DNA of 64,000 nt from Methanobacteriota archaeon (GTDB lineage Archaea > Halobacteriota > Methanomicrobia > Methanomicrobiales > Methanoculleaceae): NCBI GenBank assembly GCA_016841955.1, contig JAENYE010000007.1:1-64000 (forward strand). Direction: 5' to 3'. Below the pieces are notes generated by a model that was not told where the DNA came from, did not search any database, and worked only from the letters and a program-made list of their open reading frames with translations. Of the stretch, positions 1 through 64,000 are shown piece after piece (the stretch's first letter is position 1; the number at the start of each line of letters is the position of its first letter). The position numbers were made by a program, and so were the translations under genes.

Positions 1-208
1 GGGGGAGGGGGCTGACGGGGGGGGGGGAGACCCCCCTCCCCTGTCCCACACCCCCCCGCGGCGATACTCCCACGGTCCAGTGTACTGGGACACCTCTACA
101 CTTTTTTACGGTTCCAAGAGGTGCGAAGAACACGGACGGAGTGCAACACCCGGCAACGACGGGACCCTTAAGACCCCGGGTTTCTTCCGGCCGCTCTCGC
201 CACCCCCA
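1..208. other. No gene seen; G/C-homopolymer-rich edge
   Basis: The first ~60 bases are runs of G and C of low complexity. The rest has no convincing codon pattern on either strand. It lies downstream of the msrA stop codon on the minus strand, so it may hold that gene's 3' end signals, but no clear T-run is present. Confidence 0.5.
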
Positions 209-697
209 TCACACCCTGCACTGCCCCCCGCCGCGCTTCGCGAAGTACTGCTGGTGATACTCCTCGGCCCGCCAGAACGTCCCCGCGGGCTCGATGGCGG
301 TGACGATGGGGCGCCTGAACCTGCCCGAGCGTTCCATATCCTCCTTCGACGCCCGTGCCTCCCCCTCCTGCTCCGGGGTGTGGTAGAAGATCACCGACCG
401 GTACTGCGTCCCGATATCGGGTCCCTGCCGGTTGGGCGTGGTCGGGTCGTGGGCGTTCCAGAATACGTCGAGGATGGCCCGGTACGAGACCTCTACGGGG
501 TCGTAGGTCACCTGCACGACCTCAGCGTGCCCGGTCCTCCCGGTGCAGACATCACGGTAGGTCGGGTTCTCGAGCGTGCCCCCCATGAACCCCACCGCCG
601 TATCCACGACGCCCGGCACGTGCCGGAACGTCTCCTCAACGCCCCAGAAACATCCTGCGCCGAAGGTGGCGCGCTCGAGGTTCTTCTCCGGTGCCAT
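209..697 (-). CDS. msrA: Peptide methionine sulfoxide reductase MsrA
   Basis: Reduces methionine-S-sulfoxide in proteins and free methionine, a cytoplasmic repair role. The 162-residue product has the family hallmark GCFWG at residues 15-19, with Cys16 as the catalytic cysteine, and the later GxDxGxQYRS and EYHQQYF patterns. Cys160 near the C-terminus could be a resolving cysteine. The frame stays open upstream to an ATG at 784, but the protein starting MAPEKNLER matches the usual family N-terminus, and a start at 784 would leave no promoter space before the divergent gene at 785. I therefore chose 697. Length and motifs fit the family well. Confidence 0.9.
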
Positions 698-784
698 GAC
701 AGATTCGCCAGGAGGCGGATCTGTGAAAAAGGTATCGACGTCTTTTGGGCATACCCTTATCCCCGGTCGGTGCCACGTACTCAC

Positions 785-1336
785 ATGGTCTTTGAATCAG
801 ACGCCGTTGAGATGGTCGCCCGACTGATGGCGCTCTCGGCGCGCACCGCCCCGAAGGCACGGGGCATCGACGTCATCAAAACGATGATCGTCACCGGAGA
901 AGAGAAGACAACACTCGCAGAGGCGATGCGGGAGTTCGGCGAGAAGCACAACATAGATTACTTCATCAGGGATGCGGGCAACGTCGCGGTAAGCGACGCC
1001 TGCCTCCTCATCGGTTCGCTGCTGCACGACGCCGTGAACCTCGACTGCGGCGGGTGCGGCTACTCCACCTGTGCGGAGATGCTCGATGCACAGCGCGAGA
1101 CGCTCCCTTCGGCCACCCCGTACCGGGGCCCGAACTGCATCGTCAGGATGGCGGACCTCGGGATCGCGGTCGGTTCCGCGGCAAAGACCGCAAGCATCCA
1201 CAACGTCGACAACCGGGTCATGTACACCGCCGGTGTCGGCGCTCTCTCTCTCGGGTGGCTGGAAGGCTGCGGCGTCGCCTACGGGATCCCGCTCCGCGCA
1301 TCTGGAAAGGATATCTTCTTTGACCGCACACGCTGA
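785..1336 (+). CDS. DUF2148 / ferredoxin-domain-containing protein
   Basis: A 183-residue protein with a cysteine cluster (Cys88, Cys91, Cys96 in [11 protein letters not shown]), followed by further conserved-looking cysteines near residues 116 and 161. This is the pattern of the DUF2148 family, predicted to bind an Fe-S cluster and common in methanogens; its reaction is unknown to me. The start at 785 ([10 protein letters not shown]) begins the recognisable domain, although the frame is open far upstream in GC-rich DNA. It is 15 nt upstream of the beta-RFAP synthase gene on the same strand, so the two are probably co-transcribed. That hints at a cofactor or redox role, but this is inference. 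Confidence 0.75.
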
Positions 1337-1351
1337 AAACAAAGTGATAAC

Positions 1352-2434
1352 ATGCCTATCATGAAGATCCGGGGCGGGGACCTCGACCTCGTCGAGTACG
1401 AGTTCTCCTCCTTCACCCCCGGCGAGAATATCAGGCCTTGCGGCCTCCAGAAAGACTACCGGCTGACGCCGGTGGCCGGCACCGTCTTCGCCCGTGCCCC
1501 GGCGAGGATTCACCTCACCGTGCTCGACATGAACCGCTTCTCCCCGGACCGTCCCGGAGGGGGCGGGATCGGGTTTGCCATCGGGGTCTACTGCACCGCC
1601 GAGGTCGCGTGCACGGCATCGGGAATCGAGATCGACTACTCCCGCGAACCGATCCTCCGGCACTTCGTGGAGGCCTTCAGGCAGGTCGTCGGCTACACGG
1701 GCGGTTTTAAGATCCGCGCGCGCGACCACATGTACGAGCACGTGGGGCTCGGGTCCACGAGCACCATCCTGATTGCGGTCGCAAACGCCCTCAACACCGC
1801 GGTGGGGTCGCCGCTGACCAGCGACCAGCTCCGCCTGCTCCTCGGCAGCAACTTCGTCGAGGAGACGGAGGCCGGGAACGTCGCGTTCGGGTTCGAGACC
1901 GGTGTCGGCCCGGCCGTCAGCACCCACGGCGGCATGGCGGTGATGGGCGACGAACTGGCGCTCGTCTACCGGCACGCGTTTGGGATGGGGAAACAGGTCT
2001 ACATCGCCATCCCGCCATCTGAGATCTCGTCGGCGGGGGAGAAGGAGTTCGACCTCCTGATGAACAAGGCCCGGACCCTCGATTACCGCGACCGCGAACT
2101 GAAGTCCTACCTCATCCTGATGGACCTCATCCCGGCACTGGAACGGGGCGATCTCCGGAAAGCCGGCGACGTCATCTGGGAGATCGAGTTCCGGGGTTCG
2201 AAGCGTGCCGAGGTCGAACACCACGGGTTCGAGATCTATCGCTACATGGCGGCGCTCCGGGATGCCGGCCTCGAGTTCGTCGGCATGAGTTCGGTCGGCC
2301 CTTCCATCGCGATCATCACCGGCCGCCCGGAGGAGGAGGTGGCGGCGATCCTCGCTTCGGCGGGCCTCCGGGTCGCGATCGCGACGGTTGTCGATAACGA
2401 GGGGCTGAAGATCCACCTGGAAGAGACGGCGTAA
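1352..2434 (+). CDS. Beta-ribofuranosylaminobenzene 5'-phosphate synthase
   Basis: Catalyses the committed step of tetrahydromethanopterin synthesis: joining 4-hydroxybenzoate or p-aminobenzoate to PRPP with loss of CO2 or its equivalent, giving beta-RFA-P. The 360-residue product belongs to the GHMP-kinase-like fold. It has the family start ARAPARIHLTVLDMNR at residues 48-62, a glycine-rich GGGGIGFAIG, and the GHMP loop VGLGSTST at 131-138. The first ~45 residues are an N-terminal extension relative to the core domain. Start ATG 1352 lies 15 nt after the DUF2148 stop. A T-run follows the stop at 2456-2461. Identification is strong from these motifs. Confidence 0.9.
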   Translation: MPIMKIRGGDLDLVEYEFSSFTPGENIRPCGLQKDYRLTPVAGTVFARAPARIHLTVLDMNRFSPDRPGGGGIGFAIGVYCTAEVACTASGIEIDYSREPILRHFVEAFRQVVGYTGGFKIRARDHMYEHVGLGSTSTILIAVANALNTAVGSPLTSDQLRLLLGSNFVEETEAGNVAFGFETGVGPAVSTHGGMAVMGDELALVYRHAFGMGKQVYIAIPPSEISSAGEKEFDLLMNKARTLDYRDRELKSYLILMDLIPALERGDLRKAGDVIWEIEFRGSKRAEVEHHGFEIYRYMAALRDAGLEFVGMSSVGPSIAIITGRPEEEVAAILASAGLRVAIATVVDNEGLKIHLEETA

Positions 2435-2614
2435 GGCCGGCACCCGGCTCCACAATTTTTTAACTGCGCCTCTTCCGGGGAGACCTGAATCTCCTCAGAC
2501 CGTGCTCAGCCGCGCCGCCGGAGGGGTAAGCGATGCGTTCCGTAGAGCCCGGGCTCACCCCTGCGATACCGTTCGAAACGGGCAGTCCCCGGGAGAAAAA
2601 AGATATCGGCCGAC
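2435..2614. terminator. Convergent intergenic with T-run terminator
   Basis: The space between the convergent beta-RFAP synthase and Fae-Hps genes. Six consecutive T at 2456-2461 follow the plus-strand stop and fit an archaeal oligo-T terminator. The remaining ~150 nt show no gene I can support. Confidence 0.45.
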
Positions 2615-3796
2615 TCAGAAGTCGGTCATTATCCTGAACTGGTCGATCTCTTCGGTGCTCAGCTCTTCCAGGAACTCTTCCGCCGCGTGCTGGATGTTCT
2701 TGCTCGCGGTGATGGCGCGGCCGACGACCAGGATATCGGCGCCTGCCTTGAGTGCGTCCTTCACGACGTCCTGCCGGATGCCGCCTGCCGTCGCGACCAG
2801 CAGCCGCTCGCCGCCCGCCTTCTTGATCGCCGGGATGTCTCCCCAGGCGTACGCGGTCTCCTCGACATCGATGCCCCGGTGGAGTTCCACGACGTCCGGT
2901 TTCACCTTCAGCTGCTTGATGACGGCGACGGGGTCTTTTACGTTGAGCATGTCCACCACGGTGTAGATGCCGGTCTTCCGGGTATCCTCGATCGCCTTCT
3001 CGATGGTGGAGAGGGGCGCAAGACCGGATATCACGACGGCATCGGCGCCGGCGTCGGCGGTCATCCGGGCCTCGAGGTTCCCGGTGTCGAGCGTCTTTAG
3101 GTCGGCGACGATGAACGCGTTCGGGCGGAGTGCGCGGATCTCGGAGATGATCGAGAGGCCGAACTTCTTGATCAGGGGCGTCCCGGCCTCAATGATCAGG
3201 TGGTCGTTCTGGGGCAGTTGTTCGAGAACCTTCTTCATGTGGTTCTTGTCGACGAGGTCCATGGCGACCTGCAGGTACGGCGGGTCCCAGAGGCGCTGCA
3301 CCTTGAATCCCATGACTGCGTGGGCCGCCCGGTCTTTCTCGTGCAGGAGCGTATCGACGTCGGGGAACCGGTCGAGAGCCCGGCGGAGCGCGAGTTTCAT
3401 CGCGCCGTAGTTGAACCGGTAGATCTTGTTGTAGTCCTCGGCGGTGGGGTGGACGAAGACGCTTGCCATGATGACGGTGTCCTCGATATCGATCCCCTCA
3501 AAGACGCCCTCCTCGACCGCGTCTGCGACGGCCTTCGCCACCGCCGCCTGCACGGGCCCGAACATCTGGTTCACCTGGTACTCCTTCTTTAAGGTGACCT
3601 TGGGGATGATGAGCGTCGAGGGCTTCGTCGGCAGGTTCGGCCTGACGACCGCGAGGAGCGGCGTGTGCCCCTTCGAGAGCTGCGACATGGAGTTCGCAAA
3701 CGCCTGCCCTACCGCGCCCTCTTTGTTTCCCATTATCAGATCTATGTGCGCAAGTTCTGCGCCGTCTCCAACCAATGCTTCACCGATGAGATACAT
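2615..3796 (-). CDS. fae-hps: Bifunctional formaldehyde-activating enzyme / 3-hexulose-6-phosphate synthase (Fae-Hps)
   Basis: A fused 393-residue enzyme. The N-terminal Fae domain (about residues 1-160) condenses formaldehyde with tetrahydromethanopterin; it carries His17 in the GDGAELAHIDLI block, the known catalytic histidine of Fae. The C-terminal Hps domain (about 170-390) is an OMP-decarboxylase-like barrel with VADLKTLDTG and the phosphate-binding ATAGGI and LVVGRAIT blocks. In methanogens the fusion links ribulose-5-phosphate/hexulose-phosphate interconversion with formaldehyde capture and supplies pentose phosphate. Start ATG 3796 has GAGGG about 8 nt upstream and a TTTAATAC element farther up. 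It is monocistronic and convergent with the gene before it. Confidence 0.93.
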   Translation of the reverse strand: MYLIGEALVGDGAELAHIDLIMGNKEGAVGQAFANSMSQLSKGHTPLLAVVRPNLPTKPSTLIIPKVTLKKEYQVNQMFGPVQAAVAKAVADAVEEGVFEGIDIEDTVIMASVFVHPTAEDYNKIYRFNYGAMKLALRRALDRFPDVDTLLHEKDRAAHAVMGFKVQRLWDPPYLQVAMDLVDKNHMKKVLEQLPQNDHLIIEAGTPLIKKFGLSIISEIRALRPNAFIVADLKTLDTGNLEARMTADAGADAVVISGLAPLSTIEKAIEDTRKTGIYTVVDMLNVKDPVAVIKQLKVKPDVVELHRGIDVEETAYAWGDIPAIKKAGGERLLVATAGGIRQDVVKDALKAGADILVVGRAITASKNIQHAAEEFLEELSTEEIDQFRIMTDF

Positions 3797-4183
3797 ATGG
3801 ATGCCCTCAGATATTGCTGAAATATTAGTGAAACAGGTATTAAAGACCTCCCGGTCTGATCGATAGAATTAAGCGCGAAACATCCTGTTCGGGAGGAGCA
3901 GGAAATAACGGCATATTCGCCTGCGGTCGGTTGTGCACGTCTCCACGGCGGCTTATCGGTGTCGCGGGATCGACAATGTACGGATCGTGATATAATCTCA
4001 CGCAAAGACGCGAAGAGGGGGCGTAGGGCACATTCGAATCTACGCTTGCGGAGTTTGGGACCACTCCGTTATCAGCAATGATAGTGCAGGTCCCCCGTCG
4101 GTGAACCGGGAATCTCCCGGTCTTAGCCCGTGCAGAGCGTCAACGAAGATACCCTGCGGTATCGGGTAGAGATCATAAGAATG
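3797..4183. other. Intergenic region with hairpins and IS605-like end remnant
   Basis: No open frame convinces here. The left part holds the Fae-Hps promoter (minus strand). The right part holds two compact hairpins: ACCGGGA-ATC-TCCCGGT near 4106-4122 and GATACC-CTGC-GGTATC near 4148-4163. The first belongs to the transposon-end-like segment listed separately. Confidence 0.4.
4098..4147 (+). mobile_element. Possible remnant of IS200/IS605-type right end
   Basis: GTGAACCGGGAATC, then a short hairpin, then CTTAGCCCGTG and GCGTCAACG recalls the right-end / omega-RNA 3' segment of TnpB-encoding IS605/IS1341 elements (typically CCGGGAATCCC, a stem with TTTAG in the loop, then GATGTCAACG). No tnpB or tnpA frame remains next to it. 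This rests on pattern memory only; the hairpin is imperfect compared with intact ends. Confidence 0.35.
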
Positions 4184-4337
4184 TGGGGTCGGTGAGATTT
4201 GAACTCACGATCGACGGGTCTCTCCGAACATGCATCAGTGCTCCAACGGGTCATCATCTCTCAATCAGGAGACCCATTGTTCATCACGTGCAAAGACCGC
4301 TGGAGCCCGTCGCCATTCCGGACTAGGCCACGACCCC
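4184..4337 (-). tRNA. tRNA-Trp (CCA) with 80-nt intron
   Basis: Read on the minus strand: acceptor GGGGTCG (4337-4331) pairs with CGACCCC (4191-4185), discriminator A at 4184. The D-arm is GCC...GGC, the anticodon stem ACGGG/CCCGT, the T-arm GTGAG-TTCAAAT-CTCAC. The 5' exon ends CTCCAG, giving anticodon CCA, so tRNA-Trp. The 3' exon resumes at A38 (4219). The intron (4220-4299) sits at the canonical 37/38 site. A long intron in tRNA-Trp that hosts a box C/D guide RNA is known in euryarchaea, and this one shows the same layout. Confidence 0.95.
4220..4299 (-). ncRNA. Box C/D guide sRNA inside the tRNA-Trp intron
   Basis: In minus-strand order the intron has box C GTGATGA (4287-4281), box D' CTGA (4268-4265), box C' ATGATGA (4257-4251) and box D CTGA (4238-4235). 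The D' guide TGGGTCTC pairs with GAGACCC across the 3' splice site; the fifth base from D' faces C39. The D guide GTTGGAGC pairs with GCTCCAGC across the anticodon; the fifth base from D faces C34. This is the Cm34/Nm39 arrangement known for archaeal pre-tRNA-Trp, here with C rather than U at position 39. Confidence 0.92.
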
Positions 4338-4393
4338 GCTCTCTATATCGTTGACGCCATGTAGTATAAGGGTTGCGCTGGAAAAAACCAGTA

Positions 4394-4402
4394 ATCATAT
4401 AA
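4394..4402 (+). promoter_or_regulatory. TATA box of the acyl-CoA synthetase gene
   Basis: ATCATATAA lies about 26 nt before the ATG at 4428, the spacing expected if transcription starts at or next to the start codon (leaderless mRNA). A second TATA-like string (TTATATA, 4419-4425) is too close to the ATG to serve this start. Confidence 0.5.
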
Positions 4403-4427
4403 CGGTACCGCCACTCATTTATATAGA

Positions 4428-6128
4428 ATGGTTGAGGGCAGTTACGCGTGTGGGAACTCGCAGATACCCCTGCTTGGCATCACTATCGGTGAAATGGTGA
4501 ACCGAATCGCAGCGGCGCACCCGGACAGCGAAGCAATCGTCTCCGTCCACCAGGATATCCGGTGGACGTATGCGGAATTTCTTGAGCGTGTCGATACCCT
4601 GGCGCGTGCCCTCATGGCGCTCGACGTGGAGCGCGGGGACCGGGTCGCCATATGGGCGCTGAACTACGCGGAATGGGTGCTCACCCAGTTCGCCACGGCG
4701 AAGATCGGCGCCATCATGGTGAACATCAACCCGGCATACCGGACCTACGAGTTCGAGTACGCCATGAAGCAGTCCGAGGTGCAGACGCTCATCATCCAGG
4801 GGCGGTTCAAGACCTCCGACTACGTCGGCATGTTCTATGAGTCCTGCCCCGAGGCGTTCGAGGCGAAGCCGGGCCGGATCAACAGCGACAAGTTCCCGTT
4901 CTTAAAGAACGTCGTCTTCCTCGGCGATATTCCCTACAACGGCATGTACACCTGGGACGACCTCCTCGCGAAGGCCGAACTCGTTCGTCCCGAAGAACTC
5001 CGGGAGCGTGAGGAGTCGCTCAGCTTCGACGACGCGGTCAACATCCAGTACACCAGCGGGACCACCGGGTTCCCGAAAGGCGTCGTCCTGACCCACCACA
5101 ACATCTTAAACAACGGTTTCATCATCGGCGAGGGGATGAAGTTCACCCATAAGGACCGGCTCTGCATCCCGGTGCCGTTCTACCACTGTTTCGGCATGGT
5201 CCTCTCGAACATGGCGAGCGTCACCCACGGCGCCGCGATGGTGCTGCCCTCGCCGGTCTTCAGTCCCGAAGCGGTCCTTCGTACCGTGCAGGACGAGCGG
5301 TGCACGGCGCTCCACGGCGTGCCGACGATGTTCATCGCCGAGCTCTCCCACCCGGACTTCCCGAAGTACCGGCTTGAAACGCTTCGCACCGGGATCATGG
5401 CGGGGTCGCCCTGTCCGACCGAAGTGATGCGGGAGGTCAATAAGAAGATGAACATGTCCGAGATCGTGATCGTCTACGGGCAGACGGAGACCTCGCCCGG
5501 CGTCACGATGACCACGACCGCGGATCCCCTGGAGCGGCGCGTCTCCACCATAGGCAAGCCGTTCCCCCACACCGAGATCAAGATCATCGACCCGAACACA
5601 AAGCGGATCGTCCCCCGGGGAGAGACCGGCGAGATCTGCGCCCGGGGCTACTGCGTGATGCGGTGCTACTACAACAACCCGAACGCCACCCACGCGACGA
5701 TCGACGAGAGCCACTGGAACCATACCGGCGACCTCGGGACGATGGACGAGGAGGACTACGTCAAGATCGTCGGGCGGCTGAAGGATATGGTGATCCGCGG
5801 TGGGGAGAACATCTATCCGCGCGAGATCGAGGAGTTCCTCCATAACCACCCGAAGATCGCCGACGCCTACGTGATCGGTGTCCCGGACCGGAAGTACGGC
5901 GAGGAGCTGATGGCCTGGATCAAAACCGACAACGGCGCGACCCTCACCGAGGACGAGGTGAAGGAGTTCTGCCGCGGCCGGATCGCCCACTACAAGATAC
6001 CGCGCTACATCAAGTTCGTCGAGGACTTCCCGATGACGGTCTCGGGGAAGATCATGAAGTTCAAGATGCGTGAAGCGGCGATCGAGGAGCTCGGCCTCGA
6101 GAACGAGTCGAAGATCGAGACCGCATAA
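4428..6128 (+). CDS. AMP-forming acyl-CoA synthetase (AMP-binding protein)
   Basis: Activates a carboxylic acid with ATP to an acyl-adenylate and then transfers it to CoA; the acid is not evident from sequence. The 566-residue protein has the ANL-superfamily P-loop YTSGTTGFPKG (208-218), the VYGQTE motif, HTGDLG, the hinge GRLKDMVIRGGENIYP, and the C-terminal catalytic lysine in VSGKIMKFK. The N-terminal block IPLLGITIGEM fits the FadD-like medium- or long-chain acyl-CoA ligase branch, which supports ATG 4428. The gene is a single unit flanked by tRNA-Trp and a convergent pair. In a methanogen it could serve fatty-acid uptake or an acetate-like acid; this is not resolvable here. Confidence 0.88.
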   Translation: MVEGSYACGNSQIPLLGITIGEMVNRIAAAHPDSEAIVSVHQDIRWTYAEFLERVDTLARALMALDVERGDRVAIWALNYAEWVLTQFATAKIGAIMVNINPAYRTYEFEYAMKQSEVQTLIIQGRFKTSDYVGMFYESCPEAFEAKPGRINSDKFPFLKNVVFLGDIPYNGMYTWDDLLAKAELVRPEELREREESLSFDDAVNIQYTSGTTGFPKGVVLTHHNILNNGFIIGEGMKFTHKDRLCIPVPFYHCFGMVLSNMASVTHGAAMVLPSPVFSPEAVLRTVQDERCTALHGVPTMFIAELSHPDFPKYRLETLRTGIMAGSPCPTEVMREVNKKMNMSEIVIVYGQTETSPGVTMTTTADPLERRVSTIGKPFPHTEIKIIDPNTKRIVPRGETGEICARGYCVMRCYYNNPNATHATIDESHWNHTGDLGTMDEEDYVKIVGRLKDMVIRGGENIYPREIEEFLHNHPKIADAYVIGVPDRKYGEELMAWIKTDNGATLTEDEVKEFCRGRIAHYKIPRYIKFVEDFPMTVSGKIMKFKMREAAIEELGLENESKIETA

Positions 6129-6157
6129 TCATCTTTTTTGCCGTTCCAAAAACAGGG
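6129..6157. terminator. T-run between convergent genes
   Basis: TTTTTT at 6134-6139 directly follows the plus-strand stop and fits an oligo-T terminator. Only 29 nt separate the convergent genes. Confidence 0.5.
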
Positions 6158-7465
6158 TCAGGAGGCTTCCTCGGCCCGCCCTACGAGCGCCCGGGCCGTG
6201 GCTGCGGCTTCCCGGACGATCTCCTCTTCTCCCGGCACCTCCCTCTCGTGCATCAGGACCTTCCCCTGGCAGAGCACGGTCATGACCGCGCCGCCGTTGC
6301 AGGCGTAGACGGTGTTCGAGTCGGCGTGAAAGAGCGGTGTGTTGCAGACCGCACGGGTATCGAGGAGGACGATATCGGCCGGCGCCCCCACGGTCAGCGT
6401 CCCGGGGCCGGTGCCGAGCGCCCGGGCGCCGGCAGCGGTCGCCATCGCGACCGCCTCGCCTGCGGGGAGGAGGGTCGGCGAGTTCCAGGCGAACTTCTGC
6501 AGCAGGGCGGCAAACTTCATCTCCTCGAGCATGTCGAGGTTGTTGTTCGAGGCGCAGCCGTCGGTCCCGAGGCAGACGTTCGCCCCGTACTGCTTCAGCC
6601 AGTGGTAGGGCATCGCCCGGTTGACGGCGAGTTTCATGTTGCTCGCCGGGTTGTGGGAGGCGTGGACGCCCCGCTCGCCGAGGAGCCGGCACTCGGCCTC
6701 GTCGAGCCAGCAGCAGTGCGCGGCGACGGTCCGGGGGGTGAGGCAGCCGCACTCGTCGAGGAGGACCGCGGGGCGTTTGCCGAACTGCGCGACGCAGTCG
6801 ACGACCTCCTGCTCGGTCTCGGAGAGGTGGACGTGGATGCCGATCCCCTGCTCCTGTGCATATTCGGCGCACCAGGAGAGGCCTTCGGGGGAGACTGTGT
6901 AGACGGAGTGGGGGCCGACGGCCGCCTTGATGCGCGGGTTATCCAGCGTTTTTACGTGGGCAACGAGGGCTTCCGTCGCCTTGATCTCGGCCTCCCTTTT
7001 CTCCTCGTTCCCGAGGTCGATGAACCCGTGGGCGAACGTCGCCCGGATGCCCATCTCGTCGACCGCCTGCGCCGCCCGGTCCATGAAGAAGTACATGTCG
7101 TTGAACGCGACGGTGCCGCTCTTGATCATCTCCAGGCACGCGAGTTTCGTGCCCAGGTAGACGTCGTCGCCGGTCAGGTGGGCCTCGAGCGGCCAGATCT
7201 TCTGCGAGAGCCAGTCCTGCAGCAGCATGTCGTCCCCGTACCCCCGGAGCAGGCTCATCGCGGCGTGGGTGTGGGTGTTGACCAGGCCCGGGACGGCGAG
7301 CCGGTCGGAGCCGTCGATGACGATATCGGCGTCGATTGCTCCCCGGGCATCCTCCCCTACGCTCGCGATCGCGCCGGTCTCGTCGATCGCGATATCCACA
7401 GTCGATCCGTCGATGGTGACCCCGGCGATCAGGACCGATCCCCGGGCGGTAAAGATCTCGTTCAT
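6158..7465 (-). CDS. dadD: Amidohydrolase, 5'-deoxyadenosine / MTA / SAH deaminase (DadD/MtaD type)
   Basis: Predicted to deaminate the adenine ring of 5'-deoxyadenosine, methylthioadenosine or S-adenosylhomocysteine, by-products of radical-SAM, polyamine and methyltransferase reactions. The 435-residue product has the metal-binding HTHAAMS block after VPGLVN, GPHSVYTVSP, the zinc-ligand HVHLSETEQE, HCCWLD, HNPASNMKL and GTDGCASNNNLD, all typical of the TRZ/ATZ-like deaminase group. Its ATG overlaps the stop of the upstream phosphorylase gene by 4 nt (7462-7465), so the pair is translationally coupled. That context favours nucleoside by-product salvage; exact substrate preference is unproven. 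Confidence 0.85.
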   Translation of the reverse strand: MNEIFTARGSVLIAGVTIDGSTVDIAIDETGAIASVGEDARGAIDADIVIDGSDRLAVPGLVNTHTHAAMSLLRGYGDDMLLQDWLSQKIWPLEAHLTGDDVYLGTKLACLEMIKSGTVAFNDMYFFMDRAAQAVDEMGIRATFAHGFIDLGNEEKREAEIKATEALVAHVKTLDNPRIKAAVGPHSVYTVSPEGLSWCAEYAQEQGIGIHVHLSETEQEVVDCVAQFGKRPAVLLDECGCLTPRTVAAHCCWLDEAECRLLGERGVHASHNPASNMKLAVNRAMPYHWLKQYGANVCLGTDGCASNNNLDMLEEMKFAALLQKFAWNSPTLLPAGEAVAMATAAGARALGTGPGTLTVGAPADIVLLDTRAVCNTPLFHADSNTVYACNGGAVMTVLCQGKVLMHEREVPGEEEIVREAAATARALVGRAEEAS

Positions 7466-8142
7466 GCAAGTCGCTCCACGATGTTCTCAAGGATTTTTTC
7501 GGTCCTCCGGCAGTTCGCCCGGGAGGTCGCGAGGATGTGTTCGTAGGTCAGGGTCTCTTCCCCGAGGCCGTTTGCGTAGTTGTCCACGGTGCAGACGGCG
7601 GCAAACCGCATCCCTAGTTCCAGCGCGAGCGTCGCTTCGCTCGCGACCGTCATCCCGACGAGATCCGCTACGCGGGCAAGCGCCCGGACCTCGGCGACGG
7701 TCTCGATCCGCGGCCCCCGGGTCTGGGCGTAGACGCCGCCCGTCCGGGCCTCCGGCACCAGTTCGCCGAGGGTGCGGACCAGGTCCGCGTCCAGTTCGGG
7801 CCGGACGTGGTCGATGGTGCACTCGTGGATGGACGGGATGTCGGTGAGGCTTAAGTAGTCGGTGGGGATGACGATCGAGCCCGGCGGGATCTCCTGTTTC
7901 AGGGAGCCGGCGGAGCCGAAGGCGACGATCTCGTCCACCCCGAGGATGGCGAGCGCGGCGAGGCACGCCCGGTAGTTGATGCGGTGCGGGGGGAGGTTGT
8001 GCTGGTGGCGCAGGAGGAGCGCGAAGGCTCCGGTGTGCACCTCCGCCTTCCCGTAAGGCGTGGCGACGGTCTGCTTCTCGAGCGGCGGCAGGTCGGCGAA
8101 GAGGAGGCTGGTGCCCCCGATGATCCCGAGCACTAGATCCAC
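7462..8142 (-). CDS. mtnP: MTAP-family nucleoside phosphorylase (methylthioadenosine/methylthioinosine type)
   Basis: Phosphorolysis of a purine nucleoside, releasing base and a ribose-1-phosphate derivative. The 226-residue product is shorter than most MTAPs (about 250) but has the N-terminal GIIGGTS phosphate loop, RHQHNLPPHRINYRA, AFGSAGSL, YAQTRGPRIET and VGMTVASEATLA. The following gene encodes a DadD-like deaminase and overlaps by 4 nt. In methanogens such as Methanocaldococcus, deamination precedes phosphorolysis, so the physiological substrate may be methylthioinosine or 5'-deoxyinosine. The start gives MDLVLGIIGG, the normal family beginning. It is the first gene of a two-gene operon. 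Confidence 0.85.
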   Translation of the reverse strand: MDLVLGIIGGTSLLFADLPPLEKQTVATPYGKAEVHTGAFALLLRHQHNLPPHRINYRACLAALAILGVDEIVAFGSAGSLKQEIPPGSIVIPTDYLSLTDIPSIHECTIDHVRPELDADLVRTLGELVPEARTGGVYAQTRGPRIETVAEVRALARVADLVGMTVASEATLALELGMRFAAVCTVDNYANGLGEETLTYEHILATSRANCRRTEKILENIVERLA

Positions 8143-8277
8143 CCCACTATGGCGGCATACGCTTCTCCGTGCGACATTCTCTCTAGAGGGTAGACGTCCT
8201 ACGGGAAAAGATTCACCTATCCGATGCCGCGGGATCGGTTCAATAAAAATTTACGCTTCCGCGACGACCGGAATATC

Positions 8278-9405
8278 ATGGGCAGGTTTGAGATGGTCGG
8301 CGAAGACACCATCAAGAACGGTGAGTGTACGGACGTCTACTTCCGGCGTGTCGTGGACGTCATGGAGCGGGACGGCGTCAACCCGCACGTCACGATGGAG
8401 GTGACGGCGACAACGCTCCCGGACCAGTGGGGGGTCTTCTGCGGCCTCGACGACGTCATAACATTGCTCGAGAGGCTCCCGGTGGACGTGGACGCGATGC
8501 CGGAGGGCTCGATCTTCTACCAAAACGAGCCGGTCCTCCGGATATCGGGACGCTACCGGGACTTTGCGGTCTACGAGACCGCCATCCTCGGGTTCCTCTG
8601 CCACGCCTCGGGCGTGGCGTCGGCGGCCGCCCACATGAAACTGGCTGCAGGGGGCCGGCCGGTCTACTCCTTCGGCTCGCGCCGCCAGCACCCGGCGATC
8701 GCCGGGATGATCGAGCGGGCGGCCTGGATCGGCGGGGTGGACGGGGCGAGCAACACCTGTGCGCCGGACGGGGTCCCGCTCGCGGGCACGATGCCGCACG
8801 CGTTCGTGATGTGCTACCCGGAGCAGGAGGACGCCTGGCTCGCGTTTGCCCAGGGGGCTGGCCCGGAGGTGCCGCGGATCATGCTCGCCGACACCTTCTC
8901 CGACGAGAAGGACGAGGCGGTCAGGGCGGCGGCGTGCGGGGCGACGGCCGTCCGGCTGGACACGCCGCGGTCGCGCCGGGGCGACATGCGTGCGATCATC
9001 GAGGAGGTGCGCTGGGAGCTCGACGTCAACGGTTATGCGGACGTGAAGATCTTCCTCTCGGGCGGCCTGTCGCGCGCAGACGTCGTCGCCTACCGCGACG
9101 TCGCCGACGCCTTCGGCGTCGGGGGCGCGATAGCAAACGCCCCGGTGATCGACTTTTCGATGGATATCGTCGAACTGAAGGGCAGGCCCTACGCGAAGCG
9201 CGGGAAGCGGAGCGGCGTCAAGCAGGTCTACGAGCTGCCCGGCGGCGGCCGCCTCATGCTCCCCGCCCGGACCCCGGCGCCGGACGGCGCGGTGCCGCTC
9301 CTCGCCCACTGCATCAAGAACGGCATCGCCGTCGTGCGCCCGAAGATGGAGGATGCGCGGGAACGGGTGCTCTCCCGGCTCCCGGCCCTTGCCGGGGAGG
9401 GATAG
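8278..9405 (+). CDS. pncB: Nicotinate phosphoribosyltransferase
   Basis: Joins nicotinate to PRPP to form nicotinate mononucleotide in NAD salvage. The 375-residue protein shows the family blocks YSFGSRRQHPA, GGVDGASNTCA, GTMPHAFV and IFLSGGLSRADV. The frame continues upstream to 8224, but the TATA-like CAATAAAAAT (8241-8250) lies within that extension and about 30 nt before ATG 8278, so 8278 (MGRFEMVGEDT) is the better start and may be leaderless. It diverges from the phosphorylase/deaminase pair, which also handles purine and ribose salvage; shared regulation is possible but not shown. Confidence 0.88.
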   Translation: MGRFEMVGEDTIKNGECTDVYFRRVVDVMERDGVNPHVTMEVTATTLPDQWGVFCGLDDVITLLERLPVDVDAMPEGSIFYQNEPVLRISGRYRDFAVYETAILGFLCHASGVASAAAHMKLAAGGRPVYSFGSRRQHPAIAGMIERAAWIGGVDGASNTCAPDGVPLAGTMPHAFVMCYPEQEDAWLAFAQGAGPEVPRIMLADTFSDEKDEAVRAAACGATAVRLDTPRSRRGDMRAIIEEVRWELDVNGYADVKIFLSGGLSRADVVAYRDVADAFGVGGAIANAPVIDFSMDIVELKGRPYAKRGKRSGVKQVYELPGGGRLMLPARTPAPDGAVPLLAHCIKNGIAVVRPKMEDARERVLSRLPALAGEG

Positions 9406-9463
9406 GGGTGCGGCCTGCCCCAATCCTTATTATGTGATCGCGATCAACATTGTAGGGTAACAG

Positions 9464-9535
9464 GGGCCGATAGATCAGGGGAAGATCGCTACCTTGGCAT
9501 GGTAGAGGCCGCGGGTTCAATTCCCGCTCGGTCCA
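9464..9535 (+). tRNA. tRNA-Ala (GGC)
   Basis: Acceptor GGGCCGA (9464-9470) pairs with TCGGTCC (9528-9534), including the G3-U70 wobble that identifies alanine tRNA; discriminator A at 9535. The anticodon stem CTACC/GGTAG encloses TTGGCAT, giving anticodon GGC. The T-arm is GCGGG-TTCAATT-CCCGC. No CCA is encoded. It stands at the left edge of the AT-rich island, and similar 3'-end sequences recur at 10752-10798 and 19122-19134. Confidence 0.96.
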
Positions 9536-9678
9536 TCCGTTTTTCGAAATCTTGACGATATCTTTTCCTTCTTCGATCAGGTAATACTGACACGTGGAAT
9601 TCTGGCAGGTCATCGGAAAGAAAACACATAATTTTGGTCGTCGCGAAGGTACTCCTGACATCTCTGCGGGGATTATGC

Positions 9679-10302
9679 ATGGAGAAAATGAAAAATATTT
9701 CAGGATGGCTCTATTCCTACTGGCCTTGCGCCCTTCCGTTTCTGGCAGCGTATTCGCTCATGTTCATTTTTCTCTTTGTGTATCCTCTCACTCTGCCGGT
9801 TTTTCTCATCTGGCTCTGCATTCCGGTCTATTTTATCCATGAGTTTGAGGAATACGTATATCCCGGTGGTTTTGATGATTATACCAACCGTCTCTTGCAG
9901 AGACATTCGGGGCTTGATGACGACGAGTGCGTGCTGACGCCGAGAGCAGCCTACTGGATAAACGTAGGCATCATCTGGTTCTTGTTCCCCTCATCAGCAG
10001 TGCTCTCCACGCTCTATGGTCCTGGTTTCGGGGTCTGGGTAGCCTGGCTGACCGTGGTAAACGGCGTTCTCCATATTTTCCGGGCAGTCCAGTCTCGAGA
10101 GTATAACCCCGGCCTTGCAGCGAGCATCGTTTTAAATCTCCCGGTCGGTATCGCAGCAGTTATTGTGCTCGCAGGAGTAGTGCCCCTCTGGATCGTTCTT
10201 CTGTCACTGCTTTTCGCAGTGTTCCTGATGGCTGTCATGATCGTCTATTTTGTGGCAAGGATCAGGCATTTGGAGAAGATTGGCAATGGGGATCTGCCAT
10301 GA
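9679..10302 (+). CDS. HXXEE domain membrane protein
   Basis: A 207-residue protein with about five or six hydrophobic segments. The sequence HEFEEY near residue 50 is the His-x-x-Glu-Glu signature of the HXXEE family of predicted membrane proteins with unknown activity. A TTG-started frame runs from 9634, but ATG 9679, preceded by GCGGGGA, gives a normal short charged N-terminus (MEKMKNISGW) before the first membrane segment. It lies alone between tRNA-Ala and its decayed copy, so it is probably cargo of a small integrated segment. Function unknown. Confidence 0.7.
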   Translation: MEKMKNISGWLYSYWPCALPFLAAYSLMFIFLFVYPLTLPVFLIWLCIPVYFIHEFEEYVYPGGFDDYTNRLLQRHSGLDDDECVLTPRAAYWINVGIIWFLFPSSAVLSTLYGPGFGVWVAWLTVVNGVLHIFRAVQSREYNPGLAASIVLNLPVGIAAVIVLAGVVPLWIVLLSLLFAVFLMAVMIVYFVARIRHLEKIGNGDLP

Positions 10303-10410
10303 TACCCGGAATGGAGTTCTATTAACATATTTTCGGCCCCGGAACAGATCATTCACTATCACATCACGGTCATTCACACGTTGACGCATGGGGTTTCCGG
10401 CCTCTTCTGA

Positions 10411-10812
10411 TTGCGGGTGTTGATGCAAGAAGACGCCGAAAAACGCGGCGTGATGACCTTCACGGACGCTTCCGGCGTGTACGGCAACGCTGAACCCTCA
10501 AACGTGGGGCTGGTCGTCACCTCGCCGGATCGGCGGGAGCTGCTCAACGTCAATTGGGCGACGCTTCGCGGTATCGGGAACTTCAAGTACTGCGTGGCGG
10601 GCGCTGCTCCGGCGGGCTGCGCTATCTTCAACTATGCTCAGGAAGAGATTCCCATCCACCTTCCCGCGACATCATGTCGCGCAGGTATCCCCCTGATTGT
10701 ATTCAAGGATTGTTTCAGCGATATTATTGAAATTCGAGGCCGTATGGGGGAGCGCCTTGGCCTGGGAGAGGCCGCGGATTCAATTCCTGCTCGGTCCATG
10801 TTGTTCTTCTGA
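10411..10812 (+). pseudogene. Hypothetical coding fragment running into a tRNA remnant
   Basis: A frame of 133 codons whose first ~90 codons use G or C strongly in third positions, like the GC-rich host genes (for example the stretch around VNWATLRGIGNF). The last ~40 codons lose this bias and read through the tRNA-Ala-like sequence, so the 3' end is not original. Possible starts are GTG 10411 and ATG 10423. I recognise no family. The most likely reading is a fragment of a host-like gene truncated at an integration junction. Confidence 0.35.
10737..10798 (+). pseudogene. Decayed tRNA-Ala copy / attachment-site-like sequence
   Basis: The last 47 nt (10752-10798) match the 3' part of tRNA-Ala at 9489-9535 with seven mismatches. 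The upstream part (AGGCCGTAT...) resembles the tRNA 5' end with a deletion in the D-arm. The T-stem no longer pairs fully, so it is unlikely to be functional. Same orientation as the intact tRNA, as expected when an element integrates at a tRNA 3' end and leaves a partial copy. Confidence 0.7.
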
Positions 10813-11858
10813 AAGTGTTGTTTTTGTGGGTTGAGTTTCGGAGATTGCGTCTTTTGTTAATGCGTTGAGGAGTTTGTTGACATTGCCGACGCGTTTTTTC
10901 AGGTAGTCGTGGATGTTCAGGGGCGGGAATGTGGAGGCCCCACTACATTTGGTTTCACTGAGCTCTGTTTGGCATTTTCTCTTCCTCTTGGCTTCTGTTT
11001 TGCAGTGTACGTACACTTGCGCATTTGTGCGGATACTCCGGTGATCATATATGGTGGCCGGAAGTCTTAGCGGGATAGTAACATACGCTCCGGGACGTGT
11101 GGGGGGACTGCCGGGGAGGTCAGAAGAGGGTAAAGGGGATTCACAACATACTTGGGGGTCGTCCCAAAACACCCCTGCCGGGAGGGGGACACCCCCTCGC
11201 GTGATGCTACCTGAGTAAATGCCGTTCTGTTCATCCGCGTTCCGGGGCACGGCTCTTCCCCTGGATTATCGTCACACACTGCCCCTGCCCCTGAGGGGCG
11301 GGGGAGGAGCGCCGCAGGCGCGGGCGGGGGTGGGGGCTACGGGTATCCCCTGTCCCTTCCTCAATGACGATATCAGCCACGATCCTGTGTAGCGGGTGCG
11401 CCGGGGAAACCAATTTATATCGGTCGAGCCTGTGACCGAACGCAGCCTCATGGGTTTTTGGGATGTCCTCTAAGATACCTGGTACTGCTGGTGACTTTCT
11501 CCTAGAATTTGCACATTATGTCTGAAAATTCCAGAGTTGCATTGGGAAAATGTGATGAAAGGAATCAAAATTGCCTCCTAAAGATGGGATTTAACCTAGA
11601 AAAATATGAAGAAGACTCTGTTTTGGGACAGTACATCCTCGAGTATCTCCTCTACTCTGGGATAACATTATTACTATTACTTTTGTAAAGTAACAGGCGC
11701 TTTTTCCCGAACCTTTCGAGGACCATTTGATATTATGGTACGACTTTTGCTGAGGGTATAGAGATTTTTGTTAATTTGAAACGGACAACCTTGAAAACAA
11801 TAACAAAGAGTAATGATTTATATACTTGTGTGAAATATTATTGCTTTAAGGTAGCGGT
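10813..11858. other. Long intergenic region at island entry
   Basis: About 1 kb without a convincing gene. It contains a G/C-rich stretch with a GCGCC-GCA-GGCGC hairpin near 11311-11323, a TATA-like AATTTATATCG near 11410 followed by a six-codon frame, and a 56-codon frame (11518-11688, MSENSRVALG...) ending in a leucine run that I cannot assign. From about 11450 rightward the base composition becomes AT-rich. TTTATATA at 11817-11824 is the likely promoter of the next gene. Confidence 0.4.
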
Positions 11859-12614
11859 ATGGCAGAAGATGGATTTAGACTGCCGATTTCTTCGTATGAA
11901 GAGATTGTAAAGATAATTCTCGGGTATGGGTATCACGATAAAGAAGCATCAATAGATGACATCAGCTATAACGCTGCTATTCATCGAACACAAGTAAGTG
12001 GAAATAATGCCTTCTTAATGTCAATCGGTGTTATCGAACCTACAAAAGGTGGGAAAAAAATTACTGATGTAGGTAAATCTCTATTCTTAGCACTTCAGAG
12101 TGGATACGATGAGCAAATTAGTCATAATTGGTCAAAGATAGTTAAAAACACTGACTTTTTACAAAAGATTCTAGCTGCAATTCGTATTCGTCAAGGAATG
12201 GACAGATCCACTCTAATTACACATATTGCATACACTGCAGGACAAAGGAAGAATAAGAATGTGATCGCAGGATCAAATGCGATCATTGAAATTATGAAAA
12301 ATGCAAAACTGGTTGTTGAAAAAGAAGACAAAATTATACCCTTAAAAGATGAGGCAGATTCCCACGAAGTTGATGGTCAAAAAGAAGAACAACATATTGG
12401 GCTGGGGATGTCGGGACAAAGTGGAGTATCTGCAGTAAATCCGATTATCACTAAAGCAATAATCCCTAGTTTAGAAAATGGACCTGTAAATTTTAATTTT
12501 AAGTTTAATATTACTTGCACCGCGAAGGAATTTATCGAATTAGCTCCTGAATTAAAGAAAACTCTTAAAGAACTGTCAGACTACTTTTCTGTCGATGAAA
12601 ACGTAACTGATTAG
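11859..12614 (+). CDS. Hypothetical protein, first gene of a two-gene HEPN cassette
   Basis: A 251-residue acidic protein, not recognised. The N-terminal ~140 residues look like a helix-rich winged-helix module (ISSYEEIVKIILGYG, then IDDISYNAAIHRTQVSGNN, then GVIEPTKGGKKITDVGKSL). A linker (about 140-180) rich in E, K and G follows, then a C-terminal part ending in ELAPELKKTLKELSDYF that may be a coiled or helical tail. TTTATATA at 11817-11824 is a good TATA box and AAGGT precedes the ATG. The next gene starts 11 nt after its stop. AT-rich codon use differs sharply from the core genes. A DNA-binding or sensor role is inferred, not shown. Confidence 0.7.
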   Translation: MAEDGFRLPISSYEEIVKIILGYGYHDKEASIDDISYNAAIHRTQVSGNNAFLMSIGVIEPTKGGKKITDVGKSLFLALQSGYDEQISHNWSKIVKNTDFLQKILAAIRIRQGMDRSTLITHIAYTAGQRKNKNVIAGSNAIIEIMKNAKLVVEKEDKIIPLKDEADSHEVDGQKEEQHIGLGMSGQSGVSAVNPIITKAIIPSLENGPVNFNFKFNITCTAKEFIELAPELKKTLKELSDYFSVDENVTD

Positions 12615-12625
12615 GGGTATAATTT

Positions 12626-13585
12626 ATGATAACATCTTTCTACTCAGGTACAGCGGAACAAGTAGTTGGTGTTATTGAAGCGGTTGTCCTAAATAATAAA
12701 CCTACAGATATTGATTTTGTGCAAAAGTTCTGTGACATTCCATCGGATACAGCAGAAGCAGCATTAAACTTGTCAGTAGAATTAGGCTTTTTAAAACGAA
12801 TTAATTCGCAATATGATGCATTGAGTCATTTATGTAGACTTTTAATTACCTCTGCAGAGAAACAAAGGGCTGCAGTGATAAGAATTCAATTAGAATCCTA
12901 TAGGCCATTTTTACTTTTTAGAGAGAGGTTATTTGTCACAAGACAAGCTGATACTGCTGCAAGGCAAATTAAAAGCTTATTAGGCATTGACGAACACTGG
13001 GAAAAAATAAAAGATACACTAATCAGTCTTGGGACATACAGTCATGCATTAGTTTCTCAGGGTGGAGGAGTATATACAATTGCTGAGAAATCTCCTGAAG
13101 AAGCCCTATTATTGCTAGTATCTGGATGTCAAGAACAGGTAACTGCTGAGATAAAAATTCGAGAACATATTGGTGAAGCAAATGTCAATTCTCTGTCCAG
13201 AGAGGACGTAATACTACCTCTTGTTGGTGCATTAGTTGTTGTTGCAAATCAGGGGAACGCGAGAACGGCTATACTGCATGCAGGTAATGCAATAGAATCC
13301 TTTCTTAACGATTATGGGTTACGCGTGGGCGCAGACGTGAGTCTAAAGACAGGCATAAATGCCAAAATAGATGAATTAAAAAGAAGCGACAAGATGCCCA
13401 CGAAGATTTCTTTTGTTGGAAAGTATCTTGGTCACGTTAGAAATGGTGCTGATCATGGCATAGATCCCGAAATTGAAGCATCTTGGCAAATCAGAGAACT
13501 GACTGGGCTCGAATATGTCAGTGTTGCTTGTTCTTTCATTAAAATTTGTCTTAATTTTCAGAATGGTGGACAACCCGAACTCTAA
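12626..13585 (+). CDS. Winged-helix plus HEPN-like / abortive-infection C-terminal domain protein
   Basis: A 319-residue partner of the preceding gene, 11 nt downstream. The N-terminal ~90 residues read as a winged helix (DFVQKFCDIPSDTAEAALN, then VELGFLKRIN). The C-terminal region (about 205-315) has the look of a HEPN or Abi-type domain: AGNAIESFLNDYG, then LGHVRNGADHGID, in which Arg272 and His277 form the R-x4-H motif of HEPN RNases. If active it would cleave RNA as a toxin-like effector. Family knowledge supports HEPN as an RNase fold in defence and TA systems; assignment here rests on motif reading. Confidence 0.65.
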   Translation: MITSFYSGTAEQVVGVIEAVVLNNKPTDIDFVQKFCDIPSDTAEAALNLSVELGFLKRINSQYDALSHLCRLLITSAEKQRAAVIRIQLESYRPFLLFRERLFVTRQADTAARQIKSLLGIDEHWEKIKDTLISLGTYSHALVSQGGGVYTIAEKSPEEALLLLVSGCQEQVTAEIKIREHIGEANVNSLSREDVILPLVGALVVVANQGNARTAILHAGNAIESFLNDYGLRVGADVSLKTGINAKIDELKRSDKMPTKISFVGKYLGHVRNGADHGIDPEIEASWQIRELTGLEYVSVACSFIKICLNFQNGGQPEL

Positions 13586-13615
13586 TGAACACACCATATT
13601 TCTTATGCCCACATG

Positions 13616-13985
13616 AGGTAAAAATCTGTTTTTGTGGGCTCCACATATGAGAACCTACAGTAATGTCGAAGGGAGATTCGTGATCTCCTCTCAGAACTAG
13701 GATTTGAACCTCATGAGATGGAAGAATTTGGATCGAGAAATGAAACTCCTCTCCAAAACTTGCCTAGATAAAGTGTCGCGTTGTAAAATCTTTATTTGCA
13801 TATTAGCCATGCAATATGGCTCTATTGGAAAGAATACCGGTAAATCATTCACTGAACTTGAGTATGATGAATCAACCGAAATTAGGGGTAGTAATCTCCA
13901 CAAATATCATTAGAAAGTTATTAATTGTTACAAGTATCGAATGGCTGCCATTCTCCGTAAGCTATAAATCACGCGCACCATTCTT
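13616..13985 (+). pseudogene. Frameshifted DUF4062 gene remnant
   Basis: Consecutive frames together spell a DUF4062 N-terminal domain: EIRDLLSELGFEPHEMEEFG and RNETPLQ (frame starting 13673), then after a frameshift near 13760 CLDKVSRCKIFICILAMQYG and SIGKNTGKSFTELEYDE, then after a second shift near 13870 QPKLGVVIST. These blocks match what I recall of DUF4062 (a YGS motif followed by GKSFTELEY). The 5' end near 13616-13672 is also degraded by an in-frame stop. DUF4062 domains occur at the N-termini of STAND and other defence proteins. The gene is dead. Confidence 0.7.
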
Positions 13986-14166
13986 GCTATTGTCTGCCGG
14001 GCTTGGTATATTTGAACTAACGTTTCGACGAATTTATCGGCAGACGATCTTTTCAAATCGCAGATGATCAATTCTTCTTTAAGTTTGAAAAATGTTTTAC
14101 CGGGTCGTCCGCAAGCTCTTTCAGTACGTCAAGGTTTCTAAAATTAGGGATATGGATCAGAAGTAT
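13986..14166. other. Degenerate AT-rich DNA with possible minus-strand coding remnant
   Basis: On the minus strand, pieces such as LDVLKELADDPVKHF and, in a shifted frame, FKLKEELIICDLKRSS run from about 14150 to 13935 with protein-like composition. This suggests a second decayed gene, unidentified. No intact frame. Confidence 0.3.
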
Positions 14167-14754
14167 TCATGTCTGCTTAATGTCCAACAAATCTCTAATA
14201 GTGGAAGCCACGAAACTTATTCCTGGTATTGTTACCTTCCAAAAGTCCTTTTTATCATCAAATACTATTGAACCATTATAATGTGTAGTTCTCATATTCT
14301 TACTAAAGTTGCTGTCATTATAGATGGAACGAGATTCACACTGCTTTCTTAAGTCGTCTTTGGGAATTTTAAATTCTCCTTCAATTGCAGCATAGCTTAC
14401 TGCAATTAAACATGCAATGATTCTTTGACCCTGAGATTTTACACTTCCAAGATTTCTCGTAATAATTTTTCCAGATTCAAAATCTATTAATCTTTCAATC
14501 ATATCGTGACTTAAATCGTTATCAGCCAAGAAATTTTGATATTCAAGATCGTCTTGGGAAGACTGGGTGTCTAAATGTTTTTCCGCAGTTCGTTGAGGGG
14601 GTACACCTTCAGCTGATGATTTCGAGGTTCCAAGTGCTTTTAAAAGTAATAATTCAAAGCATTTCTCTTGAAATGGTTCATCGCACGACAAAGCAACCGC
14701 TTGGATTGCGGGTATTATGCCTGCAATTTCATTCAACCAGTCAGGTTTTAACAT
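14167..14754 (-). CDS. Hypothetical island protein
   Basis: A 195-residue protein, not recognised. The N-terminus (MLKPDWLNEIAGIIPAIQAV) is helical, a linker rich in Q, S and D follows (about 50-75), and the C-terminal ~120 residues contain a likely winged-helix-like fold (IPKDDLRKQCESRSIYND...). The C-terminus ends in TIRDLLDIKQT. It is transcribed on the minus strand with a run of A/T (14820-14840) that can serve as TATA. It stands apart from the HerA operon, ~260 nt downstream of its last gene on the same strand, so it could be an accessory gene of that operon. Function unknown. Confidence 0.6.
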   Translation of the reverse strand: MLKPDWLNEIAGIIPAIQAVALSCDEPFQEKCFELLLLKALGTSKSSAEGVPPQRTAEKHLDTQSSQDDLEYQNFLADNDLSHDMIERLIDFESGKIITRNLGSVKSQGQRIIACLIAVSYAAIEGEFKIPKDDLRKQCESRSIYNDSNFSKNMRTTHYNGSIVFDDKKDFWKVTIPGISFVASTIRDLLDIKQT

Positions 14755-15012
14755 TGTTTACCATCACCGCCTCTTGCGCCCAATCAAGTAACGACATTTA
14801 ATATTACTACCTATCACCATAATTTAAATATTTATATTTGATTTAGCCAAGAAATTTATAAGAGATCAAAGAATTGCATTACAAGCAATCGTTTGTTCTA
14901 AGGCTAATATGTCGCCTTAAAAGAATCTAACGGGTATACCATCAATTTGCAGATCCTTTTGAAAACTCTTGTGAATGCTCGAACTATATATGAGTAGTGC
15001 TGGTTGAAGTGC
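14755..15012. promoter_or_regulatory. Intergenic with minus-strand promoter for the 14167-14754 gene
   Basis: AT-rich. ATATAAATATTTAAA-like sequence (minus strand, about 14820-14840) is a likely TATA region for the downstream gene. No coding potential seen in the rest. Confidence 0.35.
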
Positions 15013-16458
15013 CTAAATGATTTTAGATTTCAGGTGCGATTTTATATTTTGCATCAACTCAGTTTCAACATTATCAGATCCAAATTCTTTTTCTACAAAC
15101 TTGTCAAAATTCGAGCAAAAGTAATATCCATCTTTCTTACGTCTTCTGTTGACTAAACCAATTTCAACTAAATTCTTCAATGAGTGTGTGTGCAGCGTTT
15201 TGACCGAATACTTAATCCAATTTGAAATTTGCTTGTAAGAGTATTCTTTTTGATCTTTAATTAATAGAAACCTAAACATCTCCCTCTCAGGTCTTGATAG
15301 GCAGTTAATACGTTTCAATATTAACTCAATGTGTTTGATAATTTCAAGAGGTAATTCTTCCTCAAAACCATTTTTGTCATAATTTTGTTCACTGACCACT
15401 GATCTACATCTGATGGAACCACTAGGTAGACTATCTCTCGTTGAGTTTGCCTGGTTCGCTTGTTCTAACTTTAATTCATGTAAGTCCTTACTTAACTGTC
15501 TTATAGTTCTATTTTTTTCCTCAATTATCTCTTTTAAGGATTCGAGTTCAGCCAGAGAATTTTGCGGATCGAGGGGTGGTGTTTCAATATTCGTATAATT
15601 CCTGACCAAATTTAAAATCTCTTCACTGATTGATTTCAATCTCGGGATTTCAATCTCACCCAATGCGGGTGTATATCCTGCGTGAAATGTTTTTCTAATT
15701 CTGACATGGATCGTTGTACATACCTCTCCACAATATAACACACATTCCCCGGTCGATAACGCGTTGATTATTTCACTTACATTCTTAGGAGCGACAGGTA
15801 GCATGTCCTTGTAAACCTTCAGATCGGAAGGATGTACAACTTTATGTAAGAACAAGATCTCTGCTTGAGTAAGAACATCCTTCTCAACCTTTGCAGATCT
15901 TTGGCTCAATATTATTGCTCCTAGCCCGCGTTTTCTTCCTCTAAGAGCAATTTTTACAAGGATTCTTTTCAGTTCATCGCTCATGCCTTGAGGTATGAAC
16001 TCATGAGCTTCCTCTATTACAATCTCATACGGTTTACGAAATTTACCCGCTAGATCCCATAACCTTCTGAAATAAAGCAATAATAACTTGTGGGCTTCAT
16101 CATAAGCGTACCCACTCACATCTAATATTATTGGGACATTTTTTGTCAGAGAAATCTCAGCAATCTTCTCGGCGTGCTGAATACCAATCTCTATGTCAAC
16201 ATTTTCAGATTTTCCAACCACCAGTATTTCATATTTCTCCTTTAATCCCCAATACTCCCCGTCAATATCGACAATTGTCAAAGGGAAGTTATAATTCAAT
16301 AATTCCTCAAGAATAACTGCAGCTGTATTTGTTTTACCTGATCCCCGTATCCCAAGTACGGCAATAAACTTACCTACGGTGTCATTTAAATCTAGATCTA
16401 ATTCATCGGATATCCTCAAGGGTTTCGTAATATCACTCGATTTTACGATACTTACCAT
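15013..16458 (-). CDS. HerA-type (DUF87) ATPase with C-terminal winged helix
   Basis: A hexameric FtsK/HerA-superfamily motor by fold. Counting from the upstream Met at 16476, Walker A GIRGSGKTN is at 42-50, Walker B EIVIEEAHEF at 151-160 with the Glu-Glu pair, and GLGAIILSQRSAK gives the sensor/arginine region. The block TIVDIDGEYWG after Walker A is typical of HerA. Residues ~300-345 are a coiled coil (LESLKEIIEEKNRTIRQLS), and the last ~110 form a winged helix. Met at 16458 (MVSIVKSSD) shortens the overlap with the previous gene, so I prefer it. HerA ATPases pair with nucleases in repair (NurA) or defence (Sir2, DUF4297); here no nuclease of those families is adjacent, but a HEPN-like protein is. 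Confidence 0.85.
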   Translation of the reverse strand: MVSIVKSSDITKPLRISDELDLDLNDTVGKFIAVLGIRGSGKTNTAAVILEELLNYNFPLTIVDIDGEYWGLKEKYEILVVGKSENVDIEIGIQHAEKIAEISLTKNVPIILDVSGYAYDEAHKLLLLYFRRLWDLAGKFRKPYEIVIEEAHEFIPQGMSDELKRILVKIALRGRKRGLGAIILSQRSAKVEKDVLTQAEILFLHKVVHPSDLKVYKDMLPVAPKNVSEIINALSTGECVLYCGEVCTTIHVRIRKTFHAGYTPALGEIEIPRLKSISEEILNLVRNYTNIETPPLDPQNSLAELESLKEIIEEKNRTIRQLSKDLHELKLEQANQANSTRDSLPSGSIRCRSVVSEQNYDKNGFEEELPLEIIKHIELILKRINCLSRPEREMFRFLLIKDQKEYSYKQISNWIKYSVKTLHTHSLKNLVEIGLVNRRRKKDGYYFCSNFDKFVEKEFGSDNVETELMQNIKSHLKSKII

Positions 16459-17194
16459 ATATTTTTTCGGCCTCACTTATTCCTTTTACTGTCAGGGTGT
16501 AACCTTGGTCGGTTTTGTGGATAAATGCTTCATTAACTAGTTTTTTTAATATTTCACTTAGGTGAGTTAGACCCTTTCCTTTAATCCGGCTTTTAATTAC
16601 GTTGTTTGAAATTGATGATGGATATTCGTGGTGCAATAAAATTAATACTTGCTCTTTCAGGGACATTTTGGGTTCTAGGATAATAACATCCCCATCGATC
16701 TCCTCTAAAAGGGCATGTGGGATCTTCGAAATGCCATCAATAATTAGTTGAACTTCTGCTGCCTCTCGCTTCAAATATATTCGTAGTAATTCACTGATAA
16801 TCCAGTTGCATCCCGCAAGAGCTAACTGTGAGTCAATGTATCCTGTAGATGTCTCATGGTTTTTATGAACGGCCCCTCTCTTACTCCGAATAGCGTAAAG
16901 CATTAGACAAACCTTTGGAATAAGAACCCGTACTGCAACAGGTTGATTCGCTTCGGGTATATTTTCGAGTTTTCTACTCAAATCGTTAAAGTTTGGATGC
17001 GGTGGCGTCTCACCGAATGCAACAGTGGATAGCAGTTGAAAAGCGGTTTCAACAAATTTACCTAACTTTGTTAACGTGAGTTCATAATTCTGGACATGAA
17101 AAGAAATTTTAATCTCCTTGTATTCTTGGAATAAATCGCGTATTAAAGATTTATCAAGGTGGTCCGGTAACTCATCTACAATAGAAGTTAGCAT
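16433..17194 (-). CDS. HEPN-like domain protein with C-terminal winged helix
   Basis: A 253-residue protein immediately upstream of herA and overlapping it. The N-terminal ~165 residues read as an all-helical Abi/HEPN-like domain; AIRSKRGAVHKNH holds Arg103 and His110 in R-x6-H spacing, and the following TGYIDSQLALAGCNWIISEL fits helices around a HEPN active site. Residues ~180-253 form a winged helix (LKEQVLILLHHEYPSSISNNVIKSR is one segment of it). The upstream gene's stop TAA directly precedes this ATG (TAATATG); a start 24 nt farther up (17218) is also open. It is likely the effector or nuclease partner of the HerA ATPase; this is inference from fold reading and context. Confidence 0.65.
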   Translation of the reverse strand: MLTSIVDELPDHLDKSLIRDLFQEYKEIKISFHVQNYELTLTKLGKFVETAFQLLSTVAFGETPPHPNFNDLSRKLENIPEANQPVAVRVLIPKVCLMLYAIRSKRGAVHKNHETSTGYIDSQLALAGCNWIISELLRIYLKREAAEVQLIIDGISKIPHALLEEIDGDVIILEPKMSLKEQVLILLHHEYPSSISNNVIKSRIKGKGLTHLSEILKKLVNEAFIHKTDQGYTLTVKGISEAEKIYGKYRKIE

Positions 17195-17195
17195 A

Positions 17196-17639
17196 TTATT
17201 CTTCACCCATGGACTCAATGTACTCTAACCCTGCTGCAGATATTTTCCACGCTTTTAATCCATCCTTTCCCTCTTTATGTTTGATGAAGTAGTCTTTTTC
17301 CCGTTCGAGCTTTCCTGCAACGTCGCTGAAATTTTTGGGTGATCTTTGTCGCGCCTCGTCGTACATTTCTTTAATATCATTAATATTGAAGACCGGAGTG
17401 TCCCTGTATTTTTCCAGATAATAAGCAATGCCTAGCACAATATCGCTATGGCTTGCCAGTTTTTTCCGCTTTATGAAGTCGAGTATGGATTCATTTTTGT
17501 TAATTACAGGTATGGTTTCACGTTGCGTCAAGTTGTCAACAATGTCGTCTAAAATATCTGATATTTCGAGCAATACCCTGTTCTGTGGCTCAGTTTTACC
17601 GATTAAGAATTTAAGGTTTTTTACTTTTTCTTTGAGCAT
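17196..17639 (-). CDS. Small hypothetical protein of the HerA operon
   Basis: A 147-residue charged protein. Residues 1-45 are a predicted coiled coil (LKEKVKNLKFLIGKTEPQNR, then LLEISDILDDIVDNL). The rest resembles a winged-helix-like module: SHSDIVLGIAYYLEKYRD, then VFNINDIKEMYDEAR, ending in ISAAGLEYIESMGEE. This combination is seen in small archaeal proteins that dimerise and bind DNA or partners. It starts 5 nt after the upstream gene's stop and ends right at the start of the HEPN-like gene, so all are in one transcript. Function unknown. Confidence 0.65.
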   Translation of the reverse strand: MLKEKVKNLKFLIGKTEPQNRVLLEISDILDDIVDNLTQRETIPVINKNESILDFIKRKKLASHSDIVLGIAYYLEKYRDTPVFNINDIKEMYDEARQRSPKNFSDVAGKLEREKDYFIKHKEGKDGLKAWKISAAGLEYIESMGEE

Positions 17640-17644
17640 TATAT

Positions 17645-18052
17645 CTATACTCCCGTAGCCTCAACATATGGAGCCATATACAGATATTTACTTGTTGCTC
17701 CTGTTCGTTTAAGTTCCCCTTCTACGACTAGACGTTTCAAGGCCATCTGAATTGCAGCAGTTGACAGACCGGTTTTGCCCAGTTCTTTTAACTTCTCGAA
17801 ACATTGATTACTGGTTCTAGGAGTGTCAAAGAAGTCAGTATTTCTTAAATCCATCAGTATTTCCTGGACTGTTTTGCCTTTAACGAAGATTATGGAGTTT
17901 TTTGATGGAGCATCAAGTTCGAACTTGATTTTTTTCAAAACCTCATTGACGCTTTTCCAAGTGTCGTTATATGGACCATGAATTTCGACATTTAACTCTC
18001 TATACTTTATTGATACGTATAAAGGAGGATCTGGGTTCGGTGGAGAACTCAT
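17645..18052 (-). CDS. Small winged-helix-like protein of the HerA operon
   Basis: A 135-residue protein. Residues ~10-65 are beta-rich (YVSIKYRELNVEIHGPYND) and recall short adaptor domains. Residues ~70-130 are a winged helix: TVQEILMDLRN, then GLSTAAIQMALKRLVVEGEL, then KRTGATSKYLYMAPY. Its ATG overlaps the stop of the first operon gene by 4 nt (18049-18052), and 5 nt separate it from the next gene. A regulatory or DNA-recognition role is plausible; not assigned to a named family. Confidence 0.65.
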   Translation of the reverse strand: MSSPPNPDPPLYVSIKYRELNVEIHGPYNDTWKSVNEVLKKIKFELDAPSKNSIIFVKGKTVQEILMDLRNTDFFDTPRTSNQCFEKLKELGKTGLSTAAIQMALKRLVVEGELKRTGATSKYLYMAPYVEATGV

Positions 18053-18450
18053 GAGGCCCCCTCGATCTTCTTTATGAGGTTATCCAGATAGTTCTCGAGC
18101 CGAATTGTCGAGATTACATGTTCCCCTCTACCAACCTGCGTGATCCTCTTTGCTTTTTTAAGTTCAGTAAGTCGAGCGGTCAAAGCATTTGGACTGATGC
18201 CCAGTTCTTCAACAATGTCATTATTTTTCGCGGATGCTTTCTCCGACAAACCCATAAGATGCGCAAAGAAGTGTCCAATGTACATGCATGCGATTTGTTC
18301 GGCCTGGCTAAGGGCGCCATCACATATGATTATTGGCCGACCGTCTTTCCTTACCATTACCAGCCGTTTCACTTTGGGGATCAGTTTTTCGAACTCTTCT
18401 TCCTCATCGTAGATGAGATCGTCAAACGAATTCTTTCCATCAGAACTCAT
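18049..18450 (-). CDS. First gene of the HerA operon, small winged-helix-like protein
   Basis: A 133-residue protein with an acidic N-terminus (YDEEEEFEKLIPKVK), a beta segment (LVMVRKDGRPIIICDG), and a C-terminal winged helix (NNDIVEELGISPNALTARLTEL then KKAKRITQVGRGEHVIS). The form recalls archaeal phage-like or element-encoded regulators. The ATG (18450) is ~25 nt from TTATTATATAG, so the operon mRNA is probably leaderless. Position first in the operon and the winged helix suggest it may regulate the operon, which is inference. Confidence 0.65.
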   Translation of the reverse strand: MSSDGKNSFDDLIYDEEEEFEKLIPKVKRLVMVRKDGRPIIICDGALSQAEQIACMYIGHFFAHLMGLSEKASAKNNDIVEELGISPNALTARLTELKKAKRITQVGRGEHVISTIRLENYLDNLIKKIEGAS

Positions 18451-18472
18451 ATTATATTATATTGGGATTCAA

Positions 18473-18483
18473 CTATATAATAA
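18473..18483 (-). promoter_or_regulatory. TATA box of the HerA operon
   Basis: Minus-strand TTATTATATAG sits about 25 nt before the first ATG (18450), the archaeal promoter spacing for a leaderless transcript. Confidence 0.55.
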
Positions 18484-19134
18484 TTTTCAGATGCACTAGC
18501 GCTCTGAGATCTGTTTACGCATAGTTGTGCCATATCTGGGGCGTAGTATTGGGGTCTGGATTCGCTCTCTAACGGGTCTGATACATATCGCACAAATAGC
18601 CATCATAAAAAAATGCCCAACCTTGGACTTTTTTCCAATATTTTGGATTTTAGCCTATTTTTACAGGGGGTAGAATTGTATGTTGTGTTTTCATTAGCGA
18701 GATGATGCAGAAATTGCAGAAATTGCACTGATCTGCCCAAAATATATAAATCACCTCAGTAGGTTAAAGGCTATCTTTTTAAAAAATCAGTGTTTTTAAG
18801 CCTGAATTAACTAGGGGCCAAAACTATATGGTGGAAATACGTCACAATTCCAGTCGTATGTCTCAAATTTGCGTTTAGATGGTCACATTAATTTCCATCA
18901 AAATGTGTAATTGGATATCTGGCCAGAAGCAAAAAACACTCTACCTATCTGTATATGACGAATAGAAGAGTAAATTTCGAAGGTATCGGCTGGTTGACTC
19001 TGAAGTTGCCCGGCCCATACAGCTTATGCTGTGATGTAATTCCCTCGATAGATTCCGTGACGTTATCCTATCCGGGGCTGCATAGAGGAGCACCCGCCGT
19101 GGCAGAAACCCCCGTTTTTGTTTCCCGCTCGGTC
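18484..19134. other. AT-rich non-coding right end of the island
   Basis: About 650 nt with no convincing gene. Composition changes from AT-rich to GC-rich around 19060-19100. The segment ends with TTCCCGCTCGGTC (19122-19134), identical to 13 nt of the tRNA-Ala 3' end (9521-9533), which may mark the right boundary of the integrated DNA. Confidence 0.45.
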
Positions 19135-19521
19135 TTAGGGAGTTGAATCCCTCAGATCGGTGCTCAAACTCCTGTCCATTGGACAGTCGCCCTCCCCCAC
19201 AAGCCCAAAAACCGGAGCCCTCACCTCCTCCCCACAGGCCACCCGCCGAAAGGAGACAAGCGGGACGATCCAGGCCCCCGCCCGGGTCCGGATCACCACC
19301 GCCCGGCCTGCCGGATTCACCACCGCGTGCCCCTCGATTGTCAATCCGGTAACAACGGTTCCACCTTCGTGTCGCACCCACTCCCGCATGACCGGCGCCG
19401 GCCGGCCGGAGAAGATCAGGCCCTTTACATCCCCGGCCTCGATCCGGTAGCGTTCCCCCTCCACATCGACGACGAGCCCGCCGGCCGCCGTGCAGGTCAG
19501 GGCCCCCGGCTCAGGGATCAC
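19135..19521 (-). CDS. Hypothetical beta-rich protein
   Basis: A 128-residue GC-rich protein starting at GTG 19521, which overlaps the stop of the preceding small gene by 4 nt (GTGA). Alternating hydrophobic strands (GGLVVDVEGERYRIEAGDV, then VVTGLTIEGHAVVNPAGRAVV) suggest a beta-sandwich or barrel fold. No family recognised. Its last codons (DLRDSTP) end exactly where the 13-nt tRNA-Ala-like match begins, so the C-terminus could have been trimmed or supplied by an integration event. Confidence 0.6.
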   Translation of the reverse strand: MIPEPGALTCTAAGGLVVDVEGERYRIEAGDVKGLIFSGRPAPVMREWVRHEGGTVVTGLTIEGHAVVNPAGRAVVIRTRAGAWIVPLVSFRRVACGEEVRAPVFGLVGEGDCPMDRSLSTDLRDSTP

Positions 19522-19664
19522 GGCCGCCCCCGCTCGACGCTGATCGCGTACTGGTGGTTCCGGGTCCGGCGGACGTTGATCTCCCGGACGGCCCGGCCGT
19601 GCCGCCGGATCTCGTCCGCAACCGCTCGCGGGACGAGGAAGAGCGGGACCGGCTCCGGGGGCAC
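19518..19664 (-). CDS. Small hypothetical protein (48 residues)
   Basis: A GTG-started frame (19664) preceded by CCGGAGGAGATAAGC, one of the strongest Shine-Dalgarno sites in this window. The product, starting VPPEPVPLFLVPRAVADE and ending VERGRP, is basic with Arg-rich segments (RRHGRAVREINVRRTRN). Its stop overlaps the next gene's GTG by 4 nt, so the two are translationally coupled. Not recognised; the strong ribosome site and coupling make it a likely real gene. Confidence 0.6.
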   Translation of the reverse strand: MPPEPVPLFLVPRAVADEIRRHGRAVREINVRRTRNHQYAISVERGRP

Positions 19665-19724
19665 GCTTATCTCCTCCGGTGAAAAAGTACCCGTGGCGGC
19701 CTGGCCGACGGTGCGGTCACACTT

Positions 19725-19802
19725 CTAGTCCGGGCTGCCGCCGCTGGTTTTCGGTTCTCCTCCTCCCCCGTCCCGGGTTCTGTCGTCTGGTTTCTGTTGC
19801 AT
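19725..19802 (-). CDS. Possible 25-residue peptide upstream of the small-gene operon
   Basis: ATG 19802 is preceded by GCAGGAGCTACGACC, a good ribosome-binding site with 7-nt spacing. The peptide begins MQQKPDDRTRDGGGGEP and is Gly/Asp-rich and disordered. Same strand and 60 nt upstream of the 48-residue gene. The evidence is only the ribosome site and position. Confidence 0.35.
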   Translation of the reverse strand: MQQKPDDRTRDGGGGEPKTSGGSPD

Positions 19803-20084
19803 GGTCGTAGCTCCTGCACCGGGATCCTCTCCGGCGCATACCTCATCGTCGGGAACTTCCGGCTAAAAGGGTGAGCCGATGGCTCCGAACGAAACGACAG
19901 GCTCCATATATGCGTTGCTTTATTGCGAGGATGTGAAACCGGGGGACCGGCACGGAATTTCCAATCGGGGGCCGGAGCCGGGATAATCACTGATCCGGAT
20001 ATCGTGCGGGTGATAACACTATAGGTGTGCTCCTTTTCCGAACCCGACAAGAAAGCATATAAGTAATCCAGACAAGCGGCTTGT
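19803..20084. other. Divergent intergenic region
   Basis: No gene seen. CATATAAG (20056-20063) is the likely TATA box of the plus-strand gene at 20085, about 26 nt from its ATG. Confidence 0.4.
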
Positions 20085-20213
20085 ATGGCAAAGAATCAAC
20101 GTGCGGATGTCAAGAACCCCAACAACCCTTCACACAAAGCAGCAGCGGACAACAGGGCGAATCAGCTCAACCCGAACAACGCAGCCACGAAGTCCGGCAA
20201 AGGCAAAAAGTGA
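20085..20213 (+). CDS. Small conserved Asn/Lys-rich protein (42 residues)
   Basis: A 42-residue basic, Asn- and Lys-rich protein (MAKNQRADVKNPNNPSHKA, then ADNRANQLNPNNAA, ending KSGKGKK). I recall similar short proteins with NPNNP motifs as conserved hypotheticals in methanogens and bacteria. Likely disordered. CATATAAG lies ~26 nt upstream, fitting a leaderless transcript. Function unknown. Confidence 0.65.
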   Translation: MAKNQRADVKNPNNPSHKAAADNRANQLNPNNAATKSGKGKK

Positions 20214-20415
20214 GCATCTGGAGAAACAGTGCTTCTCTATTCGATGGGGACAGCCGACCCTGCGCCTGCTGGCGCTGTGTGCCGTCCCTGCCTTGCCGGG
20301 CGGACGCAAAGACAATCGTATTGGTTGGCATCCGGCACAGCACCCGGATGATCATATGGCACATTGTGGCAAATGTGCACAATTATAAATATCACGCGGA
20401 CCCAAACTCAGATAC
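20214..20415. other. Intergenic with TA operator
   Basis: No gene. The right end holds the inverted repeat and the TATA-like ATTATAAAT (20382-20390) of the toxin-antitoxin operon. Confidence 0.4.
20359..20378 (+). promoter_or_regulatory. Inverted repeat upstream of TA module 1
   Basis: GCACATT-GTGGCA-AATGTGC is a perfect 7-bp inverted repeat placed just upstream of the TATA-like ATTATAAAT (20382-20390). Type II antitoxins usually repress their own operon, so this is a candidate operator. Confidence 0.5.
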
Positions 20416-20646
20416 ATGTCTTCCAGCACGAGTGAAGCCGGCAATCAGATCAAGCGTATTCCCGTGAAAGAGCCCACCTGGAGGGACCTGCACAACCTCA
20501 AGGAAGCCGGGCAGAGTTACGATGAACTGCTTGCCGGGATGATCCGGCGCGAACAGGATTACCGTGACTGGCAGATGATCGCCGAGATTGATGAGACCGG
20601 CGAGTTCGTAGCCTTTGACCCGGACGATATCCTGCAGGACGACTGA
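20416..20646 (+). CDS. Antitoxin of TA module 1
   Basis: A 76-residue acidic protein, typical of a type II antitoxin. Residues 10-40 (IKRIPVKEPTWRDLHNLKEA, then GQSYDELLAGMI) match the short methanogen antitoxin family with KRIPV..W..L..LK..GQ.YDELL, and the C-terminus is acidic (DETGEFVAFDPDDILQDD). Followed after 21 nt by a RelE/ParE-like toxin. Its closest relative in this window is the antitoxin at 21940-22143. Confidence 0.8.
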   Translation: MSSSTSEAGNQIKRIPVKEPTWRDLHNLKEAGQSYDELLAGMIRREQDYRDWQMIAEIDETGEFVAFDPDDILQDD

Positions 20647-20667
20647 CGCGCCGGGGAGCAGGAGAGC

Positions 20668-20949
20668 GTGTTTGCTATTGTCATCGAGCGAAGGGCACGA
20701 GAGTTCGTAAAAAGGCTCCCCCCAAAAACCCGGCGCATCATTGTCGAAAAGATCCTGGAACTCAAGGAAGACCCGTTTCCGGGAGGAAACAAGGAAAAAC
20801 TCGAGTACCCTCGCCCTCCTGCAGTCTATCGCCTGCATGTCGGCAGGTCTTTCACTGTATTTTATATCATCGAGCATGAGGAGAGCATCGTCAAGATCGA
20901 GAAGATCATGACGATCGAGAAGGCCCATAAAGAGTACTCCCGCAGGTGA
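20668..20949 (+). CDS. RelE/ParE-family toxin of TA module 1
   Basis: A 93-residue toxin-like protein starting GTG 20668 (MFAIVIERRAREFVKRLPPK). It has the RelE/ParE pattern: N-terminal strand, two helices, then YRLHVGRSFTVFYII and a C-terminal EKAHKEY. RelE relatives cleave mRNA on the ribosome and ParE relatives act on gyrase; sequence alone does not decide which. It pairs with the upstream antitoxin and is followed 12 nt later by a B3/4-domain gene on the same strand. Confidence 0.82.
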   Translation: MFAIVIERRAREFVKRLPPKTRRIIVEKILELKEDPFPGGNKEKLEYPRPPAVYRLHVGRSFTVFYIIEHEESIVKIEKIMTIEKAHKEYSRR

Positions 20950-20961
20950 GGAGGGCGGGTC

Positions 20962-21612
20962 ATGGAGATTCATGAGGAGATTCTTGCCACCTTCCCCGGT
21001 CTGTCAGTTGCAGAAGGTGATGTCGGACCGCTGTCGATTCAGGAGAAGAGCCCGCCCCTAAAAGCCCTGAAAGACGAGATCGTCCGCTCGGTAAGAGAAC
21101 AGTATACGCTTGAGCAGGTCAAAGATGAACCTATTTTCAGGGCGTACAGGGACTTCTTCTGGAGGGTGGGCGTCGATCCAACCAAAACGCGGCCCGCCTC
21201 GGAAGCGCTGGTGAGAAGGATCCTGGCCGGGAAGATGCTCCCGACGATCAACACCGCGGTAGATGCCTATAATCTGGCCTCAATTCGCACAGGCATACCC
21301 ATTGCCGCTTTCGATGCCGATACTCTGGGCGGGGTTCTCTCTATGAGGTTTGCAGAAGAGGGTGAAGAGTTCCTCGGCATCGGGATGGCAACACCCGTCA
21401 TTCTCCATAAGAACCAGGTTATCCTGACAGATGAAGACGCGATCGTCGCCATCTATCCGTACCGTGACTCGGATGCAACAAAGATTACCCTCGCCACAAA
21501 GATGGTACACATTGTGGCATGCGGCGTGCCGAAGGTTGAAAGAGAGAAGGTGTATTCGGCATACGAACTGGCTGTCGCATACCTGCAGGAACACGCTTCA
21601 GGCATCCGGTGA
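20962..21612 (+). CDS. B3/4-domain protein (PheT tRNA-binding-like)
   Basis: A 216-residue stand-alone version of the B3/B4 domain found in phenylalanyl-tRNA synthetase beta chains. Visible blocks are FRAYRDFFWRVGVDPTKTRP, RRILAGKMLPTINTAVDAYN and SIRTGIPIAAFDADTLGG, all typical of these free-standing proteins, some of which act in editing or amino-acid recognition. It starts 12 nt after the RelE-like toxin, so it is probably co-transcribed, an odd partner for a TA module. No catalytic role is established. Confidence 0.8.
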   Translation: MEIHEEILATFPGLSVAEGDVGPLSIQEKSPPLKALKDEIVRSVREQYTLEQVKDEPIFRAYRDFFWRVGVDPTKTRPASEALVRRILAGKMLPTINTAVDAYNLASIRTGIPIAAFDADTLGGVLSMRFAEEGEEFLGIGMATPVILHKNQVILTDEDAIVAIYPYRDSDATKITLATKMVHIVACGVPKVEREKVYSAYELAVAYLQEHASGIR

Positions 21613-21679
21613 TACGATGCAGCGTATGAGCGGGCCTGCTCTCTCTTTGTATCTCCGGCTGTTTTATTGCGAGTCATAG

Positions 21680-21841
21680 ATCCAAAACGATTGTCTCTTG
21701 CACCACTCCTTTAGTGCGGCGCTGGTCTTCCAGACCGTTGCCCTCTCGGAAGACCGTTTCGTCAAAAAGATCGGGCGGTGCTCGGTCGAGGATATGGAAG
21801 CGATAAGCGTTCTTTTGAAAGACCTGTTGGCGCTGGAGTAG
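21680..21841 (+). pseudogene. MazF/PemK-like toxin C-terminal fragment
   Basis: The frame from 21680 to the TAG at 21839-21841 spells HHSFSAALVFQTVALSED and RFVKKIGRCSVEDMEAIS, matching the C-terminal half of MazF/PemK endoribonucleases (a strand ending ALVFQ, then R.(I/V)KKIG..S.EDM). An in-frame TAG lies immediately upstream (21677-21679) and the N-terminal half is missing, so this is a truncated remnant. Confidence 0.6.
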
Positions 21842-21906
21842 CCGGCGGACGTCTCCCGAACCGTTAGAACTCCCCCATTTTTTTCACCGGTTCACCCGCG
21901 TGCAAC

Positions 21907-21933
21907 ATTGTAAATATGATAAATACTTACAAT
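21907..21933 (+). promoter_or_regulatory. Inverted repeat over the TATA region of TA module 2
   Basis: ATTGTAA (21907-21913) and TTACAAT (21927-21933) form a perfect 7-bp inverted repeat enclosing the TATA-like AT-rich core. The antitoxin ATG is at 21940, so the transcript is leaderless or nearly so. A repressor bound here would block TBP, a plausible autoregulatory operator. Confidence 0.55.
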
Positions 21934-21939
21934 ACTACC

Positions 21940-22143
21940 ATGGCTGCGACCAAGAGAATTCCCGTCTCGGAGGGGGTATGGGCGGAGGTCTCCGAACTGA
22001 AGCGCCCCGGCCAGACCTTCGATGACCTCCTCTCCTACATGGTGGAGCAGGAGAAGAAGCGCCGGTTCATCGAGGATATGGACCGTATCGAAGCAGAGGG
22101 GGATTTCGTGGAGCTGGACGTTGACGTTCCGGATACTGATTAA
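21940..22143 (+). CDS. Antitoxin of TA module 2
   Basis: A 67-residue antitoxin starting ATG 21940 (MAATKRIPVSEGVWAEV); an earlier ATG at 21916 lies inside the promoter inverted repeat, so it is rejected. It shares KRIPV, GQTFDDLLSYM and an acidic tail (VELDVDVPDTD) with the antitoxin at 20416. The toxin frame overlaps its 3' end by 23 nt. Confidence 0.8.
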   Translation: MAATKRIPVSEGVWAEVSELKRPGQTFDDLLSYMVEQEKKRRFIEDMDRIEAEGDFVELDVDVPDTD

Positions 22144-22411
22144 CCGCAAGGCCCTAGAGAGTATCCGGAGCCTCAGCGTAAAGAGCCAACGAATCGTCAT
22201 GGAAAAACTCAAAACCCTGCAGGAAGACCCGTATCCCGGCAGTGGGAGCGACAAGGAGCGCCTGCATGTGCACGGGCGCGAAGATACCTACAGACTTCAC
22301 ATTAGCCGGACATTCACGGCATTCTATCGCATCCATGAGTCGGCGAAGGAAGTCCATGTTCTTGCTGTGATGTCAATCGAGCAGGCGCACAAGCGGTATG
22401 GATGGTTCTGA
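22121..22411 (+). CDS. RelE/ParE-family toxin of TA module 2
   Basis: A 96-residue toxin beginning at TTG 22121 inside the antitoxin 3' end (TFRILINRKALESIRSL). It aligns with the toxin at 20668 through the N-terminal strand, KTLQEDPYPGSG, YRLHISRTFTAFYRI and the terminal EQAHKRYGWF. No ATG is available at this position; the frame's earlier ATG (22022) would give unrelated residues, so TTG is chosen by comparison with module 1. Same mode-of-action uncertainty as its relative. Confidence 0.75.
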   Translation: MTFRILINRKALESIRSLSVKSQRIVMEKLKTLQEDPYPGSGSDKERLHVHGREDTYRLHISRTFTAFYRIHESAKEVHVLAVMSIEQAHKRYGWF

Positions 22412-22496
22412 CGTATCTCCACTTTTATTACTGTCACCCAATGCTGCCCCGCTAACGCTGTGCTTCGCCCCTGTCACGATCGCCGGCAACGGGACA

Positions 22497-22712
22497 TTAT
22501 GCCGCAGGATCAACCTGGAATTCGACCGTGAACCGAACCGTTATCTGCTCTCCGGCCATGACGCGCTCGTCATCTTCATAGTACAGGCTCACTGCCTCGC
22601 AGATGTTCTCGACGAGTTCGTCGAGCGTTCCGCCATCCGTGTTGATACCGGCCCCGAGAGCATGGGCATACCACCCTTCATCGTCATGTTCCACTTCAAA
22701 TTCAACCAGCAT
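22497..22712 (-). CDS. Orphan HicB-like protein
   Basis: A 71-residue protein (MLVEFEVEHDDEGWYAHAL) with the HicB antitoxin fold pattern: a beta hairpin beginning with EFEVEHDDEGWYAHA, then GGTLDELVENICEAVSLYYED, the helix of HicB proteins. A farther start at 22799 is open, but the family begins near 22712. No HicA toxin gene is adjacent. A TATA-like ATATTTATC (minus strand, about 22755-22763) precedes it. It belongs to a different subfamily from the decayed hicB-like fragments at 30.5, 36.3, 37.1, 40.5 and 45.2 kb. Confidence 0.75.
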   Translation of the reverse strand: MLVEFEVEHDDEGWYAHALGAGINTDGGTLDELVENICEAVSLYYEDDERVMAGEQITVRFTVEFQVDPAA

Positions 22713-22966
22713 TCGAAAAGCACCCCGGCTAATCGACGTATGGAACGCACGGGACGATAAATATGACCCGGATAGGCGCCACGAGAAAACCGTCTGCATA
22801 ACGGCTCTTCAAATCCCCTCCCTCTCTCCGGGGGTTCCTGCAACGATGAGATCGTGCGGAAAGGTTGCTCCGTAGCTGCCCCGCGCCCGGGAACACCAAC
22901 CCGGAAAAAGCATAACAAAATCGTTATATAACACATCTGTTATACATCACTCTCATTAGGTGCTGC
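22713..22966. promoter_or_regulatory. Divergent intergenic with ATPase-operon promoter
   Basis: Contains the hicB-like promoter (minus strand) and TTATATAA (22924-22931), a clear TATA box 36 nt before ATG 22967. The remaining sequence shows nothing I can assign. Confidence 0.5.
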
Positions 22967-24154
22967 ATGTTGCCTGTAGGAAATCCCGCAACGGGAAACG
23001 ACTTCATCGACCGCGAACGCGAGACCGCGTTCATCCTGGATACGATCGAGAAAGACCACGTCATGCTCGTCGCCCCCCGGCGGTTCGGCAAAACTTCGAT
23101 CATGCGAAACATCGAGAAACGGCTGGAAAGCAAACACCGGCCGTGCGTTTTCCTTGAGGTCGAGAGCATAAACTCACCTGGAGAATTCATCACCGATCTC
23201 GTTACGGCACTTATTGAGTGTGAAGGGGCAAGCCATAAAACCAGGGTATTCTCTGCTCTGAAAAGAATGTTCACCCAGGTGCCGGAAATAATCGATGAGA
23301 TTGAGACTCCGGTCTTCAGAGCAAAGCTCCGAAGTCATCTGAGAGCGGAGTTCTCGGATGACTGGCACGAGAAGGCGAAGAAGATAGAGACGATCTTCGG
23401 GGAGATCGCCAATCCGGTATATATTATCCTGGATGAGTTTCCGGTTGCGATACAGAATATGGAGGACGACGACGCACGGAAGTTCCTGCACTGGTTCCGG
23501 CGGCTGCGGCAGGACTCGGCCAAGGTGAGGTTCATCGTCGGAGGCTCGGTCAGCATCGACCCCGTCGTCTACGGCGTCGGCGGAACCCCGGTCATCAACG
23601 ACTTCCGGAGGGTCAACATCGGCGGATTCGAAGAAGATGTCGCACTTTCCGTCGTCGAACAGGTGTTTCAGGAAGAAGATTGGGAGTATTCCCCGGAGAT
23701 CGGCAGAGCTGTTCTCGACTGCGTGGGCGACCCCTACATCCCTTACTTCCTCGTAATCATGCTGAGCGGCCTGAAGGAAGAGGCAGACATCTCCGAAGGG
23801 GTCCCCTCTCCGACGCTAGTCGACAGGGTCTACAACAAAAGAATCCTCGGCAGCGAGGGGCGTCACTACTTTGAGCATTATTCACGCCGCCTCCAAGTTA
23901 CATATTCCGAGCAGGAAGCAAAAACTGCACGTGCCATCCTAAGTAAGGTGAGTGTTGCAGATTCCCTGTCTATGGCTATTGCGTACGACATTTTCAGACG
24001 GAACTATGGATCAGATAACGAAGATGCGTTTCGAGCACTGTTGGCACAGTTGAACCACGATTTTTATGTTACCTCGGAAACCCCAGGTGAGTTGAGATTT
24101 TATTCGAAGATGTTGAGAGACTGGTGGAGGATTTATCATGCCAACATCGAGTAG
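22967..24154 (+). CDS. AAA/STAND-type archaeal ATPase, first gene of the ATPase pair
   Basis: A 395-residue P-loop ATPase of the archaeal MNS/STAND-like type. The N-terminus reads NDFIDREREТ-like (residues 11-20), then Walker A APRRFGKTS at 36-44 and Walker B VYIILDEFP near 150, followed by sensor SVSIDPV and a C-terminal winged-helix-like region. ATG 22967 is preceded by a TATA box and AGGTG. The last 17 nt overlap the start of the next gene, and the same overlap occurs in the decayed second copy at 28765-28781, so the pair is an old unit. Confidence 0.8.
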   Translation: MLPVGNPATGNDFIDRERETAFILDTIEKDHVMLVAPRRFGKTSIMRNIEKRLESKHRPCVFLEVESINSPGEFITDLVTALIECEGASHKTRVFSALKRMFTQVPEIIDEIETPVFRAKLRSHLRAEFSDDWHEKAKKIETIFGEIANPVYIILDEFPVAIQNMEDDDARKFLHWFRRLRQDSAKVRFIVGGSVSIDPVVYGVGGTPVINDFRRVNIGGFEEDVALSVVEQVFQEEDWEYSPEIGRAVLDCVGDPYIPYFLVIMLSGLKEEADISEGVPSPTLVDRVYNKRILGSEGRHYFEHYSRRLQVTYSEQEAKTARAILSKVSVADSLSMAIAYDIFRRNYGSDNEDAFRALLAQLNHDFYVTSETPGELRFYSKMLRDWWRIYHANIE

Positions 24155-26951
24155 TGTAACTTTCTACAGATATTTTCCCGAGACCTTGGACAAAGAGACA
24201 CTCCAATACCTTCTCGTCGGTCGACAGAAACTCCTCGATAGTCTGCTGAAAGAAGTGGATCAGGCGTCTCAAAGCGGAACGCCACGTTTTTTCCTCCTTG
24301 TCGGGCCCCGTGGCATCGGAAAATCCCATCTAATGACTCTGTTATACCATAGGGTAAGCGATGAACTCTCTGAACAGATGATCCCCGTAAAACTTGCAGA
24401 GGAGGAGTATTCAATATTCAGAGCGTCCGATTTCTTTTTAAGATTATTAGAAGAGATGAAAATCGGCATCTCGGATGTAATAGCACTTGAAGAAGATCGG
24501 CTGATTCGTGATGTTGCAGTTGATAAACTTAAAGAGGTTGCATCAGCTGAGGGAAAACAGATTGCGATATTCGTTGAAAATCTGCACGAACTCTTCAAGC
24601 AGATGGATAAACGCGAGATCCAGGCATTAAGATCGATATTCCAGCAAACAAATGTTTTTTCAGTATTTGCTTCGGCACCCCTGATCTTCCCCGACGTATC
24701 GGATCATGACGAGCCTTTTTACAATTTCTTCCAGATCTTTCATCTTCAGGAACTTAAACGCGCTGAAGTCAAAGAGTTAATGAAAAGGGTTGCACGAGTC
24801 GACGGCAATACTGCCTTCATCGAGAACTTCCAGGATTACGAACCCAAAATCGAGGGTCTTTCCCATCTCATCGGCGGTAGCCCGCGCCTAGTTGTCTTGT
24901 TTTATGAAATCATTTCTAGAGGCGAGATAGATGATGTGGAGAAAATTTTTTTCAAGATGATGGATGAGCATACGCCATATTACCAAGAAATATTTCAGAT
25001 GCTTACGGGACAGCGAAGGATTATTTTTGACACGATCCTCAACTCAGAAACCCCCCTTACGCCAAAAAACATCGCAAAACGTTCCCGACTAGATGCGGCG
25101 ACAGTTAACGCACAGCTCAGAAGATTGGAGATGGACGGGTACGTCATCTCTCACCCGATGAAGAAAAGGACATCATATGAAGTCCGGGAGCGTCTTTTCA
25201 GGCTGTGGCGAGCGATGCGGAAACCACTCGGAAGAGACCGTATATTCATCTTTATCGAGTTTTTAAAAACCTGGTACAGCCCGGATGAGCGAGCGGCAGC
25301 CTTTGAGATGAAATTGCGTGAGTTAGAGTCCGGGAATAAAAACGTATTGAAAGAACTCTGCTATTATGCAGAAAGCCTAACGCCGGAATATGGGGCAAAA
25401 TACATTCCGGAACTTTCTAATATACTCTCAGAGTTGGGGGAGTTAGATGAAGCATCATACTTTTCAAAGAAGTTTAATGGTGTTACAAAATCCGTAGATA
25501 AGGATGCGAGAGAGGAATTTTTAAGTAAAGGCGAAGAATTATTAATGAAGAACCAAGATTCGGAAGCGATCTTATGTTTTGAAAGAGCTTTAGCAATTAA
25601 TCCAAGAAATGAAATGGCATACACTGGTAAGGGCTTAGCACAATTAAAATTGGCTATGTATGATGAGGCCATTGAATCCTTTACCAGTGCTTTGAAAATA
25701 AATAATAAAAATCATTTTGGCCTTTTAGGCAAAGGATTGGCTCTGCAAAACCTGGGAAATTTTGAAGAAGCACTGGAAGCATATAATGAAAATATAGAAT
25801 TTCATCCAAATGATGAATTGACATACATCCATGAATTGACATACATCTGTAAAGGGAATCTACTGGAGACAATGGATAGAAACAAAGAGGCGCTGGAATC
25901 GTATAATCGGGCTCTTGAAATAAATCCGCTGAATACAACTGGACTTTTTGCAGAGGGTAGTCTGTTCCTCAAGATGGAGGAATATGAAGAAGCATTGAAA
26001 TGTTTTAATAAAGGACTTGAGGTTAATCCTGATAATGTTCGGTTGCTCGTCAAGATTGGGTCGATTCTAGCGATAAGGGAGGAATATGAAGTTGCCTTAC
26101 AAATGTTAGACAAAGCACTAAACATTGATCCAAAAGACGGATATGCAATAATTGACAAGTGCAAACTACTACTCTGTCTTGGCAAATGTGAGGAATTATT
26201 CGAGTTTGTAAAAAACACATCGAATAATTATCCAGAAGATGCTGATATATTAGCACTCGTAGGGTGCATTCTTACCGTGACAGGTAGAACTGATGAAGGT
26301 CTCGAGTACATCCAAAAAAGCCTTGATATAAGTCCGGAGAGTCAGTTTACTCACAATGTGCTCCCAATAATAGCGTCAAAATTCAGAAATTCTGCATCAG
26401 CAATTACAATAATACATAAAGCATTGAAGTATTCAAGGGATAAAAATGTACAAAATCAGCTAAAGTTAGCTTTGATAAATTCTTATATTATAGCCGGAAA
26501 GCGAAATGATGCGCTGATGGAGATCGAAATAATAGAGGGGCAATTAGCAGATGTTGATCAATTAACGCAATTTATGCATCTTTGCCTGACTCTCGCACGA
26601 GAGGAATTATTGGAAGGAAACCAGACAAACGGCTTGCGCTTAATAAAGATTGCATATACTCAAGCTGATCGTTTAGAGCCGAGTTTAGTGAAAAAAATTA
26701 CAATAGATTTCCTGAAAAAGATCATCGAAGAGGGACAAGTCTCTGTGATAAAAAGTGCCGTTAACGAAATAATTATATTCAAGGGCACTGAATTTCAGTG
26801 GTTCCTGAAACCGGTTGCGAATGCCATAGAAATTATCGAAACAAAAGATACAAAACTGTATTACACTAAACTCCAATCAGAAGAGAGGGAGGTCGTTGCC
26901 GACATTGTTCAAAAAATTACGAAGTCTGATGAATTATTACCGAAACTCTAA
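24138..26951 (+). CDS. STAND ATPase with winged helix and TPR domain
   Basis: A 937-residue protein. Walker A GPRGIGKS is at residues 56-63, the Walker B-like IAIFVENLHELF near 140, and a winged helix at about 295-360 (LTPKNIAKRSRLDAATVNAQ). Residues ~450-780 carry about seven tetratricopeptide repeats (for example AILCFERALAINPRNEMAY, EALESYNRALEINP, EALKCFNKGLEVNPDN). The C-terminal ~130 residues match the end of the second copy. An 18-nt tandem duplication (25813-25848) doubles six residues in a TPR. STAND proteins usually sense a ligand through repeats and oligomerise to activate an effector. Codon use is markedly AT-rich through the TPR region, unlike the conserved ends. Confidence 0.88.
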   Translation: MPTSSSVTFYRYFPETLDKETLQYLLVGRQKLLDSLLKEVDQASQSGTPRFFLLVGPRGIGKSHLMTLLYHRVSDELSEQMIPVKLAEEEYSIFRASDFFLRLLEEMKIGISDVIALEEDRLIRDVAVDKLKEVASAEGKQIAIFVENLHELFKQMDKREIQALRSIFQQTNVFSVFASAPLIFPDVSDHDEPFYNFFQIFHLQELKRAEVKELMKRVARVDGNTAFIENFQDYEPKIEGLSHLIGGSPRLVVLFYEIISRGEIDDVEKIFFKMMDEHTPYYQEIFQMLTGQRRIIFDTILNSETPLTPKNIAKRSRLDAATVNAQLRRLEMDGYVISHPMKKRTSYEVRERLFRLWRAMRKPLGRDRIFIFIEFLKTWYSPDERAAAFEMKLRELESGNKNVLKELCYYAESLTPEYGAKYIPELSNILSELGELDEASYFSKKFNGVTKSVDKDAREEFLSKGEELLMKNQDSEAILCFERALAINPRNEMAYTGKGLAQLKLAMYDEAIESFTSALKINNKNHFGLLGKGLALQNLGNFEEALEAYNENIEFHPNDELTYIHELTYICKGNLLETMDRNKEALESYNRALEINPLNTTGLFAEGSLFLKMEEYEEALKCFNKGLEVNPDNVRLLVKIGSILAIREEYEVALQMLDKALNIDPKDGYAIIDKCKLLLCLGKCEELFEFVKNTSNNYPEDADILALVGCILTVTGRTDEGLEYIQKSLDISPESQFTHNVLPIIASKFRNSASAITIIHKALKYSRDKNVQNQLKLALINSYIIAGKRNDALMEIEIIEGQLADVDQLTQFMHLCLTLAREELLEGNQTNGLRLIKIAYTQADRLEPSLVKKITIDFLKKIIEEGQVSVIKSAVNEIIIFKGTEFQWFLKPVANAIEIIETKDTKLYYTKLQSEEREVVADIVQKITKSDELLPKL

Positions 26952-27184
26952 CAATTTTAATTTTTGACTACCATTGCAGATTACGCTTCTGCATTTTGAT
27001 TTTGATCGACGACGATCCTATTATCACGTCTCGGCGATTTTTGACGGCTTCGGCGGCCCGGCAGAGGATGAAGGGGCGACCGCTCGGTATCAGGCGGATA
27101 CCTTCGGGCGGGGAGTTGTGGGTATTCGACCGTGACGGGCGGCGGTATGTCTTCGGCGGAAAGCGGTAAAGAGGGGGTATAACA
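26952..27184. other. Intergenic with GC-rich fragment
   Basis: About 230 nt. A 33-codon frame at 27068-27169 (MKGRPLGIRRIPSGGELW...) is GC-rich and ends FDRDGRRYVFGGKR, looking like the tail of a lost gene. No intact gene. Confidence 0.35.
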
Positions 27185-27343
27185 ATGAGAGAACCTAAAG
27201 GTTGGTGGCGTATTGCAGTTTCGAACGGAGTATTAAAAAGACTTGACGATATTCGCGAGAAACTGGAGAAGTCAAGTGAAAGTCAGGAAAAGGTTTCATA
27301 TAATCGCGTCATTGAAGTTCTAGTAAAAACTACAGTGCTTTAA
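27185..27343 (+). CDS. Small basic protein, possible ribbon-helix-helix regulator
   Basis: A 52-residue protein (MREPKGWWRIAVSNGVLKRL, then DDIREKLEKSS, ending NRVIEVLVKTTVL). The pattern of one strand followed by two helices with a final YNRVIEVLV helix resembles ribbon-helix-helix DNA-binding proteins and small antitoxins. Its stop is 25 nt before the caspase-like gene on the same strand, so it could be the regulator or inhibitor of that gene. Too short for secure assignment. Confidence 0.55.
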   Translation: MREPKGWWRIAVSNGVLKRLDDIREKLEKSSESQEKVSYNRVIEVLVKTTVL

Positions 27344-27368
27344 GCGATGAGAGAAAATAACTCTACTA

Positions 27369-28118
27369 ATGGATAAAGAGGGAATTTACTACCGGAAATC
27401 GATATTCCGATCCCTTCGGGGTATAATATTTCTTTTTCTACTTATTGCTGTGACATTAATCAGTATATCGATCCTTTTTCATTCTGTAGACAGATTTTGG
27501 TTTTTTATAATCGGATTTGGAATAATACTAGTTCTGTTAATTGTGGCTAAATATGCAGTGATTTGTAGTGGTAAAATAAAATCCATTATTGGTGAGCAAA
27601 AAAAGAAAGATCCGGATATTAGATCGACTCCACATGATGCATTGATAATAGTTAAGTCTACGACTATTACCTGTTCCATTTTCTCCCCTGGAATTAAAAG
27701 GCTGATTTTTTTTCTCTTAAAAGAGAAATATCCATTTTACATTTACTATTGCAACAATCCTTCAGATTTTAAGGCAGTAATCGAGAACCCAAATGCAAAG
27801 TATCTATATATTTTTGGACATGGGTGGATGGGAGGTGTAACCTTCCAATTGAAAACGCCAATACAGTATCCATTTGTTGAATTACTAAAAGAAATCGGGT
27901 CATACCATCCTGAAAAGGCATATATTGCCCAGTTTAATTGTTGTACTCTTAATGACAATCTTTCAAATGAATCGTTACCCGAAGTATTGTTCAAAGAAAA
28001 TCTTTCAAGGAAAAAATACTACTTGACAAAACACAAAAGCAATATGCTTACGATAATCACCGGGATTCACAAAATCAGAGATGACATAAGAAATGCCCAC
28101 GATTCTACTTGTTCATAA
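27369..28118 (+). CDS. Membrane-anchored caspase/CHAT-like protein
   Basis: A 249-residue protein with two N-terminal membrane segments (about 17-37 and 43-61), a short linker, then a soluble domain. Residues 145-156 read YLYIFGHGWMGG and 185-195 read YIAQFNCCTLN. The His-Gly after a hydrophobic strand and the Cys after a second strand are the catalytic dyad positions of clan CD peptidases of the caspase/CHAT type (candidate His151 and Cys191 or Cys192). Such proteases are effectors in several bacterial and archaeal defence systems. The gene lies directly beside a STAND-TPR ATPase. Protease activity is inferred from these short motifs only. Confidence 0.6.
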   Translation: MDKEGIYYRKSIFRSLRGIIFLFLLIAVTLISISILFHSVDRFWFFIIGFGIILVLLIVAKYAVICSGKIKSIIGEQKKKDPDIRSTPHDALIIVKSTTITCSIFSPGIKRLIFFLLKEKYPFYIYYCNNPSDFKAVIENPNAKYLYIFGHGWMGGVTFQLKTPIQYPFVELLKEIGSYHPEKAYIAQFNCCTLNDNLSNESLPEVLFKENLSRKKYYLTKHKSNMLTIITGIHKIRDDIRNAHDSTCS

Positions 28119-28276
28119 CATGGCAATTCTTTTAAATTTAAGTGAATTACCTCGCCTGCCCTGATTTCATTGTTACTATTCTTATTTCAATCATTGAATA
28201 GAAGACCCAAATATGGACATAATTACGGGTGTCCTGGCGGCGGACTGCGTGCCATTTGCTACCTTCTCGTTCATCG
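28119..28276. other. Junction between the caspase-like gene and the decayed ATPase copy
   Basis: About 160 nt without a gene. Homology to the first ATPase gene begins abruptly near 28277, so a recombination breakpoint lies at or just before that position. Confidence 0.4.
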
Positions 28277-28781
28277 TTCTGGTTCCGGCGGCTGCGGCAG
28301 GACTCGCCCGGAGTGAGGTTCATCGTCGGAGGCTCGGTCAGCATCGACCCCGTCGTCTACGGCGTCGGCGGAACCCCGGTCATCAACGACTTCCGGAGGA
28401 TCACCCTCGGCGGGTTCGAAAAAGATGTCGCCCTCCCCGGCGCTGGTCGAGAGGGTCTACAACAAACGAATCCTCGGCAGCGAGGGGCGCCACTACTTCG
28501 AGCATTACTCGCGCCGTCTCCAGATCACCTACTCTGATCAGGAAGCAAAAGCCGCACGCGCCATCTTAAGCAGGGTGAGTGCCGCAGAATCCCTGCCTGT
28601 GGCCATCGCATACGATATCTTCAGGAGGAGCACCGCATCAGAGAGCGAAGATGCGTTTTTGGCGCTGCTGGCGCAGTTGAACCACGATTTTTACGTCACC
28701 ATGGATACTCCCGGCGAGTTGCGGTTCTACTCGAAGATGCTCCGGGACTGGTGGAGGATTTACCATGCCAGCATCGGGTAG
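28277..28781 (+). pseudogene. Decayed second copy of the archaeal ATPase
   Basis: The sequence resumes the ATPase at 22967 from about residue 184 (FRRLRQDSPGVRFIVGG, then SVSIDPVVYGVGGTPVIND). It then lacks about 66 residues: DVAL is joined to PSPALVERVYNKRILGSEGR in a shifted frame near 28435, and the remainder continues to YSKMLRDWWRIYHASIG. The N-terminal half with Walker A is missing. The overlap of its end with the next gene (17 nt) is the same as in the intact pair. Confidence 0.85.
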
Positions 28782-30429
28782 TGCAGCCGTCTACCGCTAC
28801 TTCCCGGGGGCGCTGGATAAAGAAACGCTCCGGTACCTCCTCGTCGGCCGGGAGAAGCTCCTGGAGGACATGCTGAAAGAACTGGATCAGGCGTCCCATA
28901 GCGGAACGCCGCGGTTCTTCCTCCTGACCGGCTCCCACGGCGCCGGAAAATCGCACCTGCTGAGCCTGCTCTACCACAGGGTTCACGACGAGCTCTCCGG
29001 GCGGATAATCCCCGTGAAACTTGCGGAAGAGGAGTATTCGATATTCAGGACGTCCGACTTCTTCTTGAGGGTGCTCGAGGAGATGGGGGTCGATACTTCG
29101 GAGATCGTCGCGCTCAACGACGACCCCCTGATCCGCGACGCCGCGGTCGATAAGCTCGCTGAAGCGGCCACTGGAAGACAGATCGCGATATTCGTCGATA
29201 ACGTGCACGAACTCTTCACCCAGATGGATAAGAGTGAGATCCGGGCGCTGCGATCGATATTCCAGCGGAGCGATCTCTTTTCGGTGGTCGCGTCGGCATC
29301 GTCGATCTTCCCCGGGATATCGGATCACGACGAGCCCTTCTACAATTTCTTCCGGGTCTTCCACCTCCGGGGACTCGAACCCGCCGAAGCGAAGGAACTC
29401 ATGAAGAGGGTCGCACGGCTGGACGGCAACACCGCCTTCATCGAGAACTTCCGGGATTACGAGCCCGGTATCGAGGGACTGCTGCACCTCGTCGGCGGCA
29501 GCCCGCGGCTGGCCGTCCAGGTGTACGAGACCGTTTCGAGAGGCGGGACCGATGATATGGGGGCCGTCTTCTTCAGGATGATGGACGAGCACACGCCCTA
29601 CTACCGGGAGGTGTTCGGGAGGCTTCCCGGGCAGCGGAGGATCATCTTCGATACCGTTCTCAGCGCGGATACCCCCATTACGCCGAAGGACATCGCGGAG
29701 CGCGCCCGGCTGAACCCGGCGACGGTGAACGCGCAGCTCCGGAGGCTGGAGGCGGACGGGTACGTAGTCTCCCGCCCGATGAAGAAGAGGACGTCGTATG
29801 AAGTCCGTGACCGCCTCTTCTGGCTCTGGCGGGCGATGCGCGGATCGGCCGGCCGGGACAGGATAGGAACCTTCATCGAGTTTTTGGAAGCCTGGCACGA
29901 GCGGCCGGCGGTCCCCCGGGAGTTCCTGGGAGTCATGGAGGGCGAACCCCTGCAGGAGCCTTCGGCCTCGTATACCGCCGGGGAACGAGCCGATGCGCTG
30001 GCGGCGATCGGGAAGGCGCAACCGGGAGAACCGGACGAGACAGCGCAATTAATGCAGATCGCGCTCGATCTCGCGTGGGAGGAGCTCCTGGACGGAAACG
30101 AGACGAACGGCCTCTCCCTGATTGCCATGGCGTATACGCACGCGGATCGCCTGGACCCGGACACGGTGCAGCGGGTTACAGCGGGTTTCCTGAAAGGGAT
30201 CATCGGGAAGGGGCAGGTCTCCGTGATCAAAAGCGCCGTTCGCGAGATCATCGCGTCCGGGGGTGTCGGGCTTGAGGGGTTCTTAAAGCCAGTCATGGAT
30301 GCCGTAGAGATCGTCGAGGCGAGCGATACGAGGCTGTACTATACGAGACTGCAGCCGGAAGAGAGAGCGGTCGTTGCCGGGATTGTCCGGGTGATCACGA
30401 AGTCGGAAGATCTGGTGCCGGGGATTTAG
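28765..30429 (+). CDS. STAND ATPase, second copy without TPR repeats
   Basis: A 554-residue GC-rich relative of the 937-residue protein. Residues 1-370 match its N-terminal part: Walker A GSHGAGKS, IAIFVDNVHELF, and the winged helix ITPKDIAERARLNPATVNAQ. The C-terminal ~120 residues also match (NETNGLSLIAMAYTHADRL to TKSEDLVPGI). The TPR block present in the first copy is absent; only about 50 residues of other sequence occupy its place. It probably retains ATPase function, but its partner gene is broken, so it may be an orphan. Codons are strongly GC3-rich, close to host genes. Confidence 0.85.
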   Translation: MPASGSAAVYRYFPGALDKETLRYLLVGREKLLEDMLKELDQASHSGTPRFFLLTGSHGAGKSHLLSLLYHRVHDELSGRIIPVKLAEEEYSIFRTSDFFLRVLEEMGVDTSEIVALNDDPLIRDAAVDKLAEAATGRQIAIFVDNVHELFTQMDKSEIRALRSIFQRSDLFSVVASASSIFPGISDHDEPFYNFFRVFHLRGLEPAEAKELMKRVARLDGNTAFIENFRDYEPGIEGLLHLVGGSPRLAVQVYETVSRGGTDDMGAVFFRMMDEHTPYYREVFGRLPGQRRIIFDTVLSADTPITPKDIAERARLNPATVNAQLRRLEADGYVVSRPMKKRTSYEVRDRLFWLWRAMRGSAGRDRIGTFIEFLEAWHERPAVPREFLGVMEGEPLQEPSASYTAGERADALAAIGKAQPGEPDETAQLMQIALDLAWEELLDGNETNGLSLIAMAYTHADRLDPDTVQRVTAGFLKGIIGKGQVSVIKSAVREIIASGGVGLEGFLKPVMDAVEIVEASDTRLYYTRLQPEERAVVAGIVRVITKSEDLVPGI

Positions 30430-30475
30430 GTTCTACCGGTTTGAGGGCGTATGGGGTCCGGCCCGGGTGCGGGCG

Positions 30476-30572
30476 AGGTCTTTCGTGCCGGCGCCCCTTC
30501 ACCGCTCTCCCCGGAGGTGACGCATCCGGGCAAGCGTCGGCACGGTGATGGTATCCCGGCATGCCTTCGAAA
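30476..30572 (-). pseudogene. hicB-like fragment 1
   Basis: Minus-strand DNA reading DTITVPTL, then with a one-base insertion PGCVTSGESGEGAPARK, matches the conserved GYTVTVPxLPGCVTxGE centre of HicB antitoxins and closely resembles the fragment at 45.2 kb at the DNA level. No N- or C-terminal part and no start codon. Confidence 0.6.
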
Positions 30573-30605
30573 GAAAACCCCCGGGGATCGCCCAGTTAGT
30601 TCGAT

Positions 30606-30653
30606 TATACTCCAACAAAAACAAACATTTATGCTAGAGTATAGTCCAACAAA
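30606..30653 (+). repeat. Direct repeat TATAnTCCAACAAA in the DUF4143 ATPase promoter
   Basis: TATACTCCAACAAA (30606-30619) and TATAGTCCAACAAA (30640-30653) differ at one base and are 34 bp apart, straddling the likely transcription start of the gene at 30658. A repeated 14-mer at this site suggests a regulator-binding pair. Confidence 0.6.
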
Positions 30654-30657
30654 CCAT

Positions 30658-31947
30658 ATGCCCTCAGTCCTCGACCTCCTGACCGCCCTCAACCCCTGGT
30701 GGAGCGGCAGGCCCTTCGAAGCGGGTATACGGCGGGAGAAGTACTTCACGAAGATACAGAAGTATCTTGGGACCGGGGAGATCGTTGTCCTGACGGGGGT
30801 GCGCCGTTCGGGCAAAACGACGCTCCTTTTCCAGATCATCGACGACCTTATCCGCAACCGCCGGGTCGACCCGCGGTCGATACTCTTTGTGAACTGCGAC
30901 GAGCCGGAGATTGCCCGCCTCGAAAATCCGCTCGAGACCCTGCTTGAGACTTACCGCAGGGACGTGTACGGCGGTGACGCGGCCTACCTCATCCTCGATG
31001 AAATCCAGACAATCGATGGGTGGGAGCGGTGGGTAAAATCACTCTACGACCGGAAGCAGTTCACCATCATCATATCCGGTTCGACGTCATACCTCCTCGA
31101 TTCAAACCTCTCGACGCTCATTGCCGGGCGGTATCTCCCGATCCATGTCTACCCGCTCGACTTTGCGGAATACGTGGCCTTCTCGGGCGAGGACCTGCCG
31201 CACGACCCCGTCGCGCTCGCGTCGGCGAAGTACCGGCTCCTGCACCTGCTCGGCGAGTATCTCAGGGAAGGGGGCTTTCCGCAGGTCGTCCTTTTGGACG
31301 ACGAAGCGATCCGGCGGGACCAGTTGAAAGCATACTACGACAGCATCGTCTATCGCGACATCGTGCGGGTCAACGAGGTGCGAAACCAGAAGGCGCTCGG
31401 CGATCTGCTTACATACTGCATGACGAACGTAACCTCGCTCTACTCCTACCGGAACCTCCAGGAGGTGCTCGGCATTGATTTCGAGACCATCAAGGAGTAT
31501 CTCTACTACGCGGAGAAGGCGAAAATCCTCTTTGAGGTCCAGTACTTCAGTTATTCGCTGAAAACGCAGAGCAGGAACAACAAAAAGATCTACTGCATCG
31601 ACAACGGTCTCCGGAATGCCGTATCGTTTCAGTTCTCGGAAGACGAAGGAAGGCTTGCGGAGAACCTCGTCTTCATCGAACTTAAGAAGCAGGGTCGTGA
31701 GATCTACTACTGGAAGAAACAGGGTGAAGTCGATTTCGTCGTTAAAAATCCCGACCGGTCGCTGACGGCCATCAACGTCTCCTACACGGGCGCCCTCCCT
31801 ATCCGGGGGGAAAAAGCACTGCTTGAGTTTGCAAACCTCCACGGCTCCCGGGTGCGGGAGTGCATCCTTCTCACGAAAGACACAGAGAAGAGAGAGGGAG
31901 CGGTCCGGTACATCCCGCTCTGGAAGTGGCTGCTCGGCGCTGCCTGA
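30658..31947 (+). CDS. AAA ATPase with DUF4143 domain
   Basis: A 429-residue protein with Walker A GVRRSGKTT near residue 45, Walker B YLILDEIQTIDGWERWV, and the C-terminal DUF4143 block (EKAKILFEVQYFSYSLK, then IYCIDNGLRNAVSF, then ENLVFIELKKQGREIYYWK). This ATPase family is very common in methanogens, is often located in accessory regions, and its role is unknown. ATG 30658 is chosen; ATG 30631 (MLEYSPTNHM) is an alternative inside the promoter repeat. No operon partner. Confidence 0.85.
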   Translation: MPSVLDLLTALNPWWSGRPFEAGIRREKYFTKIQKYLGTGEIVVLTGVRRSGKTTLLFQIIDDLIRNRRVDPRSILFVNCDEPEIARLENPLETLLETYRRDVYGGDAAYLILDEIQTIDGWERWVKSLYDRKQFTIIISGSTSYLLDSNLSTLIAGRYLPIHVYPLDFAEYVAFSGEDLPHDPVALASAKYRLLHLLGEYLREGGFPQVVLLDDEAIRRDQLKAYYDSIVYRDIVRVNEVRNQKALGDLLTYCMTNVTSLYSYRNLQEVLGIDFETIKEYLYYAEKAKILFEVQYFSYSLKTQSRNNKKIYCIDNGLRNAVSFQFSEDEGRLAENLVFIELKKQGREIYYWKKQGEVDFVVKNPDRSLTAINVSYTGALPIRGEKALLEFANLHGSRVRECILLTKDTEKREGAVRYIPLWKWLLGAA

Positions 31948-32062
31948 CCGGCCGGAGTCGACCTTTGTCCGTTCAAACATCCCCGGGACGGGGAAATCGG
32001 AGATTTTCCTCACCAATACCCTGATGAAGCATTCGCACCCATACATTCCAGGAAGTACCGGG

Positions 32063-32818
32063 ATGGATCTTGAGACGTTCTTTGGGGATGAGGGAGTCGA
32101 CGTCTTCTCCTGGGTCGGCATCGAAGATCTCCCCGATGCGGACAGGGCATCGGTGCTGCAGTTCTTCCCGGCCGCCCGATCCGTGATCGTGTTCGGGAAG
32201 GAAGTCCCGGTCCCGGTGTACCGGATGCCGCAAAAAGAGAAGACCTGCCAGATGCTCCGGATTGCAGAGAGCCTGGACAGCGCTGCCGTCCGGCTTGCCG
32301 GCTGCCTGGATGCGGAACATATCCCGGCCCGCCACGTCCCGCTCTACCTGCCCGTCCGGATCGTTGACGGGAGGGTGCAGGGGGTCGTCCGGCTGAAGCA
32401 TATTGCAGCGGCCGGGGGGCTTGGGGAGATTGGAAAAAATACCGTTCTCCTCACTCCCCGATTCGGCCCGCGGCTGTTGATGAGCGGGGTTGTGGCCGGA
32501 TCTCCGGTTCAGGAAGCAGGAATTGGTGATGGGGCAGGAGATAACCCTGCGCCGCTCTGTACGGGATGCGGAGCCTGCATCCGGGCATGCCCGGAAGGGG
32601 CGATCGGCCCGGACGGTGTCGACGCGTTCCGGTGCCGGACCGTACGTGCATGGGTCCCGCCCCCGGTTGTCCCGGTCGTGAAGTGGCTGCTCCGGCGGCA
32701 GTTGCTGCTCAGGGGTATAGCCCCGCTTGCGCCGTTGATCGCCAGGACGGCAACGATCCGGTGCAGCCTCTGCGTCACCGGGTGCCCGGCATTTCCAGGA
32801 GTTGAGGGGGAGAGCTAA
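32063..32818 (+). CDS. QueG-like / 4Fe-4S ferredoxin-type protein
   Basis: A 251-residue protein. Its C-terminal half has two cysteine clusters: CTGCGACIRACPEGAI and CSLCVTGCPAFPG, the ligand pattern for two 4Fe-4S clusters. The N-terminal half (VFSWVGIEDLPDADRA, then AARSVIVFGKEVPVP) recalls epoxyqueuosine reductase-like cobalamin proteins (QueG superfamily) that occur as stand-alone reductases in methanogens and syntrophs. The ATG at 32024 is also possible; 32063 has AGGA upstream. Substrate unknown. Confidence 0.7.
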   Translation: MDLETFFGDEGVDVFSWVGIEDLPDADRASVLQFFPAARSVIVFGKEVPVPVYRMPQKEKTCQMLRIAESLDSAAVRLAGCLDAEHIPARHVPLYLPVRIVDGRVQGVVRLKHIAAAGGLGEIGKNTVLLTPRFGPRLLMSGVVAGSPVQEAGIGDGAGDNPAPLCTGCGACIRACPEGAIGPDGVDAFRCRTVRAWVPPPVVPVVKWLLRRQLLLRGIAPLAPLIARTATIRCSLCVTGCPAFPGVEGES

Positions 32819-33082
32819 GACCCGGACCTCTCCGCCGTGTATCCACCACGCGGATTGTTCCCCAACCCCTGTTGCACCGGATGTGGAACACTCATCAAGA
32901 ATACCCTTTCACGCCAATGTCCCCCTAATCGCCGGCCCCTGCTGGCCGCTCCATCACACCTGTAACTCGCGCACCTGGAATTATTATTCAATCCGTTTGA
33001 TATTTCGTTAAGTTCCTGTTCGATCCGTCTGAACGTGTTACAGAACCGATCATGCCTTTATCATCTGAATCTATGATAAAAC
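32819..33082. other. Intergenic, no gene seen
   Basis: Mixed composition. GCCTTTATCATCTG near 33054 could serve as promoter for the methyltransferase. No coding potential of note. Confidence 0.4.
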
Positions 33083-33670
33083 ATGAACTTTTTTAACTCG
33101 GCATACCGGAGCACACCTCCCTGGGACATCGGCCGGCCCCAGAAGGAGTTCGTTGAGCTGGCGAGGCAGGGAGAGATTACCGGTTCTGTCCTGGACATAG
33201 GATGCGGAACGGGGGAGCATGCCCTCTTCTTTGCAGGTGAAGGGCATGAAGTGTGGGGGGTCGACTCCGCCCCCCTGGCGATCCGGAAGGCAAAGGAGAA
33301 GGCTGCAGGAAGAGGACTCCAGGTGCACTTTCTCGTCCTGAATGCGCTGGACCTCTCCATGCTCAACAGGAAGTTCGATACCGCAACAGATTCAGGACTC
33401 TTCCATACTCTGTCCGATGAAGACCGCCCGGTCTTCGTGGATAACCTCGCAGCCGTCCTGAAGCCTGACGGGAAATACTTCATGCTCTGCTTCAGCGACC
33501 TGGAGCCCGGCGGATACGGTCCGAGGAGGGTAACAAAGAGAGAGATACAGGATAGCTTCCGGGATGGGTGGTCCATCAATTACATCCGGCCGGCGACCTT
33601 CGAGAGCCGCACCCGGGCCGAAGGACCCCGCGCCTGGCTCTCGTCGATATCAAAAATAGTGCAGGATTGA
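33083..33670 (+). CDS. Class I SAM-dependent methyltransferase
   Basis: A 195-residue methyltransferase with motif I VLDIGCGTGEHAL near residue 36, motif post-I VWGVDSAPLAI, and motif IV/V NLAAVLKPDGKYFML. The length and N-terminus (PPWDIGRPQKEFVELA) recall TPMT-like or thiol/selenium methyltransferase relatives. Substrate unknown. It is a single gene. Confidence 0.82.
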   Translation: MNFFNSAYRSTPPWDIGRPQKEFVELARQGEITGSVLDIGCGTGEHALFFAGEGHEVWGVDSAPLAIRKAKEKAAGRGLQVHFLVLNALDLSMLNRKFDTATDSGLFHTLSDEDRPVFVDNLAAVLKPDGKYFMLCFSDLEPGGYGPRRVTKREIQDSFRDGWSINYIRPATFESRTRAEGPRAWLSSISKIVQD

Positions 33671-34189
33671 CAGGGCCAGGGCTGTTGACGAACTCTACCT
33701 CCAGTTCACAACCCCTTTACCGCCGCCCGGATCCCGAACTATAGTGTTTCTCAACCCCCGGACTGCCGTAATCCAGTAAAATACTCACATACGGATCGGC
33801 ATTCCTGATGCCGTGTATCAGCCACAGCAGGTTCCCCACAACCCTGGCCACGAACCCCGCTGTTTGATTACCGGACGCTCTCCCCCGCCGCCACCACAGG
33901 TTCCTGCAGTAGATCAATGGGGATCACCTCACCGCCTTCCCCTCCCGCAGAGATCGCACCGAGCTCGATCTGCACCCGGGAGTTCTCCCGGTGGTTTCCC
34001 GGCTCCTCAATCGCCAGTCTGATCGCTCAGCGAATGCGGGTTTTCCCGGCACCGATCGATATCGACCGCAGGTTTTCCATACAATCTTCTCATGAAATGC
34101 CAGAAAAGTCAGGAATCAAAACCGGACAGCACAATCGTATTCAAAGGGTGAAGGTGAGGTTGACCTGCACCCCGATCATTCCGGGAAAA
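33671..34189. other. Intergenic region containing a broken small gene
   Basis: About 520 nt. Apart from the interrupted frame at 33868-34080 (listed separately), a further minus-strand frame (33717-33885) ends LLDYGSPGVEKHYSSGSGRR and reads protein-like, possibly a second remnant. Confidence 0.4.
33868..34080 (-). pseudogene. Small gene interrupted by an in-frame TGA
   Basis: ATG 34080 is preceded by GAGAAG. It reads MENLRSISIGAGKTRIR, then TGA (34029-34027), then continues in the same frame: AIRLAIEEPGNHRENS, RVQIELGAISAGGEGG, EVIPIDLLQEPVVAAGESVR, stop. The total would be 69 residues plus the codon at position 18. Third positions are GC-rich on both sides, so both halves were coding. One nonsense mutation explains it best; no selenocysteine element was looked for beyond the local sequence. 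Family not recognised. Confidence 0.45.
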
Positions 34190-36151
34190 TTATGGAATCG
34201 CAATATTGAATCCGGGATCGAACTCATCAAGCATCCCGATAAACTCATCGAACACTGCGGAATCCCCGGACGTCACCGCAACGTCTGCCGGTGAAGCGGA
34301 CGGGTTCAGTGCGAGTTTTTCGAGGGTCTTTCTGGGCATCTCGACAGACACATCCGCCGCCGGTGAAGACTCGTTCACCCAGTAGACAAGAACACTGTTC
34401 TTCACCTGGATAAGAGCCGTATCGCCGGTATCGGAGACCCTGAGGTTAATCAGGTACTGATCGCCTGCTGCTTTCTCCGCATTGACCCGGACAGACAGGT
34501 ACGTAAGGAGTTGACCGACATCCATCGCAGACATGATATCCTCGGATATCATCGACCGGCGGGCGGGTGGCAGGGTACCCCGTAGTTCCGATGCTGCCGT
34601 CAGGTATGCATTCCGGGCCGTGCCCGATTCTTCCTGGTATCCCCTCTGTTCAAGAGCAGCGGCCTCCATCTCCCTTGCCTCCATGTTGGTGGGGTCTGCA
34701 AAGACGAGGTAGTTCGCGATGGAGGCGACCAGCTGGTAGTTCCCTGCGTCGTAGTCTTTCTCAAGGCGTTGCATGACTGCATCTGCTCCGCCCATGTACT
34801 CGACGACGCTCGCTGCAAACTCGTCCGGGGGGAGCTGGTTTAAGTGCACGGGGTTCCCGTCGTAAAAGCCGAGGTACTTCTGGTACGTCGCCTTCACACC
34901 CATGTAGACCTGACCGTAGAACCCATGGGTATACCAGTACTGCTGCAGGTCTTCGGGAAGTTCTATCATGTTCGAGATCTCGTCCATGGTATAGCCCTTG
35001 TTAATGAGGTTCAGCGTCTGGTCGTTGATATACTTGTACATGTCACGCTGGTTTTCCAGGATCTCGATGACCTTGTCGTTTCCGTACCGGGGCCAGTTAT
35101 GGGCCGAGAACATAACCTCTGCTTCGTCCCCGTACATCCGTCGTGCTTCGTCCAGGCTTTGCGACCATGCAAGCGGGTCGCGCACCTGTGCACCCCGGAG
35201 GGTCAGCACGTTATGAAGCGTTGCCGTACAGTCCTCAGCCACAAACAGGGCATTATACCGGGGGAACCAGACATTCAACTCGACCGGGGCTTCGGTATCC
35301 TCAATGAACTGGAACTCCATAGAAACACCGTCGATGGTGACTTCCTGCCCGGTGTGGGTAATATCCATCGTTGGCGCTATCAGGGAAGCAGTCCCGTGTG
35401 AGACATACTTCCCTATACCGATATCGACGAGTCCTTTCTCGTCCTTTTTAAGATGGAGCCCGTACTGGTATACCGCCCTTCTCTGCATCGCATTTCCTGC
35501 ATACACGTTCTCGCTTAATGCGTGTTCCATGAAATGTTCGGGAGCGATGATCTCGACATCGCCGGCCTCGACTGCCTCCTCGGTGGTGACCCCTTTGACT
35601 CCCTGGTAGTGGTCGACATGGGGGTGGGAATAGACGACCGCCTTTACGGGATACGGACCCAGCGTCCGGTTCACCAGTGCCATTGCAGCCCTTGCCGTCT
35701 CGACCGACGCCAGGGGATCGATGACAATCCAGCCCGTGTCGCCTTTGACGAGGGTCATCACCGAAATGTCATATCCCCGGATCTGGTAGATATCGGGGGC
35801 GACCATAAAGAGGCCGTTAATGTTGTTCAGCTGGGCCTGCCTGTACAGGAGTGGGTTGATGGTGTCTGAACGGGTACCATTCTCGAAATAACGAAATGCA
35901 TCGGCATCCCATGCGGTAATACCCGGAATGTCCGATGGAATAATCAGTGTATCATCGGTTGCCATAAATCCGCGAGTCGCAAAATCGAAGTCCTCTTCGT
36001 TATTACTCCATGCGGAGGTATTGTTCGCTTCCAGATTGGCGGCAACCGTGTATTCGGTGGCATCGTTCCTGATGTCCTCAGCGACTGCCGCGTATGCAGT
36101 GGTACACAGACAAAACATAGCAACCAGAAGGATGAGTGTTAGAGCTCTCAT
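34190..36151 (-). CDS. Alkylsulfatase-like metallo-beta-lactamase enzyme
   Basis: A 653-residue secreted enzyme. It begins with a signal peptide (LTLILLVAMFCLCTTAYA). The metallo-beta-lactamase motif HPHVDH is at residues 176-181 (SHPHVDHYQG), followed by further metal ligands in AEDCTATLHNV and the ITHTGQEVTIDG region. The order MBL core, then a helical dimerisation domain, then a C-terminal SCP2-like domain matches linear primary alkylsulfatases of the SdsA1 type. It would hydrolyse alkyl sulfate esters outside the membrane. This enzyme type is mainly bacterial, which suggests transfer. No operon partner. Confidence 0.85.
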   Translation of the reverse strand: MRALTLILLVAMFCLCTTAYAAVAEDIRNDATEYTVAANLEANNTSAWSNNEEDFDFATRGFMATDDTLIIPSDIPGITAWDADAFRYFENGTRSDTINPLLYRQAQLNNINGLFMVAPDIYQIRGYDISVMTLVKGDTGWIVIDPLASVETARAAMALVNRTLGPYPVKAVVYSHPHVDHYQGVKGVTTEEAVEAGDVEIIAPEHFMEHALSENVYAGNAMQRRAVYQYGLHLKKDEKGLVDIGIGKYVSHGTASLIAPTMDITHTGQEVTIDGVSMEFQFIEDTEAPVELNVWFPRYNALFVAEDCTATLHNVLTLRGAQVRDPLAWSQSLDEARRMYGDEAEVMFSAHNWPRYGNDKVIEILENQRDMYKYINDQTLNLINKGYTMDEISNMIELPEDLQQYWYTHGFYGQVYMGVKATYQKYLGFYDGNPVHLNQLPPDEFAASVVEYMGGADAVMQRLEKDYDAGNYQLVASIANYLVFADPTNMEAREMEAAALEQRGYQEESGTARNAYLTAASELRGTLPPARRSMISEDIMSAMDVGQLLTYLSVRVNAEKAAGDQYLINLRVSDTGDTALIQVKNSVLVYWVNESSPAADVSVEMPRKTLEKLALNPSASPADVAVTSGDSAVFDEFIGMLDEFDPGFNIAIP

Positions 36152-36229
36152 TTGTGATCGTAAGTTGTGAAAAAGTACTGTCGGATAATGTTTTCGAAAT
36201 AATTCGTGCGGGTGAAAGTGTTCTTCGTA
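36152..36229. other. Short intergenic
   Basis: Upstream region of the alkylsulfatase-like gene (minus strand) next to the chimeric fragment. Nothing further seen. Confidence 0.3.
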
Positions 36230-36388
36230 TTATTCGTATTCCCGGAAGCCCCGGATCATCTCGCCTGTCCCGGTACCCATCCGCTCGATGTAGCCCGTCG
36301 GGTACATCGGCCCGGCCGGGAGCGGGTTGCCGGTGCACCTGCCTTCCGGCTCCTTTTGGAGGAGGACACGGTAATGCAGGTTTCTCAT
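36230..36388 (-). pseudogene. Chimeric fragment: HicB N-terminus joined to a DNA-binding-ATPase-like C-terminus
   Basis: ATG 36388 starts MRNLHYRVLLQKEPEGR, the N-terminal strand of HicB antitoxins (YRVLLQKEPEGGYTVTVP type). After residue ~20 the sequence changes to PAGPMYPTGYIERMGTGTG, which matches the C-terminal HATPase_c_4 / RecG-like block (AGYIERMGTGI) of AlbA_2-type ATP-binding proteins. The joint creates an open frame of 52 codons, but neither half is complete. Best read as a deletion junction between two decayed genes. Confidence 0.55.
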
Positions 36389-36512
36389 CGCACCCCGCAG
36401 ATCGTGCAGGTGTAACTCCTGCTCGTGATGGTACTTTGCTCGATGACGGATAACGGGAATGGACACCACGGAACGATTATCGCGTGAGGAGCACTATCTC
36501 CCTGCGAGGATC

Positions 36513-36998
36513 ATGGCCGAACGGGATATCACTCTCCGGAGATTCCGTCCCGGGGACATAGAGGACGTGAGCAGGCTCGTCAATGCGACGATAGAGGCTT
36601 CGTACGCGCCGGTATACCCGCGGGAGGCGATAGATTTCTTCCTCGCATGCCACACTCCAGAGCAGGTCCTTGAGGATGCGGACCGGGGCTGCACCTTTGT
36701 CCTTGCACCCGGCGGCCGGATCGTCGGCACCGGGACCCTGCTTGGCTCGACGATCAAACGGGTATTCGTGCATCCCTCCCACCAGCGCAGGGGATACGGC
36801 GCCCTCCTGATGCACGCCCTGGAGAGAGAGGCGCTCGATCGCGGAATCGGGAGAGTCGATCTCTCCGCCTCTCTTCCTTCGAAACGGTTTTACGACCTGC
36901 TGGGATACACGACGGAATGCGAGGCATATATTCCCGTCCTGAACAAAAAGAGGCTGGACTATTACGCGATGGCAAAAACCCTGGATGAAGGGCGATAG
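36513..36998 (+). CDS. GNAT-family N-acetyltransferase
   Basis: A 161-residue acetyltransferase beginning MAERDITLRRFRPGDIEDV with GAGG 4 nt before the ATG; an earlier ATG at 36459 is also open. It has the acetyl-CoA loop VHPSHQRRGYGALLMHAL and the C-terminal LGYTTECEAYI typical of GNAT enzymes. Acceptor unknown. Stand-alone gene between two hicB-like remnants. Confidence 0.82.
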   Translation: MAERDITLRRFRPGDIEDVSRLVNATIEASYAPVYPREAIDFFLACHTPEQVLEDADRGCTFVLAPGGRIVGTGTLLGSTIKRVFVHPSHQRRGYGALLMHALEREALDRGIGRVDLSASLPSKRFYDLLGYTTECEAYIPVLNKKRLDYYAMAKTLDEGR

Positions 36999-37170
36999 GC
37001 CGTATACTCCTCCCGCCGCCCGGACTTCGGCGGTGAGGATGTATCCCAATCCATCTTCGGTGGGAATCTCCTCGCTCTTCTCCTGGAGATTAGCCCTCGA
37101 CGACTCCCCGAAGGTGACGCCGGCACTGTGACGGTGTACCCGTCTTCCGGGGGGAGGGTACTTACTCCGC
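36999..37170 (-). pseudogene. hicB-like fragment 2
   Basis: Minus-strand frames give PPEDGYTVTVPASP and, after a shift, GVTFGESSRANLQEKSEE and IPTEDGLGYILTAEV, which together follow the HicB order (GYTVTVP..GCVTFGE..., helix, then acidic tail). An internal deletion and frameshift are evident. DNA similarity to fragments at 30.5 and 45.2 kb is clear. Confidence 0.6.
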
Positions 37171-37270
37171 CGCACACCCGATCCCGCTCTATCCGGCGTC
37201 GAAAACCTAACAAAAAGGCATATTTGAACCGCCGGCGAAGTATACCGATCACAGGCGCCCGGACGTTACC
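37171..37270 (+). promoter_or_regulatory. Upstream region of the binding-protein fusion
   Basis: CATATTTGAACC (about 37218) is a TATA-like element ~50 nt before the ATG at 37271. Otherwise featureless. Confidence 0.3.
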
Positions 37271-39451
37271 ATGACTGCACGACCACCGCTCTCAAGAACC
37301 GCCCTTCTTTCGGTCCTCACACTCATCTGTATCGTCACGCTAGGGATCTCTTCCGCAGGGTGCACCGCTGCGGCCGATCCCGATCCTGTCCGTATCGGTG
37401 TCCTGCTGCCCGGGAGCGGGCAGCTTGCCATGCACTCGCCGGACGGACTCGCCTGGGCGGTGGATGCGATGAACCGGCAGGGCGGCCGCACGATCGAGCT
37501 CGTATACCGGGACACGAGTGCCGGCAACACTCTCGCATATGCGGAAGAACTGGCCGGGCGCGACGATATCGATATCATCATCGGCCCCGCGACAAGCGTG
37601 GAACTCGTGCAGATTGCTCCTCTCGTCACGGAAAAGGGCAAGCTCCTCATCTCCCCGAGCGTCACGACGGGGCTCGTCACGGCCGAATTCAAAGAGAACG
37701 ACCTCTTCTGGAGGACCTGTCCCGCCGACGGCCGGCAGCTGGAGGCAATCTTCCGGACCCTCCGGGAGACCGGTGTCCAGAACGTCTCTCTCGTCACCGC
37801 GAACACATCCTACGGAGAGACGTTTGCACGGCTTGCCCCGGCAGCGGCCGCGATGAACGGGATCCGGATCACCGGAGCGGTATCCGTCGATGCATCGGAC
37901 GACTTTGCGGAGATTGCCGCACGGATCGGGGAGGAAGAGCCCGAGATGGTCGTTGCCGCCGTGTACCCCGAAGAGGCGGCCGGGCTCGCGGATGCGCTCT
38001 CCGCGGCGGGCTCGCCCGCCGGCCTCTTCCTGACCGATGCCGGCCGCTCGCCGTACATGCTCGCGAGCCTGGGCGAGCGGGCTGAGGGCATCCAGGGCAC
38101 GTCGCTCTCCCCCGACCCCTCGACCGGGTATGCGATCGCCTACGAGGAGGCTTTCGGCGAGGCACCGCCGCCGTTTGCCGCACAGACCTACGATGCGCTT
38201 CTCCTCGCCGTCTATACCGCGGCACGGCAGGAGGCGGCCCCGGCCGAACCGCTTACCGCCTCCCTGCGGTGGGTCGTCTCCGGCGACGGCATCGCCAAAG
38301 GCTGGGATCCCCAGGAAGCGAGCGAAGCCATGGCGATGATCCGTGCGGGCGAGCACCCGGCCGTCACCGGCGCCTCAGGCCCCCTCCGGTTCGGCGAACT
38401 GTCCTCTGCAGGACCGCTCGTCGGATACTACACCCGCTGGACCGTCGAAGGCGGGGCGTTCTGTGAGGGCACCCCGGTCCCCTCGGCGGACGTATCCCCG
38501 GCGCTCCCCGGCCTCTCGTACGACCCGGTCGTCGGTACCGGCGATGAACCGGTAGTCTGGATGGTCTACCCGCTGGTGAAGGGCGACCGGTCGTTCGCGG
38601 ACTCCGCGTACCGGGGCCTTTTCCGGGCACAGGAGTCGTTCTCGTTCGCGAAAAGGGAGTGTTCGTACGACGATCTTGCGCTCCTCGACGCCGTCTTCTC
38701 TGCAAAGAACTTCACCGAGAAACCCGACCTCGTGATAACCGAGGGGTTCCAGTTCACCGACGCCTCCCGGGCGTGGGCACAGGCAAATCCCGATATCCGG
38801 TTCTTCACCCTTGAGCAGGCGGACTTTGGCCTTTTAAATGCGTGCGACGTCGTGATGGTCCCCTACGGGGCGTCCTACCTCGCGGGCGTGATGGCGGCGA
38901 ATATGACGGAGACGGGCAGGATCGGTGCGGTTGCCGGTGCGCCCGTCTCCGTCATCGATCCGTTCGTAGAGGGATTCCGTGCAGGAGCGGAGGCATACGA
39001 CCCGTCAGTGAACGTCACGGTGCTTTACGTCGGCGAGAGTTTCGAGGGGTTCGGCATGCCGGAGCGTGCGGGTGCGCTCACCCGTGAGCTCCGTGCCGGG
39101 GGTGTCGACATCATCCTGATGATCGCAGGCTCCTCGAACGCCGGGATCGTGGATGCCGCCCGGGAGACCGGGGACGTCTATCTCATCGGCGAGGATACCG
39201 ACCAGTCCTACCTCGCCCCGAACCTCGTCGTCGCGTCGGTGGTGAAGGAGATCGATGCGATCGTCTATCACGCGGTGGAGAACGAGATCATGGGCCGGTT
39301 CGCGCCGGGGCAGGAGGTCTGGACGCTTGAAGACGGCGGCACCGGGCTCTTCATCTCTCCGCGGTTTGACGAATATGCGAGGGTTGTTGCCGACTGGCGG
39401 GAGAGGGCGATCGCCGCAGAGAAAGACTACCTGAAGACGGCGGCACCGTGA
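37271..39451 (+). CDS. Lipoprotein with two different substrate-binding domains
   Basis: A 726-residue protein with a signal peptide ending in the lipobox ISSAGC, so it is probably lipid-anchored outside the membrane. Residues ~40-400 are a type-I periplasmic-binding domain of the Leu/Ile/Val kind (IGVLLPGSGQLAMHSPDGL, IIIGPATSVE). Residues ~420-726 are a second domain of the BMP/PnrA (nucleoside-binding) kind (VVWMVYPLVKGDRSFADSA, FVEGFRAGAEAYDP, GEDTDQSYLAPN). I know of no standard protein with both domains fused. No permease or ATPase gene is adjacent. It may act as a sensor or as the receptor of a transporter encoded elsewhere. Confidence 0.82.
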   Translation: MTARPPLSRTALLSVLTLICIVTLGISSAGCTAAADPDPVRIGVLLPGSGQLAMHSPDGLAWAVDAMNRQGGRTIELVYRDTSAGNTLAYAEELAGRDDIDIIIGPATSVELVQIAPLVTEKGKLLISPSVTTGLVTAEFKENDLFWRTCPADGRQLEAIFRTLRETGVQNVSLVTANTSYGETFARLAPAAAAMNGIRITGAVSVDASDDFAEIAARIGEEEPEMVVAAVYPEEAAGLADALSAAGSPAGLFLTDAGRSPYMLASLGERAEGIQGTSLSPDPSTGYAIAYEEAFGEAPPPFAAQTYDALLLAVYTAARQEAAPAEPLTASLRWVVSGDGIAKGWDPQEASEAMAMIRAGEHPAVTGASGPLRFGELSSAGPLVGYYTRWTVEGGAFCEGTPVPSADVSPALPGLSYDPVVGTGDEPVVWMVYPLVKGDRSFADSAYRGLFRAQESFSFAKRECSYDDLALLDAVFSAKNFTEKPDLVITEGFQFTDASRAWAQANPDIRFFTLEQADFGLLNACDVVMVPYGASYLAGVMAANMTETGRIGAVAGAPVSVIDPFVEGFRAGAEAYDPSVNVTVLYVGESFEGFGMPERAGALTRELRAGGVDIILMIAGSSNAGIVDAARETGDVYLIGEDTDQSYLAPNLVVASVVKEIDAIVYHAVENEIMGRFAPGQEVWTLEDGGTGLFISPRFDEYARVVADWRERAIAAEKDYLKTAAP

Positions 39452-39615
39452 GCAGGACGGTGCAGCAACGGCAGGCCGGGAAAAAACACCGCATCCGGCC
39501 GGGAACGACCCGGATCACCTCCGGGCATCCGGTTGCCTGCACGGGCTCGGATATGGTGAACTGATATGTTCGCACGTCGATATCTCTACGTTGCGCCGCG
39601 TGTGCACGGGCTGAA
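39452..39615. other. Intergenic, no gene seen
   Basis: Short GC-rich spacer. Nothing assigned. Confidence 0.3.
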
Positions 39616-40002
39616 GTGATCAAAACGAGCTGGCAGGATCTCGCCATAACCGGCATTACGATACTCTTCGCGGTCATGCTCCTGCCGCAGCTCCGTGACG
39701 TGCTGTCACGCGGCGCCGTGCTGAACTTCTTCTCGGCGCTCCTCACGAGCATCCTCGGCTACGGTATGGCCCTGGTATTCGCCACCCTCGGGCTCTGGAT
39801 AGCGATGGCCGGCCAGGCGCTCGTTGCAACCGTATGGATGCTGCTTGCATATTTTTCGCTCCGGAACGTGCGCAACCATATGTTCCCGGAAGAGACGCTT
39901 GCATCCGTCGCCCTGGACTTCTTTACGGTATGGGTGCAGGGAGCGGCCTTCGTCGTTGCAGGAAGCGTGAAGGGGATCTTCTCACGGAGCAATCGGGACT
40001 GA
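39616..40002 (+). CDS. Small hypothetical membrane protein
   Basis: A 128-residue protein starting GTG 39616 (MIKTSWQDLAITGITILFAV) with three or four hydrophobic segments. No family recognised. No strong ribosome site is visible. Confidence 0.6.
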   Translation: MIKTSWQDLAITGITILFAVMLLPQLRDVLSRGAVLNFFSALLTSILGYGMALVFATLGLWIAMAGQALVATVWMLLAYFSLRNVRNHMFPEETLASVALDFFTVWVQGAAFVVAGSVKGIFSRSNRD

Positions 40003-40124
40003 CCGTTGCAATCTCAGGAGCGTATGCCGGAACGGGTTCCGCTTTCCTGCCCGCGAAGCGGATATCACTCTCTCCCCCATCGTTTCGGAAAGGATAACTC
40101 CCCGTGTGGCCAAAGAGGACGTAC

Positions 40125-40424
40125 ATGGAACGCACCACTTCCGGGGCAGGCCGGTGCACCGCAGGATCGCCGGATCAGACCGCAAGAGCGGATCGGCTGG
40201 AGTTCCTCAGGGAGATCGCCGCGTTCACCTGTGAGTACGGGGATATCCTTGCCCGCTATCACATCCATACGATGGACGACCTCGACCGCATCGAAGAGAA
40301 GTGCCGCAGGCTGCACGACGAGGCATGCAGCAGGGGTGCCTGCGGGAGTGCCGGGGAACTTGTCGAACTGGAGTACCTCATCGGCCGGGCGAAGGAGATG
40401 AAAGCGAAGAGACCCCCGGGATGA
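40125..40424 (+). CDS. Hypothetical protein
   Basis: A 99-residue protein. ATG 40125 is preceded by AGAGG with 6-nt spacing; GTG 40104 would add seven residues. Helical and charged (DRLEFLREIAAFTCEYG, YHIHTMDDLDRIEEKC), with a Cys-rich middle. Not recognised. Confidence 0.55.
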   Translation: MERTTSGAGRCTAGSPDQTARADRLEFLREIAAFTCEYGDILARYHIHTMDDLDRIEEKCRRLHDEACSRGACGSAGELVELEYLIGRAKEMKAKRPPG

Positions 40425-40431
40425 CCCGGAA

Positions 40432-40498
40432 TGGAGACCCCAACGGCCTCCCGTGCCATCGCCGTCGCCTCGCCGACGGCTCCCCCGGAGGTAGCGGA
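40432..40498 (-). pseudogene. hicB-like fragment 3
   Basis: Minus-strand TSGGAVGEATAMAREAVGV corresponds to the region of HicB after the VTFGE turn (GRAVDETITMAREAIED in the 45.2-kb copy). Only ~22 codons remain. Confidence 0.55.
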
Positions 40499-40511
40499 AG
40501 TTTGTGAAAAA

Positions 40512-41411
40512 TTATTGATGCCTATTCAGGAAATCAATCGCGGTCCGTTGCGCTTCTTCGGCCTCCGGCGATACCCAGAAGCAGAGGTGAGTGCCCTTTT
40601 CTATCCAGAAGTGTTCTGCGCCCCCTATTGCACCCGCTGCGTAGAGCCCGTCGCCGAAGTCCACGTCCGCATCTGCGGTTCCGTGTATGATAAGGGCGGG
40701 AACCGTGATCCGGTCTAGGGGCAGTGCAGTAATCCGGGAGTAGTTCAGGAGGTCGTTCTCGGTCCCCTCCTTCCTCTGGCTGTAGGGGTACATGGTGTGG
40801 AAGAGTTTCAGGACGTAATCCACCTTTTTCTCATCGGTCATGATGTGATCGATTCGTGCCATCACGTCTTCTTTTGACAACCTGCCTTCCGTTTTGATGA
40901 TCTCCGCAACAACGGACCTGGGGAAGAGGTCTCCGACCATCAACGTGAATTTCAGGCCCGGGTCGGAGAGGAAGAGCGCCTGCTGGATTCCGCCTGCCTG
41001 ATCCGGCATGGAGTATGTTCTGCTGACGCCGTCGATGACGACGATCGCTTTCGTCCTCTCCGGATGCCGGATTGCAAACTCGTACGTGGGCGGCCCTCCT
41101 GCGGACGCCCCCATCACGCAGACCTCATCAATCCCCAGTGCGTCCAGGAGCGCCGCTGCGGCATCCGCCTGTTCGGGAATGGTCTTCCCGGTTGAGAGCG
41201 GGGTCCCCAGATACCCGGGCCTGGATACGCAGATCAGCGAAAAACCTGCATCCGCAAACATGTCGAAGTTCAATGCGCTCTGGTCGAACCCTCCCGGGCC
41301 GCCGTGGAAGCACAGGATATACGGTCCTTTCCCGACGATCGCGTATTCCAGCGGCCCCATCCCGGTTTCGCAAATCCTGCTTTCAGGAATGGCGTATTCT
41401 CGTCGTCTCAC
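40512..41411 (-). CDS. Alpha/beta hydrolase
   Basis: A 299-residue hydrolase. It has the oxyanion-loop HGGPGGFDQ, nucleophile elbow GASAGGP (Ser in the middle), an aspartate in HGTADADVDFGDG and a histidine in IEKGTHLCFWVSPE. It resembles proline-iminopeptidase-like or epoxide-hydrolase-like esterases. Substrate unknown. The N-terminal block GPLEYAIVGKGP also occurs in the broken fragment at 45590-45869. Confidence 0.82.
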   Translation of the reverse strand: MRRREYAIPESRICETGMGPLEYAIVGKGPYILCFHGGPGGFDQSALNFDMFADAGFSLICVSRPGYLGTPLSTGKTIPEQADAAAALLDALGIDEVCVMGASAGGPPTYEFAIRHPERTKAIVVIDGVSRTYSMPDQAGGIQQALFLSDPGLKFTLMVGDLFPRSVVAEIIKTEGRLSKEDVMARIDHIMTDEKKVDYVLKLFHTMYPYSQRKEGTENDLLNYSRITALPLDRITVPALIIHGTADADVDFGDGLYAAGAIGGAEHFWIEKGTHLCFWVSPEAEEAQRTAIDFLNRHQ

Positions 41412-41633
41412 GTACTTACGTCATACGGAGCACATAAAAACGTGCTGGAAAAGATGGTCACGGAAAAGAGGTGAATATGGATACCGGGCATGGCGGAGGC
41501 CGATCATGCTAATCCCGCCCGGTTTTGTATAACACGAAAAAAACCTCTGTACATTCTTAACCAGGCCGGGTACCTTTAAGTGCTTCCGCTCGATCCATCC
41601 TCCGGTAGAGGTGAGATCATCGTTCCGGAGAAA
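41412..41633. other. Divergent intergenic
   Basis: Contains promoter space for the hydrolase (minus) and the sugar dehydrogenase (plus, ATG 41634). No gene. Confidence 0.35.
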
Positions 41634-42926
41634 ATGTCAAAAGCAGCAGTCCCGGGCAGCACGGTGACGGCCGCTCCGGGACGGGTGGGTCTCGCGCTGG
41701 TTGCCGGGGGATTTACCATGCCCGTTGCGCTCGCATCTCCCGACGACGGGACCGGACGGCTCTTCGTCGCGGATCTGGTGGGCGTCATCCGGGTCATCGA
41801 CACCGACGGCCGTCTGCTGGATCCGCCCTTCCTGGACCTCTCCGAACGGATCGTCAGACTGCGCCCCGGCTACGACGAGCGCGGGCTGCTCGGCCTCGCG
41901 TTTCACCCGCAGTTCGCCGAGAACGGCAGGTTCTTCGTCTACTACAGCGCCCCGCTCAGGGCCGGGGCACCTCGCGGCTGGGACCATACCAGCCGGGTAT
42001 CGGAGTTTACCGTCGCGGCGGACGACGGGAACCGGGCGGACCCCGACTCCGAGCGGGTGATCCTGGAGGTCGACCAGCCGCAATTCAATCACAACGGCGG
42101 CTCGATCGTCTTCGGCCCCGACGGCTGCCTCTACGTCCCGCTCGGCGACGGCGGCGGCGCCCGCGACGTCGGTCCGGGCCACCCGCCCGGAGGAAACGGG
42201 CAGGACATCACCACGCTGCTCGGCAGCATCCTCCGGATAGACATCGATGGCGAGGAACCCTACGGGGTCCCTGAAGACAACCCGTTCGTCGGAAAAGGCG
42301 GGCGGGACGAGATCTACGCCTACGGGCTGCGCAATCCGTGGCGCACGACCTTCGATGCCGGAGGCGGGCATCGCCTGTTCGCCGCCGACGCCGGGCAGTA
42401 CCTCTGGGAGTCGGTGAAGATCATCGTTCTAGGCGGCAACCACGGGTGGAATCTCAAGGAAGGCAACCATGCCTTCGACCCCGCAAACCCCTACGAGTCG
42501 CCGGAAGACGTGCCGCGGACCGGCCGCCGCGGCGAACCCCTGGTCGCCCCGATCATCGAGTACCCGAACGCCAGTCAGCCCGGCGGTATCGGCGAGGTCG
42601 TTATCGGCGGATATGTCTACCGCGGCAGCGCGCTCCCTGCGCTCGTCGGGCGCTACATCTTCGGCGAATGGAACCGGGCGGGTGCCGACGGCGACGGTAT
42701 CATCTTCATCGCAACGCCGCCGGAGAAGAATATCACCGAAGGGATGTGGGAGTTTGCGGAGCTCGAGGTGGTCACGGGCGGGACGGAAACCCGGACCGTC
42801 GGGGCTTACATCCTCGCATTCGGAGAGGACACGGAGCACGAACTCTATCTCCTGACCGCGGAGAACAAGGGGCCGACCGGGAGCACGGGCCGCGTCTACC
42901 GGTTCGCTCCGCCGCAGGAACCTTGA
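41634..42926 (+). CDS. PQQ-dependent sugar dehydrogenase-like (glucose/sorbosone family)
   Basis: A 430-residue beta-propeller of the GSDH family. Blocks FTMPVALASPDDGTGRLFVAD, GLLGLAFHPQFAENGRFFVYY, NHNGGSIVFGPDGCLYV and AYGLRNPWRTTFD are typical, as is GDGGGA. The start ATG 41634 has GGAG 4 nt before it; a GTG at 41580 is also in frame. No signal peptide is visible, so location is uncertain. PQQ is rare in archaea, so binding is not assured. Confidence 0.82.
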   Translation: MSKAAVPGSTVTAAPGRVGLALVAGGFTMPVALASPDDGTGRLFVADLVGVIRVIDTDGRLLDPPFLDLSERIVRLRPGYDERGLLGLAFHPQFAENGRFFVYYSAPLRAGAPRGWDHTSRVSEFTVAADDGNRADPDSERVILEVDQPQFNHNGGSIVFGPDGCLYVPLGDGGGARDVGPGHPPGGNGQDITTLLGSILRIDIDGEEPYGVPEDNPFVGKGGRDEIYAYGLRNPWRTTFDAGGGHRLFAADAGQYLWESVKIIVLGGNHGWNLKEGNHAFDPANPYESPEDVPRTGRRGEPLVAPIIEYPNASQPGGIGEVVIGGYVYRGSALPALVGRYIFGEWNRAGADGDGIIFIATPPEKNITEGMWEFAELEVVTGGTETRTVGAYILAFGEDTEHELYLLTAENKGPTGSTGRVYRFAPPQEP

Positions 42927-43233
42927 GGATGCCGGTTCCGGCGACGATCATGCAGGCTGCCGCCATCCCGACAGATACGAGCACCGCGTGATCACGTCTT
43001 TCAATACCGTGATGCCGGGGAACCGGCTCCATGCGGCTTGGGGCATGTGATAACCGGGAAACATCAAATCTAGTATGGTTTGTACTAAGAGGCTTGAATT
43101 TCTGAGACAAATCAGGGAAATAAAATTTCCTCTGGTAAGTAGAATGACAAACCTTTATATTACCACACCCATTGGGATTAATTATTACCATTTTCTTCGT
43201 GTAAACTGGTAGTAATGAGAACGTGGTGCGTAA
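42927..43233. promoter_or_regulatory. Promoter region of the 608-residue orphan
   Basis: TATA-like TTTATATT at 43154-43161. ATTATTACCA (43181-43190) and TGGTAGTAAT (43207-43216) form a 9-of-10 inverted repeat that falls around the expected transcription start. The left part carries a minus-strand hydrophobic frame (from about 43033) that may be the 5' end of another gene. Confidence 0.5.
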
Positions 43234-45060
43234 ATGACTGAAATCGGATATCCGACAGAAGTTCCGTGGAAGCATCTGAGCACCTCCTCGGATATGATGG
43301 ACACTGACTTTTCTGACCGCAGTTTTCCGCTCAAGTGGAAATCGTCAATGGCATTCTTCTATTACGAACCCGATCTGGATCCGACGGTTCTTGCCGGACG
43401 CAAGATCGTTTACCTGAAAGCCGTGTGCTCCATCACCGGATACCAGGTCGATGATAACGAGCTCGGAGTCGACGTGCGGAAACCCCGGGAATGGAATAGC
43501 CGGGTTTATGCAAACTTCCATGCACTCTTAAGGGATTACTATCCCTGTTATGGAGCCGTGCTGAACTTTGCGGTCTTCCCCCTGAAAGAGAACGATATCA
43601 AACGATACCCCTACATCATCGATTTCGAGCCCAAAAAACGGGAGATGTTCACGGTTGTCACCGAATCCGGAGAGGTCATGAGCCGCTCTCTCCACGATCT
43701 GAAGGTGAACACCGGAGGAACCACGACGACCTCTCTGGAGACAATCGACGTGGATAAGGGATGGTCCTTCAAGGGAGAAGGGCGTGCCGGAGGGAAGGAT
43801 GGTGCCAGCGGTGCACTGACATTAAGTTCGAGCTACGAATCGGGATATAAAGCAGCGGCCCAGGGACAGAATGTCAACCTTCGCCAGATCGACGCCTCTC
43901 AGGAAGCGAGGGAGACACTCTCTCATACGACCGAACTCCAGCAGATGTATCACCTCCTGGATTCCTACCATCTTGGAACCAACCGCGCTCTTTTCGCCAT
44001 CTTCCCCAGACCATTTACCGGGGATCAGGAACTCTCGGTAACAAACGGTCCGCGACGGTTGGAGGGCATACAGGAGTTCTTCTTTGTCGTCGCCATGCCG
44101 GAAGACAGCAAAGGCCTCTGTGTCGCTGCTCAACTGGAAACTTCTCACCTACACAAACAGACGCACACGGAGACGACCGGGACCACGGAGTACGAGGCGG
44201 GGGAGATCCAGCAGACGATAAGGGATTCTTACAAAGGAGGACTTTTCTCCAACTATTCGAGACGTTCCTATCCGATTCCCGTCCCCGGGGGATACATTGT
44301 CGATCGTTCTCAAGGAAACGGCGGGTATATTGAATCTGTTCGTTCCGGAGACAACGTAACCGAGGATATCGAATCGCATCACGTCGCCGTATACGATGAT
44401 CGAATAGAAGTGGAAGTCGTCTATGATCCGGGACCCTGCCCGGATACCGCCTACTATACTGCGGATTATACGGTCTTTTACAAATCACCGGACCCTGTCT
44501 CGGAGCCTGTCACGTCGGAAGTTACGGAGATCGATCTCTTCATGACGGGCAGGCACCTAAGTGCGTGTCTTGAGTTCGATAAAAGATCCATACAGTCGCA
44601 CGTGCCGAAATGGCCGCTCAGCGAATTTGTGGTATATGAGGAGGTCCTGCCGAAAAAGTTCAATGAAATCTATAAAGAGATTCCGAAAATACCTCGCGAC
44701 ACCCGGCAACTGATGAACGAACTCCAGTCCTGCATCCGCGATCGATCGGTTGCAAGCATCAACGACATGGACAGGTACCCTTCCGGCCAGCATACGATTC
44801 TGGATACCGATTTCGCATTGCGGACGATCAGTTCTGCTCCGGGAGGAGGCCGGTTCAGAACATCCGACTACACGACAAAGATACAGGTGAATGCTCTCGC
44901 GACGAAAAAACTGGACCGGGCGACAAGAGCATCTCTCACCCAATTCACCCGTGCGGATCTCCTCAAGAGCAATTCGGCTCAAACGGCGAGACAGGTCGGG
45001 CTTACGCCAAAAGAGATTATGGCGGTGAAGAAGGCGAACCTGGGAATAAAATCGAAATAA
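43234..45060 (+). CDS. Hypothetical protein, 608 residues, unknown family
   Basis: A cytosolic-looking protein without signal peptide or membrane segments. It opens MTEIGYPTEVPWKHLSTSSD. Residues ~155-205 are rich in Gly/Ser/Thr (NTGGTTTTSLETIDVDKGWS, then KGEGRAGGKDGASGALTL), followed by ELQQMYHLLDSYHLGTN and FAIFPRPF, and a C-terminal basic helix (SAQTARQVGLTPKEIMAVKK). I recognise no family. An inverted repeat in its promoter suggests its own control. Codon use is host-like. Confidence 0.65.
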   Translation: MTEIGYPTEVPWKHLSTSSDMMDTDFSDRSFPLKWKSSMAFFYYEPDLDPTVLAGRKIVYLKAVCSITGYQVDDNELGVDVRKPREWNSRVYANFHALLRDYYPCYGAVLNFAVFPLKENDIKRYPYIIDFEPKKREMFTVVTESGEVMSRSLHDLKVNTGGTTTTSLETIDVDKGWSFKGEGRAGGKDGASGALTLSSSYESGYKAAAQGQNVNLRQIDASQEARETLSHTTELQQMYHLLDSYHLGTNRALFAIFPRPFTGDQELSVTNGPRRLEGIQEFFFVVAMPEDSKGLCVAAQLETSHLHKQTHTETTGTTEYEAGEIQQTIRDSYKGGLFSNYSRRSYPIPVPGGYIVDRSQGNGGYIESVRSGDNVTEDIESHHVAVYDDRIEVEVVYDPGPCPDTAYYTADYTVFYKSPDPVSEPVTSEVTEIDLFMTGRHLSACLEFDKRSIQSHVPKWPLSEFVVYEEVLPKKFNEIYKEIPKIPRDTRQLMNELQSCIRDRSVASINDMDRYPSGQHTILDTDFALRTISSAPGGGRFRTSDYTTKIQVNALATKKLDRATRASLTQFTRADLLKSNSAQTARQVGLTPKEIMAVKKANLGIKSK

Positions 45061-45114
45061 CCTTCTCCATTGGCTCATAAGTCAGGTAGAAATCCTCGAT
45101 GAGGATACTACCGA
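45061..45114. other. Short convergent spacer
   Basis: About 50 nt between the 608-residue protein and the hicB-like fragment on the other strand. Confidence 0.3.
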
Positions 45115-45350
45115 TTACTTTTTTCGCCTGTCCGGGTCGTCGGTGAGCGTGTATTCGAGCATTCCTTCCTCGGTGGGGCTCTCCTCACCCTTCTCCAGGA
45201 GATCCTCGATGGCCTCCCGTGCCATCGTTATTGTCTCATCGACGGCCCTCCCGAAGATGACGCATCCGGGAAGGGTCGGCACGGTGACGGTATACCTGCC
45301 TTCAGGCTCCTCCGGAGCAGGATACGGTTATGTGAGAGATACCGGTCTCA
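45115..45350 (-). pseudogene. hicB-like gene with N-terminal frameshift (fragment 4)
   Basis: From TAT at about 45279 to the stop 45115-45117 the frame reads EEPEGRYTVTVPTLPGCVI, FGRAVDETITMAREAIED, LLEKGEESPTEEGMLEYTL, an almost complete HicB antitoxin. Upstream the first strand (RILLR) lies in another frame, and no ATG is available in the correct frame. A one-base deletion in the first codons would explain it. No HicA gene is adjacent. Confidence 0.7.
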
Positions 45351-45589
45351 CACTCCGGTCGTGTCTCACTGTCAGAGGTTGTGGCGATCAGCGCCCGGTT
45401 GGTCCGGATCGCTTCATCCATCCTCGGATCCAGCGAGAGGAGAGCGCCACCGACGCAACGGTATCGGCTGGCGCGTTCGGGGAGAAGAAAGATCCTGCCC
45501 CCGCGGCTGCGCGAAGTTCGAGGCGTGCAGCCGGGCGGGACAGGCTGATACCGGGGCCTCTCCTCCCCTGTGATACCCCCTATTCCTTT

Positions 45590-45869
45590 TTCCGGCGAGC
45601 ATCAGTCCCTGATCGAACCCACCTGCGTTGCCGTGGACGACCAGCACCGGGTATCCGTTTCCCACCCGGGCGCATTCGATCGGTCCGCAGCCGGTCCGGA
45701 CCACCCAGCTCCCCAGGCGGTCGATCCGCTCCCTGACGGCATGCATATCGCTCCGATAGCGTACCGTGACCGCCACCCCCACAACGGCGATACCAAGCAG
45801 GATGAGAACGATCAGGAAGTCAGCCGTAGGAATACACCACCCCTGCCGGTCACGCCGGGTGCCGGGCAT
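45590..45869 (-). pseudogene. N-terminal fragment of a membrane-anchored alpha/beta hydrolase
   Basis: Minus-strand frame from ATG 45869 reads DFLIVLILLGIAVVGVAVTV (membrane segment), then IECARVGNGYPVLVVHGNAG and GFDQGLMLAGK, the start of an alpha/beta hydrolase. After ~90 residues the match is lost in unrelated sequence, so the catalytic half is gone. Confidence 0.6.
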
Positions 45870-45912
45870 GGGCTCCGCGGCGTCTCGGAACCCCGGATTT
45901 TCAGCCGCCTGC

Positions 45913-46878
45913 CTATCCCCTCTGCATCTCCTTCAGAAGGTCGGCAAACCGGTCCATGGTCTCGTTCATCCCTTCCTCCATGCCCGACTGAAGCGTCCCG
46001 TCACGGTCTTCCACCGACTGGTAAACCACCCTGTCTGTCACCTTTGTCCTGCCGTCCAGGTCTTCCAGGGTAACCGTCTCAAGCGTCACGTGGCCCGGCA
46101 TGCCCTCGAACTCGAAGGTGTAGATGAGCCTCTCTGGCTGTGCAATCTCGTGGTACACCCCGTGGAACGCGTAATCGTTGCCCTCGGCATCGCGCTGGAG
46201 GTAGCGCCAGGTGCCGCCCGGCCTGACGTCCATCTCCTCGACCGTTGTCGTGAGGCTCGCCGGCCCCCACCACCGGGGCACCAGGTCCGGGTTAGTGTAG
46301 GTTTTGAACACGAGGTCCCGCGGCGCGTCGAAGATCCGCGTGATGACGAGATCCTGTTTTCCCGGCTCGGCGGTAAGATGCGTCTTCGCTGCTCCTCCCA
46401 GGACTTCTGCGAGCTTGTCGAGGGACTCGTTCCAGCCGGCCTCGGCCATATCGCGATTCTCGCCCGCCGGGACGCCGGGCTCCCGTATGGTCACCTTTGT
46501 CCTGTCGCCAACGTCTTCGAACGTCACCGTCGCCAGCAGCTCCGACGGCCAGTCTCCGCTCATCCCGTAGGCCGAGGCCGGGACCACGTTGCCCTCCGCA
46601 TCCGAGAACGAATCGGTGGCGACGATCCGCTCCATTAAAACGATCTCGCGGTACTCGCCGGTGCTCCAGAAATCCTGGCCCTCGGGCGAGCGCATGTTGA
46701 ACAGATACCTGCCCCCCTCGCGGAGATCGATCCTGATGACCGGCGCGGTGAAGCCTCCGGGCCCCCACCAGCGCCTGACATACTCGGGCTGTGTCCATGC
46801 CTTCCAGACGAGCTCGCGCGGTGCGTCAATTACACGTTCGATGAGGATTTCAGACCTGATCTGTTGTGCCTCTTCCAT
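45913..46878 (-). CDS. Tandem SRPBCC (AHSA1-like) protein
   Basis: A 321-residue protein with two SRPBCC/AHSA1 domains in tandem. Domain 1 starts IERVIDAPRELVWKAWTQPE; domain 2 starts ITRIFDAPRDLVFKTYTNPD and has RWWGPASLTTTVEEMDVRPG. Both have the hydrophobic pocket fold of Aha1 relatives, whose ligands are usually unknown. The second domain is very close in sequence to the single-domain gene at 47072-47575, so one arose from the other. Confidence 0.85.
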   Translation of the reverse strand: MEEAQQIRSEILIERVIDAPRELVWKAWTQPEYVRRWWGPGGFTAPVIRIDLREGGRYLFNMRSPEGQDFWSTGEYREIVLMERIVATDSFSDAEGNVVPASAYGMSGDWPSELLATVTFEDVGDRTKVTIREPGVPAGENRDMAEAGWNESLDKLAEVLGGAAKTHLTAEPGKQDLVITRIFDAPRDLVFKTYTNPDLVPRWWGPASLTTTVEEMDVRPGGTWRYLQRDAEGNDYAFHGVYHEIAQPERLIYTFEFEGMPGHVTLETVTLEDLDGRTKVTDRVVYQSVEDRDGTLQSGMEEGMNETMDRFADLLKEMQRG

Positions 46879-47071
46879 GGGGTGCTCACCTTACGAGCGC
46901 CCCCTATGATGACCAGGTGGTTATTAACTCATCGGCGATGCTCCGGATGTGGTTGCCGCGGGTATCCTCCCCGGCCGGCTGCCCGGCACCGGACCGTCGC
47001 CGGAGGCCCGCAGCAATCCCCCTGCACGAAAGAGCCGCACACGCCGGTCCTGCGAGACCGGCTGCTGCGGG

Positions 47072-47575
47072 TTATCGTGCCGGCGCCGCAGGCTTCTGTG
47101 CCTTCATGTTCTCGAGAAGTTCGGCGAGACGTTCCATGGGGCCGATCATCTCTTCCTGCGATCCCGACTGGAGCATCCCGTCGCGATCCTCGACCGACTG
47201 GAAGACCAGATGGTCCGTCATCTTTGTCCTGCCGCCGCCAAGGTCTTCGAACGTCTCCGTCTCGAGCAGGACATGGCCCGGCATGGCCTCGTACTCGAAG
47301 GTGTCGACGATCCGCTCGGGCGGCTTGACCTCGTGATAAACACCGAAAAATGCGTAATCGTTGCCCTCAGCGTCGCGCTGGACGACGCGCCACACCCCGC
47401 CCGGCCTGACATTCATCTGCTCGACCGTGGTCGTGAAGGTCTTCGGCCCCCACCACTGCGATATCAGCTCCGGGTCCGTGCATGCCTTGAACACGAGGTC
47501 CCGCGGCGCATCGAAGACCCGCGAGATGACGATCTCCTGCTTCCCCGGTTCAGCGGTAAGACTTGTTTCTGCCAT
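47072..47575 (-). CDS. SRPBCC (AHSA1-like) protein
   Basis: A 167-residue single-domain relative, starting at Met (MAETSLTAEPGKQEIVISRV); an earlier ATG at 47659 adds a non-conserved extension. It matches the second domain of the tandem protein at 45913-46878 over FDAPRDLVFKA, WWGPKTFTTTVEQMNVRPGG and DHLVFQSVEDRDGMLQSG. The two genes lie on the same strand, ~190 nt apart, and may form one unit. Function unknown. Confidence 0.85.
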   Translation of the reverse strand: MAETSLTAEPGKQEIVISRVFDAPRDLVFKACTDPELISQWWGPKTFTTTVEQMNVRPGGVWRVVQRDAEGNDYAFFGVYHEVKPPERIVDTFEYEAMPGHVLLETETFEDLGGGRTKMTDHLVFQSVEDRDGMLQSGSQEEMIGPMERLAELLENMKAQKPAAPAR

Positions 47576-47651
47576 TGTATCTTTCTCCCCCTGTTTTTTC
47601 CGGGCTTCATCGTTTCTGCATGAAAAAACTTCCCGCTGCACATGCACCAGT

Positions 47652-47800
47652 GAAAACAACTACGATGACCGCAAACCGGGGAAATACCTCCTGAACGACG
47701 ACGCTTTCACCGTATGTCCCGGATGCGGCCTCAGGCTTCCCGATAAGGACCTCAATCGTGTAGAGCGCTGTAACGGGCAAATGCATGGAGCTGTTCTTCG
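47652..47800 (+). pseudogene. Truncated zinc-ribbon fragment
   Basis: A plus-strand frame reads YLLNDDAFTVCPGCGLRLPD, then KDLNRVERCNG, a CxxC pair in a context like the zinc-binding N-terminus of DUF5946-type proteins. No start or rest of the gene is present, and the right end runs into the antisense of the next gene. Confidence 0.4.
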
Positions 47801-47810
47801 CCTTCCCTCT

Positions 47811-48770
47811 TCACCAGATCCAGGCCAGCAGGAAGATAGCTATCAGGAGAAGGCCGTCCTGGAGAACGACGGAGAGGACCATGATCTCAGTGCCCCGCCT
47901 CGGCCCGAAGATTGCGACGTAGAAAGACCCGAGCCATCGCAGGTATGTCGTGATGCTGGTCAGCAGGTTCGCTACGAGCAGCGTGATGACGATATCCCTG
48001 CCGGACATCTCGCCCGCCGCGAGCAGTCCGGACGCAAGGCCTGCTGCGGCGACATACGACCCGAACTTCGCAGCTATGATCGCGAGGCCCTCGGGCGGTA
48101 TGGGGAAGAGCCTGCTCGCGCCCTCCAGGTATGCGGCAACGGCATCGAAGACGCCTGCTTCGATGAGGAACGCCACGACGACGAGCGTCGGGATCATGAC
48201 GCCGAGGATCCGGCGGAGGGTTCTCGCGGCCGGTCCGATTGCGGCCGAAAGGGCTTCTCGCAGGGACAAATCCCGCCCGGGAGGTTTCTCAAGAGGCCCG
48301 GACGCCGGAACTCCCGGGAGAAGCATCCTCCCGGCCACCATGACGATGCCGGTCTTGAGAAACCCGATCCCCATCAGGATGACGAAGTAGATCATGCCGA
48401 AGATCCCGAGCAGCGGCACGTATACCGGAATAAGGTAGCGCCAGTGCATGACGACGGACGGGAAGGAGTTGATGAGCGCTGCGACGACGAGCTCGCGCTT
48501 CCCGATCGTCCCCTTATGGTAATAGTCGACGAGCATCGCGTCCGCCGCCTGCGGCGAGATGAATGCCGTCAGAAAACTCGCTCCGCACTCGCGGGGCAGG
48601 TGGGAGAACGTCGTGACCGGATAGGCAACCTTGGCAATCCTGTCGGTGATCCTGAGAGCGATCAGGACCTCGGCGAGCAGCACGCCGATGACGACAATCG
48701 GAACCGTCCGGAGCAGGAGTTCTGACGAGAGGCCCAGTGTCGCTGAAATGATCTCTGCTGTGCCGTCCAT
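47811..48770 (-). CDS. Nucleoside-recognition (GATE) domain membrane protein
   Basis: A 319-residue protein with about eight membrane segments. LSSELLLRTVPIVVIGVLLA, HLPRECGASFLTAFISPQAAD and ILGVMIPTLVVVAFLIEAG match the nucleoside-recognition family (SpoIIIAE/YjiH-like). It probably binds or moves small molecules; specificity is unknown. Single gene. Confidence 0.78.
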   Translation of the reverse strand: MDGTAEIISATLGLSSELLLRTVPIVVIGVLLAEVLIALRITDRIAKVAYPVTTFSHLPRECGASFLTAFISPQAADAMLVDYYHKGTIGKRELVVAALINSFPSVVMHWRYLIPVYVPLLGIFGMIYFVILMGIGFLKTGIVMVAGRMLLPGVPASGPLEKPPGRDLSLREALSAAIGPAARTLRRILGVMIPTLVVVAFLIEAGVFDAVAAYLEGASRLFPIPPEGLAIIAAKFGSYVAAAGLASGLLAAGEMSGRDIVITLLVANLLTSITTYLRWLGSFYVAIFGPRRGTEIMVLSVVLQDGLLLIAIFLLAWIW

Positions 48771-49028
48771 GGCTCACCGCTCTGTATGGTTGCGACCGGG
48801 AGAGTCGCTCTCCGGGGACTCACCCCGAACCAACATCCGGTACGCCGTCTGTGCATATCACCGTTCTGGGTGCCCGGGAACGGGATCGGCTGCCGTTACC
48901 TGAGCCCGTACTACAATCGGGGCTTCAACGTGGGAGGAATCCGGCAGCGATGCAATCTCTCTCCGCCTGAGAGGCAAAAGGATCGTATGGTTTAAATACA
49001 ATAGATCTAGAAGGTGTTTAGGTACTCG
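48771..49028. promoter_or_regulatory. Divergent intergenic with TATA for the hexapeptide ORF
   Basis: TTTAAATACA (48991-49000) is a TATA-like element ~30-35 nt before ATG 49029. The rest shows nothing else. Confidence 0.4.
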
Positions 49029-49148
49029 ATGATTGACAACGATTTAGAGTCCTACCATTGCACGCACGTGCAGAACTGCACCCTCGTGCTGAACCGCACG
49101 TCAGTGCGGAACTGCGCCTTTGCGCAGAACGCATTCTTCTTTAGATAG
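49029..49148 (+). CDS. Small repeat ORF (39 residues) with hexapeptide periodicity
   Basis: ATG 49029 with AGGT 7 nt upstream. The frame reads MIDNDLESYH, then six-residue units CTHVQN, CTLVLN, RTSVRN, CAFAQN, then AFFFR and TAG. Each unit is encoded by one 18-nt DNA unit that is also a hairpin. The peptide pattern (C/R)(T/A)x(V/A)xN resembles short repeat proteins, but it is too short for a fold. It precedes a symporter operon, so a leader-peptide function is conceivable. Confidence 0.45.
   Translation: MIDNDLESYHCTHVQNCTLVLNRTSVRNCAFAQNAFFFR
49060..49131 (+). repeat. Tandem array of four 18-nt hairpin units
   Basis: Four exact 18-nt units: 49060-49077, 49078-49095, 49096-49113, 49114-49131. 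Each is stem GCRC, four variable bases, stem GYGC, then a linker (A/T/G)GAAC(T/C/G). Unit 4 has GCGC/GCGC where the others have GCAC/GTGC, a paired change that keeps the stem. Loop bases differ in all units. Confidence 0.8.
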
Positions 49149-49181
49149 GGAACCGGCCCTTTTGCTGAGTTCCCGTGTAAT

Positions 49182-49200
49182 GTAACGGTTTTCCCGTTAC
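49182..49200 (+). promoter_or_regulatory. Hairpin between the repeat ORF and the symporter genes
   Basis: GTAACGG (49182-49188), loop TTTTC, CCGTTAC (49194-49200): a perfect 7-bp stem 16 nt before the accessory gene's ATG. It could be a terminator for the repeat ORF or part of a leader-RNA switch. Confidence 0.4.
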
Positions 49201-49216
49201 CGCCAGGTGGTTTGTT

Positions 49217-49345
49217 ATGTTTGGAATTGATGATCCTTCGATCTTGGTTGGATATCTGCTTGCGCTCGGATTTACGCTCGCATGCCTAGTGTACGGCCTG
49301 TTGAACTGGAATAACGGCGTGGAGGAGCAACGGGATGGCAGTTGA
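49217..49345 (+). CDS. Symporter small accessory protein
   Basis: A 42-residue protein with one membrane segment (PSILVGYLLALGFTLACLVY) and the start MFGIDD. Such short single-span proteins are known as symporter small accessory proteins directly upstream of SSS-family symporters. Its 3' end overlaps the symporter ATG by 11 nt; the last codons (VEEQRDGS) carry the symporter's ribosome site GGAGGAG. A pair by context. Confidence 0.8.
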   Translation: MFGIDDPSILVGYLLALGFTLACLVYGLLNWNNGVEEQRDGS

Positions 49346-50912
49346 TACAGGGCTCTTCGTCGCAATAACGCTGGCGTATCTCGTCATTATCATCGGCCTC
49401 GGCTATCTCGGCTACCGCCAGACAAAAGAGAACGACGATTATATGGTCGCCGGCAGGAAGATCCATCCCGTAATTCTTGCCCTCTCCTATGGAGCGACGT
49501 TCATCAGCACGTCCGCCATCGTCGGTTTCGGCGGGGTTGCGGCGCAGCTCGGCATGGGACTGATCTGGCTGACCGTCCTGAACATCGGGCTTGGTATTCT
49601 CATCGCATTCGTCGTCTTCGGAAAACGAACCCGCAAGATCGGGAGTCAGCTCCGTGCCGTGACCTTTCCCGACCTGATGGGGAAGTGCTACGGGTCGTCG
49701 TTCATGCAGTATGCCGCAGGGCTCGTCATCGTCGTCGGCATGCCGCTGTATACGGCGGCGATCCTGATCGGCGGAGCCCAGTTCATCACGAGCACGCTGC
49801 AGATCCCGTATAACACCTCGCTCATCGCGTTCGCCGCGATCGTCGCCCTCTACGTGGTGCTGGGTGGACTCATCGCCGTCATGTACACCGACGCGCTGCA
49901 GGGGGGGATCATGCTCGTCGGGATGACCATCCTTCTTGCGCTCACCTACATCAAGCTCGGGGGCATTGTTGAAGCAAACACCGCCCTTGCCGGGATGTCG
50001 GACCTCGTCCCGCAGGCGCTCGCCGCCGGGGGGATGACCGGGTGGGCTTCCATGCCGGCACTCGGATCGCCCATCTGGCTCACGCTGGTGACGACGCTCG
50101 TTCTCGGGGTGGGCATCGGGGTGCTGGCGCAGCCTCAACTCGTGGTCCGGTTCATGACCGTCAAGGACACCCGATCGCTGAACCGTGCGGTCCTCGTCGG
50201 CGGACCGTTCATCCTGATGATGACCGGGGTCGCCTTCACGGTCGGCGCGCTCACCAACGTATACTTCTACCAGACCCAGGGAGTGATTGCCCTGCAGGCG
50301 GCCACCGAGGGCAACGTCGACACGATCATACCGAATTTCATCAACGCGTCGATGCCGGACCTCTTCGTCGTCGTCTTCATGCTGGCGCTCCTTGCCGCTG
50401 CGATGTCCACGCTCAGTTCCCTCTTCCATACCATGGGAACGTCTCTCGGGTTCGACGTCGTGCGGCGCACCGGTTCCGAGAAAGCGTCGATGAGGCCGAT
50501 CCGGGTGGCGACCGTCGTCATGATCGCCATAAGCGTCGTCCTTGCCTTCATCATGCCCGGCAGCATCATCGCCCGGGCGACGGCGATGTTCATGGGCCTC
50601 TGTGCATCCGCGTTCCTGCCGACCTACGCCCATGCCATGTACAGCAGCAGGCCATCGCTCCGCGCTGCAAAGATGAGCCTGATCGCCGGAGCGGTCGCCT
50701 GGTTCGCATGGACCGCCTTCGTCCACATCAAAGAGTCGGAAGCACTCGGCCTCTCCGACTTCCTCTTCGGGGTTCCGGCGGTCCTTCCCATGCCGTGGCA
50801 GGTCGTGGACCCTCTCGTCATTGCCCTCCCCCTCTCGGCGGCTGCACTGCTGGTCGGGTGGGTGCTCGACCGCTATGGGGTGCCCGTGGAGAAAGGGGCC
50901 GAGGCTGCCTGA
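49335..50912 (+). CDS. Sodium:solute symporter (SSS family)
   Basis: A 525-residue transporter with about 13 membrane segments. ITLAYLVIIIGLGYLGYRQT, YGATFISTSAIVGFGGVAAQ and SRPSLRAAKMS regions match SSS/PutP-PanF permeases, and LAQPQLVVRFMTVKDTRSLN is the usual later block. Solute unknown. Start ATG 49335 follows GGAGGAGCAACGGG. It is coupled to the small accessory gene. A 9-bp hairpin after its stop (50941-50963) may end the transcript. Confidence 0.85.
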   Translation: MAVDTGLFVAITLAYLVIIIGLGYLGYRQTKENDDYMVAGRKIHPVILALSYGATFISTSAIVGFGGVAAQLGMGLIWLTVLNIGLGILIAFVVFGKRTRKIGSQLRAVTFPDLMGKCYGSSFMQYAAGLVIVVGMPLYTAAILIGGAQFITSTLQIPYNTSLIAFAAIVALYVVLGGLIAVMYTDALQGGIMLVGMTILLALTYIKLGGIVEANTALAGMSDLVPQALAAGGMTGWASMPALGSPIWLTLVTTLVLGVGIGVLAQPQLVVRFMTVKDTRSLNRAVLVGGPFILMMTGVAFTVGALTNVYFYQTQGVIALQAATEGNVDTIIPNFINASMPDLFVVVFMLALLAAAMSTLSSLFHTMGTSLGFDVVRRTGSEKASMRPIRVATVVMIAISVVLAFIMPGSIIARATAMFMGLCASAFLPTYAHAMYSSRPSLRAAKMSLIAGAVAWFAWTAFVHIKESEALGLSDFLFGVPAVLPMPWQVVDPLVIALPLSAAALLVGWVLDRYGVPVEKGAEAA

Positions 50913-50940
50913 GGGGCGGTTCTCCTCACAACTCTTTTCA

Positions 50941-50963
50941 GGCATCCGGGCAAACCGGATGCC
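50941..50963 (+). terminator. Hairpin downstream of the symporter
   Basis: GGCATCCGG, loop GCAAA, CCGGATGCC: a perfect 9-bp stem ~28 nt after the symporter stop. It could act as a terminator or RNA-stabilising hairpin. No T-run follows directly. Confidence 0.45.
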
Positions 50964-51002
50964 GTCGCTACGGCTGTAAAAAATCTCTCACAGGGAGGTT
51001 CA

Positions 51003-51338
51003 ATGCTCAAAGTGCAGCCTGACGCGGCATTCTCCGTCCCGCCCGTCCGTGCGCACGCCGTCGGCGTACTGCCGGATCAGGAGCGCCGGGAGGCGGGCGA
51101 GGCTCCCCTCGTCCAGGTCTCCTACGTACTGGTGGCGGTGCCGTGCACCCTGCTCCCGTCCACGCTCATCGCCTTCGGGCTCTTCATGATCCCATTCATC
51201 CACTGGCATCTACCGCTCTCGAGCGCTCTGCTCTACCTCTGCCTCATCCTCGGCGATAGCGCCGTGGCGGCAACTGTCTTCCTGCTCATCTGCATGATAT
51301 CCGCGGTGCTGCGAAAGCCCGCTTCCGCCGCCCGGTGA
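51003..51338 (+). CDS. Small hypothetical membrane protein
   Basis: A 111-residue protein with two hydrophobic segments (about 42-65 and 75-100). CAGGGAGGTTCA precedes ATG 51003, a good ribosome site. Not recognised. May be part of the symporter transcript if the hairpin at 50941 is not a terminator. Confidence 0.5.
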   Translation: MLKVQPDAAFSVPPVRAHAVGVLPDQERREAGEAPLVQVSYVLVAVPCTLLPSTLIAFGLFMIPFIHWHLPLSSALLYLCLILGDSAVAATVFLLICMISAVLRKPASAAR

Positions 51339-51443
51339 GATATCCCTTCGGGAAGGGAGAATGCGGTAAAAAGTGCTTGTCAGAACATCGTAGTGCATGC
51401 AGCACCATTTTATTTAACGGTCGGTGCTGCAGAGTACGTACCT

Positions 51444-53990
51444 ATGAGTGGAAAGGAAGGCCGGTATACCCGGATCCGGGAATTTCTTCAGGACCGGTAT
51501 CCCGAGGCGGTTTCAATCTCCACAATCTCGCGGACTTTGAAGATGAACCGCGGTTCCGTGGCCAAATATCTCGAGGTCCTCCAGTCTCACGGCCATGTAG
51601 TCATGAAACCCTTTGGCAAGGCCAAATTATATTCGTCGGCTCAAAATGTCCCGTTCGATGATCTCTTCGACTATCTTTCCGATGCGATCGTCATCCTCGA
51701 CGCGGACCTTCATATCCTCATGGTGAATAAAAGTTTCATCGATACCTTCAACATTCATTCCGGAAGGAACATCCTCGGCAGCGAAATGTCCCGGATACAT
51801 CTGGCGCTCTTTGATAACCCCATAATCTGGGAAAATATTAACCGGATCCTGAGTTCCCAGACCTTCATCAACGAGATGCTGCTGATCGAGCGTGGGACTG
51901 AACGGATATTTCTCATGGAATTCATCTCCACGGTTATACCTTCCATCTCGTTTACCGGAAAACCGGGAATCATGCTAAGCCTCCGCGACATCACCATGTG
52001 GAAGAAAACCGAAGAGGCGTTGAAAAACAGCGAACGTAAGATTCGCACCCTTTTCGAGGAAGTCCCGAGCGGCATCTTCCTCTTCCAGGAAGACGGGACC
52101 ATCCTGAATGCAAACCGGGCTTCGCTCGAGATCCTCGGGCTCGCGAGGTTCACCGACCTTGCAGATTTCAAGCTCTATGACATCATGTGTTCCCGGGAGA
52201 TTGTCCAGGACCTGATCAGGAAAGGGAAGATCGCTGAATTGACTCTGTCATGCAATTTTGACCGGCTGAAATCGGAGACGCTTACGTCGACCAAAAAATC
52301 AGGCGTCGCGTATTTTCAGGTTGTGTTTGCACCGGTCACCGATAAAGGGGGAAAAGCGCCCCGTGAATTTTTTATTCTCTTCCTCGATATCACGGCAAAG
52401 AAAATTGCCGAGAAACAGCTGAAAGAGCGATACCAGGGGATAATGAGCAACCTTCCGGGGATCATTTACCAGTTCTATGCCCGCGATTCCGGAGAATGGG
52501 GAGTTTATTACGTCAATGAACGCTCGCAGGAGATCTATGGGGTAACGACCGAGCCGCTGGATACCTGGTTTGCGAGGTACGGCGCATGCATCGCTCCGGA
52601 AGATCAGGAACGCTGGTTCGAATCGATCAACGATGTGATCCGGAGGGTTGCACCATGGGAGTTCGAGGGACGATTCCTGAAACCCACCGGGGAGGAGATG
52701 TACATCCGGGGAGTCTCGCAGCCGGTGCGTCTGAAGAACGAGACGGTCTGGAACGGGATATTCCTGGATATTACCGACCGGAGGAAAGCGGAGGAGGCAC
52801 TGCGCATGAGCGAAGAGCGGCTCCGGGGTATTACCAGTAACCTTCCGGGGATCGTCTACCAGTTCTATGCCCGCGACTCCGGCACATGGGGTATGTACTA
52901 CGTCGATGACCGTTCCACTGAAGTCTATGGTCTCCCCCCTGACCCCCTGGATACCTGGTTTGAGAGGTACGGCGCATGCATCGCTCCGGAGGACCGGGAA
53001 CGCTGGGTCAGATCGATAGAGGACACGATACAGAGAGTTGCACCCTGGGAGTTCGAGGGGAAATTTATCAAGCCGACCGGAGAGGAGATGTTCATCCGGG
53101 TACTCTCACAACCCGTCCGGCTGAAGAACGAGACGGTCTGGAATGGGATCATCCTCGATATCACCGACCGGAAGAGAGCGGAGGAGGCACTGCGCATGAG
53201 CGAAGAGCGGCTCCGGGGTATCACCAGTAACCTTCCGGGGATCGTCTACCAGTTCTATGCCCGCGGCTCCGGCACATGGGGTATGTACTACGTCGATGAC
53301 CGTTCCACCGAAGTCTATGGTCTCCTCCCTGACCCCCTGGATACCTGGATCCAGCGCTACGGTTCCTGTATCGCTCCGGAGGACCGGGAACGCTGGGTCA
53401 GATCGATAGAGGACGCGATACAGAGAGTTGCACCCTGGGAGTTCGAGGGGAAATTTATCAAGCCGACCGGAGAGGAGATGTTCATCCGGGTACTCTCACA
53501 ACCCGTCCGGCTGAAGAACGAGACGGTCTGGAATGGGATCATCCTCGACATCACCGACCGGAAGAGGGCGGAGGAGGCGCTTAGCAGGACCGAATTGAAG
53601 GAGGTCCGGTATCACTCGTTCTTTGAGAACACCTGCAACGGCGTATTGATCTATGAGCCGGTCGGGCAGGGAGAGGAGTACATCATCAAAGACGTCAACA
53701 GGGTAACAGCAGCCCTCCTGCGGATGAATAAAGAAGATCTCGTCGGGAAGAAACTCTTCGAGGAATTCCCCGATCTCCCGAACCCGTACGTGCACGATCT
53801 CCTGTATCGCGTTCTGACCACCGAAAAGCCGGAGTTCGTTACGCCGCTCAAATACCGGAACCGCGAGGACTTTCCCTGGATCTCCCATTATGTCTTCAAA
53901 CTTCCTTCCGGGGAGATCGCGTCGTTCATGATCGACGTCACCGAAGCAGTGATCGAGGACACAGACCCAGGATCAGAGGCCGGCGCGTAG
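51444..53990 (+). CDS. PAS-domain sensor with N-terminal winged helix and tandem PAS units
   Basis: An 848-residue protein without a kinase domain. The first ~65 residues form a winged helix (EFLQDRYPEAVSISTISRTL, then GSVAKYLEVLQSHG), followed by PAS domains from ~70 and ~200. Three 130-residue PAS-PAC units then follow (LPGIVYQFYARDSGTWGMYY, DTWFERYGACIAPEDRERWV, WEFEGKFIKPTGEEMFIRVL), and a last PAS near 720-840. Units 2 and 3 are almost identical DNA, so the duplication is recent. TTTTATTTAA (51408-51417) is its TATA; ATG 51444 fits that. It probably senses a signal and regulates transcription by its own winged helix. Confidence 0.85.
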   Translation: MSGKEGRYTRIREFLQDRYPEAVSISTISRTLKMNRGSVAKYLEVLQSHGHVVMKPFGKAKLYSSAQNVPFDDLFDYLSDAIVILDADLHILMVNKSFIDTFNIHSGRNILGSEMSRIHLALFDNPIIWENINRILSSQTFINEMLLIERGTERIFLMEFISTVIPSISFTGKPGIMLSLRDITMWKKTEEALKNSERKIRTLFEEVPSGIFLFQEDGTILNANRASLEILGLARFTDLADFKLYDIMCSREIVQDLIRKGKIAELTLSCNFDRLKSETLTSTKKSGVAYFQVVFAPVTDKGGKAPREFFILFLDITAKKIAEKQLKERYQGIMSNLPGIIYQFYARDSGEWGVYYVNERSQEIYGVTTEPLDTWFARYGACIAPEDQERWFESINDVIRRVAPWEFEGRFLKPTGEEMYIRGVSQPVRLKNETVWNGIFLDITDRRKAEEALRMSEERLRGITSNLPGIVYQFYARDSGTWGMYYVDDRSTEVYGLPPDPLDTWFERYGACIAPEDRERWVRSIEDTIQRVAPWEFEGKFIKPTGEEMFIRVLSQPVRLKNETVWNGIILDITDRKRAEEALRMSEERLRGITSNLPGIVYQFYARGSGTWGMYYVDDRSTEVYGLLPDPLDTWIQRYGSCIAPEDRERWVRSIEDAIQRVAPWEFEGKFIKPTGEEMFIRVLSQPVRLKNETVWNGIILDITDRKRAEEALSRTELKEVRYHSFFENTCNGVLIYEPVGQGEEYIIKDVNRVTAALLRMNKEDLVGKKLFEEFPDLPNPYVHDLLYRVLTTEKPEFVTPLKYRNREDFPWISHYVFKLPSGEIASFMIDVTEAVIEDTDPGSEAGA
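52411..53580 (+). repeat. Three tandem 390-bp units in the PAS gene
   Basis: Units at about 52411-52800, 52801-53190 and 53191-53580, each exactly 390 bp (130 codons). The second and third differ at only a small number of bases; the first is more diverged. The unit boundaries fall between PAC linkers, so the frame is kept. Confidence 0.85.
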
Positions 53991-54481
53991 CTCGCACACC
54001 TTCCGGCGGGACCCCCTCTTTTTTGCGCTCATCCTTTCTCGCCATCCATGCATCTTGTGAGTGGAGTATTCAACGGCGAGCAATAACTGATCGCAGATCT
54101 TTCCGCAGGGGAGGGGATCCGGGAGTCTTTTTCCATGCATAGGGGAAAACCGGGAGTATTCGCAGAATCATTGACGGTAGCCGTCTTCACGTAATGGCGA
54201 GCAATAAAACGCAGATTTATCCGTGCCATAGTTAAATTTCAGTACGTGGATGAAAGTCCACAATACCGGAAATGAGCGAAACAGCATAGCATGGGCGAGG
54301 CAGCCGGGATCCACAATAACGTAAGTTGAGGTCAACAACTTTCGACGATTATCGCCTCGGATATGTGGACTCCAGCCGAACACACCGATCAATGTATGTC
54401 CGGAACAGCAGTTCAATATTTTGGTCGCGGGATCGTCACTACCCGTGCATGCCCCCTCTTTTCCGGCACGAGGTAGTAAAC
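53991..54481. promoter_or_regulatory. Long region upstream of adf with repeats
   Basis: 490 nt. T-run 54019-54024 may end the PAS gene transcript. Two similar sequences GGCGAGCAATAA..CGCAGATYTWTCCG lie at 54075-54105 and 54196-54223. AATATTTTGG near 54415 is a possible TATA for adf. No gene found. Confidence 0.45.
54075..54223 (+). repeat. Direct repeat pair upstream of adf
   Basis: GGCGAGCAATAA followed by CGCAGATCTTTCCG (54075-54105) and by CGCAGATTTATCCG (54196-54223). The two copies are about 121 bp apart in the same direction, 260-400 nt before adf. Their function is unknown; regulatory binding sites are possible. Confidence 0.55.
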
Positions 54482-55474
54482 ATGGAGACGAAAGTAGGAT
54501 ATTTCGCGTCTCTGGAGCAGTACAAGCCCAGAGAAGCACTGGAACAGACCATTCGGGCAGAAAATGTCGGATTCGACTCGGTCTGGGCCGACGACCATTT
54601 CCACCCGTGGTACCACACGAATGCGCAGTCCGCACAGGCCTGGGCATGGATGGGAGCGGCACTCGAAGCAACGAAGAGGGTCTTTATCTCCACCTGCATC
54701 ACCTGCCCGATCATGAGATACAATCCGGCGATTGTCGCGCAGACATTCGCAACACTCCGGCAGATGTATCCGGGAAGAGTGGGTATCGCCGTCGGCGCCG
54801 GCGAGGCCATGAATGAAGTGCCGGTGACCGGTGAGTGGCCAAGCGTACCCGAGCGGCAGGACATGACGGTGGAAGCCATCGGAGTGATGCGTCAGCTCTG
54901 GGGAAGCCAGGAGCCCGTCACCTTCAAGGGGAAGTATTTCACCCTCGACAAGGCGTTCATGTACACCAAACCCGAAGATGAGGTTCCTCTCTACTTCAGC
55001 GGAATGGGTCCGAAGGGTGCACGGCTTGCAGGGAAATACGGCGACCACCTTATGACGGTGGCTGCGGACCCGTCTGTGCTGAAGAACGTTACCATCCCGA
55101 ACTTCGTAAAGGGTGCGGCTGACTCGGGAAAAGACCCCGCCAAGATGGAGCGTGCGATGCTGATCTGGTACTCCGTCGATCCCGACTATGACAAAGCAAT
55201 TGAGGGACTGCGCTTCTGGGCCGGTTGCCTGGTTCCTGCCATGTTCAAGTACAAGGTCTACGATTCAAAGGAGGTCGAACTCCACGCGAACCTCGTAGGG
55301 CATGACATGATGAAAGAAAACTTCATGGTTGCAACCGATGCGGAAGGGCTCATCAAGGAGATCGAGAGATTCAAAGCCGCCGGAATCACTCATTTCTGCC
55401 TCGGAAATTCGAGTCCCGATGTGAACCGGGGCATCGATATCTTCAAGGAAGTAATCCCCGCAGTGAAAGAATAA
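54482..55474 (+). CDS. adf: F420-dependent secondary alcohol dehydrogenase
   Basis: A 330-residue enzyme of the bacterial luciferase-like F420 family. It oxidises secondary alcohols such as isopropanol with coenzyme F420. Blocks GYFASLEQYKPREALEQ, WADDHFHPWYHTNAQSAQAW, STCITCPIMRYNPAIVAQTF and VGAGEAMNEVPVTGEWPSVP correspond closely to the Adf protein I recall from Methanoculleus thermophilus, whose length is the same. ATG 54482 matches its N-terminus. Single gene, with the repeat-bearing long upstream region. Confidence 0.95.
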   Translation: METKVGYFASLEQYKPREALEQTIRAENVGFDSVWADDHFHPWYHTNAQSAQAWAWMGAALEATKRVFISTCITCPIMRYNPAIVAQTFATLRQMYPGRVGIAVGAGEAMNEVPVTGEWPSVPERQDMTVEAIGVMRQLWGSQEPVTFKGKYFTLDKAFMYTKPEDEVPLYFSGMGPKGARLAGKYGDHLMTVAADPSVLKNVTIPNFVKGAADSGKDPAKMERAMLIWYSVDPDYDKAIEGLRFWAGCLVPAMFKYKVYDSKEVELHANLVGHDMMKENFMVATDAEGLIKEIERFKAAGITHFCLGNSSPDVNRGIDIFKEVIPAVKE

Positions 55475-55492
55475 GATTTACCCATCTTACTC

Positions 55493-55497
55493 TTTTT
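55493..55497 (+). terminator. T-run after adf
   Basis: TTTTT at 55493-55497, 19 nt after the adf stop, fits an archaeal oligo-T terminator. Confidence 0.4.
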
Positions 55498-55524
55498 ACC
55501 TGCCCATGGGACTGGAGAACAATT

Positions 55525-55917
55525 ATGGAAAAGAAGAACGTCCTGGACATCTTTGACCAGGGAGTCGTGTTTCTCCCCGATCTTGAGATCATGAGTGCGG
55601 AAAAACCCTGGTATCCGCATCCTGAGTGGAAAGGGGTCTTTCTCAAAGACCTGGTGACCGGAAAAGCGACTGGCGGTGCGTTCAGCTACCACCTCGTCCG
55701 GGTGTGGAAGAACTGTGAGGTCATGGACCATGACCATGAAACCCAGTGGGAATGGAATCGTATCATCGACGGGACGGGGGTCTTTTTGTTCGAAGACAAG
55801 GAGATTCCCCTCGCTGACGGTCAGACATTTGTCACCCCGCCAGGGGTCCGTCATGCGGTGAGTGCGCACCATGAGGATCTTTCGCTGCTGGCAGTGTTCG
55901 TACCGGCGCTCGTATGA
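55525..55917 (+). CDS. Cupin-domain protein
   Basis: A 130-residue single cupin. MDHDHETQWEWNRIIDGTG gives the metal-binding His-His-Glu cluster (cupin motif 1), and ADGQTFVTPPGVRHAVSA gives motif 2 with a second-motif histidine. Substrate unknown. It follows adf by 50 nt on the same strand and may be co-transcribed. Confidence 0.8.
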   Translation: MEKKNVLDIFDQGVVFLPDLEIMSAEKPWYPHPEWKGVFLKDLVTGKATGGAFSYHLVRVWKNCEVMDHDHETQWEWNRIIDGTGVFLFEDKEIPLADGQTFVTPPGVRHAVSAHHEDLSLLAVFVPALV

Positions 55918-55974
55918 GTCGTCGCATGTGGATGTTCCTGTACCGGTACCATTCAATTTTTTGGGAACGAGTCT

Positions 55975-56167
55975 CCCTGCCCGAATCCGGCAGAACGTCT
56001 TCGAGGAAGAGGGAGGCCGTCTGCCCGGCGGCGAAGGTCAGGAGGCTGAGAAACGATACGGAGAACCCGGGATAGGTACTCTGCACCATCCAGTACGTGG
56101 CAAGCAGTACCGCAAGGAAGACCTCGACGACGATTGTGCAGAGGATCACCGTACCCGTATCCATCAT
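55975..56167 (-). pseudogene. N-terminal membrane fragment of a sensor protein
   Basis: Minus-strand frame from ATG 56167 reads VILCTIVVEVFLAVLLATYW, then GFSVSFLSLLTFAAGQTASL, membrane segments like those that begin some diguanylate-cyclase or histidine-kinase proteins. The frame then runs into the antisense of the cupin gene, so only the start survives. Confidence 0.45.
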
Positions 56168-56421
56168 GATTCTGTTCCACCGGCAGGAGAGGCTGCAACC
56201 GGACCTGAGCGGTTAGCAGTGGAGAACGCAGGTGAGGGTGTAGAGACACGCCTTTTGCCGGTGGCGATCGGCAGAACTCTCCCGTGGATGGATACCGTCC
56301 GGCTGCCGGGATTATCCCGGGCAGTGATACTCAGGATATACGGTTTGCAAATCGATATAAAAAAAGCAGATGCTTTATATTCGTTCCTATCCAGATGTGC
56401 TAAGTGTTTTTCTGGTACGAG
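56168..56421. promoter_or_regulatory. Promoter region of the 7TM histidine kinase
   Basis: CTTTATAT (56373-56380) is a TATA box ~40 nt before ATG 56422. No gene. Confidence 0.4.
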
Positions 56422-58122
56422 ATGCTGACCCCGCTCTATTTCCTTGCCACCGCTGCCGTGGTGCTTCTCGGGGCGTTCATACTCGGGAAAAATTCTCACA
56501 GCCGCCTCCACCAGTTCTTTTTCCTCGCCTCGCTTACGTGGGCGTTCTGGGCGTTCAGCGAATTTATGCAGCATACGCTGGCGGGCACGGCCGGCGCCGA
56601 TCTCTGGGTCGCGGCAGAAGCGATCTGGGTTGTCGATACCGCCGTTTCCCTTCACTTCATCCTCCTGTTCGTAAAGAGCCCGTACCTCCTCGCCTCCCGC
56701 GCTCCCCGGACGCTCGCCGCCCTCTACGTACCGGCCGCCGTATTCCTGTATGCCGGGTACTGCACGGACGCATTCGTAACCGCGACCACGCCGGCCTCTT
56801 TTGAATTGGAGGGGTTGACCGCCGGATGCCTCGTCGTTCTCCTGGCCTACCTCTGGTCGCTCGCCTGCGCCACGCTCGGCTGGCTACTCTCTATCCGGTA
56901 CATGCTGCGGACCCCGGCCGGGGCAGAACGCCGGCAGGCGAGGCTCGTCGCCATCGGCATAACCGTTCCGCTGATCTCCGGCTTCTCCTACCTGGCATCG
57001 GATACGGTGCCGTGGCTCATGGTCTTCGAGCTCCCGCCAGTCACCGCGCTCTGGTTCTCGCTCTTCGTCGGATACGCGATCTGGAAGTACGGGCTTTTCG
57101 TCATCACGCCGCAGACGACGGCGGATACCATCATATCCACGATGAACGACGGGCTGCTGCTCCTCGACGAACGGAATTGCATCATCGAGACGAACGCCGC
57201 ACTGACGACGATGCTCGGGTGCGACCGACCCGGGCTGATCGGCGCTCCGGCAGACACGCTCTTCTCCAACCGCCCGGAAACCGCGAATATTCTCTCGGCC
57301 ATCCGGGCAGCCGGATCGGTCTCGGACTGCGAGACCACCCTGCAGCAGAGAGACGGCCGGCCGCTCCCGGTCAGCCTCTCCGGTGCCGCCGTCAGGAGTG
57401 ACGACGGAGCGGTTGCCGGAGCCGTGGTAATCCTCCGGGACATCGCGGAGCGGAAGATACACGAGAACGCCCTGTTGGAGTCGAACAAAAAGCTCGCGCT
57501 CCTCTCGAGCATCACCCGGCACGACCTCCTGAATCAGGTCACGGTTATCCGCGGCAATCTCAATTTTGCATCGGAGGACACGCAGGACGCCGCTGTTCTC
57601 GACTGGCTTGCAAAGTGCGACGCGGCGGCCGCGCTCATCCAGCAGCAGGTCGAGTTCACCCGCGACTACCAGGACCTCGGCCAGCAGTCTCCGGTCTGGC
57701 AGAACGTCAGTTCCGTCGTGGCGGCCTCCGCCACCGCGTTCCGGGGGGCGCCGGTGACGATCCGCGCCGATACCGGTGGCGCGGAGGTCTATGCCGATCC
57801 CCTCTTTTCCCGGGTCGTCTACAACCTCATCGACAACGCGCTCCGCCACGGCGGGAACGTGACGGAGATCTCCTTCTCGGTCCGGCACGATAACGGCTGT
57901 GCGATCCTCCGTTGCGAGGACAACGGGCAGGGGGTTCCGCCCGAGGAGAAGGACGGCCTGTTCCGGTGGGGTGTCGGCAGGAATACGGGCCACGGCCTCT
58001 TTCTCTCGCGCGAGATCCTCGCCATCACCGGGATCGACCTCCTGGAGACCGGGACGCCGGGAGAGGGGGCGCGGTTCGATATGCGGATCCCTGAGGGCAA
58101 TATCAGGTACGGCGAGACGTAA
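56422..58122 (+). CDS. Membrane histidine kinase with N-terminal 7TM sensor and PAS
   Basis: A 566-residue kinase. Residues ~1-220 have about seven membrane segments in the arrangement of the HisKA_7TM sensor. A PAS domain follows (ISTMNDGLLLLDERN, with NAALTTMLG). The dimerisation/phospho-acceptor His367 lies in ITRHDLLNQ, and the ATPase domain has NLIDNALRHGG, CEDNGQGVPPEEKDGLF and GHGLFLSREIL. GTG 56404 is also in frame; ATG 56422 suits the TATA at 56373. No response regulator is next to it. Confidence 0.87.
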   Translation: MLTPLYFLATAAVVLLGAFILGKNSHSRLHQFFFLASLTWAFWAFSEFMQHTLAGTAGADLWVAAEAIWVVDTAVSLHFILLFVKSPYLLASRAPRTLAALYVPAAVFLYAGYCTDAFVTATTPASFELEGLTAGCLVVLLAYLWSLACATLGWLLSIRYMLRTPAGAERRQARLVAIGITVPLISGFSYLASDTVPWLMVFELPPVTALWFSLFVGYAIWKYGLFVITPQTTADTIISTMNDGLLLLDERNCIIETNAALTTMLGCDRPGLIGAPADTLFSNRPETANILSAIRAAGSVSDCETTLQQRDGRPLPVSLSGAAVRSDDGAVAGAVVILRDIAERKIHENALLESNKKLALLSSITRHDLLNQVTVIRGNLNFASEDTQDAAVLDWLAKCDAAAALIQQQVEFTRDYQDLGQQSPVWQNVSSVVAASATAFRGAPVTIRADTGGAEVYADPLFSRVVYNLIDNALRHGGNVTEISFSVRHDNGCAILRCEDNGQGVPPEEKDGLFRWGVGRNTGHGLFLSREILAITGIDLLETGTPGEGARFDMRIPEGNIRYGET

Positions 58123-58524
58123 ACCCGGGCGAACTCTCAAGGCCCGTGCTCCCCGAGATCGTCGGCATCGTCCCGGGCGGTATTCCGGTCATCCGCGGCT
58201 GTGCCCACGTTCCGGGAAGGTTATATGGATGTCAGTCCTTTCTCCTGGAACCGGAGTTCAAGCACCGTTAGGTGCGATCTGCGACGGTTCGTTAGAACCG
58301 GAGCTTAAGCACCGCCAGGTGCGACCTGCGACGCTCTGGAGAACGACTGTCCGCAGGATGCGATGGCCCGAAGGGCCGGAGCTTGAGAAACCCGAAGGGT
58401 TTCGGACAGGAGTTCGAGAAGACCGAAGGTCTTCGAGGAGCGGAGCTTAAGCACCGCCCGGTGCGACCGCGTGCGGGAATAAGACCGCTGCTGCCGTGCA
58501 GAAGTTACGAAAAAAGTGAGGAAG
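58123..58524. other. Intergenic region holding a hairpin repeat array
   Basis: About 400 nt between convergent genes. The hairpin repeats at 58253-58470 fill most of it. Plus-strand frames here read pseudo-periodic peptides such as ELKHRQVRP and ELKHRPVRP, which arise from the repeats and not from a gene. Confidence 0.5.
58253..58470 (+). repeat. Six-hairpin array with a shared GGAG lead
   Basis: Units start GGAG(C/T)T(T/C)(A/G)AG in five of six cases. Stems are GCACC-GTTA-GGTGC (58262-58275), GCACC-GCCA-GGTGC (58309-58322), GGCCC-GAA-GGGCC (58365-58377), AAACCC-GAA-GGGTTT (58388-58402), AAGACC-GAA-GGTCTT (58419-58433) and GCACC-GCCC-GGTGC (58451-58464). The stems differ but each pairs. Confidence 0.8.
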
Positions 58525-59214
58525 TTAGTTCTTCTTTCTCCCCGCAACCAGCAGCAGCCCCACAATCAGCAGGGCACCGCCGGCCAGGGCCGGAGAGAGG
58601 GGTGCCTGCTGCGTGGGAACCGGCACGGGGTTCAGCGTCACGTACAGGTCGACCGTCTCCCCCTTGCCGGGGTACCGGTCGATTGAGCCCGTGTAGGGCT
58701 GATACCCGTCCTTTGTCACGGTGTAGGTCTTGTAGGGCGTCCCGGTCGTGTAGACCTGCACGGAGAGGATACCCTGGCTGGTGACGCCTTTGACCTCGTT
58801 GTCGAACATGACCGTTGCGCCGTCAACGTTGGCGTGGACGGTGTACCAGCCGATATCTCCCCCAACGAGCGGCCCCGAAGTGGGCTGGACCGGGTTGATG
58901 GTTGCGTAGAGATCGAACACCTCTCCTTTGCCGGGAACGGAGGTGACGTCCCCGTAGTAGGTGGTGTATCCGTCTTTCTCGACGCGGAACGACTGGTAGG
59001 GCGTTCCGGTGGTGTAGACCGGGACGTACAGCACGCCGGCCTCGATCGCTCCCTTATACTCGTCGTCGAAGTATACCTGTGCACCATCCACGTTACAGTT
59101 GACCGCATACCATCCGTTGTCTCCGCCTACGGGCGGTTGAGCACTCGAAGGAAGGACGATAAGACAGCAGGCAACAAGGGAAAATACCAGAAGATTGCGT
59201 ACAATGCTCTGCAT
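58525..59214 (-). CDS. Secreted PEGA-domain protein with C-terminal anchor
   Basis: A 229-residue exported protein: signal peptide (LLVFSLVACCLIVLPSSAQ), two PEGA-like beta-sandwich repeats (GWYAVNCNVDGAQVYFDDEY and GWYTVHANVDGATVMFDNEV with the YTTGTPY turn), a proline-rich linker and a C-terminal hydrophobic segment ending in GRKKN. The design fits a surface protein held by a C-terminal membrane anchor. PEGA domains are frequent in methanogen surface proteins; ligand unknown. Confidence 0.85.
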   Translation of the reverse strand: MQSIVRNLLVFSLVACCLIVLPSSAQPPVGGDNGWYAVNCNVDGAQVYFDDEYKGAIEAGVLYVPVYTTGTPYQSFRVEKDGYTTYYGDVTSVPGKGEVFDLYATINPVQPTSGPLVGGDIGWYTVHANVDGATVMFDNEVKGVTSQGILSVQVYTTGTPYKTYTVTKDGYQPYTGSIDRYPGKGETVDLYVTLNPVPVPTQQAPLSPALAGGALLIVGLLLVAGRKKN

Positions 59215-59725
59215 AAAAAGCCTCCGCTTTAATTAATAAATTATCTTCTTACGTATATACCTTCCCCTATTTTAACGGCGGGAATACGATATCGAACGTG
59301 ATTTCCAGGAGAAATCCGAAATCTGCCGGTTTAAACACGCAGTTTAGCGTTGTTTGCGGGAGGTCCCGGCAGGAACGCGCTCATGCACGATCTCCCGGTA
59401 TCCCGTATCCTCATGATCGAAAAGGGATTGAAGGGCACTTCGTTTCAGAAACGGGGCCGGCCAACCATAAATGGGTCGTCCGGTTCGTAGCGCCGCTACA
59501 GGGTGCTCCCGTTGATGATAGCCTGCCGTGCATCGCCTCTTCGGCATGCCGAAGAGGCCCCGATCACGGGGATGGCGCCCGACGGCAGGTCCCCGGAGCC
59601 CGAAGGCAATGAGCAGGTCTCCTCAAACCGGAAACCGTCCCGGTAAACAGCAGCGTGAAACATATCAGGCGACTTTTATTGCTGGGTAAATATAAAAACT
59701 GGATTTGCACGGGAGGAGTCCTGCT
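59215..59725. promoter_or_regulatory. Long intergenic with kinase promoter and palindrome
   Basis: No gene seen in ~510 nt. TAAATATAAAA (59687-59697) is the TATA of the next kinase. The 22-bp palindrome at 59536-59557 is listed separately. The left part is the PEGA gene promoter (minus strand), AT-rich near 59230-59260. Confidence 0.45.
59536..59557. repeat. Perfect 22-bp palindrome
   Basis: CCTCTTCGGCA followed directly by TGCCGAAGAGG. It may be a hairpin or a dimeric protein site. It lies ~170 nt before the kinase start. Confidence 0.6.
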
Positions 59726-61531
59726 ATGGCACCACTGCCCGAGACCATCCGTATATTCATCGTCGGCATCCTGCTCGGGGTATCGATCGTCCTGACCTAC
59801 TACTTTCATGCAGTCCTCTCGATAGGGGCCGTCTTCTCCCACTTCTTCTACATACCCATCATCCTCGCCGCGCTCTGGTGGGGGAGAAAAGGTATCGGTG
59901 TGGCGCTCTTCCTTGGCGGGCTGGTCGTCGCAAGCCATTTGCTTATCAGGACCGACGTCGGGACCTTCAACGACTACGGGCGTGCGCTGATGTTCGTCGT
60001 GGTCGCAATCGTCATCGCCTGGCTCTCCGAACGGTTGAAAAGGCAGCAGAAGGACACCGAGAGAGAGCGTGACCGGGCGCAGGGCTACCTGGACGTGGCT
60101 GCCGTCCTGCTGGTCGTCATCAACGCGGACCAGACCATCGGCCTCATAAACCGGCGTGGCTGCGAGTTGCTCGGCTACCGCGAGGAGGAACTGCTCGGGA
60201 AGAACTGGTTCGACGTAGCGGTCCCGGAGCGCAACAGGGAGGACGCCCGGCGGGCATTCACCCGCACGGCGGCATCCGGGACCCCCACGACACCCGAGAC
60301 GGACGAGAACGTCATCGTGACGAAGGGCGGCGATGAGCGCACGCTCATCTGGAAGGAGGCCGTCCTGAGAGACGCCGGCGGTCGCGTCGTCGGGGTTCTC
60401 GGGTCGGGGAAGGACATCACCGACCGGATCCGGGCGGAGAAGGCGCTCCGGAACAGCGAGGCCCAGCTCCGCACGATCGTCGAGAACCTGAACGAAGGTC
60501 TGGGTGTTTTCGACCTCGACGGCAACCCGCTCCACTGGAACCGTGCCGCCGGGGAGATCTTCGGACTGCTCGGCCTTGAGGAAGTCCCCGGGAACGTGAA
60601 CGAGCTCGGCAGTATCTTCGAGCTTGCAACGATGGACGGCACCGTCCTCCCGGTGGAGGGGTGGCCCCTGTCCCGCATCCTGCGCGGGGAGCAGGTCAGG
60701 GACATTGAAGTTCGTACCCGGCGCATCGGGGCCGAGCGGCAGCGTGTATTCAACTACGGCGGCACCCTTGTCCGCGATGCGGGCGGCAACCCGTTCATGG
60801 CGGTGGTCACGTTCACGGACATCACCGAGCGCAAAGAGGCGGAAGAGGCTATCCTCGCGGCGAACGAGGAGTCGAACCTGTATCTCGACATCATGGTCCA
60901 CGACATCAACAACGCCAACACCATAGCGCTCGGTTACAGCGAAATTCTCGGTGAAGACCTCGAAGGGAAGAACCGGGAGATAATGCAGAAGATCCGGTCG
61001 GCCGTCACCCAGAGCATCGAGATCATCAAGAACGTCTCGACGATCCGGCGTCTCCGCCCGCCGACCCCTCCCCTGAAACCAGTCGACCTCGACGCGGTGA
61101 TCCGGGCCGAGATACGGCAGCACCCGGAGACCGACATCAGGTACGACGGGAGATCGGTCGCAGTCCTCGCCGACGACCTCCTCCCCGAGGTCTTCACGAA
61201 CCTCGTCGGCAACAGCATCAAGTTCGGGGAGCCCGACGTCGCGATCGCGATCCGGGTCGAGGAGCTGGACGGCGAGGTGCTGGTCTCGGTCGAGGACACG
61301 GGCCCGGGCATACCCGACGCGACAAAGGCCGTTCTCTTCTCCCGGTTCCGGAAGGGGAAGAGTTCGAGGAGCGGCAAAGGTCTCGGCCTTTACATTGTAC
61401 GGATGCTTGTTACGCGCTACGGGGGGAGCATCCGGGTGGAAGACCGGGTGCCCGGCCGACCGGAGGAGGGGGCGGCATTCCGGTTCACGCTACGGAGGGC
61501 GCGGGGCATGGGAGAGGCGGGGAGAGCCTGA
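59726..61531 (+). CDS. Membrane histidine kinase with tandem PAS domains
   Basis: A 601-residue kinase. The N-terminal ~100 residues have four membrane segments (IRIFIVGILLGVSIVLTYY and following). Two PAS domains lie at about 120-240 and 245-375 (INRRGCELLGYREEELLGKN; FDLDGNPLHWNRAAGEIFGL). The phospho-acceptor region has His392 in IMVHDINNANTIALGYSE, and the ATPase domain carries NLVGNSIKFG, EDTGPGIPDATKAVLF and GKGLGLYIVRMLV. Ribosome site GGGAGGAGT precedes ATG 59726; a TTG at 59705 is open but worse. No response regulator adjacent. Confidence 0.87.
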   Translation: MAPLPETIRIFIVGILLGVSIVLTYYFHAVLSIGAVFSHFFYIPIILAALWWGRKGIGVALFLGGLVVASHLLIRTDVGTFNDYGRALMFVVVAIVIAWLSERLKRQQKDTERERDRAQGYLDVAAVLLVVINADQTIGLINRRGCELLGYREEELLGKNWFDVAVPERNREDARRAFTRTAASGTPTTPETDENVIVTKGGDERTLIWKEAVLRDAGGRVVGVLGSGKDITDRIRAEKALRNSEAQLRTIVENLNEGLGVFDLDGNPLHWNRAAGEIFGLLGLEEVPGNVNELGSIFELATMDGTVLPVEGWPLSRILRGEQVRDIEVRTRRIGAERQRVFNYGGTLVRDAGGNPFMAVVTFTDITERKEAEEAILAANEESNLYLDIMVHDINNANTIALGYSEILGEDLEGKNREIMQKIRSAVTQSIEIIKNVSTIRRLRPPTPPLKPVDLDAVIRAEIRQHPETDIRYDGRSVAVLADDLLPEVFTNLVGNSIKFGEPDVAIAIRVEELDGEVLVSVEDTGPGIPDATKAVLFSRFRKGKSSRSGKGLGLYIVRMLVTRYGGSIRVEDRVPGRPEEGAAFRFTLRRARGMGEAGRA

Positions 61532-61686
61532 ACGGCCCTGCCGACCCCACTGTTCCCGGCCGCATGGACCGCAATCGACGAATCCCGGCCATCCTCCTGC
61601 AAAAAAGCAGGAAATCGCTGATACTCTCCGGAAAATGATCAGTCGAAACAAAAAAGTTTTTAAATACTCCGCATATTCTCTCTACT
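61532..61686 (+). promoter_or_regulatory. Promoter of the transglutaminase lipoprotein
   Basis: TTTTAAATAC (61657-61666) lies about 25 nt before ATG 61687, giving a near leaderless mRNA. Confidence 0.5.
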
Positions 61687-63207
61687 ATGCGATACCGTAC
61701 GATCACCACCCTCCTGGTTGCATTCGCCCTCCTCATCTTTGCGGCAGGATGCACCGCCGCAACGGAAGAGAAGACCGATCTCGTTGCACCCTCGCCGGCC
61801 GACGAGGCCTATGCCCGGGGACTGGCCGAGTATGCAGACGCCAACTTCCGGGTCGCCGAGGAACGCTTTGCGGAGGCCTCCGCCCTCTACGCCGGCGCCG
61901 GCGATCCGGATAAGGCCCGAATGGCCTGGGACGCCATGCTCCGGGCGAACAGGACATACCTCGAGTATTCGCTCGACGCCGCGGCCGCAGAAGCAGCGCT
62001 GCGGGAGAGCGTCCCCGGCATCACCGATGAGAACATAACCGGCTGGCTGGAGAACCGGGCCCAGAAGATCGTCTCTGAGAACGAGACGCTCTACTTCTGC
62101 GATGTCGCCAGCGACTACCTCTTCGCGCACTTCGACGATATGCGGAAGAAGACCGCGACGACTCTCGACTTCGACTACATCGCCCGGTATGCCTGGTCGG
62201 AGAACCGGTCAGAGACCGGGCCGTACGTGAACCCGGTGCACTACGCGGGAGTCGAGCGGCTCGAGATCCCGTACGAGGTGCTCCCGGCGACGGGAGTGCT
62301 GAAGATCTGGCTCCCGCTCCCGGTCGAGACGGAGTCGCAGAGAAACGTGACCGTCGCGAACCTGTCATGTCCTGAGTATATCGTCGTCGGTCCGGTCACC
62401 ACGGGCGCTATCGGCTACGTCTACTACGAGGTCCCGGTCGAGGCGGTCAACGGGAACCTCGTCATCACGGCGGATATCGGGTTTACCTCTTATGAGCAGA
62501 TCTTTGACGATATCGACCCGGCCAAGGTCGGGGAGTACGATACGAGCGACCCCGAGTACCTGCTCTACACGGCATCCGAGCGGAACATCGAGATCACGGA
62601 TGCGATCCGGGAGAAGGCGCAGGAGATCGTCGGGAACGAGACGAACCCGCACCTCCGGGCACAGATGATCTACTACCACATCATCGAGACCTATCCCTAC
62701 AGCCACGTCCCGCACGGTTCGCTTGATGCCCGGGAGCCCAAGGTCGCCGAGTCCACCTACATGTTCGAGACCGGTCACGGCGACTGCGGCACCCAGAGCA
62801 TGCTTTTTGCCGCGTTCTGCAGGTCGCTCGGGATCCCCGCCCGCGCCATCGGGGGCTACCAGATGCTCCTGTCCGAGGCTCCCGGCACTCACTTCTGGGC
62901 GGAGTACTACCTGCCCGGGTACGGCTGGGTCCCGAACGACGTGACGGTCGCCGAGATAGCCGACTGGGTCGCCATCCCCGACGAGGAACGGTCGGCGTTC
63001 AAGGACTACTACGCTGCAAACCTCGATCCTGCACGCCTGGTGATCCAGAAGAACGTCGACGCCCCGATGGACCCGGCCCTGCCGGAAGACGCCGTTGTCT
63101 TCAGGATCGTCCGGCAGAACCCGGCGATCATCTCCGATACGGCGGACAACGATCTGGATCTCCTCTGCTTGGAGTGCTTCAGTATCAGCCTTGCGGCTGT
63201 TGACTGA
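61687..63207 (+). CDS. Transglutaminase-like lipoprotein
   Basis: A 506-residue exported protein with a lipobox (LIFAAGC, Cys at ~21). The N-terminal half has a helical repeat region (DEAYARGLAEYADANFRVAE) and a beta-rich linker. The C-terminal transglutaminase-like domain has Cys367 in GHGDCGTQSM, His402 in GTHFWAEYYLPGYGW and Asp418 in VPNDV, the complete Cys-His-Asp triad, so it is probably an active protease or amidase-like enzyme at the cell surface. Confidence 0.87.
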   Translation: MRYRTITTLLVAFALLIFAAGCTAATEEKTDLVAPSPADEAYARGLAEYADANFRVAEERFAEASALYAGAGDPDKARMAWDAMLRANRTYLEYSLDAAAAEAALRESVPGITDENITGWLENRAQKIVSENETLYFCDVASDYLFAHFDDMRKKTATTLDFDYIARYAWSENRSETGPYVNPVHYAGVERLEIPYEVLPATGVLKIWLPLPVETESQRNVTVANLSCPEYIVVGPVTTGAIGYVYYEVPVEAVNGNLVITADIGFTSYEQIFDDIDPAKVGEYDTSDPEYLLYTASERNIEITDAIREKAQEIVGNETNPHLRAQMIYYHIIETYPYSHVPHGSLDAREPKVAESTYMFETGHGDCGTQSMLFAAFCRSLGIPARAIGGYQMLLSEAPGTHFWAEYYLPGYGWVPNDVTVAEIADWVAIPDEERSAFKDYYAANLDPARLVIQKNVDAPMDPALPEDAVVFRIVRQNPAIISDTADNDLDLLCLECFSISLAAVD

Positions 63208-63564
63208 TACCATCCACTCTTTTTTCCGACGACCGCGGGAGCCGTCCCGGTTCCGTCCAGGTTTGCCTGAGATGAAAACGCCGGGGGTGAAGCTCCCCGC
63301 ATATCGTACGGCCCGGAGAGACGGGCAGTATGATGCGGTATCGGCGGGGCCTAAGCAGGGAGTTTTCTGTTAAATGCCCTGTTTTTGTACAGAATTTAAT
63401 TATCTGTGTGGACTCACTGGCTGTAATACCATAATATATATTAACCAGTTATGACGGTTCGCCAGGTATATATGGATTCGGCTACTTACAACTGATTAGG
63501 AGTTCTCCTTTCAGTCGCCAGCGTACTTTCGGGTCAAATCGTGATCCAGAGAAGGTGTTGAATC
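63208..63564. promoter_or_regulatory. Promoter region of the iron-containing alcohol dehydrogenase
   Basis: T-run 63220-63225 follows the previous gene. AATATATATTAA (about 63434-63445) and GGTATATATGG (about 63465-63475) are two TATA-like elements; either would give a leader of 70-100 nt before ATG 63565. GTGATCCAGAGAAGG at 63541 repeats the beginning of the gene. Confidence 0.5.
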
Positions 63565-64000
63565 ATGATCCAGAGAAGCCAGCTTGACCTGAGAAAATTT
63601 GTAGCTCCTGAATTTATCTGCGGGCACGGGGCACTGCAGCTTGCAGGCCGGTATGCACGCAACTTCGGTATGAAACAGGTGCTCCTCGTCACCGACCCGG
63701 GTGTCCGGGCCGCAGGCTGGGCCGAGGCCGTAGGGGAGAGCCTGACCGAAGCTGGGATATCGTTCACCATCTTCGACTCTATCTCCGTAAATCCCCGCTC
63801 CAGGCAGGTGATGTCGGGTAAGGATGTGTACCTGTCCGAAGAGTGCAACGGCGTTGTCGCCGTCGGGGGAGGAAGCCCGATGGACTGTGCCAAGGGGATC
63901 GGGATAGCGGGTTCCAACCTGCGGGATATCCTCACGTTCGAGGGCGTCGACCGGGTGCCGGTACCTGCGCCGCCTCTCATCTGCATCCCGACAACCGCCG
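63565..64000 (+). CDS. Iron-containing alcohol dehydrogenase (partial, runs off the window)
   Basis: The first 145 residues of a group III (iron-activated) alcohol dehydrogenase. ATCMIQR-like start (MIQRSQLDLRKFVAPEF), CGHGALQLAGRYARNFGMKQ, then the NAD-binding loop GVVAVGGGSPMDCAKGIGI and a downstream PLICIPTTA. The metal-ligand half lies beyond the window. ATG 63565 is preceded by a 13-bp duplicate of its first codons (63542-63554). Confidence 0.85.
   Translation, partial: MIQRSQLDLRKFVAPEFICGHGALQLAGRYARNFGMKQVLLVTDPGVRAAGWAEAVGESLTEAGISFTIFDSISVNPRSRQVMSGKDVYLSEECNGVVAVGGGSPMDCAKGIGIAGSNLRDILTFEGVDRVPVPAPPLICIPTTA

Follow-up and report, generated by a model that had tools for sequence, protein, structure and literature searches.

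A predicted phenylalanine leader-peptide attenuator conserved across an archaeal order of methane producers

Ribosome-mediated amino-acid attenuation through leader peptides is classical in bacteria, and the Phe leader attenuators of E. coli are pheL of pheA and pheM of pheST. The arrest peptides SpeFL and TnaC carry fixed residues just before the stop codon, and the tail of SpeFL is Phe-rich and ends in Arg-stop. T-box leaders bind tRNA directly and need no ORF. Among the titles and abstracts of the open-access literature we found no report of leader-peptide attenuation in archaea, which is not proof of priority. We have analyzed a locus in a 64,000 nt stretch of archaeal DNA (hereafter the window), upstream of a sodium:solute symporter gene, for which the initial annotation knew no named class. 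The locus instead resembles the known class of amino-acid leader-peptide attenuators. On comparative sequence grounds it is quite probably a ribosome-mediated phenylalanine attenuator.

The features of the locus are as follows.

48991 to 48998, + strand: TATA-like promoter element (TTTAAATA), read in the sequence; most relatives have a TATA-like box about equally far upstream of the start of the leader.
49019 to 49022, + strand: AGGT, probable Shine-Dalgarno (SD) sequence of the leader ORF; the homologous GGTA in other genera pairs in helix P1.
49029 to 49148, + strand: leader ORF, 39 codons plus TAG; a homologous leader ORF is present at 142 of 146 loci of the order.
49059 to 49130, + strand: four tandem 18-nt hairpin/hexapeptide units (the array), an expansion specific to the genus within the body of the leader ORF.
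49131 to 49148, + strand: Phe tail and stop, GCA TTC TTC TTT AGA TAG (A F F F R stop).
49148 to 49174, + strand: hairpin P2, GGGAAC (49148-49153) with GTTCCC (49169-49174), whose first base is also the final base of the stop.
49182 to 49200, + strand: hairpin P3, GTAACGG with CCGTTAC, directly before the SD; found by folding and local to the window genus and near relatives.
49205 to 49210, + strand: SD (AGGTGG) of the symporter accessory gene, read in the sequence.
49217 to 49345, + strand: symporter small accessory protein (NF045580, 60.4 bits against a cut-off of 35).
49335 to 50912, + strand: SSF sodium:solute symporter, the probable target of control (PF00474, E 6.1e-50).

The leader peptide of the window is MIDNDLESYHCTHVQNCTLVLNRTSVRNCAFAQNAFFFR, followed by the stop. 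Its ATG at 49029 and the TTTAAATA element at 48991 bear out the claim of the initial annotation that the element has its own start and TATA box, and the reported distance of 68 nt to the accessory gene, which starts at 49217, is also correct. We rejected the idea that ribosomes read through the TAG as far as the accessory gene; the distance between them is not a multiple of 3 and is variable. The sequence of the symporter matches generic SSF proteins only. Downstream of the operon, a gene for a PAS-domain protein (52449-53578) contains 2.9 near-identical 390-nt repeats (88% match), which are recently duplicated PAS domains. Elsewhere in the window, a tRNA gene on the minus strand (4184-4337) has a long intron containing a match to a box C/D RNA (sR3), an arrangement that we take to resemble that of archaeal tRNA-Trp introns.

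The four array units occupy 49059-49076, 49077-49094, 49095-49112 and 49113-49130, a spacing of exactly 18 nt, and read in order TGCACGCACGTGCAGAAC, TGCACCCTCGTGCTGAAC, CGCACGTCAGTGCGGAAC and TGCGCCTTTGCGCAGAAC. All lie in frame within the leader ORF. Tandem Repeats Finder (TRF) reports a period of 18 with 4.0 copies, 71% match and a score of 58. The array RNA (80 nt) folds at -34.9 kcal/mol (z -3.6 against dinucleotide shuffles), and the fold of the whole leader ORF has z -4.0 against synonymous recodings of the same peptide. These coordinates, the TRF result and the fold z confirm the four 18-nt hairpin units in an ORF that had been described. In the minimum free energy structure units 1 and 2 join in a single longer hairpin, and units 3 and 4 each fold alone. 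Unit 4 was said to alter both stem strands with pairing kept, and it does so by an A-T to G-C change; unit 3 likewise carries a T-A to C-G change, and both paired changes are non-synonymous.

The array is the least conserved part of the locus. Versions with one unit or with two to four are confined to the window genus and its nearest relatives: within the genus the leader body holds 1 (for example MIGNDLESYHCTQVQSAFFFR), 2, 3 or 4 units, and the nearest genus has one (CTDVQN). In other genera the leader bodies are unrelated to the array and to each other. A comparison with relatives had been proposed for the array, and it yielded both 1-4 units and paired stem variants (TGCAC/GTGCA, CGCAC/GTGCG and TGCGC/GCGCA), but in many species the last unit has an A-C mismatch (TGCAC/GCGCA), and the hairpins are therefore not strictly kept. 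Some relatives have a 15-nt unit. By sequence comparison, the array is a recent, lineage-specific and frame-keeping expansion in a variable leader body, and its probable role is that of a spacer that is tolerated, or of additional structure, and not that of the sensor. Whether it is a chance microsatellite with no role at all, a reading that is silent on the leader carrying it, seems to us evenly balanced. The variation from 1 to 4 units inside one genus, the single unit in near relatives and the tolerated A-C mismatches favour such an origin, whereas the units always keep the frame and the structure in four-unit species exceeds that of synonymous controls (z -4.0 and -2.5). The initial annotation had considered both RNA and protein explanations for the array, and the element does look like a translated ORF, an RNA and a leader all at once, but the functional signal lies 3' of the array.

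The accessory gene, as defined by NF045580, is present in 147 of 232 genomes of the order, and the upstream DNA of 146 loci was read. The 142 loci with the leader ORF in the same place represent about 31 genera. The other four comprise two assembly gaps, one lost stop and one locus, in genome G061, that truly lacks the leader. The leader ORF has a median length of 24 codons (range 19-43). Its reading frame is open in all 142, against 33 and 7 for the other two frames, and the first ATG after the GGTA is in the leader frame in 99 of 103 cases. Genomes without the symporter gene have no leader, unless they carry it at one of the other target genes. The same leader was not seen at the symporter loci of Methanosarcinales-like families, Methanomassiliicoccales or Methanocella. 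In the Methanosarcina-like families (loci L152-L162) a different conserved region, TTCGAAACATTAAAGTATGG...GTTAACA, lies upstream of the accessory gene, and is possibly another promoter or a regulator site. Locus L051 (genome G064) is the sole intact locus with an altered leader stop (TTTAGTTGG); its tail ends in another frame, in CTT TAG, and the frame may have shifted or the copy may be decaying.

The conserved portion of the leader peptide is its tail, with a mean of 4.9 Phe in the last 12 codons. Among 136 distinct peptides, the last ten positions hold 608 Phe; the corresponding counts are 73 for Val, 42 for Leu, 34 for Ile, 15 for Tyr and 1 for Trp. All 136 have Phe at residue -2, and 127 have it at residue -4; Phe also occupies residue -6 in 82 and residue -5 in 79, where Ala is found in 46. 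At the last residue (-1), 116 peptides have Arg, 11 have Ser and 7 have Asn, and the final Arg codons interchange between AGR and CGN. T makes up 58-62% of the first and second codon positions of the tail, while the third is 47% C and 31% T. Because T dominates positions 1 and 2 but not 3, the selection is for Phe codons and not for U-richness. Codon -2 is an exception: it is TTT in 135 of 136, although TTC dominates at -4, and this near-invariance points to a constraint at the RNA level there.

A covariance model built from the tail and P2 was run on the order's 232 genomes as well as on the remainder of the phylum. It located the element in 145 of the 232 genomes, almost always at the symporter operon, and gave one marginal match only in the rest of the phylum. 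Additional copies of the leader occur upstream of pheS, the gene for the alpha subunit of phenylalanyl-tRNA synthetase, in 8 genomes of two genera (L210, L216, L218, L219, L237, L244, L246 and L247). The three pheS proteins tested matched NF003210 at 590-601 bits (cut-off 350), and in L210 the next gene is pheT, for the beta subunit, by its match to TIGR00471. Nine further loci (L206-L209, L211-L214 and L217) have the leader upstream of LivK-type amino-acid-binding proteins, identified by PF13458 in the six of these loci whose proteins were scanned, and one copy (L215) precedes a pterin-4a-carbinolamine dehydratase (Pterin_4a). The tails of these additional copies end alike, as in MSVMVCKRNTDTIQVTDTFFFFFR, MSASPSPCYGNSMIVDFFCFFR and MSTIGSFSPFFSCSFFSFR. 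The pheS gene of the window genus is without such a leader and is preceded by a gene that reads by eye like trpS.

Several of these loci have further short or decayed reading frames. In L206-L209 the Phe leader is separated from the LivK-type gene by a second ORF, MCK(I/M)F..., which is also conserved, is about 42 codons long and corresponds in position to the accessory gene of the symporter operon, and the pheS operons likewise have a short ORF between leader and pheS. At about 280-430 of L220 (genome G193) there is a second, decayed leader copy that has lost its stop (AGGAAGG) and precedes a divergent accessory-like gene whose NF045580 match falls below the cut-off. Simpler pattern searches were of little use: a strict P2 pattern proved too narrow, with 2 matches, and a looser pattern of tail plus hairpin returned only the window locus and a few scattered one-mismatch matches. 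A search for an analogous Trp leader by a pattern of TGG runs gave no leader in the 12 loci that were inspected by eye, and matches to the control pattern were more frequent.

The second conserved component is the hairpin P2, which starts on the G of the stop codon, 54-102 nt upstream of the accessory gene, and folds in nearly every relative. In 67 aligned sequences 6 of its 7 pairs are changed on both sides; cells with such double changes number 43, where shuffles give 8.7, and the covariation score is 0.320, compared with 0.163. Its flanks, UUUAGnUAG and UGUAnnG, are conserved. Outside the window genus the GGTA near the leader start pairs with a TACC just before the downstream SD, forming helix P1. 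A first test of P1 with free register gave a weak signal, GGTA and TACC being common to all genera. In a fixed-register permutation at the level of genera, the result was clear outside the window genus: the P1 flanks covary between genera, with 3.16 Watson-Crick pairs of 6 against 2.15, and 0 of 2000 permutations were as good. P1 was not seen in the window genus, where the local hairpin P3 precedes the SD. Overall, the predicted folds of leader ORFs are more stable than those of codon-permuted controls (mean of genus z -1.6). When the stretch covered by a ribosome was masked in the folds, so as to find the sign of the regulation, the mean unpaired fraction of the SD was 0.35 for the free leader, 0.40 with a ribosome at the stop and 0.38 with one at the Phe codons, a small and inconsistent shift. 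A search for an intrinsic terminator between P2 and the gene found a T run of 5 or more in only 25 of 142 loci, and a U run thus follows P2 too rarely to support termination of transcription as in bacteria. Rfam gave no match at gathering score for the locus; the best chance match (E 3.2) was to an unrelated lncRNA.

The locus combines a short ORF with its own ribosome binding site (RBS), a cluster of codons for one amino acid, and target genes for that same amino acid, by way of pheS and pheT (family models on those tested) and the amino-acid-type binding proteins. A Phe-codon leader before genes for Phe-tRNA synthetase and for amino-acid uptake is the signature of amino-acid attenuation. In the mechanism that we propose, ribosomes would translate the leader ORF at the 5' terminus of the operon mRNA, and when Phe-tRNA(Phe) is scarce they would slow or stall on the Phe codons. 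We strongly infer Phe-tRNA to be the signal in this sensing step. The stalled ribosome would cause the leader to refold, involving an internal stem, P2 and P1, with P3 in place of P1 in the window genus, and the refolding would presumably raise the expression of the downstream SSF symporter, LivK-type binding proteins or Phe-tRNA synthetase. The output would probably be translational rather than transcriptional: control at the downstream RBS, closed by P1 or P3, is likelier than termination of transcription. It is probable, with slightly less assurance than for the locus itself, that the order has an archaeal leader-peptide Phe regulon (symporter, LivK-type and pheST genes) of this translational form, with base pairing between the leader RBS and the sequence ahead of the downstream RBS and with a hairpin placed on the stop codon of the leader.

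The leader might instead be a nascent-chain arrest peptide like SpeFL or TnaC, its C-terminal F-x-F-R stalling the ribosome at the stop when a small molecule, Phe or the transported solute, is present, so that the stalled ribosome melts P2. The residues at -2 (136/136), -4 (127/136) and -1 (Arg in 116/136, 85%) are as fixed as such a peptide would have them, P2 on the stop codon could be opened only by a ribosome at or near the stop, and in leaders of 19-43 aa the tail stays in the exit tunnel. There are however no conserved upstream sensor residues, the bodies being unrelated between genera; residues -3, -5, -6 and -7 are also often Phe, which resembles codon counting, and the pheST target suits control by tRNA charging. 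We consider this reading unlikely. It is less likely still that the element is a structured RNA or riboswitch with an incidental ORF: although P1 and P2 show covariation, the folds of leader ORFs are more stable than those of permuted controls and the P2 flanks are conserved, the frame survives many length changes, the final Arg codons interchange and position 3 is free in the Phe tail. Least probable of all is a functional small protein acting in trans, which the conserved ORF with its own promoter and SD would allow, but conservation is limited to the last few residues with no family match, the ORF keeps its place relative to the hairpin and the downstream gene, unrelated genes are preceded by the same tail, and action at a distance is unlikely because the tail of a leader of 19-43 codons stays within the ribosome.

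The rarity of T runs between P2 and the gene, the small and inconsistent predicted opening of the downstream RBS and the lack of P1 in the window genus weigh against the attenuator interpretation. So do the strict Phe at -2 and its TTT codon, which exceed the needs of plain codon sensing and hint at an added role of the RNA or the nascent chain. The UGUAnnG after P2 is conserved along with TTT at codon -2, and together the two motifs suggest a contact at the RNA level that lies beyond any of the explanations offered here.

If the proposed mechanism is correct, a single regulon would link Phe uptake with tRNA charging in this order of major methane producers, and phenylalanine or a close precursor would be the probable substrate of this SSF symporter family with a small accessory protein. 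The element makes a textbook mechanism of bacteria directly testable in archaea, and provides a handle on archaeal transcription-translation coupling.

With pheL and pheM the element shares a short leader ORF, Phe codons clustered near the stop and a hairpin thereafter, before pheST or Phe-related genes. Unlike them, it has no terminator U-tract, its P2 starts on the stop codon, its leader RBS pairs over a long range with the sequence before the downstream RBS, a symporter operon is its chief target, and no Rfam family matches it. Fixed residues right before the stop are found also in SpeFL and TnaC, and the Phe-rich tail with Arg-stop is common to SpeFL and the archaeal leader; the latter, however, lacks a conserved N-terminal sensor motif and its targets are phenylalanine genes. 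As in the translational attenuators of erm leaders, the output predicted as likeliest is control by way of the structure surrounding the downstream RBS, but the signal would be tRNA charging and not an antibiotic. T-box leaders similarly place aminoacyl-tRNA synthetase and transporter genes under tRNA-charging control, whereas the archaeal element has an ORF and gives no T-box match. Though it differs in domain of life, in having no terminator and in RNA architecture, the element belongs in kind with the bacterial amino-acid leader attenuators.
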